A stretch of 34,572 nucleotides of DNA from positions 1 through 34,572 of the forward strand of contig JAITGD010000008.1 in NCBI GenBank assembly GCA_031280885.1, in the 5' to 3' direction. The notes under the pieces are model-generated. The model was not told the DNA's origin. It ran no database searches and saw only the letters and a program-made list of their open reading frames with translations. How positions within the stretch are numbered: position 1 is the first letter of the stretch; every line of letters starts with the position of its first letter. Of this stretch, positions 1-34,572 are shown piece by piece. The position numbers and the translations under genes are program-made. The stretch comes from Prevotellaceae bacterium. Its GTDB lineage: Bacteria > Bacteroidota > Bacteroidia > Bacteroidales > UBA932.

Positions 1-1108
1 GGATTCTCTCTGGATTTCTATCTCGCCAAGCAGCGGCAATCAGGCAGGAGATTACACTATCGCCATCAGTGTTGAACCTAATCTGACGGGCGCCGACCGC
101 TCGGCAACTATTTCGATTATCTGCGGAGGTTCCAAAATCACAATCACCGTAACGCAAAAGAAGGAAAAGGAAGACGGAGAAATTCCGGTAGCTGTAGCGG
201 ACGTGAGCCTTAACAAGTCGGAATTGACGCTTGTTGTTGGCGATACGGCAACGCTTGTGGCCACCATTACGCCTGCCAATGCCGACGACAAAACGCTGAC
301 GTGGAGTAGTAGTAATACTTCCGTTGCAACGGTGAGCGAAACAGGCTTGATAACTACACATACACTTGGCGAAGCAATAATCACAGTTACTACTACGGAC
401 GGCAACAAAACCGCTTCCTGTGCTGTCATGGCGCTCCCCGGAATTACCATGACGATGGTAGGCGACGGTACGGTCGGGGTAGAGCTTGGAGGTTCCGGAA
501 CGGCAACCTTAAATTGGGGCGACGGAAGCAGCGAAATACTTGCTCTTACCGACAGTATAAACTATATTACACACATTTATGTTTTATTCGGCAATCATAC
601 CGTAACAATAACCGGAGCAGATATTAAATATTTGAGGTGTTACGTCAACCGACTGATCACTTTGGATGTCAGCAAAAACACGGCGCTAACCTATCTCAGT
701 TGCGGCTACAATCAACTAAGCACTTTGGATGTCAGTAAAAACACAGAGCTAACCTATCTCAATTGCTCCAACAATCAACTGAGCGCTTTGGTAAGTAAAA
801 ACACAGCGCTAACCCATCTTCTTTGTAAAAATAATCAACTAACTGCTTTGGATGTTAGCGGAAATACAGCGCTAAGGATACTCGATTGCTCTCTCAATCA
901 GCTGAGCGCCTTGGATGTTAGCGAAAATATGGTGCTGACGACACTCGATTGCCGCTATAATCAACTGAGCGCCGGAGCTTTGAATGTGTTGTTTGGAACT
1001 TTGCAAGGCAATACAGGTTGGCCCAGAAGTATATACATTGAAGGCAACCCCGGCGAAAGCGGATGTAATAAAAGCATTGCCGAAGACAAAGGCTGGTGGC
1101 CATGGTAG
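1..1108 (+). CDS. Partial secreted surface protein: BACON + Ig-like (Big_2) + leucine-rich repeats
   Basis: The 5' end is outside the window; the first whole codon is at base 2 and the frame stays open upstream of the ORF-track start at 203. The N-terminal ~50 visible residues (WISISPSSG...ISIICGG) look like the end of a BACON domain. Next is a bacterial Ig-like Big_2 domain (VSLNKSELTLVVGDTATL...WSSSNTSVATV). A spacer leads to about five 21-residue leucine-rich repeats of the form LDVSKNTALTYLxCxxNQLS, encoded by 63-bp units from about 661. The protein ends ...CNKSIAEDKGWWPW, a terminus I associate with Bacteroidetes LRR proteins, with no T9SS sorting domain. One repeat has lost an Asp (LSALVSKN) through an in-frame 3-base deletion near 790. 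The likely role is an outer-surface or secreted binding/adhesion protein; the ligand cannot be inferred. Confidence 0.85.
   Translation, partial: DSLWISISPSSGNQAGDYTIAISVEPNLTGADRSATISIICGGSKITITVTQKKEKEDGEIPVAVADVSLNKSELTLVVGDTATLVATITPANADDKTLTWSSSNTSVATVSETGLITTHTLGEAIITVTTTDGNKTASCAVMALPGITMTMVGDGTVGVELGGSGTATLNWGDGSSEILALTDSINYITHIYVLFGNHTVTITGADIKYLRCYVNRLITLDVSKNTALTYLSCGYNQLSTLDVSKNTELTYLNCSNNQLSALVSKNTALTHLLCKNNQLTALDVSGNTALRILDCSLNQLSALDVSENMVLTTLDCRYNQLSAGALNVLFGTLQGNTGWPRSIYIEGNPGESGCNKSIAEDKGWWPW
661..972 (+). repeat. 63-bp tandem repeats encoding 21-aa leucine-rich repeats
   Basis: The motif TTTGGATGT or a close variant recurs at 661, 724, 787, 847 and 910. Spacings are 63, 63, 60 and 63 bases, the short one reflecting a 3-base deletion that keeps the frame. 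The units are LRRs inside the first gene. Confidence 0.85.
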
Positions 1109-1216
1109 TCTGAACTGTGATTTAGAATGATTTTTATGATTACCTCGTCTGAATCAGGATGAACAGGATTAAAGGATGAACAGGATTTTGTTGATGCGCA
1201 AGGCGGCGCAATCACC

Positions 1217-1244
1217 GTAGAGACGGGGCGCGCCCCGTCTCTAC
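1217..1244. repeat. 28-bp perfect palindrome
   Basis: GTAGAGACGGGGCG is followed directly by its exact reverse complement. It lies about 110 bases after the LRR gene stop and could form a cruciform or hairpin. A REP-like dispersed element is more likely than a terminator because no T-run follows. Confidence 0.8.
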
Positions 1245-1352
1245 AATACGACACACAACGGCGCAAACAACCGGCGCGTCAAACAGACCTCATTTCCACC
1301 TCATTCAAAAAACAGAACAAGCTCAGTAGCACCGGACAAAACTCGAAGAAAC

Positions 1353-1406
1353 AAACCTCATTACCTCATTTAATCATCAGAATTGAACAATGAGGTAATG
1401 AGGTTT
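1353..1406. repeat. Inverted repeat, 18-bp stem, ACCTCATT family
   Basis: AAACCTCATTACCTCATT (1353-1370) pairs exactly with 1389-1406 across an 18-base loop. Related ACCTCATT/AATGAGGT copies continue on both sides (about 1286-1476). The hairpin could act as a distal terminator but is about 245 bases past the stop codon, so a repeat element is preferred. Confidence 0.7.
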
Positions 1407-1543
1407 TGTTAGAGGGTGGTATTCACGTGCTAATGAGGTAGTTTTGTTAGGAAAATGAGGTAAAAATGAGGTTGTGAAAACTATACCAATATCTTTTTTT
1501 GAACCGGAAAATCATCCTAAAATCACAGTTCAGACAAATAACA

Positions 1544-1551
1544 TATCTTTG
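1544..1551 (+). promoter_or_regulatory. Bacteroidetes -7 promoter box (TATCTTTG)
   Basis: TATCTTTG matches TAnnTTTG and sits about 47 bases before the ATG at 1598, supporting that start over the ORF-track start at 1499, which lies upstream of the box. No clear -33 TTTG is seen. Confidence 0.6.
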
Positions 1552-1597
1552 CGCAATTGATGATTTTTGTAAAACATTCGTTAAATATTTAATAGAT

Positions 1598-2449
1598 ATG
1601 CAACAAAATAGAAGAACATTTTTCAAACAGGGCTTAGCCGGAGCGGTTTTGCTTGGTTCGTCGCAGCTTTTGAAGGCTGTTCCCGAGCCTCCGCAGCCAA
1701 AAATGGAGGTCGTCGAAAATCCTTTTGTAATCGGAATGGCCGGATACACTTTTGTGAATTTCGATATCGACGTTACACTCAAAACTATGCAGCGTCTCGA
1801 CGTGCAGCATCTCTGCATAAAAGATTTTCATTTGCCTTTCAAGAGCAGCGACGAGGCGATCAAGGCTTTTCACGAGAAATGCGCCCTGCACAATGTTAAA
1901 GGATACGCCGTTGGCCCGATTTACATGCGCAGCAACGAGGAAATCGACCGTGCTTTCGATTATGCTCGGCGCGTCGGCGTAAAACTGATTGTGGGCGTTC
2001 CGAATTACGAGCTGCTTCCATACGTCGATAGCAAGGTTAAGGAGTATGATTTTCAATATGCTATACATTTGCACGGCCCCGACATCAAAACTTATCCCGA
2101 CGCTACCGACGTCTGGGAGAATACCAAAGCCTTAGACCCGCGCATTGGTATGTGTCTCGACATCGGCCACGACTTGCGCAATGGCTGCGACCCTGTGGCT
2201 GACCTTCTTAAATATCACAGCCGCGTCTTTGATATTCATATCAAGGACGTTACAGAAGCAAGCAAGGCTGGTAAAAGTATTGAGTTCGGACGTGGACAGA
2301 TTGACTTCCCTGCTTTCGTAAAAGCCTTACGTAAGGTGAATTACTGCGGATCGTGCAGTCTCGAATACGAAAAAGACATGCAAGATCCTTTTATCGGCAT
2401 AGCAGAAGCCATCGGATACTTCCGCGCTATCTGCAATTATGTGCAATAG
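1598..2449 (+). CDS. Tat-exported sugar phosphate isomerase/epimerase family protein
   Basis: A 283-residue protein of the xylose-isomerase-like TIM-barrel (AP endonuclease 2) superfamily. The start at 1598 gives a Tat-type signal, NRRTFFKQGLAGAVLLGSSQ. The ORF-track start at 1499 adds 33 residues that precede the promoter box and are rejected. Barrel motifs include FVIGMAGYTF, HLCIKDFHL, MCLDIGHDL and FDIHIKDV, with a late acidic SLEYEKD; several of these carry the His, Asp and Glu residues that usually bind a divalent metal in the fold. The substrate is unknown; exported homologues in Bacteroidetes often accompany sugar-degrading loci, but no neighbour here fixes the role. The gene stands alone with its own promoter and a following hairpin. 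Confidence 0.82.
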   Translation: MQQNRRTFFKQGLAGAVLLGSSQLLKAVPEPPQPKMEVVENPFVIGMAGYTFVNFDIDVTLKTMQRLDVQHLCIKDFHLPFKSSDEAIKAFHEKCALHNVKGYAVGPIYMRSNEEIDRAFDYARRVGVKLIVGVPNYELLPYVDSKVKEYDFQYAIHLHGPDIKTYPDATDVWENTKALDPRIGMCLDIGHDLRNGCDPVADLLKYHSRVFDIHIKDVTEASKAGKSIEFGRGQIDFPAFVKALRKVNYCGSCSLEYEKDMQDPFIGIAEAIGYFRAICNYVQ

Positions 2450-2493
2450 AACAGAATATCAATCCGAAGAAAAACGAGATTGATTATACCAAC

Positions 2494-2527
2494 AAAGGCT
2501 GCCGTTTATTAAGAGACGGCAGCCTTT
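2494..2527. terminator. Bidirectional terminator hairpin
   Basis: A perfect 12-bp stem, AAAGGCTGCCGT / ACGGCAGCCTTT, with a 10-base loop lies between the convergent epimerase gene and pruA. It starts 45 bases after the epimerase stop and ends 24 bases past the pruA stop. Confidence 0.8.
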
Positions 2528-2551
2528 ATTATTGATTATCCGTGGATTTTC

Positions 2552-4180
2552 TTATTCTTCGAGGAAGGGATATCGATAATCCACCGGCGGCGTCAGCGTT
2601 TCCTTGATTGTTCGCGGACTGACCCATCGGAGCAAATTAAGATAGCTTCCGGCCTTGTCGTTTGTGCCGGAACTTCTTGCGCCTCCGAAAGGTTGCTTTC
2701 CGACTACGGCTCCGGTTGGTTTATCGTTGATGTAAAAGTTACCTGCCGAATATCTTAGCTTCTTTTTTAGTTTTTCGATGGCGTATCGACACTGCGCAAA
2801 AACGGCTCCTGTGAGTGCGTATATCGACCCGGTGTCGCAGTATTCCAAAGCCTCGTCGTACTTTTCGTCCTCGTAAACGAAGATAGTCAATACCGGTCCG
2901 AAGATTTCTTCGGTCATGGTTTCAAAGCACGGATCGGTGGTCAGTATCACCGTCGGTTCAACGAAATAACCTTTTTCTTTGTTGCATTTTCCTCCGATTA
3001 TTACTTCGGCGTCTTGTGATTTTTGTGCCAAGCGGATGTATGCTGCAATGCTGTCGAAAGATTTTTCGTCTATCACCGCGTTCACAAAGTTGCTAAAATC
3101 AGCAGGATCGCCCATTTTCAGTTCTCCGATTTGCTGTTTCAGTTTTGCGCAAACCTGTCCCCAGAGCGACTTCGGAATATATGCCCGCGATGCGGCGGAG
3201 CATTTTTGCCCCTGATACTCGAAAGCGCCACGTACAATGGCAGTTACAAGCGAATCCACATCGGCCGTAGGATGTGCAAAAATAAAATCTTTTCCTCCGG
3301 TTTCGCCCACAATTACAGGGTATCCGCGGTAATGTCCCGTATTGCTACCTACGGTGTAATTCATGCGATTAAACGTCATAGTCGAGCCGGTAAAATGTAT
3401 TCCGGCCAGCCTCGGCTCGTTGAGTATTATCTCGCTGATTGTTTCGCCTTCGCCCGGGATGAAGTTTATAACTCCGTCGGGTACGCCGGCTTCCTGAAAT
3501 ATTTTCATAAGATAATAATTCGATAACACAGCTGTACTTGCTGGTTTCCAGACGGTAACATTTCCCATCAGGACGGGCGAAACATTGAGATTTCCGGCAA
3601 TCGCCGTAAAGTTAAAAGGCGATACGCAATACACAAATCCTTCGAGAGGTCGGTATTCTATTCTATTGATTGCCTGATTGTCGGATTCGGGCTGAACAGC
3701 GTATATCTGCGAGGCAAAATAAACGTTAAATCGCAGAAAATCTATCAGTTCACATGCAGAATCGATTTCTGCCTGATAGACGTTTTTGCTTTGACCGAGC
3801 ATTGTGGCCGCGTTAAGCTGGTTACGGTACTTTCCGGCAATCAGTTCGGCGGCGCGAAGCATAACAGTAGCGCGTTCCTGCCAAGGTAGCGACGACCATT
3901 CGGCCTGTGCATCGACGGCGGCCTCAACTGCAGCTTGGGTTTCGAGAATGCCCGCTTTGTGATATGTGGCAAGGATGTGCTGGTGGTCGTGCGGCATCCT
4001 GATTGTGCCGGTTTTGCCTGTATTTACTTCCGTTCCCCCTATTATCAGCGGGATTTGGATTGTCGTTTCGCTTTGACGCTTCAGCTCAGCTTTTAAGGCG
4101 ATTCGTTCCGGAGATCCCGGACGGTAATTCAGAACCGGCTCATTTTCCGGCTTCTGGAATTGATAGATGGAATTATTCAT
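2552..4180 (-). CDS. pruA: 1-pyrroline-5-carboxylate dehydrogenase (L-glutamate gamma-semialdehyde dehydrogenase)
   Basis: A 542-residue aldehyde dehydrogenase that oxidises glutamate semialdehyde/P5C to glutamate with NAD+, the second step of proline (and ornithine/arginine) catabolism. The N-terminus NEPVLNYRPGSPER is typical of the monofunctional ALDH4 type, and the length matches that family. Visible motifs are FTGST (about 264-268), the catalytic Glu in GETGGKDF (E293), the nucleophile Cys in GQKCSAASRAY (C327) and EIFGPVLTIFVYED. There is no proline dehydrogenase (PutA) domain and no putA in the window. The gene begins 15 bases after the BASS transporter stop, so the two are probably cotranscribed from the promoter at 5183-5190. 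Confidence 0.95.
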   Translation of the reverse strand: MNNSIYQFQKPENEPVLNYRPGSPERIALKAELKRQSETTIQIPLIIGGTEVNTGKTGTIRMPHDHQHILATYHKAGILETQAAVEAAVDAQAEWSSLPWQERATVMLRAAELIAGKYRNQLNAATMLGQSKNVYQAEIDSACELIDFLRFNVYFASQIYAVQPESDNQAINRIEYRPLEGFVYCVSPFNFTAIAGNLNVSPVLMGNVTVWKPASTAVLSNYYLMKIFQEAGVPDGVINFIPGEGETISEIILNEPRLAGIHFTGSTMTFNRMNYTVGSNTGHYRGYPVIVGETGGKDFIFAHPTADVDSLVTAIVRGAFEYQGQKCSAASRAYIPKSLWGQVCAKLKQQIGELKMGDPADFSNFVNAVIDEKSFDSIAAYIRLAQKSQDAEVIIGGKCNKEKGYFVEPTVILTTDPCFETMTEEIFGPVLTIFVYEDEKYDEALEYCDTGSIYALTGAVFAQCRYAIEKLKKKLRYSAGNFYINDKPTGAVVGKQPFGGARSSGTNDKAGSYLNLLRWVSPRTIKETLTPPVDYRYPFLEE

Positions 4181-4195
4181 CTGAGTTGTATTTTA

Positions 4196-5161
4196 TTATT
4201 GTTCAAAATTTGTTGTTTGTTTTATCTTTCGACGACCGATATAAGCCGTTAAAAATCCTGAAATTATATGCCATATTCCCCACCAGGCCACCACAAAAAG
4301 AGTGCCTCCTTTGATGCTGCCTTCGGGAAAAATCTTCGGATTGAGAAGCAGCGCCAGCCCAAGCCCCGAATTTTGTATTCCCATTTCAATTGCGATGGTC
4401 ATACGGTCGCGCAGCGAAAACCCAAACAGCCTCGACCATCCCGCTCCTGCTAAGATTATCAATCCGTTATGGATAAGCACAATTATAAATATGTATCCAA
4501 GATGATTGATAAAGTTATCAAGATTATTTGCCAAAGCGATGCACAAAATCGCTGCAAAAGCTATGATTGAAAATATCTTAAAGGGTTTCACCACTTTTTC
4601 TTTTAACTTCGGACATAAGCGCGAGAAGATAATCCCTGCAAAAAGCGGTAACACAAGCAAAATCACCAAAGTAAACAGCATGTGCCACATGTCGATTTCC
4701 AGAGGTTGAAGCATTTCCGACGAGCGTTTGCCCAAATATCGTATATACAATCCTCCCCAAAAAGCAAAGTTGAAGGGCGTTGCAATAAAGGCAATGGCTG
4801 TGTTTATGCCTGTTAATCCGACAGATAGAGCGGTGTTTGCACGCGCCAGCGACGACATGAAATTACTCATATTCCCGCCGGGGCAAGCCGCTACAAGTAT
4901 CATTCCTATGGCCACAGGCAGTGTTATTTGCTTGTAGAATATAGCTGCCAAACAGAATGTTATCCCCGGCACAAGTATTAGCTGACCCACAAGCCCCAGA
5001 ATAAGCGGTTTTGGCTTGTAGAATACATTTTTCAACTCGCCCATTTTGATGTCGAGTGCAACTCCAAACATCACAAAGGCCAGAATCACATTCAAGACGT
5101 GAGCGTTACCCGAACCGAAATTCACGGTTAACGAATCAAGAGAAGACAGAGGTCCGTGCAT
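4196..5161 (-). CDS. Bile acid:sodium symporter (BASS/SLC10) family transporter
   Basis: A 321-residue polytopic membrane protein with roughly nine or ten hydrophobic segments. Family motifs include FVMFGVALDIKMGEL near the N-terminus, CPGGNMSNFMSSLARAN (the core crossing motif of BASS proteins) and EMGIQNSGLGLALLL. Such proteins move organic anions or related small molecules with sodium; the substrate here is unknown. The ORF-track start at 5185 is a TTG lying inside the promoter -7 box, so the ATG at 5161 (MHGPLSSLDSL) is chosen. It is the first gene of a unit with pruA, which might point to import of an amino acid, 2-oxo acid or related compound, but that is inference. Confidence 0.88.
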   Translation of the reverse strand: MHGPLSSLDSLTVNFGSGNAHVLNVILAFVMFGVALDIKMGELKNVFYKPKPLILGLVGQLILVPGITFCLAAIFYKQITLPVAIGMILVAACPGGNMSNFMSSLARANTALSVGLTGINTAIAFIATPFNFAFWGGLYIRYLGKRSSEMLQPLEIDMWHMLFTLVILLVLPLFAGIIFSRLCPKLKEKVVKPFKIFSIIAFAAILCIALANNLDNFINHLGYIFIIVLIHNGLIILAGAGWSRLFGFSLRDRMTIAIEMGIQNSGLGLALLLNPKIFPEGSIKGGTLFVVAWWGIWHIISGFLTAYIGRRKIKQTTNFEQ

Positions 5162-5182
5162 GGTACGTTTTTTTTTCGGCGG

Positions 5183-5190
5183 CAAAGGTA
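5183..5190 (-). promoter_or_regulatory. -7 promoter box (TACCTTTG) of the BASS-pruA unit
   Basis: Reading the minus strand, TACCTTTG lies about 22 bases before the ATG at 5161. It overlaps the TTG that the ORF track uses as a start, which rules that start out. Confidence 0.65.
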
Positions 5191-5229
5191 GAAATACTTT
5201 TTATAATTTCGGGCTTTGAATTTACGATT

Positions 5230-5469
5230 ATGATTACTTTGATGTTAATTAGCGCCATCCTGATGGCCACCGCAATAGCTGCTTTTGGAATCAGAATTTG
5301 GATTAAAGGTTCCTTCGCCGATTCGGAAATCGGACGAAATGAAAACATGAAAAAACTGGGAATCCACTGCGTCAAAGACGAAGAATACAGACTTCATTCC
5401 GGCAAGGAAATCGAAAACAGCACAGCCTGCTCGTCATGCGGCCTCAAAACTTCGTGCCACATCAAGTAA
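5230..5469 (+). CDS. Small single-pass membrane protein with a Cys-rich C-terminus
   Basis: A 79-residue protein starting at the ATG at 5230 (MITLMLISAILMATAIAAF...). The upstream part of the ORF-track entry overlaps the BASS gene on the other strand and is not used. It has one N-terminal membrane helix (about 2-24) and a soluble tail with GIHCVKDEEYRLHSGKE and a cluster ACSSCGLKTSCHIK, five cysteines in all. The shape resembles short Bacteroidetes membrane proteins ending in a Cys cluster that may bind a metal or Fe-S centre, but I do not recognise a named family with certainty. It is divergent from the BASS-pruA unit and lies 123 bases upstream of pyrH. Codon usage and a hydrophobic-then-charged layout support it being real. 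Confidence 0.7.
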   Translation: MITLMLISAILMATAIAAFGIRIWIKGSFADSEIGRNENMKKLGIHCVKDEEYRLHSGKEIENSTACSSCGLKTSCHIK

Positions 5470-5565
5470 AAACATGCGGCGCAGTTTGCCGTAATATATA
5501 AGAAGTTTTTTGTCTTGATTCTTGGTTCTTGAAATCCTGAATCTCTCATAATTCATAACTTTTTG

Positions 5566-5573
5566 TACTTTTG
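5566..5573 (+). promoter_or_regulatory. -7 promoter box (TACTTTTG) of pyrH-frr-fabD
   Basis: TACTTTTG lies 19 bases before the pyrH ATG at 5593. The ORF-track start at 5563 is a TTG just upstream of and reading through this box, so it cannot be the real start. Confidence 0.65.
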
Positions 5574-5592
5574 CCCCCGTAAAACGGTGTTT

Positions 5593-6303
5593 ATGTCGAA
5601 ATACAAAAGAATACTATTAAAATTGAGCGGCGAATCGCTGATGGGCAAAAGCGCTTACGGAATTGACCCTGAAATGCTTGAACAATATGCACGCGACATA
5701 TCCGAAACCCGCGATCAGGGCGTGCAAATAGCTATAGTAATAGGTGGTGGCAACATTTTTCGCGGGATGACCGGCGCCGGTAAAGGCTTCGACCGCATAA
5801 AAGGCGATAATATGGGAATGCTTGCTACCGTAATCAACAGTATAGCACTGCAATCGGCGCTCGAAAACGCCGGAATAAAAGCCAAAACGCTTACCTCAAT
5901 CTGCATGGAACCCGTTGGAGAACACTACTCAAGCTCAAAAGCAATGGAATATCTGGAAGCCGGATATGTAATCATAGTCGCCGGAGGCACGGGAAATCCT
6001 TATTTCACTACCGATTCGGCCTCTGCACTACGAGGTATCGAGCTGAAAACCGACGTCTTACTGAAAGGAACCCGCGTAGATGGAGTATATACTGCCGACC
6101 CTGAAAAAGATCCCACAGCTGTTAAATATCAAAACCTTACTTTTGATGAAGCTTTCAGTAAGGGACTGAAAATAATGGATCTGACAGCATTCGCCCTCTG
6201 CAAGGAAAACGCCTTACCTATCTTAGTTTTCGATATGAACACTCCGGGAAATCTAAGAAAAGCCGTTGCAGGTGAGGCAATAGGAACTTTGATAGAAAGA
6301 TAA
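5593..6303 (+). CDS. pyrH: UMP kinase
   Basis: A 236-residue bacterial uridylate kinase of the amino-acid-kinase fold, which phosphorylates UMP to UDP with ATP in the cytoplasm. Diagnostic stretches are YKRILLKLSGESLMG at the N-terminus, IAIVIGGGNIFRG (glycine-rich phosphate loop), MGMLATVINSIALQ, FTTDSASALRGIEL and LKGTRVDGVYTADP. The ATG at 5593 gives the expected N-terminus MSKYKRILLKLSGE; the 10 extra residues in the ORF track come from a TTG in the promoter region. It is followed 48 bases on by frr, a common pairing, and then fabD. Confidence 0.97.
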   Translation: MSKYKRILLKLSGESLMGKSAYGIDPEMLEQYARDISETRDQGVQIAIVIGGGNIFRGMTGAGKGFDRIKGDNMGMLATVINSIALQSALENAGIKAKTLTSICMEPVGEHYSSSKAMEYLEAGYVIIVAGGTGNPYFTTDSASALRGIELKTDVLLKGTRVDGVYTADPEKDPTAVKYQNLTFDEAFSKGLKIMDLTAFALCKENALPILVFDMNTPGNLRKAVAGEAIGTLIER

Positions 6304-6351
6304 ATCCAAGTAACAAAAAACGACTAATCACAAACTTTAAATTTATAAATC

Positions 6352-6918
6352 ATGGACGCAAGCAAAGCAAAAGAATCCGTAGCCACAGCTAAGGATAAAA
6401 TGCAAAAAGCCGTAGAACATCTTGAAACCGAACTTGTAAGTATTCGTGCAGGAAAAGCGAATCCGGCACTGTTCAATCATGTTATGGTGGACTATTACGG
6501 GGCGCAAACTCCGCTGCCGCAAGTAGCAAGCATCACCTCGCCGGACGCCAGAACAATCATGATCCAACCATGGGAAAAATCCCTGATTCACACAATCGAA
6601 AAAGCTATAATGCAGGCTAATCTCGGATTCACTCCGCAGAACAATGGAGAGGCTGTGAGAATAAACATCCCGCCGCTCACCGAAGAACGTCGTAAAGACC
6701 TTGTTAAGCAGTCGAGACACGAGGGAGAAAACACACGTATAGGCCTGAGAAACGCCCGCAGAGATGCTATCGAACAAATCAAAAAATACCAGAAAGACGG
6801 TCTGGGAGAAGACCTCGCAAGGGATTTTGAAACCGAAATTCAAAAATTAGTGGACGATTTCAATAAGAAAGTTGATGCTGTCCTCGATAAAAAAGAGAAA
6901 GAAATTCTGGCGGTATAA
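6352..6918 (+). CDS. frr: Ribosome recycling factor
   Basis: A 188-residue RRF, slightly over the usual ~185. It splits the post-termination ribosome together with EF-G. Family stretches seen are LVSIRAGKANPALF, VDYYGAQTPLPQVASI, IQPWEKSLI, NNGEAVRINIPPLTEERRKDL (split here as a domain-I helix start) and a lysine-rich C-terminal helix ending VDAVLDKKEKEILAV. It sits between pyrH and fabD with 48- and 45-base gaps and no terminator in either, so one transcript is likely. Confidence 0.97.
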   Translation: MDASKAKESVATAKDKMQKAVEHLETELVSIRAGKANPALFNHVMVDYYGAQTPLPQVASITSPDARTIMIQPWEKSLIHTIEKAIMQANLGFTPQNNGEAVRINIPPLTEERRKDLVKQSRHEGENTRIGLRNARRDAIEQIKKYQKDGLGEDLARDFETEIQKLVDDFNKKVDAVLDKKEKEILAV

Positions 6919-6963
6919 GTCCACCGTCGATAATCGAGACTCAATTAAAAGTAATACATATAT

Positions 6964-7842
6964 ATGAAAGCATTCGTATTCCCGGGGCAAGGCGCTCAAT
7001 TTACGGGAATGGGCAAAGATTTGTACAACTCGCCCGAAGCAAAACGCCGGTTCGACCAGGCCAATGACGTCTTAGGATTTAAAATTACATCCATAATGTT
7101 CGAGGGAAGCGAGGCCGAACTCAAACAGACGAAGGTAACACAACCTGCGGTATTCATCCATTCGGTGATCATGGCCGAGTCGATTACCGATTTTATACCA
7201 GACATGCTCGCAGGACACTCGCTCGGAGAATTTTCGGCGCTCACTGCTGCTAAAACAATGAGCTTCGAAAGCGGATTGAGATTAGTCGCTGCTCGTGCTT
7301 TGGCTATGCAGGAAGCCTGCGAAACACAAGAATCAACAATGGCTGCTGTGCTGGGATTAGACGACACAACTGTCGAAGAAATTTGTGCCGAAATCGATGG
7401 CGTCGTTGTACCCGCAAACTACAATTGCCCCGGACAGTTAGTTATCTCCGGAGCAAAATATGCAGTAGAAAAGGCCTGCGAAAAACTGAAAGCCGCCGGA
7501 GCAAAACGCGCATTGATGCTTCCCGTCGGTGGAGCCTTCCACTCTCCGCTGATGGACCCCGCCAGAATAAAGCTCGAAGAAGCAATAAACTCAACAAAAT
7601 TCGACCAACCTATATGCCCTGTGTACCAAAATGTGGACGCGAATCCATACACCGACCCGGAGACTATCAAGCAAAATCTGATAAAACAGCTGACTGCTCC
7701 CGTCCGTTGGACACAATCAATACAGAACATGATCGCCAATGGCGCTGACGCCTTCGTCGAACTCGGACCTGGTAACGTCCTGCAAGGACTGATTAAAAAA
7801 ATAAACAAAAACGTCGCCGCAGAAAGCCGACAGAGCATTTAA
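6964..7842 (+). CDS. fabD: Malonyl-CoA:ACP transacylase
   Basis: A 292-residue enzyme that loads malonate from CoA onto acyl carrier protein for fatty-acid synthesis. It has the N-terminal FPGQGAQFTGMG loop, the nucleophile Ser in AGHSLGEFSAL (S86) and the catalytic His in GGAFHSPLM (H193). Length is normal for the family. It is the last gene of the pyrH-frr-fabD run and converges on thiH, with only nine bases between the stop codons and no room for a classical terminator between them. Confidence 0.96.
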   Translation: MKAFVFPGQGAQFTGMGKDLYNSPEAKRRFDQANDVLGFKITSIMFEGSEAELKQTKVTQPAVFIHSVIMAESITDFIPDMLAGHSLGEFSALTAAKTMSFESGLRLVAARALAMQEACETQESTMAAVLGLDDTTVEEICAEIDGVVVPANYNCPGQLVISGAKYAVEKACEKLKAAGAKRALMLPVGGAFHSPLMDPARIKLEEAINSTKFDQPICPVYQNVDANPYTDPETIKQNLIKQLTAPVRWTQSIQNMIANGADAFVELGPGNVLQGLIKKINKNVAAESRQSI

Positions 7843-7851
7843 ACGCTTTTG

Positions 7852-8970
7852 CTATTGTAATGCCTGATCCCAGTCCTTCCAGATAACGTCGTAGCCCTGG
7901 CTCCTGACTGCGCCGACTACCTCCGACGGAGAGCGATCGTCGGAAACAGCAAACTGTTCCAGCTCGCTACGATATACAGCATAGCCTCCCGGATCTGTCT
8001 TTGAGCCGGCGCTCATGGATGTGATTCCCAAAGTCGTCATCCGATCACGAAAAACATGATCTTCGCGGGTGGACAAAGCCATCTCAACGTCGTGATCAAA
8101 GATGCGGAAGGCGAATATCAACTGCGCAAGCTCCCGCTCTGTCATTATGACGTTGGGACGAAAGGCTTCGCCCTCGTGAGGTCGCATGCGCGGAAATGAA
8201 ATGGAATATTTCGTCTTCCAATATCGCTTCTGCATGTAACGAAGATGCAGCGCCAGCATAGCCGCGTCTGTACGCCAATCCTCCAAACCTATCAGCACTC
8301 CCAAGCCTATCTTATGTACGCCGGCGCGTCCCATGCGGTCGAAGGCGTCGAGACGGTGATTGAAATCCGACTTAACTCCCTTCGGATGATACAGCTTATA
8401 GTTATTTCTGTGATACGTCTCTTGATAACAATACACTGCATTCATGCCGGAGCAAGCCAAACGACGATATTCCTCCTCCGATAATGGCTGTACCTCTATC
8501 GAAATCGAGGCAAAGTGCTGGCGTACTAATTTGATGGCGTTCTCGATGTAATCGACGCCGGCTTTATGTGGATTCTCGCCTGTTACGAGAAGAATGTGCT
8601 GAAAATCGCCAATGGATTTGATGGCCTCGACTTCGTTCAGTATCTGCTCGTCGGTAAGTATTATGCGGCGGATTGCATTGTTCCGATTAAAACCACAGTA
8701 AATACAATGATTCACACATGAATTTGTCAGATAAAGAGGTACATAAAACTGTATCGTCTTTCCGAAACGCTGTCGTGTATATAGTTGGCTCATCGCTGCC
8801 ATCCGCTCTAAATATCCGCTTGCGGCAGGAGAAATAAGCGCCATAAAATCGTCCGTAGTAAGTTGCCGACGATTATTCAGCGCAGCAAGAACGTCCGACT
8901 CAGTTTTATTATATATGACCGTGCCGATTTCATTCCAATCATATTTATCGATTATTTCGGTATAAACCAT
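7852..8970 (-). CDS. thiH: 2-iminoacetate synthase (tyrosine lyase)
   Basis: A 372-residue radical SAM enzyme that cleaves tyrosine to dehydroglycine, the glycine-derived precursor of the thiamine thiazole. The radical SAM motif is SCVNHCIYCGF (Cys 85, 89 and 92), followed by the HILLVTGENPHKAG segment typical of ThiH. It is the last gene of the thiamine operon, three bases after the thiG stop, and presumably acts together with ThiG. The use of ThiH rather than glycine oxidase ThiO fits an anaerobe. Confidence 0.95.
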   Translation of the reverse strand: MVYTEIIDKYDWNEIGTVIYNKTESDVLAALNNRRQLTTDDFMALISPAASGYLERMAAMSQLYTRQRFGKTIQFYVPLYLTNSCVNHCIYCGFNRNNAIRRIILTDEQILNEVEAIKSIGDFQHILLVTGENPHKAGVDYIENAIKLVRQHFASISIEVQPLSEEEYRRLACSGMNAVYCYQETYHRNNYKLYHPKGVKSDFNHRLDAFDRMGRAGVHKIGLGVLIGLEDWRTDAAMLALHLRYMQKRYWKTKYSISFPRMRPHEGEAFRPNVIMTERELAQLIFAFRIFDHDVEMALSTREDHVFRDRMTTLGITSMSAGSKTDPGGYAVYRSELEQFAVSDDRSPSEVVGAVRSQGYDVIWKDWDQALQ

Positions 8971-8973
8971 CTT

Positions 8974-9744
8974 TTATAGTAGAAATGAAGTCAATGGACT
9001 GCTTGCTTCGGCTACGTCCAACTTACTTGCGGGAACTGATTCGTAGGCCATGCGTCCGGCTTGCACAGCCTTATGGAAGGCTTCGGCCATAGCCACAGGA
9101 TTTCCGGCGGCTGCTATCGCTGTATTTATCAGAACCGCATCGGCGCCAAGCTCCATTGCTTCAGATGCGTGCGAAGGCAAACCTATTCCGGCGTCTATAA
9201 TAACAGGTACTCGACTCTGCTCAATAATTATCTCCAACAAATCTCTTGTGCGCAGACCCTTATTCGTTCCTATCGGAGCGCCAAGAGGCATTACCGTAGC
9301 TGCGCCAGCTTCTTCCAGCAGCTTACACAATACCGGATCGGCCTGTATGTACGGCAGTACAACGAATCCCTCCGAAGCAAGTTGCTCGGTTGCTCGCAGA
9401 GTTTCTATCGGATCAGGCAAAAGATAGCGAGGGTCGGGATGTATTTCTAACTTCAACCAATTAGTTTCAAAAGCCTCACGCGAGATATGCGCCGCCAAAA
9501 TAGCTTCGCTTGCGTTTCGCGCCCCTGAAGTATTTGGCAATAACCTCACTCCAGCACGGCGAACATAAGTTAGCATATCATCATTAGGCTTATTCATGTC
9601 CACGCGCTTCATTGCTAAGGTAACCATCTCGGTACGAGAGGCCTTTATAGCTGCGCTCATCAACTCGTTTGAACCAAATTTGCCTGTGCCAAGAAAAAGC
9701 CGTGATGTAAACTCCTGTCCTGCTATGGTTAATTTATTCTTCAT
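8974..9744 (-). CDS. thiG: Thiazole synthase
   Basis: A 256-residue TIM-barrel enzyme that condenses 1-deoxyxylulose 5-phosphate, dehydroglycine and ThiS thiocarboxylate into the thiazole phosphate. It shows FLGTGKFGS at the N-terminus, [13 protein letters not shown], the Schiff-base Lys in [10 protein letters not shown] (K98), [12 protein letters not shown] and [29 protein letters not shown]-type barrel ends. Its start overlaps the thiE stop by 11 bases, and thiH follows directly, indicating translational coupling. Confidence 0.97.
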
Positions 9745-10372
9745 TACATATTATTTTTATGATTTTCCTCACCTCTTCCTTTGGATTTACAGAATTCAAT
9801 ATTGATGAGGACATTGCAACTCCCGATACACCCAGACGCATTATTGAAGCTACCTCGTCGGAAGTGATTCCGCCGATTGCAATTAGTGGTATGTCAATCT
9901 GATGCTCGCGACAAAGACCGATGATTCTACTGTATCCGTCGGAGCCTAAAATCGGCGACAGATTCTGCTTAGTATTAGTGAATCGAAATGGACCAAGTCC
10001 AATATAATCAACACCATCATTATAAAGCCGCCGAATATCGTCGAAAGTATTTGCTGTGCCTCCTATGACAAAGCCGCTGCCAAGAATTGCACGCGCCTCC
10101 GATGGCTGCATATCTAACTTCCCAAGATGCACACCTTTAGCTCCTATACGCGCACATACTTCCACTCGGTCGTTGATGTAAAGATCGGCGCCATAGTCGT
10201 CGCAAAGTTTTTTAACTTCTCGCGCTGTACTTTCAAACTCATCCGAAGATAGTGCATCCTTCATTCTGAACTGTATTTGACGGCATCCGCCGGCGAGAGC
10301 TATCTCTGCCGACTGTAAATAGCCGAATCGCTCGCTTCGATGAGTAATAAATAGTAGTCCTTTTATAACCAT
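9734..10372 (-). CDS. thiE: Thiamine-phosphate synthase (canonical copy)
   Basis: A 212-residue TIM-barrel enzyme joining HMP pyrophosphate and thiazole phosphate to give thiamine phosphate. All expected motifs are present: [53 protein letters not shown] and [10 protein letters not shown]. Of the two ThiE-like genes here this one has the complete active-site set. It overlaps the upstream paralogue by 10 bases and thiG by 11. Confidence 0.95.
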
Positions 10373-11004
10373 ATACAGCTCGACTTAAGTGCTTCGTAGC
10401 GTCTTCGTAGTTCGGTATAACTTTTATCAATAAAAAATTGATTCCATATAGCGCCTAGTACAGCTATACCGCCAAATCCACATTCCCGTATTGTGTACAC
10501 ATTTTCCTGGGTAATCCCGCCCAAAGCTATTATACGCTCATTGATAACTTTCCTGTTCTTAGCACGCATAAGTCTGTCGATTGGAAAAGCGCTACGGTAT
10601 CCGGGTTTTGAAATACTGTCGAAAATAGGACTTAAAAACAGATAATCATACTCCTTCGATATTAAAACTTCTTTAAGCGAATGACACGAGCGACTAATTG
10701 TTAGTCCCTCTCTTACTTTATGATTATATCCGTTTCTATCATTAAGATGAATCCCGCCTATGTTAAACTCATTTGCAAGCTCATAATGGTCGTGTAAAAC
10801 AATCTGGGGACGTAAACTTTCATGGATTTTACCTATAAGAGATCTGACTTCGTCAATAGAAGACTTCGGTTTACGTATGTGCAAAATTTTAAGCCCTCGA
10901 ATAAGCAAAAAATTAAGAATCGCAGATTCGTCGCTGAAAAAAGTATCATGTGTTATAACAATCAACTTTATTCTTCTTATCTTAGGTTTCTTTACTTTAC
11001 CCAC
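10363..11004 (-). CDS. Second ThiE/TenI-like protein of the thiamine operon
   Basis: A 213-residue ThiE/TenI-fold protein that differs from the canonical copy. It has LHIRKPKSSIDE, IVLHDHYELANEF, IGGIHLNDRN, LFLSPIFDSISKPGYRS and IIALGGIT, but lacks the INDR and GPFxxTxTK motifs. By analogy with Bacteroidetes operons that carry two such genes, it may be a thiazole tautomerase (TenI-like) or a divergent thiamine-phosphate synthase. The start is a GTG at 11004 that overlaps the end of thiS by 8 bases; a TTG fourteen codons on (LIVITHD, the usual N-terminal strand of the family) is an alternative. Function is less certain than for the neighbouring genes. Confidence 0.85.
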   Translation of the reverse strand: MGKVKKPKIRRIKLIVITHDTFFSDESAILNFLLIRGLKILHIRKPKSSIDEVRSLIGKIHESLRPQIVLHDHYELANEFNIGGIHLNDRNGYNHKVREGLTISRSCHSLKEVLISKEYDYLFLSPIFDSISKPGYRSAFPIDRLMRAKNRKVINERIIALGGITQENVYTIRECGFGGIAVLGAIWNQFFIDKSYTELRRRYEALKSSCIWL

Positions 11005-11197
11005 CTGAAACCGCTTGAAGCATTATAATTTCCATTCCGTCTTTGGCTATAATATTTTCCCATTTGCCGCGTCCAATAATGCGATCCTCTATAATCATTA
11101 CTATTCCATCAGTCGGAAGTCCGTTACGGATTACAAGTTCGAGCAGAGTCATCTGTTCCTCTATTTCAAACTCCTTTGCATTGATTTTTACTGTCAT
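10997..11197 (-). CDS. thiS: Sulfur carrier protein ThiS
   Basis: A 66-residue ubiquitin-like protein ending in the required Gly-Gly (QAVSGG), which is thiocarboxylated to carry sulfur to ThiG. MTVKINAKEFEIEE and the LLELV helix are typical. The adenylating enzyme ThiF that activates this tail is not encoded in the window. It lies 24 bases after thiD and its stop is inside the start region of the ThiE-like gene. Confidence 0.95.
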   Translation of the reverse strand: MTVKINAKEFEIEEQMTLLELVIRNGLPTDGIVMIIEDRIIGRGKWENIIAKDGMEIIMLQAVSGG

Positions 11198-11221
11198 GTT
11201 TATTATATTTTTAAAGGTTTA

Positions 11222-12043
11222 TTATTTCCAATACTTATAAAAATGATGTATAGGGCCATTACCCTTGCCGATGGTATAATACGCTCCGTCGAAGATTGCC
11301 ATATTTACATAGTCCTTCGCTTTTCGCACAGCCCAGTCAAGAGAAAGTCCATGAGTAAGATATGCAGCTATTGCCGACGAAAGCGTGCAGCCTGTGCCAT
11401 GTGTATTTTTAGTGTCGATACGCATGAATCTCAACTCAATTATTTCGTCAGTCTCCGCATTATAAAATACATCCGCAGAATCTTTTTCCTCCAAATGTCC
11501 GGCTTTTAGCAGAACCGACACTTTTTTATCCATCGATAAATCGCGAACTACATCTATCAAATCTTTGTGGCAGCTTATTTTACATCCAAGCAGCACCTCC
11601 GCTTCCGGTATATTCGGCGTAATCACTCGTACCGATGGTATTAACTCCTTTCGGAGTGTCTCAATAGCATCATCGCGAAGCAGTCTATCGCCCGAAGTAG
11701 CCACCATAACAGGGTCAAGCACAGTGTTCACTATTTTATAAGGAGCTATGGCATGTTTTACCGCAAGTATCAACTCCGATGAATGTAGCATACCAATCTT
11801 TATTGCGTCGGCTCCTATATCGTCGAGTACTGAATGTATCTGTCCTGTAACGAAATCCACAGGAATTTCATGTATCCCTGTTACACCCTGAGTATTTTCG
11901 TCCACCACCGCCACTATCGCCGATGCGCCATAACATTCGCATGCAGCAATGGTTTTCAGGTCGGCCTGTATTCCGGCGCCTCCGCTTGGGTCGCTGCCGG
12001 CAATTGTCAGCACTCGTCTATAATGTCTCTTCATATCTTCCAT
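11222..12043 (-). CDS. thiD: Hydroxymethylpyrimidine (phosphate) kinase
   Basis: A 273-residue ribokinase-family enzyme that phosphorylates HMP and HMP-P to the pyrophosphate used by ThiE. Signature stretches are LTIAGSDPSGGAGIQADLKT at the N-terminus, the MLHSSELI region, LDPVMVATSGDRLL, TPNIPEAEVLLG and the anion-hole TKNTHGTGCTLSSAIAAYL. The ATG overlaps the end of tenA by 13 bases. An internal ATG three codons on is an equally possible start. Confidence 0.95.
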   Translation of the reverse strand: MEDMKRHYRRVLTIAGSDPSGGAGIQADLKTIAACECYGASAIVAVVDENTQGVTGIHEIPVDFVTGQIHSVLDDIGADAIKIGMLHSSELILAVKHAIAPYKIVNTVLDPVMVATSGDRLLRDDAIETLRKELIPSVRVITPNIPEAEVLLGCKISCHKDLIDVVRDLSMDKKVSVLLKAGHLEEKDSADVFYNAETDEIIELRFMRIDTKNTHGTGCTLSSAIAAYLTHGLSLDWAVRKAKDYVNMAIFDGAYYTIGKGNGPIHHFYKYWK

Positions 12044-12687
12044 GTTTCAAGATTGTAAGCGCTCTCCCAGAACATCCATTCCATACGCGAACATGTAATA
12101 AAAGCTTCGGTCATCTCTGCTCGGCGCTCTTCGGATGATCTTTCGGCAAGGGCGTCGCAAATGTCGATAGCCTTATATACTGATTGCGCATATTCCTCAC
12201 CTCCATAAGTTTCTATCCATGCACGATAAGGATTATCGGCCAATTTTGCTTCAGCCTTTATATAATTACCTACTTCCATGTAAATCCAAAAGCAGGGTAG
12301 CACGGCTGCCATTGTTACTTCTACCGGAGCATTAGTCATACGAAGCAGATATGAGGTATAAAGCAGACATGAAGGCGATTGAGGTATTTTGATTTCTCTG
12401 TTTATTCCATACTGATTGAAGAAAGCCTCATGCAAAGCTGCTTCGACGGCGATACTTTCTGATGCAAAACCTAACATCATAGCTCTTTGAGCAGGCTCGT
12501 CGAGTTTTGAAGCTATCGCTGCTAAAGATTTGCCGAAATCAACCAGATACAGAGCATCTTGCTGTATATAAAAGATGAATCTTTCCTTACTGAGAGACCC
12601 TCTAATAAGCTCGCTTATGAAGGTCGATTTCAGTGTTTTATCATAAATATCGGATATTGAATCCCACGCATTTTTACTCCACTTCAT
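12031..12687 (-). CDS. tenA: TenA-family thiaminase II / aminopyrimidine aminohydrolase
   Basis: A 218-residue helical TenA protein. In other bacteria TenA hydrolyses aminopyrimidine breakdown products of thiamine to regenerate HMP. Family features are the N-terminal FISELIRGSL..ERFIFYIQQDALYL stretch, a central helix pair with SCLLYTSYLLRM, LPCFWIYMEVG, and WIETYGGEEY near the end. The ATG at 12687 gives the usual N-terminus MKWSKNAWDSI. The ORF-track start is a GTG at 12768 inside the leader and is rejected. It is the first gene of the thiamine operon, suggesting HMP salvage is a main input. Confidence 0.9.
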   Translation of the reverse strand: MKWSKNAWDSISDIYDKTLKSTFISELIRGSLSKERFIFYIQQDALYLVDFGKSLAAIASKLDEPAQRAMMLGFASESIAVEAALHEAFFNQYGINREIKIPQSPSCLLYTSYLLRMTNAPVEVTMAAVLPCFWIYMEVGNYIKAEAKLADNPYRAWIETYGGEEYAQSVYKAIDICDALAERSSEERRAEMTEAFITCSRMEWMFWESAYNLETWKI

Positions 12688-12699
12688 ACTATATACTAT

Positions 12700-12786
12700 C
12701 TTTATCCTTCCACATAATTCGCTGTACATCAGCCGTGAGTATTTAATCTCATGCTCTTTTGTCAGCACCTTTTAATACTATATACA
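12700..12786 (-). promoter_or_regulatory. Candidate divergent TPP riboswitch in the tenA leader
   Basis: Between the -7 box (12814-12821) and the tenA ATG (12687) is an untranslated leader of about 120 nt. Reading the minus strand, TPP-riboswitch-like blocks occur in the right order: AAGGTGCT, a small GCT/AGC stem in place of P3, TGAGAT (the pyrimidine-binding J3/2 consensus is CTGAGA), ATACTC (ATACCC), GGCTGAT (ACCTGAT), an ACA/TGT stem-loop with AATTA (P5 and its TAAT loop) and AAGGATAA (TAGGGAA). Several pairs of P2 and P4 are imperfect, so it may be divergent, decayed or chance. Context (thiamine operon, suitable leader length) favours a real element. An 11-base direct repeat, ATACTATATAC on the plus strand, flanks it at 12686 and 12775 and includes the start codon. 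Confidence 0.4.
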
Positions 12787-12813
12787 CTACAAAAAGTGTG
12801 CCTAACTGCACTG

Positions 12814-12821
12814 CAAAGATA
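12814..12821 (-). promoter_or_regulatory. -7 promoter box (TATCTTTG) of the thiamine operon
   Basis: TATCTTTG on the minus strand, about 127 bases before the tenA ATG. It places the transcription start near 12807 and defines the long leader that holds the candidate riboswitch. Confidence 0.6.
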
Positions 12822-12835
12822 ATACTTTTTTTGGA

Positions 12836-12900
12836 CTTTTAGACTTTTGGACACTTGGACTTTATTAGACTTTTGGACTTTTAGACTTTTGGATTGTTAG
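12836..12900. repeat. GGACTTTT / AGACTTTT microrepeat tract
   Basis: About six or seven degenerate copies of a ~10-base unit, TTGGACTTTT or TTAGACTTTT. The tract ends in GTTAGATGTATGTGTTATTTT, nearly the same tail as the tract at 15943-16022. Confidence 0.75.
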
Positions 12901-12934
12901 ATGTATGTGTTATTTTTATAGATAGACGTATTTC

Positions 12935-12982
12935 AGCAGACTGAAGCCTATGGTTAATAAAGTGTCGTCCCTGCGTGACTTT
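12935..12982 (+). repeat. REP-like unit, copy 1 (degenerate)
   Basis: A degenerate GGCTNAAGCCTAYGG stem, then TTAATAAAGTGTCGTCCCTG and CGTGACTTT. It has the same order as the intact copy at 13007. Confidence 0.75.
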
Positions 12983-13006
12983 GTAGAGTAGCAGTGTATT
13001 GTCGAT

Positions 13007-13055
13007 CCGTAGGCTAAAGCCTACGGTTAATAAAGTGTCGTCCCTGCGGGACTTT
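13007..13055 (+). repeat. REP-like unit, copy 2 (intact)
   Basis: A perfect stem, CCGTAGGCTAAAGCCTACGG, is followed by TTAATAAAGTGTCG and TCCCTGCGGGACTTT, the second of which can pair with its neighbouring copies. This is the clearest reference unit of the family in the window. Confidence 0.85.
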
Positions 13056-13171
13056 TTATTTATATGGTATGCGTATTATATTGATATTGTACACAATGCC
13101 TCTACGCGACAGAATATGATTGCATATATACTTAACGCGCAATGCACATACAACAAAATACTATACCGATA

Positions 13172-13220
13172 AAAGTCCCGCAGGGACGACACTTTATTAA
13201 CCGTAGGCTTTAGCCTACGG
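13172..13220 (-). repeat. REP-like unit, copy 3 (intact, reverse orientation)
   Basis: The exact reverse-orientation counterpart of the copy at 13007, running AAAGTCCCGCAGGGACGACA then TTAACCGTAGGCTTTAGCC. With copy 2 it forms a large inverted pair. Confidence 0.85.
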
Positions 13221-13244
13221 ATATGATATGAACCAATAAAATAT

Positions 13245-13322
13245 AAGTCACGCAGGGACGACACTTAATTTATATTGTATAATTTGATAGTAGATTTAAG
13301 TGTTGTCCCTGCTTGACTTTTT
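13245..13322. repeat. Two partial REP-like units in inverted orientation
   Basis: AAGTCACGCAGGGACGACACTT (13245 onward, reverse) and AAGTGTTGTCCCTGCTTGACTT (ending about 13321, forward) are degenerate half-units facing each other over an AT-rich loop. Confidence 0.7.
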
Positions 13323-13550
13323 TCGATATGGTATTTTGTCGTATGTGCGTTACGCTCAACGCCACTATGTAATCATATTTCGTCGCGTAGGGGCGTTGCG
13401 CGCAACGCCCATACAATGAAAATATAATACTAAAAAATATAATCACCATAAAATTGTATAAATTCTGTTTACCCGCATAAAATTAATACCTTCCGAAATA
13501 TTTATCAACATTTGTTGATAAGTTTTTGGTTGGATTTGAGAAAATATAAC

Positions 13551-13558
13551 TATATTTG
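13551..13558 (+). promoter_or_regulatory. -7 promoter box (TATATTTG) before the 42-bp repeat ORF
   Basis: TATATTTG with a TTTG 22 bases upstream (13525-13528), close to the -33/-7 spacing of Bacteroidetes promoters. The ATG at 13594 is 35 bases downstream of the box. Confidence 0.6.
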
Positions 13559-13593
13559 CAGCCTAATACAAGACTAAAAATAGTATGTAAATT

Positions 13594-14268
13594 ATGATGA
13601 TTGATAGAAAATATAAACAGAATGATTGGCATAAAGCGGTGAAAATCTGCATCTACTATTTCAGCTTCCTTGCTGGTTCGAGGCTATGCCAAAGCTTTTC
13701 GAGATGCTTCAAAAGTACATCGAAATCGAGGTTTTCTGCTTTCGGCAGCATCAAATATATACTGATTTACTCGGTTAAACTCATAAGATCGAATAAAAGT
13801 AAGATCAAAAAAAGAGCAATAAATAAGTCGAATCCTATAAATCTATATGTTTCCGAAAGGAAATATCCTCTGAAAATGCTTTTGTATGCCATACGTAACA
13901 GCGCCGCAATCGTTGGCACGGTTATGTATGGCATACGCGGCGGCGTCAAATCCGTCGAGAAGGTAATGTATAGCATACATGATTGTGCCAAATCTACGGG
14001 AACACCTTTGTATAGCGTACGCGACTGTGCCGAATTTGTTGGGAGACTTTTATATGGTATATGTTGCTGTGCCTACGCTATCGGGAGACCTTTGTATAGC
14101 TTACATTACTGCGCCGAATCTGTCGGGAGACCTTTGTATGGCATACGCGACTGTGCCAAGTTTGTCGGGATACCTCTGTATAGCGTACGCGACTGCACCG
14201 ACGCTATCGGTAGCCCTCTGTATGGCATACACGACTGCTCCAAAATTTTTCGGCATACATATATATAA
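13594..14268 (+). CDS. Uncertain protein: basic N-terminus plus nine 14-aa tandem repeats
   Basis: An open frame of 224 codons with its own promoter. Residues 1-96 are basic and Cys/Ser-rich with no recognised domain. Residues about 97-222 are nine 14-residue repeats, LYGIRDCAKFVGxP in consensus. The repeat period is exactly 42 bases, so the frame is never broken. Several changes between units are silent or conservative in this frame (tgt/tgc for Cys, ttg/tta/ctg for Leu, ata/gta/tta, ggg/ggt/gga for Gly). However, a second frame (LCIAYATVPNLSGD repeats) also shows silent changes at Pro, Leu and Ala over most units but is stopped at 13964, and the minus strand is open too. So it may instead be a DNA- or RNA-level repeat. 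I do not recognise the protein. The next gene begins 41 bases after its stop and is probably on the same transcript. Confidence 0.4.
   Translation: MMIDRKYKQNDWHKAVKICIYYFSFLAGSRLCQSFSRCFKSTSKSRFSAFGSIKYILIYSVKLIRSNKSKIKKRAINKSNPINLYVSERKYPLKMLLYAIRNSAAIVGTVMYGIRGGVKSVEKVMYSIHDCAKSTGTPLYSVRDCAEFVGRLLYGICCCAYAIGRPLYSLHYCAESVGRPLYGIRDCAKFVGIPLYSVRDCTDAIGSPLYGIHDCSKIFRHTYI
13882..14260. repeat. Nine exact-period 42-bp tandem repeats
   Basis: The TGTATGGCATAC-like core starts at 13883, 13925, 13967, 14009, 14051, 14093, 14135, 14177 and 14219, every 42 bases without a slip. Units are diverged from each other but keep TAT-R-GC-ATACGCGACTGTGCC and GTCGGGAGACCT blocks. There are no unique spacers, so it is not CRISPR. 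Confidence 0.92.
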
Positions 14269-14309
14269 CATATTATACTATATTTAATAATTTCATAATA
14301 CATTTAAAT

Positions 14310-15080
14310 ATGAAACAATTAGACAAAAATGAAGTTCTGAACGCCTTAGTAAAGGTTACATGTCAGAAACTAATGAACGAGATGCACCTCGGCTTTCATC
14401 TTGAAAATCAGCAGATTTTTGAGAACTTTTCTCCATCAACGCTTGGTATAGCTACTTTCTTCGGAGGGTACGCCAAAGCGATACACGATGAAGACGTGGC
14501 TATGGAGCAGACTCGTAAAAGCGCAGATACATCGCGGATTTCCGAAGCTGATGTGCAGTTCGATGAATCATACTCCGGTATGTGGAAGTATGTGCAGGCC
14601 TGCCTGAAACACGCATCGATGGAAGCCCGCTATGCTGCAGAGAATCTCGAAGTTATTTTTGCAAAGTACGGAAATATCGGGAAACAACCGTATAGAGCAG
14701 AATTGACCATGTCGAGAAATCTTTTACAGGATCTGCGCGAGCGTCCCGGAGATGTGCAAACCATCGGCTTGGCAATATGGATGGATGCGCATGAAGAGAA
14801 GGCAGTCAAACTGCGCGAATTATTGGATGCGCGTGCAGCTGAAATAGCAGGAAGGCCTAACCTTCGTGTTATAGAAACCCGCCGAGAAACTGATATGATA
14901 TATCAGCGCATTATTTCACGCCTCGAAGCTATGATAAATATCAACGGTGTGGATTATGTGGAGGGATTCGTTGCTGCTTATAACACTCACGCAACCGAAT
15001 ATAAGAATACCCTCGCTCAGCATCTCGGACGTGTACAAGCCGGTAAGGTAAGACCCGAAGAAGAAGCTACTGAAGAATAG
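14310..15080 (+). CDS. Uncharacterised Bacteroidetes protein, possibly DUF6261-like
   Basis: A 256-residue soluble, mostly helical protein with no signal peptide. The start MKQLDKNEVLNALVKVTCQK is followed by LHLGFHLENQQIF, which reminds me of the HFxFHTE start of DUF6261, a Bacteroidetes family of unknown function; this is from memory and not verified. Further on are long amphipathic helices (MWKYVQACLKHASMEARYAA, MSRNLLQDLRERP) and a charged tail ending PEEEATEE. It follows the 42-bp repeat ORF by 41 bases with no terminator between, and a good terminator follows it at 15162-15220. Coding potential is clear from length and composition; the role is unknown. Confidence 0.85.
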   Translation: MKQLDKNEVLNALVKVTCQKLMNEMHLGFHLENQQIFENFSPSTLGIATFFGGYAKAIHDEDVAMEQTRKSADTSRISEADVQFDESYSGMWKYVQACLKHASMEARYAAENLEVIFAKYGNIGKQPYRAELTMSRNLLQDLRERPGDVQTIGLAIWMDAHEEKAVKLRELLDARAAEIAGRPNLRVIETRRETDMIYQRIISRLEAMININGVDYVEGFVAAYNTHATEYKNTLAQHLGRVQAGKVRPEEEATEE

Positions 15081-15161
15081 ACTTTCCGAGCGATTCCCGA
15101 TTTTACTACTCACTTACTTTCGCAAAGTTGATGGCACTAAAATAAAGCGAAACGATAAGAT

Positions 15162-15220
15162 AACACAGATGTAATGGAGCAGAACAGGTAAAAATTAGTG
15201 ATACTCTATACATCTGTGTT
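15162..15220 (+). terminator. Rho-independent terminator after the 256-aa gene
   Basis: A 12-bp perfect stem, AACACAGATGTA / TACATCTGTGTT, with a 35-base loop and a following run of T (TTTTTTCTTTT). It closes the transcript that starts near 13565. Confidence 0.75.
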
Positions 15221-15313
15221 TTTTTCTTTTAATAAACCATATTCATACACTATTACAAATAAGAGCCGAAAAAGAATAGAACTATATAATTAATAATTAA
15301 AGAATAATAAACG

Positions 15314-15961
15314 ATGATTTATCTTAGCAAAATTGTTCACTCCGCGCCGGTCAAAAATATTATTTTCGACCTTGGCAATGTTATTTTGAATATAGATTAT
15401 TGGCGAACTATCGATGCTTTCAAATCTTTAGGCGCCGCAGATTTTGAATCGCTTTACACACCGCTTGCACAGAAGGGTTTCATCGATAAGATGGATAAGG
15501 GTATGATTACTCCGGCTGAGTTTCGCGAAAGTTTGCGATCAGAAGTACCAGCATTGCGCGGCGTCAGCGATGATAATATCGACGCAGCATGGAACGCAAT
15601 GCTGCTCGACCTTCCTAAATCGAGGCTCGATATACTTACAGAACTGAGACGCAATTATAGTTTATTCCTGTTGAGTAATACAAATGAAATCCACGTTGCG
15701 CATTTCGACCGAATTGTAGATGAAGTAATCCCCGGAAAAAAGATGAGCGACTATTTCGACAAAGTTTACTACTCCAACGAAACGGGGATGCGCAAACCTG
15801 ATGCTGAAATTTACGAGCTGGTAATTCGCGAGAATGGTCTGAAAGCAGAAGAAAGCCTATTCATCGACGATCTGCAGGCCAATATAGATGGTGCAAAGAA
15901 GGTCGGACTGCAAACTTTCCTTATGGAAAATGGAAACTTTTGGAGATTTTTGGACTGTTAG
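15314..15961 (+). CDS. HAD-superfamily phosphatase (YihX-like, subfamily IA)
   Basis: A 215-residue HAD hydrolase. Motif I is IIFDLGNVILNIDY, where the second acid of DxD is Gly, as is normal for the YihX / glucose-1-phosphatase branch. Motif II is LFLLSNTNEIH, motif III SNETGMRKPDAEIY and motif IV SLFIDDLQANIDGA. A helical cap lies between motifs I and II. It probably removes phosphate from a sugar phosphate or similar small molecule in the cytoplasm; the substrate is unknown. The last ten or so residues (NGNFWRFLDC) are encoded by the start of the GGACTNTT microrepeat tract, so the natural C-terminus may have been altered. It converges on sppA across a strong hairpin. Confidence 0.9.
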   Translation: MIYLSKIVHSAPVKNIIFDLGNVILNIDYWRTIDAFKSLGAADFESLYTPLAQKGFIDKMDKGMITPAEFRESLRSEVPALRGVSDDNIDAAWNAMLLDLPKSRLDILTELRRNYSLFLLSNTNEIHVAHFDRIVDEVIPGKKMSDYFDKVYYSNETGMRKPDAEIYELVIRENGLKAEESLFIDDLQANIDGAKKVGLQTFLMENGNFWRFLDC

Positions 15962-16022
15962 ACATTTGGACTATTGGACTATTGGACTATTAGACTTTTG
16001 GACTTTCTAATGTATGTATTAT
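15943..16022. repeat. GGACTATT / GACTTTT microrepeat tract
   Basis: Roughly six copies of a ~10-base unit (TTGGACTATT, exact in the middle). It begins inside the last codons of the HAD gene and ends in TTCTAATGTATGTATTATTTT, nearly the tail of the tract at 12836. Confidence 0.78.
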
Positions 16023-16045
16023 TTTATTGAGTCTATAATAATCAA

Positions 16046-16106
16046 AAGACAGAGGCAGCGAGTATGACGGAGATAAAAACTCTGTCGGACTCGCTGCCTC
16101 TGTCTT
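16046..16106. terminator. Bidirectional terminator with 17-bp perfect stem
   Basis: AAGACAGAGGCAGCGAG (16046-16062) pairs exactly with 16090-16106, and the loop contains a second GACGGAG/CTCTGTC stem with one G-U. It lies between the convergent HAD and sppA genes. Confidence 0.8.
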
Positions 16107-16146
16107 ATTCTATTCAGTGGAATAGAATCGACTTACTTCAGAAATA

Positions 16147-17907
16147 CTAATCGATTTCGATGTTATAAGACATTCTTGCCATTATACCTACGCGGCTCAC
16201 TGCGCTCGATATGTATTCGTAGTGCCTCAAGGCGCGTTGCAGTTCTTTTTCGGGAGCTTTCTCTCGAATATGCGTGCCGAGAAGGGACATAATTTTTTCG
16301 AGCGAGCTTTGTTCACGTGGCAGGTCTATGGTGCGATAATTCGATATACCGGCTCTTTCGGCTGCAAGCGCTACAGCTTCAGTCAGCCCTCCAATACGAT
16401 CGATAAGAGAGTTATCCAAGGCATTTTCTCCGCTCCATACACGTCCTTGTCCGATGCAATCGACTTCTTCGGGCTTGAGATGTCTGAATTTCGATACCTT
16501 ATCGATAAATTTCGAGTATATATCTTCGATGGTTTTTTGTAGCCTGTTTTTTTCCGTTTCACTCAAAGGTCTGTATATTGATACATAATCGGAATACTTG
16601 TTTGTTCCAACGACGCTTACGTTTAGGCCGAGATTTTCGTTCATAGCTTTCTTCAAGTTTGGAGCCATGCCGAACACTCCGATTGAACCGGTGATAGTAG
16701 TACGATTGGCTACTATAGCTTCGGCGGGGCTTGCAATCCAGTATCCGCCCGAAGCCGCAAGATTTCCCATCGACACAATAACCGGTTTTATCTGCTGTGC
16801 AAGTTCGAGTTCGCGTGCAATAATCTCCGATGCTAAGGCGTCGCCTCCGGGCGAGTTGATTCGGAATACTATTGCTTTAACGGCCTTATCTAATTTAGCC
16901 TGCCGGATAGCCTTAGATATATCCACCGACATCACTCCGCTGGGTCCTTCGCCCCGCGCTATCTCTCCCGAAGCGTATATTATCGCTATTTTATCTTCGG
17001 AATACTTAGCTGTGGTCGATGGACTGTGTGCATAATCGCTTATTGCTATGTATCGCAGATCGCTTTCCGAAGCCGATTCGGTATATTTGCATAGTTCGGA
17101 GACAAGCTCGTCTTTATAAATCAGCTTATCGATGAATCCCCTATCCACTGCGGCCACAGCCGTAGATGGTTCCATGAGGTCTGCAAGTCGGTTCAGCTCA
17201 TCGATGCTTATATTCCGTTCAGAGCTGATAGCCTGCAGCATGGTATTCCATATCGAACCCATATATACCGATATTTGTTCTCTGTTTTCCGGACTTATTT
17301 CGGTCATAGAGAAAGGTTCGACGGCGGCTTTAAACTTTCCATGCCGCAGTATCTGCATTTCGATTCCGAGTTTATCCATCAAACCTTTGTAGGACATTAT
17401 TTCGGAGCTTAGCCCGATAAAGTTTATTTGCCCGTGCGGATTCATGTAGATCTTGTCGGCAATTGTAGCCAGATAGTAAGCCTTTTGCGAAAATTCATCA
17501 GCGTATGCTATTACGAATTTGCCCGACTGCTTGTAGGCTACAATTGCGTTTCGGATTTCTTCGACCGTCGCAATTCCGGCCTTCACATCGTTAAGGTCGA
17601 GGTATATTCCCTTGATTCGGGGGTCAAAAGTAGCCTTTTCGATACCGCGCAGAATGTTGTTGAGGCCGTCAGGCATGTTAATAGTACCGGTCAGCGGGTC
17701 TAAGTACGACAAAGGATTCGACGCTTCCCTGTCCTCCACCTGTTTGTTAAGGGCAATTTTGAGTACAGAGTTGTCTCGCAGATCAACGGGCTTAGAACCA
17801 GAGAAGTCGGCAACCGAAATAATTGCTACGAGCAGGAAAAATCCCACAAAGGAAATAATTACGATGCCCGCGATAGTAGCGAGCATCATCTTAAAGAATT
17901 GTTTCAT
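16147..17907 (-). CDS. sppA: Signal peptide peptidase SppA, 67K type
   Basis: A 586-residue double-domain SppA anchored by an N-terminal membrane helix (about 9-34). It is a membrane serine protease using a Ser-Lys dyad to digest cleaved signal peptides. The Ser is in GNLAASGGYWIA (S386). The Lys is in HGKFKAAVEPF (K193), matching the E. coli K209 context GTYKSAVEPF. RINSPGGDALAS and TGSIGVFGM are also present. Length equals the tandem-domain family. It is the third gene of a unit with the Ig protein and the histidine kinase, 22 bases after the kinase stop, an association that suggests an envelope-stress role, though that is inference. Confidence 0.94.
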   Translation of the reverse strand: MKQFFKMMLATIAGIVIISFVGFFLLVAIISVADFSGSKPVDLRDNSVLKIALNKQVEDREASNPLSYLDPLTGTINMPDGLNNILRGIEKATFDPRIKGIYLDLNDVKAGIATVEEIRNAIVAYKQSGKFVIAYADEFSQKAYYLATIADKIYMNPHGQINFIGLSSEIMSYKGLMDKLGIEMQILRHGKFKAAVEPFSMTEISPENREQISVYMGSIWNTMLQAISSERNISIDELNRLADLMEPSTAVAAVDRGFIDKLIYKDELVSELCKYTESASESDLRYIAISDYAHSPSTTAKYSEDKIAIIYASGEIARGEGPSGVMSVDISKAIRQAKLDKAVKAIVFRINSPGGDALASEIIARELELAQQIKPVIVSMGNLAASGGYWIASPAEAIVANRTTITGSIGVFGMAPNLKKAMNENLGLNVSVVGTNKYSDYVSIYRPLSETEKNRLQKTIEDIYSKFIDKVSKFRHLKPEEVDCIGQGRVWSGENALDNSLIDRIGGLTEAVALAAERAGISNYRTIDLPREQSSLEKIMSLLGTHIREKAPEKELQRALRHYEYISSAVSRVGIMARMSYNIEID

Positions 17908-17929
17908 GATTTTAAATGGTATTTAATTA

Positions 17930-19723
17930 TTACAAATTTGCTGAGAAGTGCTTTTGTTCGCCGTGTTTACTAAGTATATTGAAGTTGCGAGGCGCAGTTT
18001 CGGCCGGCAGCGCAAGGCGGAATGTTGTGCCTTTTCCAAATTCGCTTTCAAAGTCAATATTACCTTTGCAGGCAACTGCAAAATCGTGGCACAGAGCAAG
18101 TCCTAATCCTGAACCGGTCTCCATGTTAGTGCCTTTACTCGATTTCACATCCGTAGTAAAGATCTTAGCTTTCAGTTCATCCGACATACCGTTACCGGTG
18201 TCGGCGATACTCCATATAAGCATATCGTTTTGCATTTTGCTTGATATTGTGATTTTGCCGTCCTGCGGCGTATATTTTACAGCGTTCACTATCAGATTTC
18301 GGACGATTATGCTTACCATTTCTTTATCGGCATAAACTTCGGCGGTATATAGGCGATTATCTACGTCGATATTTTTATCGTGGAGGTGCGTACCGGCTAT
18401 CTTTAATGCTTCGGCGGTGATGATTGCCAGGTCGATATTTTCGGGCGAATATACTATTCCGTTCATTTGATTTTTTGCCCAATACAGCATATTTTCGAGC
18501 ATTTGGAAAGTGCAGTTTAGGCTTTCATCTAATTTGACGAGCTGCCGCTCGAAAGTTTCCTTAGGCAAAGAGCCTGATCGGAGTATCTGGACGAGTAGAT
18601 GTATGCCATTGAGGGGTGTACGCAGGTCGTGCGAAAGGATTGACAGCAGTTTTGTTCTGATTTTATTTTCTTCCACAAGTCTCTGTTTCTGTTTTGATAT
18701 TGTATCGTTGCGTTCCTTCAACATTCGGTTCAATCGCTGATTTCTGCGGAGAGTAGCCGCCACATATACGCTGAATATGATAGCTATTACAAGGGCTGCC
18801 AGAATGAAGAGGTTCATTTTTCGTTCATGTGCAAGTTCACGCTCGGTTTTTTGCCGCAGTAGCGTATTAAGTTCTTCTTCCTTAGCGAGGACGGCGAGTT
18901 GCAGTTCAATTTCGGTAGCTTTTTGGAGCAGCTCTTTGTTTGCCGATTCATAACGGTTTAGTTCTGACTGTTTCTCGAAGAGTTCTTTTTCTTTGAGTTT
19001 TAGTTGCACCTCTCGATTTTCTTTTTCCGACTGAGTTAGTTCGATGTCATGCTGAATCTTATCGAAGGCCGATTGAAGTTTTTGTTCTTTGTCCTTCTGC
19101 AAATTATCGACCGTAGCTTTGTAGTATTCAAAGTATTGGAGCATCGCTTTCCTGTCTCCTTTGAGTTCGTATGTTTCAGCCAACATTCCGTAGCAGACAC
19201 GAGTATTGTTTTTGTCGTTTATATCGGAGGCATATTTTAGAGCTTCATTGAGTTGCACGATAGCCTCGTCGTGTCGCAGCAGTTTATTCAACACCACAGC
19301 GACATTAATTTTCGCGTTGATTATTCTTGCTTTTTCGTTTTCGAGTTCGCGGGCGTCGAGCGTCTTTTGCATGTAAGACAGCGATGTGAGGTAATCGCCT
19401 TTGTCGGCGTATATCATACCGAGGTTGCTTTCAATTCCGGCGATAGCGTTGATGTTATTTAGTTGTTTATTCAGGGTCATCGATCGTCGGTACAGTTCGA
19501 TAGCCTTGTCGTAGTCCTTATTTTCCCAGAGGAAATATGCGGCAGCGTTTAAGAAAGATGTAGCGTCTCTTAACGAGCCATCTTTTTCAAGTTCATTTGC
19601 TTTATCCGCGCATTGTTCGATGGTATAAGTAATTCCATTTACCTTAACTTGGGCCTTTGCAGCCGTTGTAATCGAGATAATTAAGAGTACCGCTTGAAGT
19701 AGTTTCGGTATCGTATGTGTCAT
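17930..19723 (-). CDS. TPR-containing membrane sensor histidine kinase
   Basis: A 597-residue protein with a signal peptide (1-24, ending AAKAQ), tetratricopeptide repeats (about 35-220), a charged coiled coil (about 215-300), one membrane helix (303-325) and a kinase core. The phospho-acceptor is in SILSHDLRTPLNG (H365); the N box is NLIVNAVKYTPQ (N476/N480), G1 is DTGNGMS (508-514) and G2 is GSGLGLAL (537-544). So a periplasmic TPR sensor is linked to a cytoplasmic HisKA/HATPase, with no receiver domain. No response-regulator gene lies in the window, so the partner is encoded elsewhere. The start is two bases after the stop of the Ig protein gene, implying coupled expression. Confidence 0.94.
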   Translation of the reverse strand: MTHTIPKLLQAVLLIISITTAAKAQVKVNGITYTIEQCADKANELEKDGSLRDATSFLNAAAYFLWENKDYDKAIELYRRSMTLNKQLNNINAIAGIESNLGMIYADKGDYLTSLSYMQKTLDARELENEKARIINAKINVAVVLNKLLRHDEAIVQLNEALKYASDINDKNNTRVCYGMLAETYELKGDRKAMLQYFEYYKATVDNLQKDKEQKLQSAFDKIQHDIELTQSEKENREVQLKLKEKELFEKQSELNRYESANKELLQKATEIELQLAVLAKEEELNTLLRQKTERELAHERKMNLFILAALVIAIIFSVYVAATLRRNQRLNRMLKERNDTISKQKQRLVEENKIRTKLLSILSHDLRTPLNGIHLLVQILRSGSLPKETFERQLVKLDESLNCTFQMLENMLYWAKNQMNGIVYSPENIDLAIITAEALKIAGTHLHDKNIDVDNRLYTAEVYADKEMVSIIVRNLIVNAVKYTPQDGKITISSKMQNDMLIWSIADTGNGMSDELKAKIFTTDVKSSKGTNMETGSGLGLALCHDFAVACKGNIDFESEFGKGTTFRLALPAETAPRNFNILSKHGEQKHFSANL

Positions 19724-19725
19724 TA

Positions 19726-21408
19726 TCAGAAGTCCCCTGTTTGAAAGTTAAATTCTTTTACTGTTTCGTTGCCAACTGCGTCTTTTGCTTTCACTTTGAT
19801 ATTATATTCTTTCTTCGGACGGAATCCTTTTATCGGGCTGCTATACGGTATTTCTGCGGCTCCGTTTATTGAGTATAATATTTGTGATACTGTTGTAGTC
19901 GAGTCGGTTGCAGCGAGGAATATCGCCACATATGACGGGTATAGTATTCCGTCGGGTTCGGCGCTGTATCTTGTAGTTATTTCGGGGCCTTCGGAATCGA
20001 TATACAGGTTCAGTTTCTTTTCGTTACGGTTATTAACGTTGTCGTAGGCAATACATATAACTTCGTAAGCATCGTTTCCTTTTGTTGGCTGTTCTATTTT
20101 AAATGGATGCAGATATTCTTGTTCTTCTCCGCCGTCGATTGTATAGGCCAATCGATTCAGTCCCGATTCGTTGTCTTTTCCACTGATGATTAATTTGGTG
20201 TTTCGACTGATGTAGATACGGTCTTTTTTCTCGAATGAAGGTCCCTCGCATTTAAATTGTATAGCAGGGCCTAATAAATCGACGTATATCACGCCTTTTG
20301 ATTGCAGTATTTCACCCGATCCGGTGTTGTCTGCTTCGTCGGTGGCATAGTATTGAATGGTGTATAATCCAGCCTTGTCGGGCATGTAGAAAGGTTCGAG
20401 ATACTTTTCCGGAGCCTTATTATTTATGCTGTATTTCAAATATTTGATTCCTGTTCGGTTGTCGATAGCGGTAATCTTCACCTTAGTCCTTCCCGATAGA
20501 TATATTTTGTCATCGACCACAAATTTATCTCCCAGAATGTCAATCGAAGCAATGGGGGCGATTTTGTCGAGGAAAAAATCGACAGTCTGCTTTGTTTCTC
20601 TGTTTCCTGTATTATCTATCGACCAGTAATGCAGCAGATGTTCACCGGTTTCAAGATGTGCAAAGTTGATTTCCTTCCCGTTGTACAATTTTTCGCTTTC
20701 ATCATCGAAGGCATAATAAGTTGCGGCTACACCGCTATTTTCGTCTTCGGCCGTCAGATAGATGTGCGACGACGAGGAAAGTACTTGTCCCATTGCTACG
20801 CCGATGAAATTATGGAAAGTTTTTGGTGGACGCGCATCGATAAAAATTTTGTATCTCTTTGGCGCTTCGATATTCCCGACCTTGTCGGTTGCGTAGTATA
20901 GCAAAATATGTTCGCCGTGCTTATCGAGCGCGAAGGTTTCATTGATTTCGGAGTAATTTTCGCCGTCCAGCGAGAGGAAAATCTTGCTCACACCCGACAT
21001 TTCGTCCTTAGAAAAGATGTTGCAGGCAAAATCAAGGCCATAATACATTGTTCCGCTTTTGTTCCGATAAGTTGAACTATTTGGCGAAAGTTTCAAAGTC
21101 GAGACCGGCGCATGTCCGTCGGCATGAATCTTATAGACGTCCACTCGCTTGTGAATATCGTCCATGTGTCGAATATGATGCACCCCGTGTCCGTCGAGTA
21201 AAATCGGATTTACCTCCGTACCCCGTTCTTCGCGCAGAGCCGTTCCTTTGCCATCGAGCGAATGGGAAATGAAAAGATATACGGGCAAATCGACATGTTG
21301 ATAATAATATTTGCCGTCGGTGAACGAGCTTTTTTCTGGTTTTATTTGCTCTTGAGCAAGGCTCGTTATCCACAGAAAACAAGCTGTAAATATCAGAAAT
21401 ATACGCAT
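19726..21408 (-). CDS. Exported multi-domain Ig-like protein
   Basis: A 560-residue protein with signal peptide MRIFLIFTACFLWITSLAQ, placed by using the ATG at 21408; the ORF-track start at 21444 is a TTG inside the promoter box. After a unique N-terminal part it has about five Ig-like modules of the OmpL47 / beta-hexosaminidase C-terminal sort. Each carries ISGxDxxSGLxxLxYxIDG-like and YYATDKVGNIE-like strands (examples: YYATDKVGNIEAP, HYWSIDNTGNRE, YYATDEADNTGSG). No lipobox, T9SS or enzymatic motif is seen. It is the first gene of the unit with the histidine kinase and sppA. It might be a periplasmic or cell-surface binding partner for the kinase, but this is inference. Confidence 0.85.
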   Translation of the reverse strand: MRIFLIFTACFLWITSLAQEQIKPEKSSFTDGKYYYQHVDLPVYLFISHSLDGKGTALREERGTEVNPILLDGHGVHHIRHMDDIHKRVDVYKIHADGHAPVSTLKLSPNSSTYRNKSGTMYYGLDFACNIFSKDEMSGVSKIFLSLDGENYSEINETFALDKHGEHILLYYATDKVGNIEAPKRYKIFIDARPPKTFHNFIGVAMGQVLSSSSHIYLTAEDENSGVAATYYAFDDESEKLYNGKEINFAHLETGEHLLHYWSIDNTGNRETKQTVDFFLDKIAPIASIDILGDKFVVDDKIYLSGRTKVKITAIDNRTGIKYLKYSINNKAPEKYLEPFYMPDKAGLYTIQYYATDEADNTGSGEILQSKGVIYVDLLGPAIQFKCEGPSFEKKDRIYISRNTKLIISGKDNESGLNRLAYTIDGGEEQEYLHPFKIEQPTKGNDAYEVICIAYDNVNNRNEKKLNLYIDSEGPEITTRYSAEPDGILYPSYVAIFLAATDSTTTVSQILYSINGAAEIPYSSPIKGFRPKKEYNIKVKAKDAVGNETVKEFNFQTGDF

Positions 21409-21441
21409 GCTTTTTACTAAAACATTACTAAGTTTCGTGTG

Positions 21442-21449
21442 CAAAGTTA
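21442..21449 (-). promoter_or_regulatory. -7 promoter box (TAACTTTG) of the Ig/kinase/sppA unit
   Basis: TAACTTTG on the minus strand, 34 bases before the ATG at 21408. It is the mirror of the tmk box at 21461, with 11 bases between. Confidence 0.65.
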
Positions 21450-21460
21450 ATTATTCCTTT

Positions 21461-21468
21461 TAACTTTG
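21461..21468 (+). promoter_or_regulatory. -7 promoter box (TAACTTTG) of tmk
   Basis: TAACTTTG, 30 bases before the tmk ATG at 21499. It is back-to-back with the minus-strand box, so the upstream elements of each promoter overlap the other. Confidence 0.65.
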
Positions 21469-21498
21469 CCCTGTAAAACATGTATAAATTTACAATTC

Positions 21499-22173
21499 AT
21501 GCTTATAGTTTTTGAAGGATTGGACGGTGCGGGGAAAAGCACACAAGTAAGTTTGCTGCAAAAGCGTTTTGAAAATGAGGGTTGCGAATGTCGATTCCTG
21601 CATTTTCCGCGTTTCGATGCGCCGGTGTACGGAGAATTGATTGGAGAATTTTTGCGCGGCGAATTTGGAGCTGCCGATTCGGTCGATCCGCGTCTGGTCT
21701 CGCTGCTGTATGCCGGCGATCGCGGCAATGCAGCGCCAATCATACGCAGATGGTTGAACGAGAATAAGCAAGTGATTCTCGACCGATACGTGTATTCTAA
21801 TATAGCTTTCCAATGTGCAAAAATAAAAGATGCAGAGGGTCGGGATAAACTACGACGCAGAATTATCAATACAGAATATGTGTTCTTTGGAATCCCTAAG
21901 CCCGATCTTAGTATTTTTCTTGATGTTCCGTTTGAATTTACCCAAAGAAAACTGTCGGAACACCGAACCGGCGACGACCGAAATTATCTGCAAGGAAAAA
22001 ATGACGTCCACGAATCAGATCTCGACCTGCAACGCAGAGTCAGAGATGCTTATCTGGAACAAGCCGACATCGATCCGCTATTCGTCGTGCTTAACTGTAC
22101 CGAAGATCAATCAACAATGAAATCACCAGAAAAGATTCACGCCGAGGTTATTGCCCTGTTGAACACGCTTTAG
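21499..22173 (+). CDS. tmk: Thymidylate kinase
   Basis: A 224-residue dTMP kinase making dTDP for DNA synthesis. The P-loop is FEGLDGAGKST at the N-terminus, and LDRYVYSNIAFQCA is the DRY/H motif. The LIFLDVPFE equivalent reads SIFLDVPFEFTQRKL, followed by a lid region GDDRNYLQGKNDVHE. FPRFDAPVYGELIGEFLRGEFG is characteristic of a longer Bacteroidetes variant. The ATG at 21499 replaces the ORF-track TTG at 21466, which lies in the promoter box. Its stop overlaps the glyS stop by 4 bases in convergent orientation. Confidence 0.94.
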   Translation: MLIVFEGLDGAGKSTQVSLLQKRFENEGCECRFLHFPRFDAPVYGELIGEFLRGEFGAADSVDPRLVSLLYAGDRGNAAPIIRRWLNENKQVILDRYVYSNIAFQCAKIKDAEGRDKLRRRIINTEYVFFGIPKPDLSIFLDVPFEFTQRKLSEHRTGDDRNYLQGKNDVHESDLDLQRRVRDAYLEQADIDPLFVVLNCTEDQSTMKSPEKIHAEVIALLNTL

Positions 22174-23738
22174 AGCGCCGCCGCCAAGTCTTGTAAACTG
22201 CGCTTCATGCTGACCTTCTCGTCGAGAATCGCCGAGAGCGCTCCCACCGGAACTCGCTCCTGCGCCATGCTATCGCGGTGGCGTATAGTTACGGTGTCGT
22301 TGGCGAGAGTGTCGTGATCTATTGTTACACAGAAAGGTGTGCCGATGGCGTCCTGACGTCGATAGCGCTTTCCAATCGAATCTTTTTCGTCGTATTGCGA
22401 GTTATAATCAAGCCTTAAAGTATTCATAATCGCACGCGCTTTTTCGGGAAGTCCGTCCTTCTTAACGAGCGGTAAGACAGCGAATTTCACCGGCGCAAGC
22501 ATGGGAGGAATACTAAGCACTACCCGCTCGCCCTCATCGCCGCCTTCCTCGTCTCGACTCAGCTTTTCCTCGCGATAAGCCGCCGAGAGGACGAGCAGAA
22601 CCATACGATCAACTCCTATCGAAGTTTCGACCACGTAAGGAACGTAATTTTCACCTGTTTCGGGGTCGAAATACTGAAGTTTTTTTCCGGAAAATTTGGA
22701 ATGATTGCCCAAATCAAAGTCGGTACGCGAGTGAATACCCTCAACTTCCTTGAAACCAAACGGAAACTCAAATTCGACATCAGCAGCAGCGTTGGCATAG
22801 TGAGCAAGTTTCTCGTGATTATGAAAGCGATAGCGCTCATCGCCCAAGCCAAGAGAACGATGCCAAGCCATACGAGCCTTTTTCCAATACTCATACCAGC
22901 GCAACTCTTCGCCCGGACGGATAAAAAACTGCATCTCCATCTGCTCAAACTCACGCATACGGAAAATAAACTGACGAGCCACGATTTCGTTACGGAAAGC
23001 CTTGCCAATCTGCGCTATACCAAAAGGAAGCTTCATTCTGCCCGTTTTCTGGACGTTGAGGAAATTAACGAAGATGCCCTGAGCCGTTTCCGGACGTAGA
23101 TATATAAGATTAGCGTCGGCGCTGACCGAACCCATCTGAGTGGAAAACATCAGATTAAACTGCCGTACATCCGTCCAATTGCGGGTGCCGGAAACGGGAC
23201 AAGCAATCTCACAATCGACAATCAGCTCGCGCAAATCATCGAGCTTGTTTGCGTTCAGCGCCTCGAACATACGGAGTTTCACTTCCTTGATTTTGGCTTT
23301 AGCACGCAGCACATTAGGGTTAGTCGAGCGAAACTGAGCAGAATCGAAAGCCTCGCCGTATTTTCGGCGCGCCTTTTCGACATCTTTCTCAATCCGCTCC
23401 TCGAGTTTCGCAATAAAATCTTCGATAAGTACGTCAGCACGATAGCGTTTCTTCGAGTCGCGATTATCGATCATCGGATCGTTGAACGCGCCGACATGCC
23501 CCGAAGCCTCCCAAACGCGGGGGTGCATAAAGATAGAAGCGTCGAGGCCTACAATGTTGTCGTTGAGCCTCACCATCGCATCCCACCAGTAACGTTTGAT
23601 GTTATTTTTCAATTCCACTCCGTTCTGGCCATAGTCATACACCGCGCTCAATCCGTCGTAAATCTCGCTCGACTGAAATATGAATCCGTACTCCTTGCAA
23701 TGCCCTATAAGTTTCTTAAACAGTTCCTCCTGTGTCAT
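22170..23738 (-). CDS. glyS: Glycyl-tRNA synthetase (single-chain, class II)
   Basis: A 522-residue alpha2-type glycyl-tRNA synthetase, the eukaryote/archaea-like form, charging tRNA-Gly with glycine. It has the N-terminal FIFQSSEIYDGLSAVYDYGQNG motif, HPRVWEASGHVGAF, class II motif 2 (FRNEIVARQFIFRMREFEQMEMQ) and a C-terminal anticodon-binding domain beginning APVKFAVLPLVKK. The name glyS is used here for the single-chain enzyme (glyQS in some annotations). It follows the flavoprotein gene by 46 bases on the same strand, so ahcY, the flavoprotein gene and glyS may share a transcript. Confidence 0.96.
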   Translation of the reverse strand: MTQEELFKKLIGHCKEYGFIFQSSEIYDGLSAVYDYGQNGVELKNNIKRYWWDAMVRLNDNIVGLDASIFMHPRVWEASGHVGAFNDPMIDNRDSKKRYRADVLIEDFIAKLEERIEKDVEKARRKYGEAFDSAQFRSTNPNVLRAKAKIKEVKLRMFEALNANKLDDLRELIVDCEIACPVSGTRNWTDVRQFNLMFSTQMGSVSADANLIYLRPETAQGIFVNFLNVQKTGRMKLPFGIAQIGKAFRNEIVARQFIFRMREFEQMEMQFFIRPGEELRWYEYWKKARMAWHRSLGLGDERYRFHNHEKLAHYANAAADVEFEFPFGFKEVEGIHSRTDFDLGNHSKFSGKKLQYFDPETGENYVPYVVETSIGVDRMVLLVLSAAYREEKLSRDEEGGDEGERVVLSIPPMLAPVKFAVLPLVKKDGLPEKARAIMNTLRLDYNSQYDEKDSIGKRYRRQDAIGTPFCVTIDHDTLANDTVTIRHRDSMAQERVPVGALSAILDEKVSMKRSLQDLAAAL

Positions 23739-23784
23739 AATTATTTAGATATTGTATGTTAAATTTGTTAAATAACGACCTCAT

Positions 23785-24375
23785 TCAATCCTCCGAAAAG
23801 GCTTCGTCGAACTGCTGATGCAACTGGCTGAGCCAGAGTTCTCTCGTTTCACGGCTTACGCCGGCGACGTTGCCCAGGGATATAACCTTAGTCGGCTCGA
23901 CGCCCATGAATCGAAATACGACTTCGCAGTTAATCAGGCACATTGCCTCAGTAACTCCAGTGCGAGCGTATTCTTCGTCGCTTGCGCCGGTGGTGCATAC
24001 CACCGAGCCTTGCTTGCCTATCAGCAATCGTTTCAGGTTGTTACCCTCGTACGAGTAAGCGAAACCGAGGCTGAACACTCTGTCGAGGTAGCCTTTCATC
24101 AGAGCGGGCATCCCGCCCCACCAAACGGGGTACACAAATGTGATATGGTTTGCTTCGGCAACGTACTGCTGTTCGGTTTTGATATCGGCGGGCATTCCTC
24201 CGCCGTCTATCGTAGTGATGTCGGCGGCGCTCAGCACGGGATTAAATCCGATTTCGTAGAGATTGCGTACACGTACCTGATTTCCTTTCGCTTCGGATAT
24301 CTGCTGCAGTTCGCGGCAGATTGCACATCCGAAACTTTCCGTATTCGGATGTGCAAATATAATTAAGTGTTTCAT
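23785..24375 (-). CDS. NAD(P)H:quinone oxidoreductase-type flavodoxin-fold protein
   Basis: A 196-residue member of the NQO1/MdaB/KefF-like flavodoxin-fold family. It shows IIFAHPNTESFGCAICREL (phosphate-binding loop), YPVWWGGMPALMKGYLDRVFSLGFAY, the hallmark active-site stretch, and VVCTTGASDEEYARTG. It probably holds FMN or FAD and transfers two electrons from NAD(P)H to quinones or similar acceptors in the cytoplasm. It lies 22 bases after ahcY on the same strand; the metabolic link is not obvious. Confidence 0.9.
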   Translation of the reverse strand: MKHLIIFAHPNTESFGCAICRELQQISEAKGNQVRVRNLYEIGFNPVLSAADITTIDGGGMPADIKTEQQYVAEANHITFVYPVWWGGMPALMKGYLDRVFSLGFAYSYEGNNLKRLLIGKQGSVVCTTGASDEEYARTGVTEAMCLINCEVVFRFMGVEPTKVISLGNVAGVSRETRELWLSQLHQQFDEAFSED

Positions 24376-24398
24376 TCTTATTACGCCATCGAGGGAGT

Positions 24399-25808
24399 TT
24401 AATATCTATAATGATCTGGTTTGTACGGCCCTGCGGCTGCGACGCCGATATATTCGGCTTGTTCGTCGGTAAGCGTCGTCAGTTTCACTCCGAGCTGTTC
24501 GAGGTGTAGTCGTGCGACTTCCTCGTCGAGTTTTTTCGGTAAGCGATACACATCGACGTCGAGCTTGTTAGCCCACAGTTCGAGCTGAGCAAGAGTTTGA
24601 TTGCTAAACGAGTTGCTCATAACGAAGGATGGGTGTCCTGTGGCGCATCCCAGATTAACAAGCCGTCCTTCGGCCAGCACGTAGATGCAATGTCCGTCAT
24701 CGAACAGATATTTATCCACTTGCGGTTTGATATTTATCTGTTTTGCGGTTGCGTTCAGTTCGTCCATTTGGATTTCGTTGTCGAAATGGCCGATGTTGCA
24801 AACTATCGCTTGGTCTTTCATCCTCCGCATGTGTTCGCCGGTGATTACGTCCTTGTTTCCGGTGGCTGTAACATAGATATTAGCTTCATTCAGAACATCC
24901 TCGACGGTTTTTACTTCAAAGCCTTCCATAGCAGCCTGCAAAGCGCAAACGGGGTCGATTTCGGTAACAATGACCCTTGCTCCATAAGCGGCCATCGAGC
25001 GCGCACAACCTTTTCCAACATCGCCATATCCGCACACAACCACTACTTTACCGGCAATCATCACATCGGTTGCCCGTTTGATTCCGTCGGCCAGCGATTC
25101 GCGGCAGCCATACAGATTGTCGAATTTGCTTTTGGTTACCGAATCGTTTACATTGATTGCCGGCACCAGCAACTCGCCGCGTTCTTTCATTTGATACAAA
25201 CGATGCACGCCGGTAGTGGTTTCTTCTGACACTCCACGCCATTGTTCTACTGTGCGATGCCATTTCGACGGATCTTCCTTCAACACTCCTTTCAGCAGGT
25301 CGATGATTACTTTTTCTTCGAGACTTCCGGCTTCGACATCCAAAGTAGAGGCTTCGTTTTCGGCAGCGTATCCTTTGTGAATAAGCAATGTAGCATCGCC
25401 TCCGTCGTCCACAATCAAATTCGGACCTTTGCCTTCGGGGAAGGACAAGGCCATCGCCGTACACCACCAATATTCTTCGAGTGTTTCGCCCTTCCAAGCG
25501 AATACAGGGACGCCGGCTGCGGCTATAGCTGCGGCTGCGTGATCCTGCGTAGAAAAGATGTTACAACTTGCCCAGCGCACTTCGGCGCCCAATTCAACGA
25601 GGGTTTCTATCAGCACGGCTGTTTGTATGGTCATGTGTAGCGAGCCGGTAATTCTTGCGCCCTTCAAAGGCTTGTCGGCAGAATATTTTCTGCGGATAGC
25701 CATCAGCCCCGGCATTTCTTTTTCAGCCATTTCGATTTCCTTACGTCCAAAATCGGCCAGCGAAAGGTCTTTTATACGATATGGCAATGTTTCGTTGATA
25801 ATCATCAT
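24399..25808 (-). CDS. ahcY: S-adenosylhomocysteine hydrolase (adenosylhomocysteinase)
   Basis: A 469-residue NAD-dependent enzyme that splits S-adenosylhomocysteine into adenosine and homocysteine, completing the SAM methylation cycle. Motifs include LTHTxQTAV-like [45 protein letters not shown], the NAD loop [14 protein letters not shown] and [12 protein letters not shown], ending in the conserved Tyr-rich [10 protein letters not shown]. Length matches bacterial long-form enzymes. It has its own -7 box at 25842-25849 and leads the ahcY-flavoprotein-glyS run. The 33-nt leader is too short for a SAH riboswitch. Confidence 0.97.
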
Positions 25809-25841
25809 ATTAATTTAAATTTATGCAATTTTTAATGTCTG

Positions 25842-25849
25842 CAAAGATA
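25842..25849 (-). promoter_or_regulatory. -7 promoter box (TATCTTTG) of ahcY
   Basis: TATCTTTG on the minus strand, 34 bases before the ahcY ATG at 25808. Confidence 0.6.
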
Positions 25850-25889
25850 ATTATTTTTTTGGAGTCAGGATTACAGGAATCCGTAATCG

Positions 25890-25924
25890 AAACAGCCGTC
25901 CAAATTGTTAATGAACGGCTGTTT
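25890..25924. terminator. Hairpin between ahcY promoter and tRNA-Lys
   Basis: A 10-bp perfect stem, AAACAGCCGT / ACGGCTGTTT, with a 15-base loop starts 5 bases after the tRNA CCA on the minus strand. It is the likely tRNA terminator; the T-run is short. Confidence 0.7.
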
Positions 25925-25928
25925 TTCT

Positions 25929-26004
25929 TGGTGACCCCGGAGAGGCTCGAACTCTCGACCCATTGATTAAGAGTCAATTGCTCTACCAACTGAGCTACGG
26001 AGTC
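25929..26004 (-). tRNA. tRNA-Lys (anticodon CTT), CCA encoded
   Basis: On the minus strand the acceptor stem GACTCCG pairs with CGGGGTC (one G-T). The D arm is TAGCTCAGTTGGTAGAGCA, the anticodon stem ATTGA/TCAAT holds loop CTCTTAA with anticodon CTT, and the T arm is GAGAGTTCGAGCCTCTC. Bases 25932-26004 are the 73-nt body, and the discriminator A is followed by a genomic CCA (25931-25929). Confidence 0.96.
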
Positions 26005-26020
26005 TTTACCAAAAGCGTGG

Positions 26021-26028
26021 CAAAAGTA
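26021..26028 (-). promoter_or_regulatory. -7 promoter box (TACTTTTG) of tRNA-Lys
   Basis: TACTTTTG on the minus strand, 16 bases before the tRNA 5' end, with a TTG about 18 bases further upstream matching -33 spacing. Confidence 0.65.
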
Positions 26029-26159
26029 ATAAATTTTTTACAATACCAACACAAGTTCATGTCAAGTTCAAAAAAAGTTTGAGACGCTATGTAAATATCT
26101 GCCAAGACGCTACGCAGGCTTGCTTCTTGGCTCTTGATTCCTGCAATCCTGAATCTATC

Positions 26160-27836
26160 TCAACTCACAATCTCCTCATTATCTTCGTCCCAGTACATTG
26201 TACGGCCTTCCAGATAGGCTCGCGTACCCATGTGAGCCGAAATCGCCTCCTCGAAAGCAGCGTCGATATCGCAACTTGGCTGGCCGCCATTCCGAATACA
26301 TTCAACCCACTCGCGGATATGAAGATGAGTAGTATCATAACGTTTGCCATTGACATAAGCGTAAAGTAGCCCGCGCTGAGCAAAATACAACTCAGTAGCC
26401 GAACTGACAGCATCCACCTGAGTTTGGCCTGGAACGTAAGTAATCAAAGGTGTATCCGGCTTGATTATTCCGCTTTTGATCTGCTCGGCATAGCGAGTCG
26501 AACGCGGATCTACCTGAACCACAAGCGAACTCGATACCTCCATCGAAGCGTCGTGTCCCATGAAAACCTTCCCGCGCTTGCGCTGACTTGCGAGAGTTGC
26601 ACTGTAAAGCATAGTCATATTTTTACGCGGAAATTCAAGTACAGTCTGCAAAACATCCGGCACCGTGCGACCATCCTTATAAAAATAAATACCTCCCGAC
26701 GAGCTGACAGAGTGCGGAATACCAACTCCCATGATCTGATTCACCGCGTCGAACTCGTGAGTAAGCAAATCGCCGCTCAAACCTGTGCTGAAATCCCACC
26801 AACAACGCCAACGGAAAAAACGACTTAGGTCAAATTTGCTCCTGTCATCCGGACCGATATATCGCTCTAAACCTCTGCTTGTCATGTAGTCCATATACTC
26901 GGCAATTCTCGCCTCGTCGCCCTCAAATTGCTTCCAATCAATAGTTTCGGGCGAAGCCGTTTCGTGAATTGGATACACCCAAGCGCCATTCGGATCGTTC
27001 CTGTTCGTGCAAACTTCTATTAGACTGACATCGCCCAAAATACCACGGTCAATAATCTGTTTTGCTTTGATATAGCTATCCGTTTGACGTCCTTGATGAC
27101 CAAACTGAAACACTATCCCGCTCTCTTTTACCGTTTGACGAATCATATATGTCTCAGGCACAGTCCACGACATTGGTTTTTCGAGATACACATGCTTCCC
27201 GGCCCTGGCCGCATCCATAGCCATCGTACCATGCCAATGATCTGGCGTGGCGATGATTACAGCATCAACATCATCAGCAACGATCAAATCCTTATAACTG
27301 CGGTAACGCTTGGGAGCCTCGCTGAAACGCCCGTCGAGCCCTTCGCGATAAAGATTTGCGCCGGCAGCAACCGCCGCATCGCCGTAAGTATCAAAAATAT
27401 CGCACACCGCAGTAACCCGAAGGTTCAAATCGTCCTGCTCCATGAAATTACTGTAACGCACGTCCTTTGAGTTATTTCGGGCAGCTTCGCGCAAGTCGTC
27501 CAAATATTTAGGTTCGGCAAAACCGGCCGCCCTCAAAAGCTGCTTCCCGCGGATGCCAAAACCAATTATACCGATGCGAATTATTTTTCCGTCGGATGCC
27601 ATACGCGCCGCCGATGGAGGCGCAACAGGTTCAAGTTTAAAAAGATCGCCCAAATCACGCTTCCGTTTATCGTGCGCCATTTTTTTATAAATTCCGTAGG
27701 ACATGGCGCCGATTACAGGCGCCGAAATCAAAGCCCGAAGAGCATCCCGACGGCCTTGCGAAACGGGGGATTGAGCCGATTCTTCGACCTTATTGTTTTC
27801 AGACTCAGGAGAGTCAATTTTTTTCTTGTCAGACAT
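26160..27836 (-). CDS. Tat-type Gfo/Idh/MocA family oxidoreductase
   Basis: A 558-residue protein with a twin-arginine-like export signal SQGRRDALRALISAPVIGAMSYG (about 27-50) and an NAD(P)-binding Rossmann fold, IRIGIIGFGIRGKQLL (about 86-101). The family catalytic region reads VIIATPDHWHGTMAMDAARAGKHVYLEKPMSWTV, with the usual EKP lysine. FQFGHQGRQ and a long C-terminal dimer domain follow. Exported members in Bacteroidetes often modify sugars or inositol-type compounds; the substrate is not deducible. It follows a DoxX-like gene by 17 bases on the same strand and probably shares its promoter at 28417. Confidence 0.92.
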   Translation of the reverse strand: MSDKKKIDSPESENNKVEESAQSPVSQGRRDALRALISAPVIGAMSYGIYKKMAHDKRKRDLGDLFKLEPVAPPSAARMASDGKIIRIGIIGFGIRGKQLLRAAGFAEPKYLDDLREAARNNSKDVRYSNFMEQDDLNLRVTAVCDIFDTYGDAAVAAGANLYREGLDGRFSEAPKRYRSYKDLIVADDVDAVIIATPDHWHGTMAMDAARAGKHVYLEKPMSWTVPETYMIRQTVKESGIVFQFGHQGRQTDSYIKAKQIIDRGILGDVSLIEVCTNRNDPNGAWVYPIHETASPETIDWKQFEGDEARIAEYMDYMTSRGLERYIGPDDRSKFDLSRFFRWRCWWDFSTGLSGDLLTHEFDAVNQIMGVGIPHSVSSSGGIYFYKDGRTVPDVLQTVLEFPRKNMTMLYSATLASQRKRGKVFMGHDASMEVSSSLVVQVDPRSTRYAEQIKSGIIKPDTPLITYVPGQTQVDAVSSATELYFAQRGLLYAYVNGKRYDTTHLHIREWVECIRNGGQPSCDIDAAFEEAISAHMGTRAYLEGRTMYWDEDNEEIVS

Positions 27837-27853
27837 ATTTTTAGTTTACAATG

Positions 27854-28372
27854 TTAATTATTCGTCGAGCAATTCCCTCCGTCAAGCCGCCGTCGAGATC
27901 GGTTAAAAATATACCTGTCGAGGCCGAAAACATGCCATGTAGGGAAAACATACAGCACCGTAAGAGCCGCAATTTCAACCAGATTCTTGTCGATCCAAAG
28001 ATACGAGCCTTCGCGCGGAAGGATGTATTCCGACCCCACAAAAGGTGGGTGCGAGAGATAATAAAGCGTCAGCATCCCGATGGCGCCGGCAATGGCAAAG
28101 CGAGTAAAACATCCCGCAATAAGCCCAAAACCAACGAGAATCAAGCCCCATTCGTTGATAATGTTCACCGTGTCGAGCAGATTTTGATTCGATGCAATCG
28201 CCCGAAAAGGCTCTGAAAACCAGCCTTGAGAATCGGAAAGATAAGCAAGCGAAGTCCATTTCGGATTGATCACTTTAACCACTCCTTCGTAAAAAAAGTG
28301 CCAGCCGATACTCATCCTAAGCGCCAGGAGGAGTGCTGTTTGCGTTCCTGTGTAAGTTTTTGTACAATTCAT
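27854..28372 (-). CDS. DoxX-family membrane protein
   Basis: A 172-residue integral membrane protein with about four hydrophobic helices. ALLLALRMSIGWHFFYEGVVKVINP near the N-terminus is the typical DoxX/TQO small-subunit opening, followed by NIINEWGLILVGFGLIAGCFTRFA, IGMLTLYYLSHPPF and IDKNLVEIAALTVLYVFPTWHVFGLD. Members are found with redox and quinone-linked functions. It begins a two-gene unit with the Gfo/Idh/MocA oxidoreductase, so it may serve as its electron or membrane partner, which is inference. The 3' end encodes a short basic tail. Confidence 0.88.
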   Translation of the reverse strand: MNCTKTYTGTQTALLLALRMSIGWHFFYEGVVKVINPKWTSLAYLSDSQGWFSEPFRAIASNQNLLDTVNIINEWGLILVGFGLIAGCFTRFAIAGAIGMLTLYYLSHPPFVGSEYILPREGSYLWIDKNLVEIAALTVLYVFPTWHVFGLDRYIFNRSRRRLDGGNCSTNN

Positions 28373-28416
28373 CTATATTTTAAATAACGGTTTTATATTA
28401 TTCGTAAAAATCGCGG

Positions 28417-28424
28417 CAAAAATA
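28417..28424 (-). promoter_or_regulatory. -7 promoter box (TATTTTTG) of the DoxX-oxidoreductase unit
   Basis: TATTTTTG on the minus strand, 45 bases before the ATG at 28372; it fits TAnnTTTG. Confidence 0.55.
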
Positions 28425-28514
28425 CAATTTTTTTTTACACACGTGCGAAATATTAAATCGAAGTACCATAATGGCGTGTAGTTCACATCAATATTATTGT
28501 TAATTGAATGTCGG

Positions 28515-28729
28515 AGTAATTGCAAGCCCCGCGGTAGAAACATTTTATTAACCGTAGGCTTCGGCCTACGGCCAGCCGATATATAATCCTCCCCAAAGTC
28601 CCGCAGGGACGGCACTTAATAATATTTATTATCAAGTGTCGTCCCTGCGGGACTTTGGGACAGTGTGTATATCTGCTGTCCGTAGGCTAAAGCCTACGGT
28701 TAATAAAGTGTAGTCCCTGCGGGACTTTC
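28515..28729. repeat. REP-like composite block A (first copy of a duplication)
   Basis: In order it has GAGTAATTGCAAGCC, a reverse stem CCGTAGGCTTCGGCCTACGG, a 62-base near-palindrome (28595-28656, AAGTCCCGCAGGGACGGCA and its counterpart), GGGACAGTGTGTATATCTGC, and a forward stem unit ending GGGACTTTC. Bases 28596-28729 match 28926-29059 with two mismatches by eye. Confidence 0.88.
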
Positions 28730-28839
28730 ATACGTCGCTGCAAACAATTAAATTAGAGCTTCATCTATAATCAATTTTATGACAAAGGCCTTCAATTTAA
28801 CATTTAGCCAATGTTTATATTCCTCTGAAATAAAAGGCT

Positions 28840-29059
28840 GAGTAATCGCAAGCCGCCCCGCAGGGGCGACACTTTATTAACCGTAGGCTTTAGCCTACGG
28901 CAGGCGTCCACCTCTTCACGGCGCCAAGTCCCGCAGGGACGGCACTTAATAATATTTATTATCAAGTGTCGTCCCTGCGGGACTTTGGGACAGTGTGTAT
29001 ATCTGCTCTCCGTAGGCTAAAGCCTGCGGTTAATAAAGTGTAGTCCCTGCGGGACTTTC
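28840..29059. repeat. REP-like composite block B (second copy of a duplication)
   Basis: The same order of parts as block A, about 325-330 bases downstream. The left third is diverged; the last 134 bases (28926-29059) are almost identical to block A, indicating a recent duplication or conversion. Confidence 0.88.
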
Positions 29060-29121
29060 TTGCTTACACCCGCAGAAATCTTTGGCATCCGAAGTTTATT
29101 TATTAAAAATCGCCAAAAATC

Positions 29122-29300
29122 GTGTGGCAAGCGAAGTCCGTGTGTGGAAACTGCGCCACACTGTGTGGCACGAAAACCTCGCGTGTGGAAATCGCGCCAC
29201 ACTGTTTGGCGCAAAAACCCCACGTGTGGAAATTACGCCAAACAGTGTGGCGCAAAAACCCCGCGTGTGGAAATCGCGCCACACTGTGTAGCGATAAAAT
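29122..29300. repeat. 41-bp tandem repeat array with internal hairpins
   Basis: GTGTGGAAA recurs at 29142, 29183, 29224 and 29265, exactly 41 bases apart, with a partial unit before. Each unit carries a GCGCCACAC / GTGTGGCGC-like hairpin. Since 41 is not a multiple of three, the unit is read in a different frame each time, which explains the overlapping ORF-track hits in several frames and argues against coding. Confidence 0.9.
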
Positions 29301-29352
29301 CTTGCATAAGGGAGCCGTTTTAAACCGTTTGAGGTGAAAAATATCTCACACA

Positions 29353-29383
29353 GAAGCCGCCCCAAATGGTTTGGGGCGGCTTC
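29353..29383. terminator. 14-bp-stem hairpin downstream of xylB
   Basis: GAAGCCGCCCCAAA (29353-29366) pairs exactly with 29370-29383 across a 3-base loop, 69 bases past the xylB stop on the minus strand. The stem is very stable but the T-run is only moderate, so a terminator is likely, not certain. Confidence 0.65.
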
Positions 29384-29452
29384 AAAATGTAATCTTTACC
29401 GAAAATAAAAGTTTGGAGGCTAAATATATAGACATCCAAAGGTCATTAAGCC

Positions 29453-30931
29453 TTATTTCGACACGTGCTGCAACCAGCGTTGATACGCTTCGTCGGTTTG
29501 CTTGAGGTGCTTTTCTTCGGGATTGACCGTTATCAGTTTTTTCAGCGTAGCGAAGGCTTCGGCTTCGTTGGCATAGATTCCGGCGCCGATTCCTGCTCCG
29601 CGTGCAGCGCCGATAGAACCGTCAGTATTATATAGTTCTATGCTTGCTCCGGTGATGTTCGATAGAGTTTGCCGAAATATCGGGCTGAGGAAAAGGTTTG
29701 CGTGTCCGGCGCGTATTGTTTTGGTTTCGATTCCCATATCGTTCATTATTTCCATTCCGTATTTAAATGAGAATGCTACGCCTTCCTGCGCTGCTCGTAT
29801 CAGATGCGGCTTCTGATGTCGGACGAAGTTTATTCCGTGTATCGAGCATCCTGGTTCGCTGTTACAAAGCACTCGTTCAGCGCCATTTCCAAAAGGTACT
29901 ATGCTTAATCCTTCGGAGCCAGGAGCCACCGTTTCGGCCAGCTCGTTCATCTCGGCGTATCCAATTCCTTCGGGGGCTATGTTGTTCTTAATCCATGCGT
30001 TGAGTATAGCCGTTCCGTTGATGCAGAGCAGCACTCCAACGCGGGTTTGCAGTGGCGAGTGGTTCACATGCGCAAAGGAGTTTACGCGCGATTTTGGGTC
30101 GTACTTTGCTTCCCCGTTCACTCCGTACACCACACCGGATGTTCCGGCTGTTGCTGCAACTTCTCCCGGATGAAGCACGTTGAGCGATAGTGCATTGTTT
30201 GGTTGATCGCCTGCTCGATAGCTTATTGGCGTTCCGGCAAAGAGGCCGAGTTCGCTTGCAGCTTCGGGGGTGAGACGTCCTTGTATTCCGAAGGTTGGCA
30301 CGATTCGCGGGATGTGCGCGGGGTCGAATCCGAAGTAATCGTACAGGAACTTTGCCGGCTCGTTTCGTGTGAAATCCCAGGCAATTCCTTCCGAAAGTCC
30401 CGAAGCCGTAGTGCAGGCTTCGCCGGTCATGCGCATTGCGAGATAATCGCCCGGCAGCATACAGTAGCGAATCCTCGCGTAGTTTTCGGGTTCATGTTCG
30501 CGAACCCATGCCAACTTGCTCAGGGTAAAGTTTCCGGGCGAGTTCAGCAGATGTTTCAGGCAGGTTTCGGCGCCAAGCGTGTCGAAGGCTTTTTCGCCGT
30601 AGGGAACTGCGCGGCTGTCGCACCAGATTATCGAGTCGCGAATCGCCCTACCCTCTTCATCTGCAAGCACAAGGCCGTGCATTTGGTACGATATTCCGAT
30701 TGCTTTGATCTGGCACGGGGCGGCTCGCGATTCGCCGATAAGCGACTGTGTTGCAAGCTTTAGATTGTCCCACCAGAGGTCGGGGGCTTGTTCAGCCCAG
30801 CCGGTTTTTACTGATTTAAATCCCATTTCTTTTTTGGGAAAAAATGCGCTCGCCACCGCATCGCCTGTTTGTATATTCACCAAACTTGCTTTTATCGACG
30901 AGCTTCCAATGTCGTAACCGAGTAAGTACAT
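29453..30931 (-). CDS. xylB: Xylulokinase (FGGY carbohydrate kinase)
   Basis: A 492-residue kinase phosphorylating D-xylulose to xylulose 5-phosphate, the step after xylose isomerase in pentose use. The N-terminal phosphate loop reads LLGYDIGSSSIKASLV, followed by GWAEQAPDLWWDNLK, ISYQMHGLVLADEEG, SIIWCDSRA and GDYLAMRMTG. ATP-site glycines are in ATAGTSGVVYG, and GSIGAARGAGIGAG lies near the end. The N-terminal third matches Bacteroides-type xylulokinases as I remember them. No xylA is in the window. It is divergent from the GH92 mannosidase, so the intergenic space may hold a shared control region. Confidence 0.9.
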   Translation of the reverse strand: MYLLGYDIGSSSIKASLVNIQTGDAVASAFFPKKEMGFKSVKTGWAEQAPDLWWDNLKLATQSLIGESRAAPCQIKAIGISYQMHGLVLADEEGRAIRDSIIWCDSRAVPYGEKAFDTLGAETCLKHLLNSPGNFTLSKLAWVREHEPENYARIRYCMLPGDYLAMRMTGEACTTASGLSEGIAWDFTRNEPAKFLYDYFGFDPAHIPRIVPTFGIQGRLTPEAASELGLFAGTPISYRAGDQPNNALSLNVLHPGEVAATAGTSGVVYGVNGEAKYDPKSRVNSFAHVNHSPLQTRVGVLLCINGTAILNAWIKNNIAPEGIGYAEMNELAETVAPGSEGLSIVPFGNGAERVLCNSEPGCSIHGINFVRHQKPHLIRAAQEGVAFSFKYGMEIMNDMGIETKTIRAGHANLFLSPIFRQTLSNITGASIELYNTDGSIGAARGAGIGAGIYANEAEAFATLKKLITVNPEEKHLKQTDEAYQRWLQHVSK

Positions 30932-30983
30932 ATCAATTGAATTAAATTAAATTTTTGAAGTCGGATGTAATTAAATAACTCCG

Positions 30984-30991
30984 CAAAGTTA
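30984..30991 (-). promoter_or_regulatory. -7 promoter box (TAACTTTG) of xylB
   Basis: TAACTTTG on the minus strand, 53 bases before the xylB ATG at 30931. Confidence 0.6.
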
Positions 30992-31034
30992 ATTGAATTA
31001 TAATTATGCTTGCTTGCGCTACAAAATTTTATTT

Positions 31035-31042
31035 TACCTTTG
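31035..31042 (+). promoter_or_regulatory. -7 promoter box (TACCTTTG) of the GH92 gene
   Basis: TACCTTTG with a TTG 18 bases upstream (31014-31016), 68 bases before the ATG at 31110. It rules out the ORF-track start at 30993, which lies upstream of the promoter. Confidence 0.68.
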
Positions 31043-31109
31043 CCCTCTGATATGTTCGAGAGAAATATCGGTATGTAGATGTATATCAAATTTAAATATC
31101 AGTAACACA

Positions 31110-33362
31110 ATGAAAAAATATCGATTTTTGACTTTACTTTTGATGCTTTCGGTCGTTTTTGCGACGTGTCGTGATTTGGGCGACGAGGATTATACTCTTT
31201 TCGTTGATCCATACATCGGTTCGGGCGGTCACGGGCATGTTTTTGTGGGCGCCAGCGCTCCTTTTGGCGCCGTTCAGCTTGGCCCGAACAATATTCACAA
31301 GGGTTGGGACTGGTGCTCTGGATATCACTATTCTGACAGTATTTTGATTGGTTTTTCGCATACTCATCTCAGCGGAACCGGATGCACCGAGCTTGGAGAC
31401 GTGATGCTTATGCCATACCTTGGCGATGTGCGCACTTCGATTGGAAATCAGAATAATATCGACGGGGCGTATTCCTCCTACTATCGGCACGAAAACGAAG
31501 CGGTGGCTCCGGGCTATTATTCGCTTGAGATGGAGAACGGAGTTAAGGTGGAATTGACTGCAAGCGAGCGAGTTGGATTTCATAAATATCTTTTTCCAAA
31601 GGATGGCGAGAGGCATGTGATGATTAATCTCAAGGACGGAAATGGCGATCGAGCGGTGGATACTTACATCAAACTTATTGACGAATATACAGTGGAAGGC
31701 CACAGATTTTCAAAGGCTTGGTCGCCATATCATGAGGTTTATTTTACTTTGAAAAGCGATAAGCCCATTGCTCGTCTTTTGGTTTTTGAGGATGATGAGC
31801 CTGTGGGCGAAAACGAGGCGAAGGGGCGAGCATCGAAGGGTGTGTTATCGTTTAAAGAGCCTTTAAATAAGATACATATAAAGACGGGGATTTCATCGGT
31901 AAGTTGCGCAAATGCTGCGGCAAATATCGAAGCTGAAATTCCTCATTGGGATTTCGATAAAACACTGTCGCAGACTAAGAAGAAGTGGAACGACGAGTTG
32001 TCGAAAGTTAAACTCGAAACAAAGGATGGCGTTGCTAAACGGATTTTTTATACCGCTATGTATCACGCATGTATAGCTCCGACGATGTATTGCGACGTAA
32101 ACGGAGAATTTCGCGGAAACGATAGAAAAGTTTATTCCGACAAAGGGTTTGTGAACTATTCTACTTTTTCGCTTTGGGATACTTATCGCACTGCACATGA
32201 GCTTTATACGCTGATACAACCGGAGAGGGTTAATGATTTTGTAAATTCGATGCTCGGCATATTTGATCAGCAGGGCAAACTTCCGATCTGGCCTTTGGTT
32301 GGCGGCGAAACCAATCAGATGCCGGGCTACAGCGCGGTTCCTGTCATTGCCGACGCTTATCTCAAAGGTTTTACGGGTTTTGACGCCGAGCGCGCTTTTA
32401 ATGCGATGAAAACTTCGGCTACATATCCGCGCCAAAACGGGGTGAATTATGTGATGGAAAAGTCTTATATTCCATGCGATAAGGTGTATGAAGCAACTTC
32501 CATCGGCATGGAATACGCCGTTGATGATTGGGGGATAGCTGCAATGGCCAAACGCATGGGCAAGGATGATGATTTCGAGTATTTTGCACGTCGAGCCAAT
32601 TACTATAAAATGTATTTCGACACTTCGATATCTTTCATCCGTCCTCGAATGGATGACGGTTCGTGGCGCACGCCGTACAATCCAATTAAATCAGAGCATT
32701 ATACGGGTGATTTTTGCGAAGGAACCGGCTGGCAATACACCTTTTTCGTTCCTCATGATCCCGAAGGGCTTATCGAGCTGTTTGGAGGCGACGAGAAGTT
32801 TGAAATAAAACTCGATTCGCTGTTTACCGTAACAGGAGATATGGGCGAAAAGGCTTCGGCCGATATCACCGGACTTATAGGTCAATACGCTCACGGTAAC
32901 GAACCAAGCCATCATGTGGCGTATCTCTATGGATTTGCTGGGCGCCAATGGAAAACAGCCGAAAAGGTGCGATTCATACTCGACGAGTTTTATACCGATA
33001 AGCACGATGGAATTATTGGAAATGAGGATTGTGGACAGATGTCGGCTTGGTATATAATGTCGTGTTTCGGATTTTATCCTGTAAATCCCTCAAATGGAAT
33101 TTATGTTTTCGGAAGTCCGCGATTTGAAAAGATGTCAATAAACGTGGGGCAGGGAAAAACATTTGAAATAGAGACTGTAAACCACAGCGCCGAAAATATC
33201 TACATACAGTCGGTCGAATTGAACGGCAAAGCGTACAATAAGGGCTACATCCGTCATAGCGACATAGTTAATGGCGGCAGTCTGAAATATGTGATGGGCA
33301 ATAAAGCAAATCCGGATTTCGGCTCCTCGATAGACGACCGTCCGAAATCGTTTTTATTTTAG
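31110..33362 (+). CDS. GH92 alpha-mannosidase, exported (probable lipoprotein)
   Basis: A 750-residue glycoside hydrolase family 92 enzyme; this calcium-dependent family removes mannose mostly from alpha-1,2 (and 1,3/1,4/1,6) linkages of N-glycans and yeast mannan. The signal peptide MKKYRFLTLLLMLSVVFATC ends at Cys-20, a possible though imperfect lipobox. Family blocks are DPYIGSGGHGHVFVGASAPFG, GYHYSDSILIGFSHTHLSGTG, SLWDTYRTAHELYTLIQPER, GYSAVPVIADAYLKG, EGTGWQYTFFVPHDPEG (an acidic catalytic region) and GNEDCGQMSAWYIMSCFGFYPVNP. The ATG at 31110 is used instead of 30993. No SusC/SusD pair is adjacent, so it is a lone glycan enzyme here. Confidence 0.94.
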   Translation: MKKYRFLTLLLMLSVVFATCRDLGDEDYTLFVDPYIGSGGHGHVFVGASAPFGAVQLGPNNIHKGWDWCSGYHYSDSILIGFSHTHLSGTGCTELGDVMLMPYLGDVRTSIGNQNNIDGAYSSYYRHENEAVAPGYYSLEMENGVKVELTASERVGFHKYLFPKDGERHVMINLKDGNGDRAVDTYIKLIDEYTVEGHRFSKAWSPYHEVYFTLKSDKPIARLLVFEDDEPVGENEAKGRASKGVLSFKEPLNKIHIKTGISSVSCANAAANIEAEIPHWDFDKTLSQTKKKWNDELSKVKLETKDGVAKRIFYTAMYHACIAPTMYCDVNGEFRGNDRKVYSDKGFVNYSTFSLWDTYRTAHELYTLIQPERVNDFVNSMLGIFDQQGKLPIWPLVGGETNQMPGYSAVPVIADAYLKGFTGFDAERAFNAMKTSATYPRQNGVNYVMEKSYIPCDKVYEATSIGMEYAVDDWGIAAMAKRMGKDDDFEYFARRANYYKMYFDTSISFIRPRMDDGSWRTPYNPIKSEHYTGDFCEGTGWQYTFFVPHDPEGLIELFGGDEKFEIKLDSLFTVTGDMGEKASADITGLIGQYAHGNEPSHHVAYLYGFAGRQWKTAEKVRFILDEFYTDKHDGIIGNEDCGQMSAWYIMSCFGFYPVNPSNGIYVFGSPRFEKMSINVGQGKTFEIETVNHSAENIYIQSVELNGKAYNKGYIRHSDIVNGGSLKYVMGNKANPDFGSSIDDRPKSFLF

Positions 33363-33410
33363 AATCAGGATTTCAGGAACCAAGAGCCAGGATTTTTAGA
33401 ATAAAGAGTT

Positions 33411-34572
33411 TCATCTCCAGCTTTTGATAAAGAACAAAAGAATCAATCCGTAGATTTCTAAACGTCCGGTAATCATCAGGATAGTCAGCATCAATTTACC
33501 TAATGGATTGAGAAGGTCGTAGTTACTTAGCGAGCCGAACATGCCGAATCCGGCTCCGCCGTTGGATATCGAAGCCAGCGAAACCGAAAATGCCGACATC
33601 AAATCAATGTCGGTCAAGCTGAGTACTATGGTGGAAATGAAGGTTATCAGCAGGAAAAAAAGCATGAACAGGGTGATGGAATATCCGGTTTCGTCGTCGA
33701 TAATATGGTTGCCGATTTTTACCGGTACTACGGCGTTTGGATGTTGCTGTTTTTTGACCTGCGCTTTTAGCGATCTGATGAAAATCAGGAATCTATCGAC
33801 TTTAATTCCTCCGACGGTTGAGCCGGCGCAACCTCCCTGAAGCATGAAAAATAGCAGTAAAAGAATTGAAAACGAGGGCCATACTGAGGAGTCGGAGGAG
33901 GCGTATCCGGTGGTTGTGATAACGGATATAACCTGAAATGAGCCTTGCATAAGCGATTCGCCGAAGGATGAAAATTGCCCTGAAATCCAAAGATTTAAAC
34001 TGACAAGTATGAGACCCGCAGCTATTGATAGCATGTAATAACGTACTACGGGAGAACGTAATAGAGAGCCTGAACGACGTACGAAGGTCGAATACAACAA
34101 TCCGAAGTGAATACCCGACATCATCATAAAGAACATTATAAGTATCTGAACAAGTGGGGTAAATGATGCGATGCTGTCGTTTTTTGTTGAAAATCCGCCT
34201 GTAGCTATTGTCGAAAAAGCGTGATTAATAGCATCAAACCAATTCATTCCGGCAATTTTGAGCATGATAAAGCAAAGCAAAGTGCCGGCAATGTAAACCG
34301 AGAGGATAACGTGTATGGTTTCCTGCGCTTTATACACAAAATTATCCTTAGCCAGCGAGGACATTTCGAGTTTCGACAGCCTCATCTTGTTCATTCTCAT
34401 GGCCGGAGCTACAAGAAGCGCGAAGAGAACTACGCCAACGCCACCCATCCATTGGGTAAACGAGCGGAAAAAGAGGATGCTACGAGGTAAAGATTCGATA
34501 TTTTGCAAAATAGTAGCTCCTGTGGTTGTGTATCCCGAAACGCTTTCGAACCAGGCGTCGAGCACACTAAAT
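33411..34572 (-). CDS. TrkH-family potassium uptake protein, partial (N-terminus outside window)
   Basis: The visible 386 residues are the C-terminal part of a TrkH/KtrB-type channel subunit that moves K+ across the inner membrane. The reading frame continues beyond the right edge (FSVLDAWF...), so the ORF-track Met, a GTG codon, is internal. Filter-like glycines are seen in ESVSGYTTTGATI, FSTIATGGFST, VITTTGYASSD and ASISNGGAGFG, the four pore loops of the family. About 100 residues of the N-terminus are missing. No trkA is visible in the window. It converges on the GH92 gene over a 48-base gap. Confidence 0.92.
   Translation of the reverse strand, partial: FSVLDAWFESVSGYTTTGATILQNIESLPRSILFFRSFTQWMGGVGVVLFALLVAPAMRMNKMRLSKLEMSSLAKDNFVYKAQETIHVILSVYIAGTLLCFIMLKIAGMNWFDAINHAFSTIATGGFSTKNDSIASFTPLVQILIMFFMMMSGIHFGLLYSTFVRRSGSLLRSPVVRYYMLSIAAGLILVSLNLWISGQFSSFGESLMQGSFQVISVITTTGYASSDSSVWPSFSILLLLFFMLQGGCAGSTVGGIKVDRFLIFIRSLKAQVKKQQHPNAVVPVKIGNHIIDDETGYSITLFMLFFLLITFISTIVLSLTDIDLMSAFSVSLASISNGGAGFGMFGSLSNYDLLNPLGKLMLTILMITGRLEIYGLILLFFIKSWR

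Follow-up and report, generated by a model that had tools for sequence, protein, structure and literature searches.

A thiamine operon leader with TPP-riboswitch-like words in a Bacteroidales genome, possibly the remnant of a riboswitch

In gut Bacteroidetes, a TPP riboswitch lies immediately upstream of the major biosynthetic thiamine operon in every genome that has this operon (109 of 109; PMC5613172). This RNA, the THI element, is Rfam family RF00059; a further described system with which the leader of such an operon can be compared is the HMP-PP riboswitch, or thiS motif (PMC6478431). The usual gene order in ThiG/ThiH operons is riboswitch-thiS-tenI-thiE-thiG-thiH-thiF-(methyltransferase)-tenA-thiD. 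A canonical TPP riboswitch was present in 8 of 10 loci related to the one described here (L067 to L074 have it, L075 and L076 do not), and an above-threshold one was found in 10 of 13 further tenA regions that were scanned. The leader analyzed here had been proposed, in a sequence-only reading, to be a possible divergent TPP riboswitch, and more specifically a structural variant, a decaying copy or a product of chance. By the accepted test, it is not a TPP riboswitch. It may be the decayed remnant of one that no longer switches, an explanation to which we assign a probability of roughly 0.4.

The thi operon, its leader and its genome

The window, by which we mean the whole stretch of 34,572 nucleotides analyzed, constitutes a single contig; the Bacteroidales assembly to which it belongs is of metagenome type, 2.66 Mb in size and 89% complete. 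Misbinning of the contig was ruled out: the gene at positions 6964-7842 has an ortholog of 72 to 76% identity in 11 of 12 congeners, and the contig therefore belongs to the genus. The promoter, leader and genes are as follows.

12813..12821, minus strand: -7 box of the Bacteroidetes type, TATCTTTGC; putative thi operon promoter
12688..12812, minus strand: tenA operon 5' leader (about 125 nt), which separates the -7 box from the tenA ATG
12031..12687, minus strand: tenA (thiaminase II/TenA salvage protein); TIGR04306, 132.2 bits, cut-off 130
11222..12043, minus strand: thiD; TIGR00097, 312 bits
10997..11197, minus strand: thiS, 66 amino acids with a Gly-Gly end; from its translation, resembling thiS in related operons
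7852..11004, minus strand: tenI/thiE-like gene, thiE, thiG and thiH; NCBIfam, ThiG Pfam match of 356 bits, and synteny comparison

The tenA start codon is the ATG at 12687-12685 on the minus strand. The candidate leader thus lies directly upstream of a thiamine operon, tenA-thiD-thiS-tenI-thiE-thiG-thiH, which is the location expected of an RF00059 member. The motif TANNTTTGC occurs 21 times in the window, compared with 7.8 expected, and around the -7 box 21 to 28 bases are shared with five other genomes of the family. A DNA search for leader orthologs in 399 family genomes returned matches at the promoter end only.

The order of the operon differs from the usual one in that tenA-thiD stands before thiS-tenI-thiE-thiG-thiH. 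Neither TenA nor a true ThiG was found in the 12 other genus members examined, and the operon was therefore probably acquired laterally, and probably rearranged, in this lineage. The search for TenA relatives reached 55% identity at best, in other families of the order, and most of these best relatives are associated with canonical riboswitches; a close ortholog of the operon was not found among the genomes searched. In six congeners, a canonical TPP riboswitch lies directly before a TonB-dependent receptor gene (L096:4638-7070, L010, L012, L014 and others), and it is in exactly these six congeners and no others that the receptor and an above-threshold riboswitch occur together. The genome of the window has neither a TonB-dependent receptor of that kind nor an above-threshold riboswitch, and no credible TPP riboswitch was found elsewhere in its assembly.

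In the same 89% complete assembly, ThiC was not found, and HMP is presumably salvaged through TenA in this organism. The operon (7852-12687) lacks thiF, and the assembly has no clear operon-type thiF: its ThiF-family matches are two proteins only, which by sequence resemble other E1-like enzymes. A divergent ThiF/E1-like protein of this genome (L078:1477-2280) adjoins a recJ-like gene.

Short tandem-like TTTTGGACTTTTAGAC units fill 12829-12901, directly upstream of the promoter, and farther out, at 12930-13270, there is a REP- or MITE-like mosaic of inverted repeats, including a perfect 52-nt inverted pair (13005-13056 and 13171-13222) with CCGTAGGCTAAAGCCTACGG and GTCCCTGCGGGAC palindromes. 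A 14-nt direct repeat (12683-12696 and 12772-12785, 13 of 14 positions identical), of a sort found in 2 of 300 shuffles, flanks the TPP-like core, with one copy spanning the tenA start codon.

TPP-like words, predicted fold and strength of the resemblance

The leader was compared with an alignment of 36 above-threshold TPP riboswitches from related Bacteroidales genomes, in all of which GGGGTG, GCTGAGA, CC and AC-TG are invariant. The TPP-like words that the sequence-only reading had listed on the minus strand are all present, in the order given and at about the right spacing.

12765..12771, minus strand: AAGGTGC, counterpart of GGGGTGC (P2 5' strand); block alignment, invariant columns
12746..12754, minus strand: GCATGAGAT, counterpart of GGCTGAGAT; TGAGA pyrimidine-pocket word intact
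12737..12741, minus strand: TACTC, counterpart of TACCC (P2 3' strand); middle C changed to T
12728..12735, minus strand: CGGCTGAT, counterpart of AACCTGAT (P4 5' strand); block alignment
12704..12713, minus strand: GTGGAAGGAT, counterpart of GCGTAGGGAA (P4 3' strand); block alignment
12720..12767, minus strand: predicted in place of the TPP fold: an imperfect hairpin with TGAG paired to CTCA in its stem

Relative to the alignment, TGAGA and CTGAT are kept, while two of the four invariant Gs (both A in AAGGTGC), the central C of CCC and the AACC preceding TGAT are lost. The pyrimidine pocket is intact, as had been claimed (TGAGA at 12751-12747), and next to it four P3 pairs are possible (TGCT/AGCA, shifted by one). 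The helices described as imperfect are indeed so. P2, which is GGGG with CCC in the family, consists of AAGG facing CTC, with one G-C and one A-U pair and mismatches at the other positions; on the pyrophosphate-sensor side, P4 has at most two pairs, and P5 is a weak TACA/TGTG hairpin that the covariance alignment of the leader omits. No sequence in the window matched RF00059 at its gathering score of 54.3 bits. The absence of a covariance-model hit even at a relaxed threshold had been named beforehand, together with a lack of conservation of the blocks in related genomes, as what would speak against a riboswitch, and the leader was without an RF00059 match at an E value of ≤10; all of Rfam, searched at gathering and relaxed thresholds, gave nothing relevant on the leader. 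As the leader fell short of the score and the helices that define RF00059, we do not class it in this family.

Drawn by hand in a TPP-like fold, the leader reaches -1.3 kcal/mol, compared with a predicted minimum of -15.3 kcal/mol and with -7 to -20 kcal/mol for real TPP riboswitches in their consensus structure. The predicted hairpin would bury the TGAGA pocket because TGAG pairs with CTCA. The segment from 12715 to 12775, which was picked after folding, has -14.4 kcal/mol and a z score of -3.3 (0 of 500 shuffles); for the whole leader, the z score is -1.1.

How far the resemblance exceeds chance was gauged in several ways. A five-block score was derived from 36 real TPP riboswitches, with its block and gap settings fixed once the candidate was known; the leader scored 19.2, compared with 54 to 69 for real riboswitches and a mean of -7.7 for shuffles. 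None of 1,500 dinucleotide shuffles reached this value, and it was the highest among 1,150 tiles of the window. Across other loci totaling 1.48 Mb of strand, equal or better places numbered about 4 at near-natural spacing and 16 to 21 at loose spacing, corresponding to a P value of about 0.0003 to 0.002 for a 125-nt leader. A profile HMM placed the leader 18th of 3,001 (P = 0.006), and 3 of 600 shuffles gave an equally good local DNA alignment. A covariance model made from 36 Bacteroidales TPP riboswitches (the clade model) gave the leader 8.6 bits (E = 0.025 for 601 bases and 1.5 for the window); the window's best match elsewhere, at 30937-30993, reached 9.0 bits, and unrelated comparable sequence gave matches of 8.9 to 9.9 bits. 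The individual controls span P values of about 0.0003 to 0.006. These are overlapping rather than independent tests, and the limits of the blocks were chosen with the candidate known; we therefore set the overall P value at about 0.001 to 0.006, a resemblance that is probably, if modestly, beyond that of most random leaders and is not compelling.

Several weak matches outside the leader were set aside. Two RF00059 matches in the window's own genome, at 14.7 and 13.3 bits, lie elsewhere than the leader and were taken as chance. TPP-like matches in two congeners (L148 and L151) and in a member of another genus of the family (L150) overlap coding frames and look like chance hits; that they outscore the candidate reflects their selection from whole genomes. 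A TPP riboswitch whose P3 loop region holds about 65 bases precedes a TonB-dependent receptor gene at L149:1961-2088; it scores 39.5 bits with RF00059, which is under the cut-off, and 54.5 bits with the clade model.

Explanations of the resemblance

In the explanation that we prefer, the operon would have been acquired or rearranged in this lineage, with tenA-thiD placed before thiS-tenI-thiE-thiG-thiH, and a riboswitch would have been retained between the promoter and the first gene while selection on it was lost. The TGAGA ligand pocket and the CTGAT and AGG words would still be legible, with helices P2 and P4 gone; transcription would run from the -7 box, with a start near 12806-12812, into tenA without TPP control, and an unrelated hairpin would form in the leader RNA. 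Under this explanation we infer that the leader shares its descent with TPP riboswitches, that it has ceased to switch, that expression is constitutive and that the operon arrived by transfer. It is consistent with ordered blocks at near-natural spacing that exceed most controls and are the best of the 1,150 tiles, with their position directly upstream of the operon's first gene, with the canonical TPP riboswitches that head most related operons, as in the published gut Bacteroidetes survey, with the unusual gene order of an operon missing from 12 other genus members, and with an assembly otherwise devoid of a credible TPP riboswitch. Against it stand the lack of an RF00059 match at an E value of ≤10, a clade-model score below those seen at unrelated places, the HMM P value of 0.006, and 399 family genomes in which no intermediate or orthologous leader was found. 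Its close rival, which we judge somewhat less probable, is chance, under which there is no feature at all: the leader would be an unremarkable 5' untranslated region that forms its own hairpin, and the words would be a coincidence, noticed because a TPP riboswitch was sought before thiamine genes. The 8.6-bit score (E = 1.5 in the window, with a higher match at 30937-30993), the several 9- to 10-bit matches in unrelated sequence, the HMM rank and a second pathway-related resemblance in the same bases, discussed below, all speak for chance. What chance does not readily account for is a block score found in 0 of 1,500 shuffles and at only about 4 places per 1.48 Mb of strand at near-natural spacing, at exactly the place where a TPP element was expected a priori. 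Of the options raised by the sequence-only reading, a decaying copy and chance are not separated by the evidence. We slightly favor a decayed remnant over chance, since this is exactly where a TPP riboswitch is to be expected and since the surviving words are the most conserved ones.

The evidence speaks against the third option, a working variant. Such a variant would be a structurally reduced riboswitch in which the TGAGA pocket still recognizes TPP, or a different thiamine intermediate, with the shifted P3 (TGCT/AGCA), an A-U pair replacing G-C in P2 and the short P5 (TACA/TGTG). TGAGA and CTGAT are preserved, an A-U pair at one position of P2 can be read as compensatory, a four-pair P3 and a P5 can be drawn, and a long leader before a biosynthetic operon would suit such an element. 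We nevertheless regard it as improbable: RF00059 is unmatched, the invariant GGGG and CCC of P2 are lost and P2 and P4 are largely unpaired, the TPP-like fold at -1.3 kcal/mol lies far from both the predicted minimum of -15.3 kcal/mol and the range of real riboswitches, and no relative was found in the 399 family genomes. Equally hard to credit, and if anything more so, is a functional thiamine-responsive RNA of reduced structure with the TGAGA pocket on a noncanonical scaffold, possibly sensing a salvage intermediate in a host that apparently lacks ThiC and relies on TenA. Binding of TPP by the leader RNA would mean a new definition of the minimal aptamer, a prospect that the present results do not support.

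The remaining explanation is that these bases are the leftover 5' end of a thiF gene, cut to about 12 to 25 codons in frame with tenA, so that TACTC and CGGCTGAT, read above as TPP-like words, would encode YSRLM.

12688..12768, minus strand: 27 open codons in the tenA frame (VLTKEHEIKYSRLMYSELCGRIKIVYS); 12-residue match to the L072 ThiF N terminus, score 33

The match aligns VLTKEHEIKYSR to ILTEKDRLRYSR of the L072 ThiF, and its score was equaled by 9 of 1,500 shuffles in three frames and by none of 1,500 in the tenA frame; it is the best of 524 N termini apart from the leader's own frame, with another E1-like protein at 29. In relatives, thiF stands directly before tenA or one gene off (it adjoins tenA in L068 to L070 and in L072), the assembly is without a clear operon-type thiF, and the frame is open over 27 codons. 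Arguing the other way are a ThiF profile score of 1.2 bits (E = 0.06), the absence of a Pfam match and of an ATG, and the highly conserved LPEIGxEGQ that should follow RYSRQ, which is not recognizable in the leader peptide; moreover, the match comes from one ThiF sequence only and was spotted after the fact. We consider a thiF remnant unlikely. The TPP and ThiF stories suit the same 80 bases about equally, and likely at most one of them is true, which counts against a decayed riboswitch as well; for this reason, neither match should be trusted far.

Comparison with known systems

The leader shares with the N terminus of ThiF, the E1-like ThiS adenylyltransferase, a 12-residue in-frame resemblance, located where relatives have thiF ahead of tenA, but its peptide is not recognized by Pfam and lacks the conserved motif after RYSRQ. 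With the HMP-PP riboswitch it shares a hairpin-bearing leader before thiamine genes that include thiS. It differs from this RNA in having no Rfam match at an E value of ≤10 and no U run 3' of the hairpin, which is followed instead by GAATTATGTGG. An HMP-PP riboswitch was therefore ruled out, and, because the U run is absent, the hairpin is not a terminator-embedded aptamer.

The closest system remains the RF00059 TPP riboswitch. Word order, approximate spacing, the TGAGA, CTGAT and AGG words and the position before a thiamine operon are common to both, whereas the leader scores far under the family threshold, has broken P2 and P4 helices and a different predicted fold, and belongs to no group of relatives that we could find. 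If it is a relic, it would illustrate riboswitch decay: a thiamine operon would have escaped the near-universal TPP control of the Bacteroidetes (109 of 109; PMC5613172) after rearrangement and probable lateral transfer, in a genus of which six other members instead have a TPP riboswitch linked to an outer-membrane receptor.

Follow-up and report, generated by a model that had tools for sequence, protein, structure and literature searches.

TPR-headed sensors are abundant in Bacteroidota. In the YycH-WalK and CpxP-CpxA pairs, the membrane sensor is considered to be gated by a second protein, which is exported or anchored. According to excerpts of the published account of FimS from Porphyromonas gingivalis, the ligand of this TPR kinase is unknown, the authors suggest that it is a polypeptide, and mutagenesis pointed to the TPR motifs (PMC11053733). 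The SiaABCD proteins of Pseudomonas aeruginosa form a partner switching system (PMC7647112), while OmpL47 of Leptospira has been reported to be surface-exposed (PMC4183468).

Here we describe a locus of a Prevotellaceae bacterium in which an exported Ig-repeat protein is encoded beside a TPR sensor histidine kinase. The window, the whole stretch of DNA that was analyzed, comprises 34,572 nucleotides, and the following features are referred to by their positions within it.

19726..21408, minus strand: gene of the Ig-repeat protein, 560 aa, with OmpL47-type domains, exported
17930..19723, minus strand: gene of the TPR sensor histidine kinase, 597 aa, assigned by Pfam, motifs and AlphaFold
18749..19663, minus strand: part of the kinase gene that encodes the extracytoplasmic sensory half (TPR and coiled coil), used in the reverse search of 393 genomes and the mirror-tree analysis
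16147..17907, minus strand: sppA, gene of a 67K-type signal peptide peptidase, 586 aa (TIGR00705)
21441..21469, no strand assigned: perfect inverted repeat GCAAAGTTAA-N9-TTAACTTTGC bearing TAACTTTG on both strands, the two copies being candidate −7 elements for divergent transcription of tmk (plus) and the Ig operon (minus)
16046..16106, no strand assigned: predicted hairpin terminator between sppA (minus) and a HAD-hydrolase gene (plus), with 27-nt arms that are 89% complementary

Gene layout and transcription signals

The three genes occupy exactly the span given in the initial annotation, 16147-21408, all on the minus strand, with gaps of 2 nt between the Ig and kinase genes and 22 nt between the kinase gene and sppA. 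Upstream, tmk diverges from the Ig gene on the plus strand across a 90-nt gap that holds a perfect 10-bp inverted repeat. The promoter consensus of Bacteroidetes at −7 is TAnnTTTG, which TAACTTTG fits; its minus-strand copy lies within the repeat at 21442-21449. The palindrome at 21441-21469 looks like a pair of overlapping divergent promoters for tmk and the Ig operon. A box scan found no TAnnTTTG on the minus strand of the kinase gene, and the hairpin 3' of sppA has a predicted stability of −45.9 kcal/mol (z −11.8). With a box in the palindrome upstream, none within the kinase gene and a hairpin after sppA, transcription of the Ig, kinase and sppA genes as a single unit is plausible; the single promoter proposed earlier thus stands as a prediction from these signals.

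Several repeats occur elsewhere in the window. Two arrays of an 8/16-bp unit (TTTTGGAC / AGACTTTTGGACTATT), at 12829-12901 and 15944-16006, flank three genes: ORF 13594-14268, a DUF6261 gene and the HAD-hydrolase gene. ORF 13594-14268, which matches no Pfam family, contains a 42-bp repeat array of 6.5 copies (13967-14244). A 41-bp repeat of 3.8 copies with 82% matches lies between larger ORFs at 29138-29293.

The Ig-repeat protein and the sensor kinase

The description of the first gene product as an exported chain of Ig-like modules is borne out by its domain matches, its Sec signal and its predicted structure. The NCBIfam OmpL47-type domain NF047446 matches five stretches of the protein with 213 bits (cutoff 40 bits), while the score against the Leptospira OmpL47 equivalog NF047441, 157 bits, is below the 250-bit cutoff; all 27 aligned family members match both. 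AlphaFold models a chain of all-beta domains, Ig-like sandwiches, with a pLDDT of 86.7. By sequence, a profile of the family matched no solved structure, and Foldseek placed Ig-rod proteins such as GhpA nearest to the model. Family members typically measure ~560-580 aa. Among 110 full-length relatives, nearly all carry a Sec/SPI signal followed by Q, at most two show a lipobox-like motif, and 109 are free of a membrane segment past residue 40. Both the Ig protein and the sensor have Sec/SPI signals that end before Q, in agreement with the Q-rule of Bacteroidetes signal peptides (PMC5837995).

The kinase is likewise as first described, with an exported TPR sensor and no receiver. Pfam identifies TPR_12, HisKA and HATPase_c and detects no receiver domain in the kinase or in the products of its two adjacent genes. 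From the N terminus, the protein consists of a signal peptide, a TPR head (helical repeats at residues 35-188), a long coiled coil, a single membrane helix (residues 305-323) and a DHp/CA core. The HisKA phospho-acceptor histidine and the N, G1 and G2 boxes of HATPase_c are present, and the motifs are SHDLRTPL (364), NLIVNAVKY (476), DTGNGM (508) and GSGLGLAL (537). The AlphaFold model (pLDDT 82.5) is matched in Foldseek by HK853 (E 8e-18) and, through the kinase core, by a WalK-YycH model. The best NCBIfam match is FimS (NF053520), at 168 bits under a cutoff of 600.

Linkage of Ig protein and TPR sensor across Bacteroidota

In the window, the Ig gene adjoins a TPR sensor gene on the same strand. 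A search of 393 genomes from the order to which the window belongs found full-length relatives of the Ig protein in 80 (~20%), and named records with relatives include Cytophagales, Saprospiraceae, Carboxylicivirga, Reichenbachiella, Marinoscillum, Flammeovirga and Chlorobi-type MAGs. The scan of named contigs depended on a 9-row Ig alignment, which yielded 94 relatives, of which 80 were kept; the window protein alone yielded none. A phylum-wide profile search recovered at least 6 genomes, fewer than the named-contig scan suggests, which is probably a matter of sampling, and no frequency was taken from it.

Among the 87 well-flanked Ig loci, in which two or more genes are present to either side, 62 have a TPR sensor gene on the same strand within three genes, 53 of them as direct neighbor. 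The background, 0 of 141 more distant genes of these loci adjoining a TPR sensor, is small and gene calling was by longest ORF, so the ratio is indicative, yet the direction of the effect is beyond doubt. Adjacent pairs are tightly spaced (median gap 13 nt; 30 nt or less in 46 of 65), and the linked sensor combines a TPR head outside the cytoplasm with a single membrane helix. The pair is both real and old. The neighborhood survey suggested by the initial annotation accordingly shows an association that recurs across the phylum and is not confined to this genome. No description of the pairing was found in searches of open-access literature, which is not proof of novelty.

Two observations count against a partnership. 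The first is that 25 of the 87 well-flanked loci lack a nearby TPR sensor; at one locus (L204:3376-7335), a Reg_prop/Y_Y_Y/GAF/SpoIIE sensor takes its place, preceding the Ig gene at a distance of 569 nt. The second comes from genome G019 (L022, G019:C87 2050-2474), where only N- and C-terminal fragments of the Ig gene are left (residues 8-72 and 486-559, with a stop) and the adjoining kinase, which shares 48% identity with that of the window, is intact, suggesting that the kinase may survive there without the Ig protein unless the fragmentation is a MAG artefact.

The sensor output is exchangeable

Typing of the linked sensors with separate histidine kinase (HK) and SpoIIE profiles gave SpoIIE/PP2C output at 52 loci, HisKA/HATPase at 18 and neither at 5, some of which are cut by contig ends. 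Pfam bears out three sensor forms: SpoIIE, SpoIIE with a receiver, and HATPase. On the Ig tree, the output changes between HK and SpoIIE at least six times while the pair persists. The proposed association of the Ig protein with a kinase therefore holds for the TPR sensor and not for the kinase as such, most loci encoding a SpoIIE/PP2C phosphatase.

A SiaC-family protein (PF09345) is encoded within four genes of the Ig gene at 20 loci, 16 with a SpoIIE-type sensor, 4 to which no sensor was assigned and none with a kinase. This small neighbor, cl2, had been considered a CheY receiver on the basis of its length, an assignment that was rejected. Neither SiaB nor SiaD was recognized among the neighbors that recur at Ig loci, in what was a survey of recurrence rather than a family search. 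Loci of the Saprospiraceae type have genes for a STAS protein and an RsbW-like HATPase ahead of the Ig gene; in L145, L155, L162 and L187 they lie immediately upstream of it, with a TPR-SpoIIE sensor gene following in L145, L155 and L162 and the contig edge in L187. PP2C output with a SiaC or STAS substrate, seen in these relatives, is absent from the window locus.

Two Reichenbachiella loci, L151 and L169, encode Ig-linked TPR sensors of only 456-465 aa. That of L151 has no Pfam output domain and, by eye, a DHp-like tail; the output of these short sensors is possibly kinase-dead or a phosphotransfer function. At four further loci (L021, L078, L082 and L084), the genes of the SpoIIE sensor and the long Ig protein are separated by one for an extra protein of ~310 aa with weak Ig similarity. 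An OmpA domain was present in all three of these proteins that were scanned (L021, L082 and L084), which hints at a connection to peptidoglycan in those SpoIIE loci only.

Co-evolution between the Ig protein and the sensor's TPR half

The TPR/coiled-coil half of the window kinase, searched alone against 393 genomes (E ≤ 1e-20), matched 55 other genomes, 53 of which have an Ig gene (Fisher p 4e-43, with kinship ignored). The strongest matches lie closest to Ig genes: within 6 kb are the top 10 of 10, 18 of the 20 best and 42 of 73 overall. When sensors of HK and SpoIIE type were aligned together, all 11 invariant columns fell within the sensory half.

Patristic distances of the Ig protein were then compared with those of the two sensor halves, the output half serving as a control for shared descent because it belongs to the same polypeptide as the sensory half. 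In 49 SpoIIE-type loci, the Ig protein correlates with the sensory half at r=0.735 and with the output half at 0.273 (95% bootstrap interval of the difference 0.31-0.58). The corresponding values for 18 HK-type loci are r=0.826 and 0.561 (interval 0.05-0.48). Between the two sensor halves themselves, the correlation (r 0.23 in SpoIIE-type and 0.54 in HK-type sensors) is lower than that between the Ig protein and the sensory half. Frequent exchange of output domains may itself lower the control correlation, contributing to the contrast and weakening it as an argument for partnership. The Ig protein stays with the TPR half through output exchange, and the tree distances are the strongest evidence that, as judged from sequence comparison, the relation is functional and probably physical.

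Role of the Ig protein

Since the Ig protein co-evolves with the outer half of the sensor even though the inner half changes, we consider it probable that this protein serves the neighboring TPR head as a dedicated partner outside the cytoplasm, either as ligand or as co-receptor. SppA is regarded as a passenger. The earlier proposal of the Ig protein as ligand or partner to the kinase thus receives strong support from the recurrent linkage and from co-evolution with the TPR half specifically. In such a model, the Ig protein and the sensor would be exported by Sec/SPI, and the Ig rod, whether periplasmic or positioned at the outer envelope, would bind the TPR head and thereby act as the input. 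Whether the rod is bound, free or displaced by a presumed outside cue would be signaled to the cytoplasmic output by way of the coiled coil and the single membrane helix. Here that output would be the histidine kinase, acting with a presumed, unlinked response regulator on putative target genes; in most relatives it would be the SpoIIE/PP2C phosphatase, acting on switch proteins of the SiaC or STAS type. The Ig-TPR pair would then be a detachable input for both two-component and partner-switching pathways. More tentatively, rod and head could form a detachable cartridge in which the rod, as a link from the outer envelope or peptidoglycan to the sensor in the inner membrane, reports the state of the envelope, an extension that we regard as doubtful.

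The main alternative, itself unlikely, casts the Ig protein as the output of the sensor, an adhesin-like rod of the envelope or surface whose amount is sensor-controlled without contact between the two. Autoregulated targets commonly sit beside the genes of their regulators. The reported surface exposure of OmpL47 in Leptospira (PMC4183468) agrees with this possibility, as does the finding that the closest folds, GhpA among them, are Ig-rod surface proteins. A regulated target, however, should not track the sensory half better than the fused output half does, and the pair persists through changes of output pathway. Moreover, the two genes lie mostly in one tight unit, an arrangement in which a separately regulated Ig target is less natural. 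These results favor the Ig protein as partner of the TPR head.

That the pairing merely preserves gene order by descent, with no functional meaning, is highly improbable. All loci belong to related lineages and some flanks are common to close relatives, but flanking genes otherwise differ among distant loci, and gene order flips at least seven times on the Ig tree (111 aligned relatives) while the pair persists. In addition, neither an Ig gene (E ≤ 1e-3) nor a close relative of the kinase (E ≤ 1e-60) was found in 12 genus mates, suggesting at these thresholds that the pair is gained and lost together.

SppA is a passenger

The product of the third gene is an ordinary SppA of the 67K type, with 457 bits against TIGR00705 (cutoff 311) and two Peptidase_S49 stretches. 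One copy is present in each of 36 of 37 searched genomes, and the 12 genus mates all have it. In the set of 118 distinct Ig loci, sppA accompanies the Ig gene in the window only (0 of the 117 others). In genomes G019 and G020, the two nearest relatives and family members that have the Ig-kinase pair (with a decayed Ig gene in G019), it lies on another contig, next to a gene that we take, from reading its sequence, to be pgk-like; its neighbors also differ in the genus mates. A near-universal single-copy gene that is unlinked to Ig at 117 other loci is best judged a chance neighbor on the predicted transcript, outside the conserved module, and SppA was rejected as a functional member, contrary to the initial annotation. 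The secretion-stress role proposed there, or one in signal-peptide quality, finds no support either, because SppA joins the Ig operon in this genome alone. A three-gene envelope-quality or secretion-stress module, with signal-peptide clearance by SppA being monitored by the Ig-kinase pair, has in its favor the one apparent transcript common to all three genes here, but is very hard to reconcile with linkage at 1 of 118 loci, near-universal occurrence and varying neighbors.

Comparison with known systems

The closest solved fold to the Ig protein is the grappling hook protein GhpA of Aureispira, also a tandem Ig-like rod (Foldseek E 1.3e-10), but GhpA is thousands of residues long and identity is ~10%. 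With OmpL47 of Leptospira (NF047441/NF047446) the window protein has its repeat type in common, yet it scores 157 bits where 250 are required and is modeled by AlphaFold as Ig-like sandwiches, not as a membrane barrel.

On the side of the output, SiaABC is the nearest known pathway to that of the SpoIIE-type relatives, which combine a PP2C output with a SiaC-family protein at 20 loci; SiaABCD differs from the window, where the sensor is a kinase and no SiaC is nearby. FimS, of the FimS/FimR system, resembles the window kinase in its periplasmic TPR, coiled coil, membrane helix, HisKA/HATPase and lack of a receiver. It differs in that the window kinase reaches 168 of the required 600 bits and has no adjoining regulator, and the excerpts of the FimS account mention no Ig partner (PMC11053733). 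As FimS, the best-known TPR kinase, is without a known ligand, the pairing described here makes an open question testable: the Ig family is a concrete candidate ligand for TPR sensors that can be studied in cultured non-pathogens.

By analogy, the Ig-sensor pair resembles YycH-WalK and CpxP-CpxA, where an accessory protein is considered to gate the sensor. The folds are unrelated, and here an Ig rod and a TPR head form one pair that is combined with two output chemistries. Accessory extracytoplasmic partners of sensors are already known; what is unusual here is the exchangeable output. If the model is correct, one extracellular input module is common to two chemically different signaling systems.
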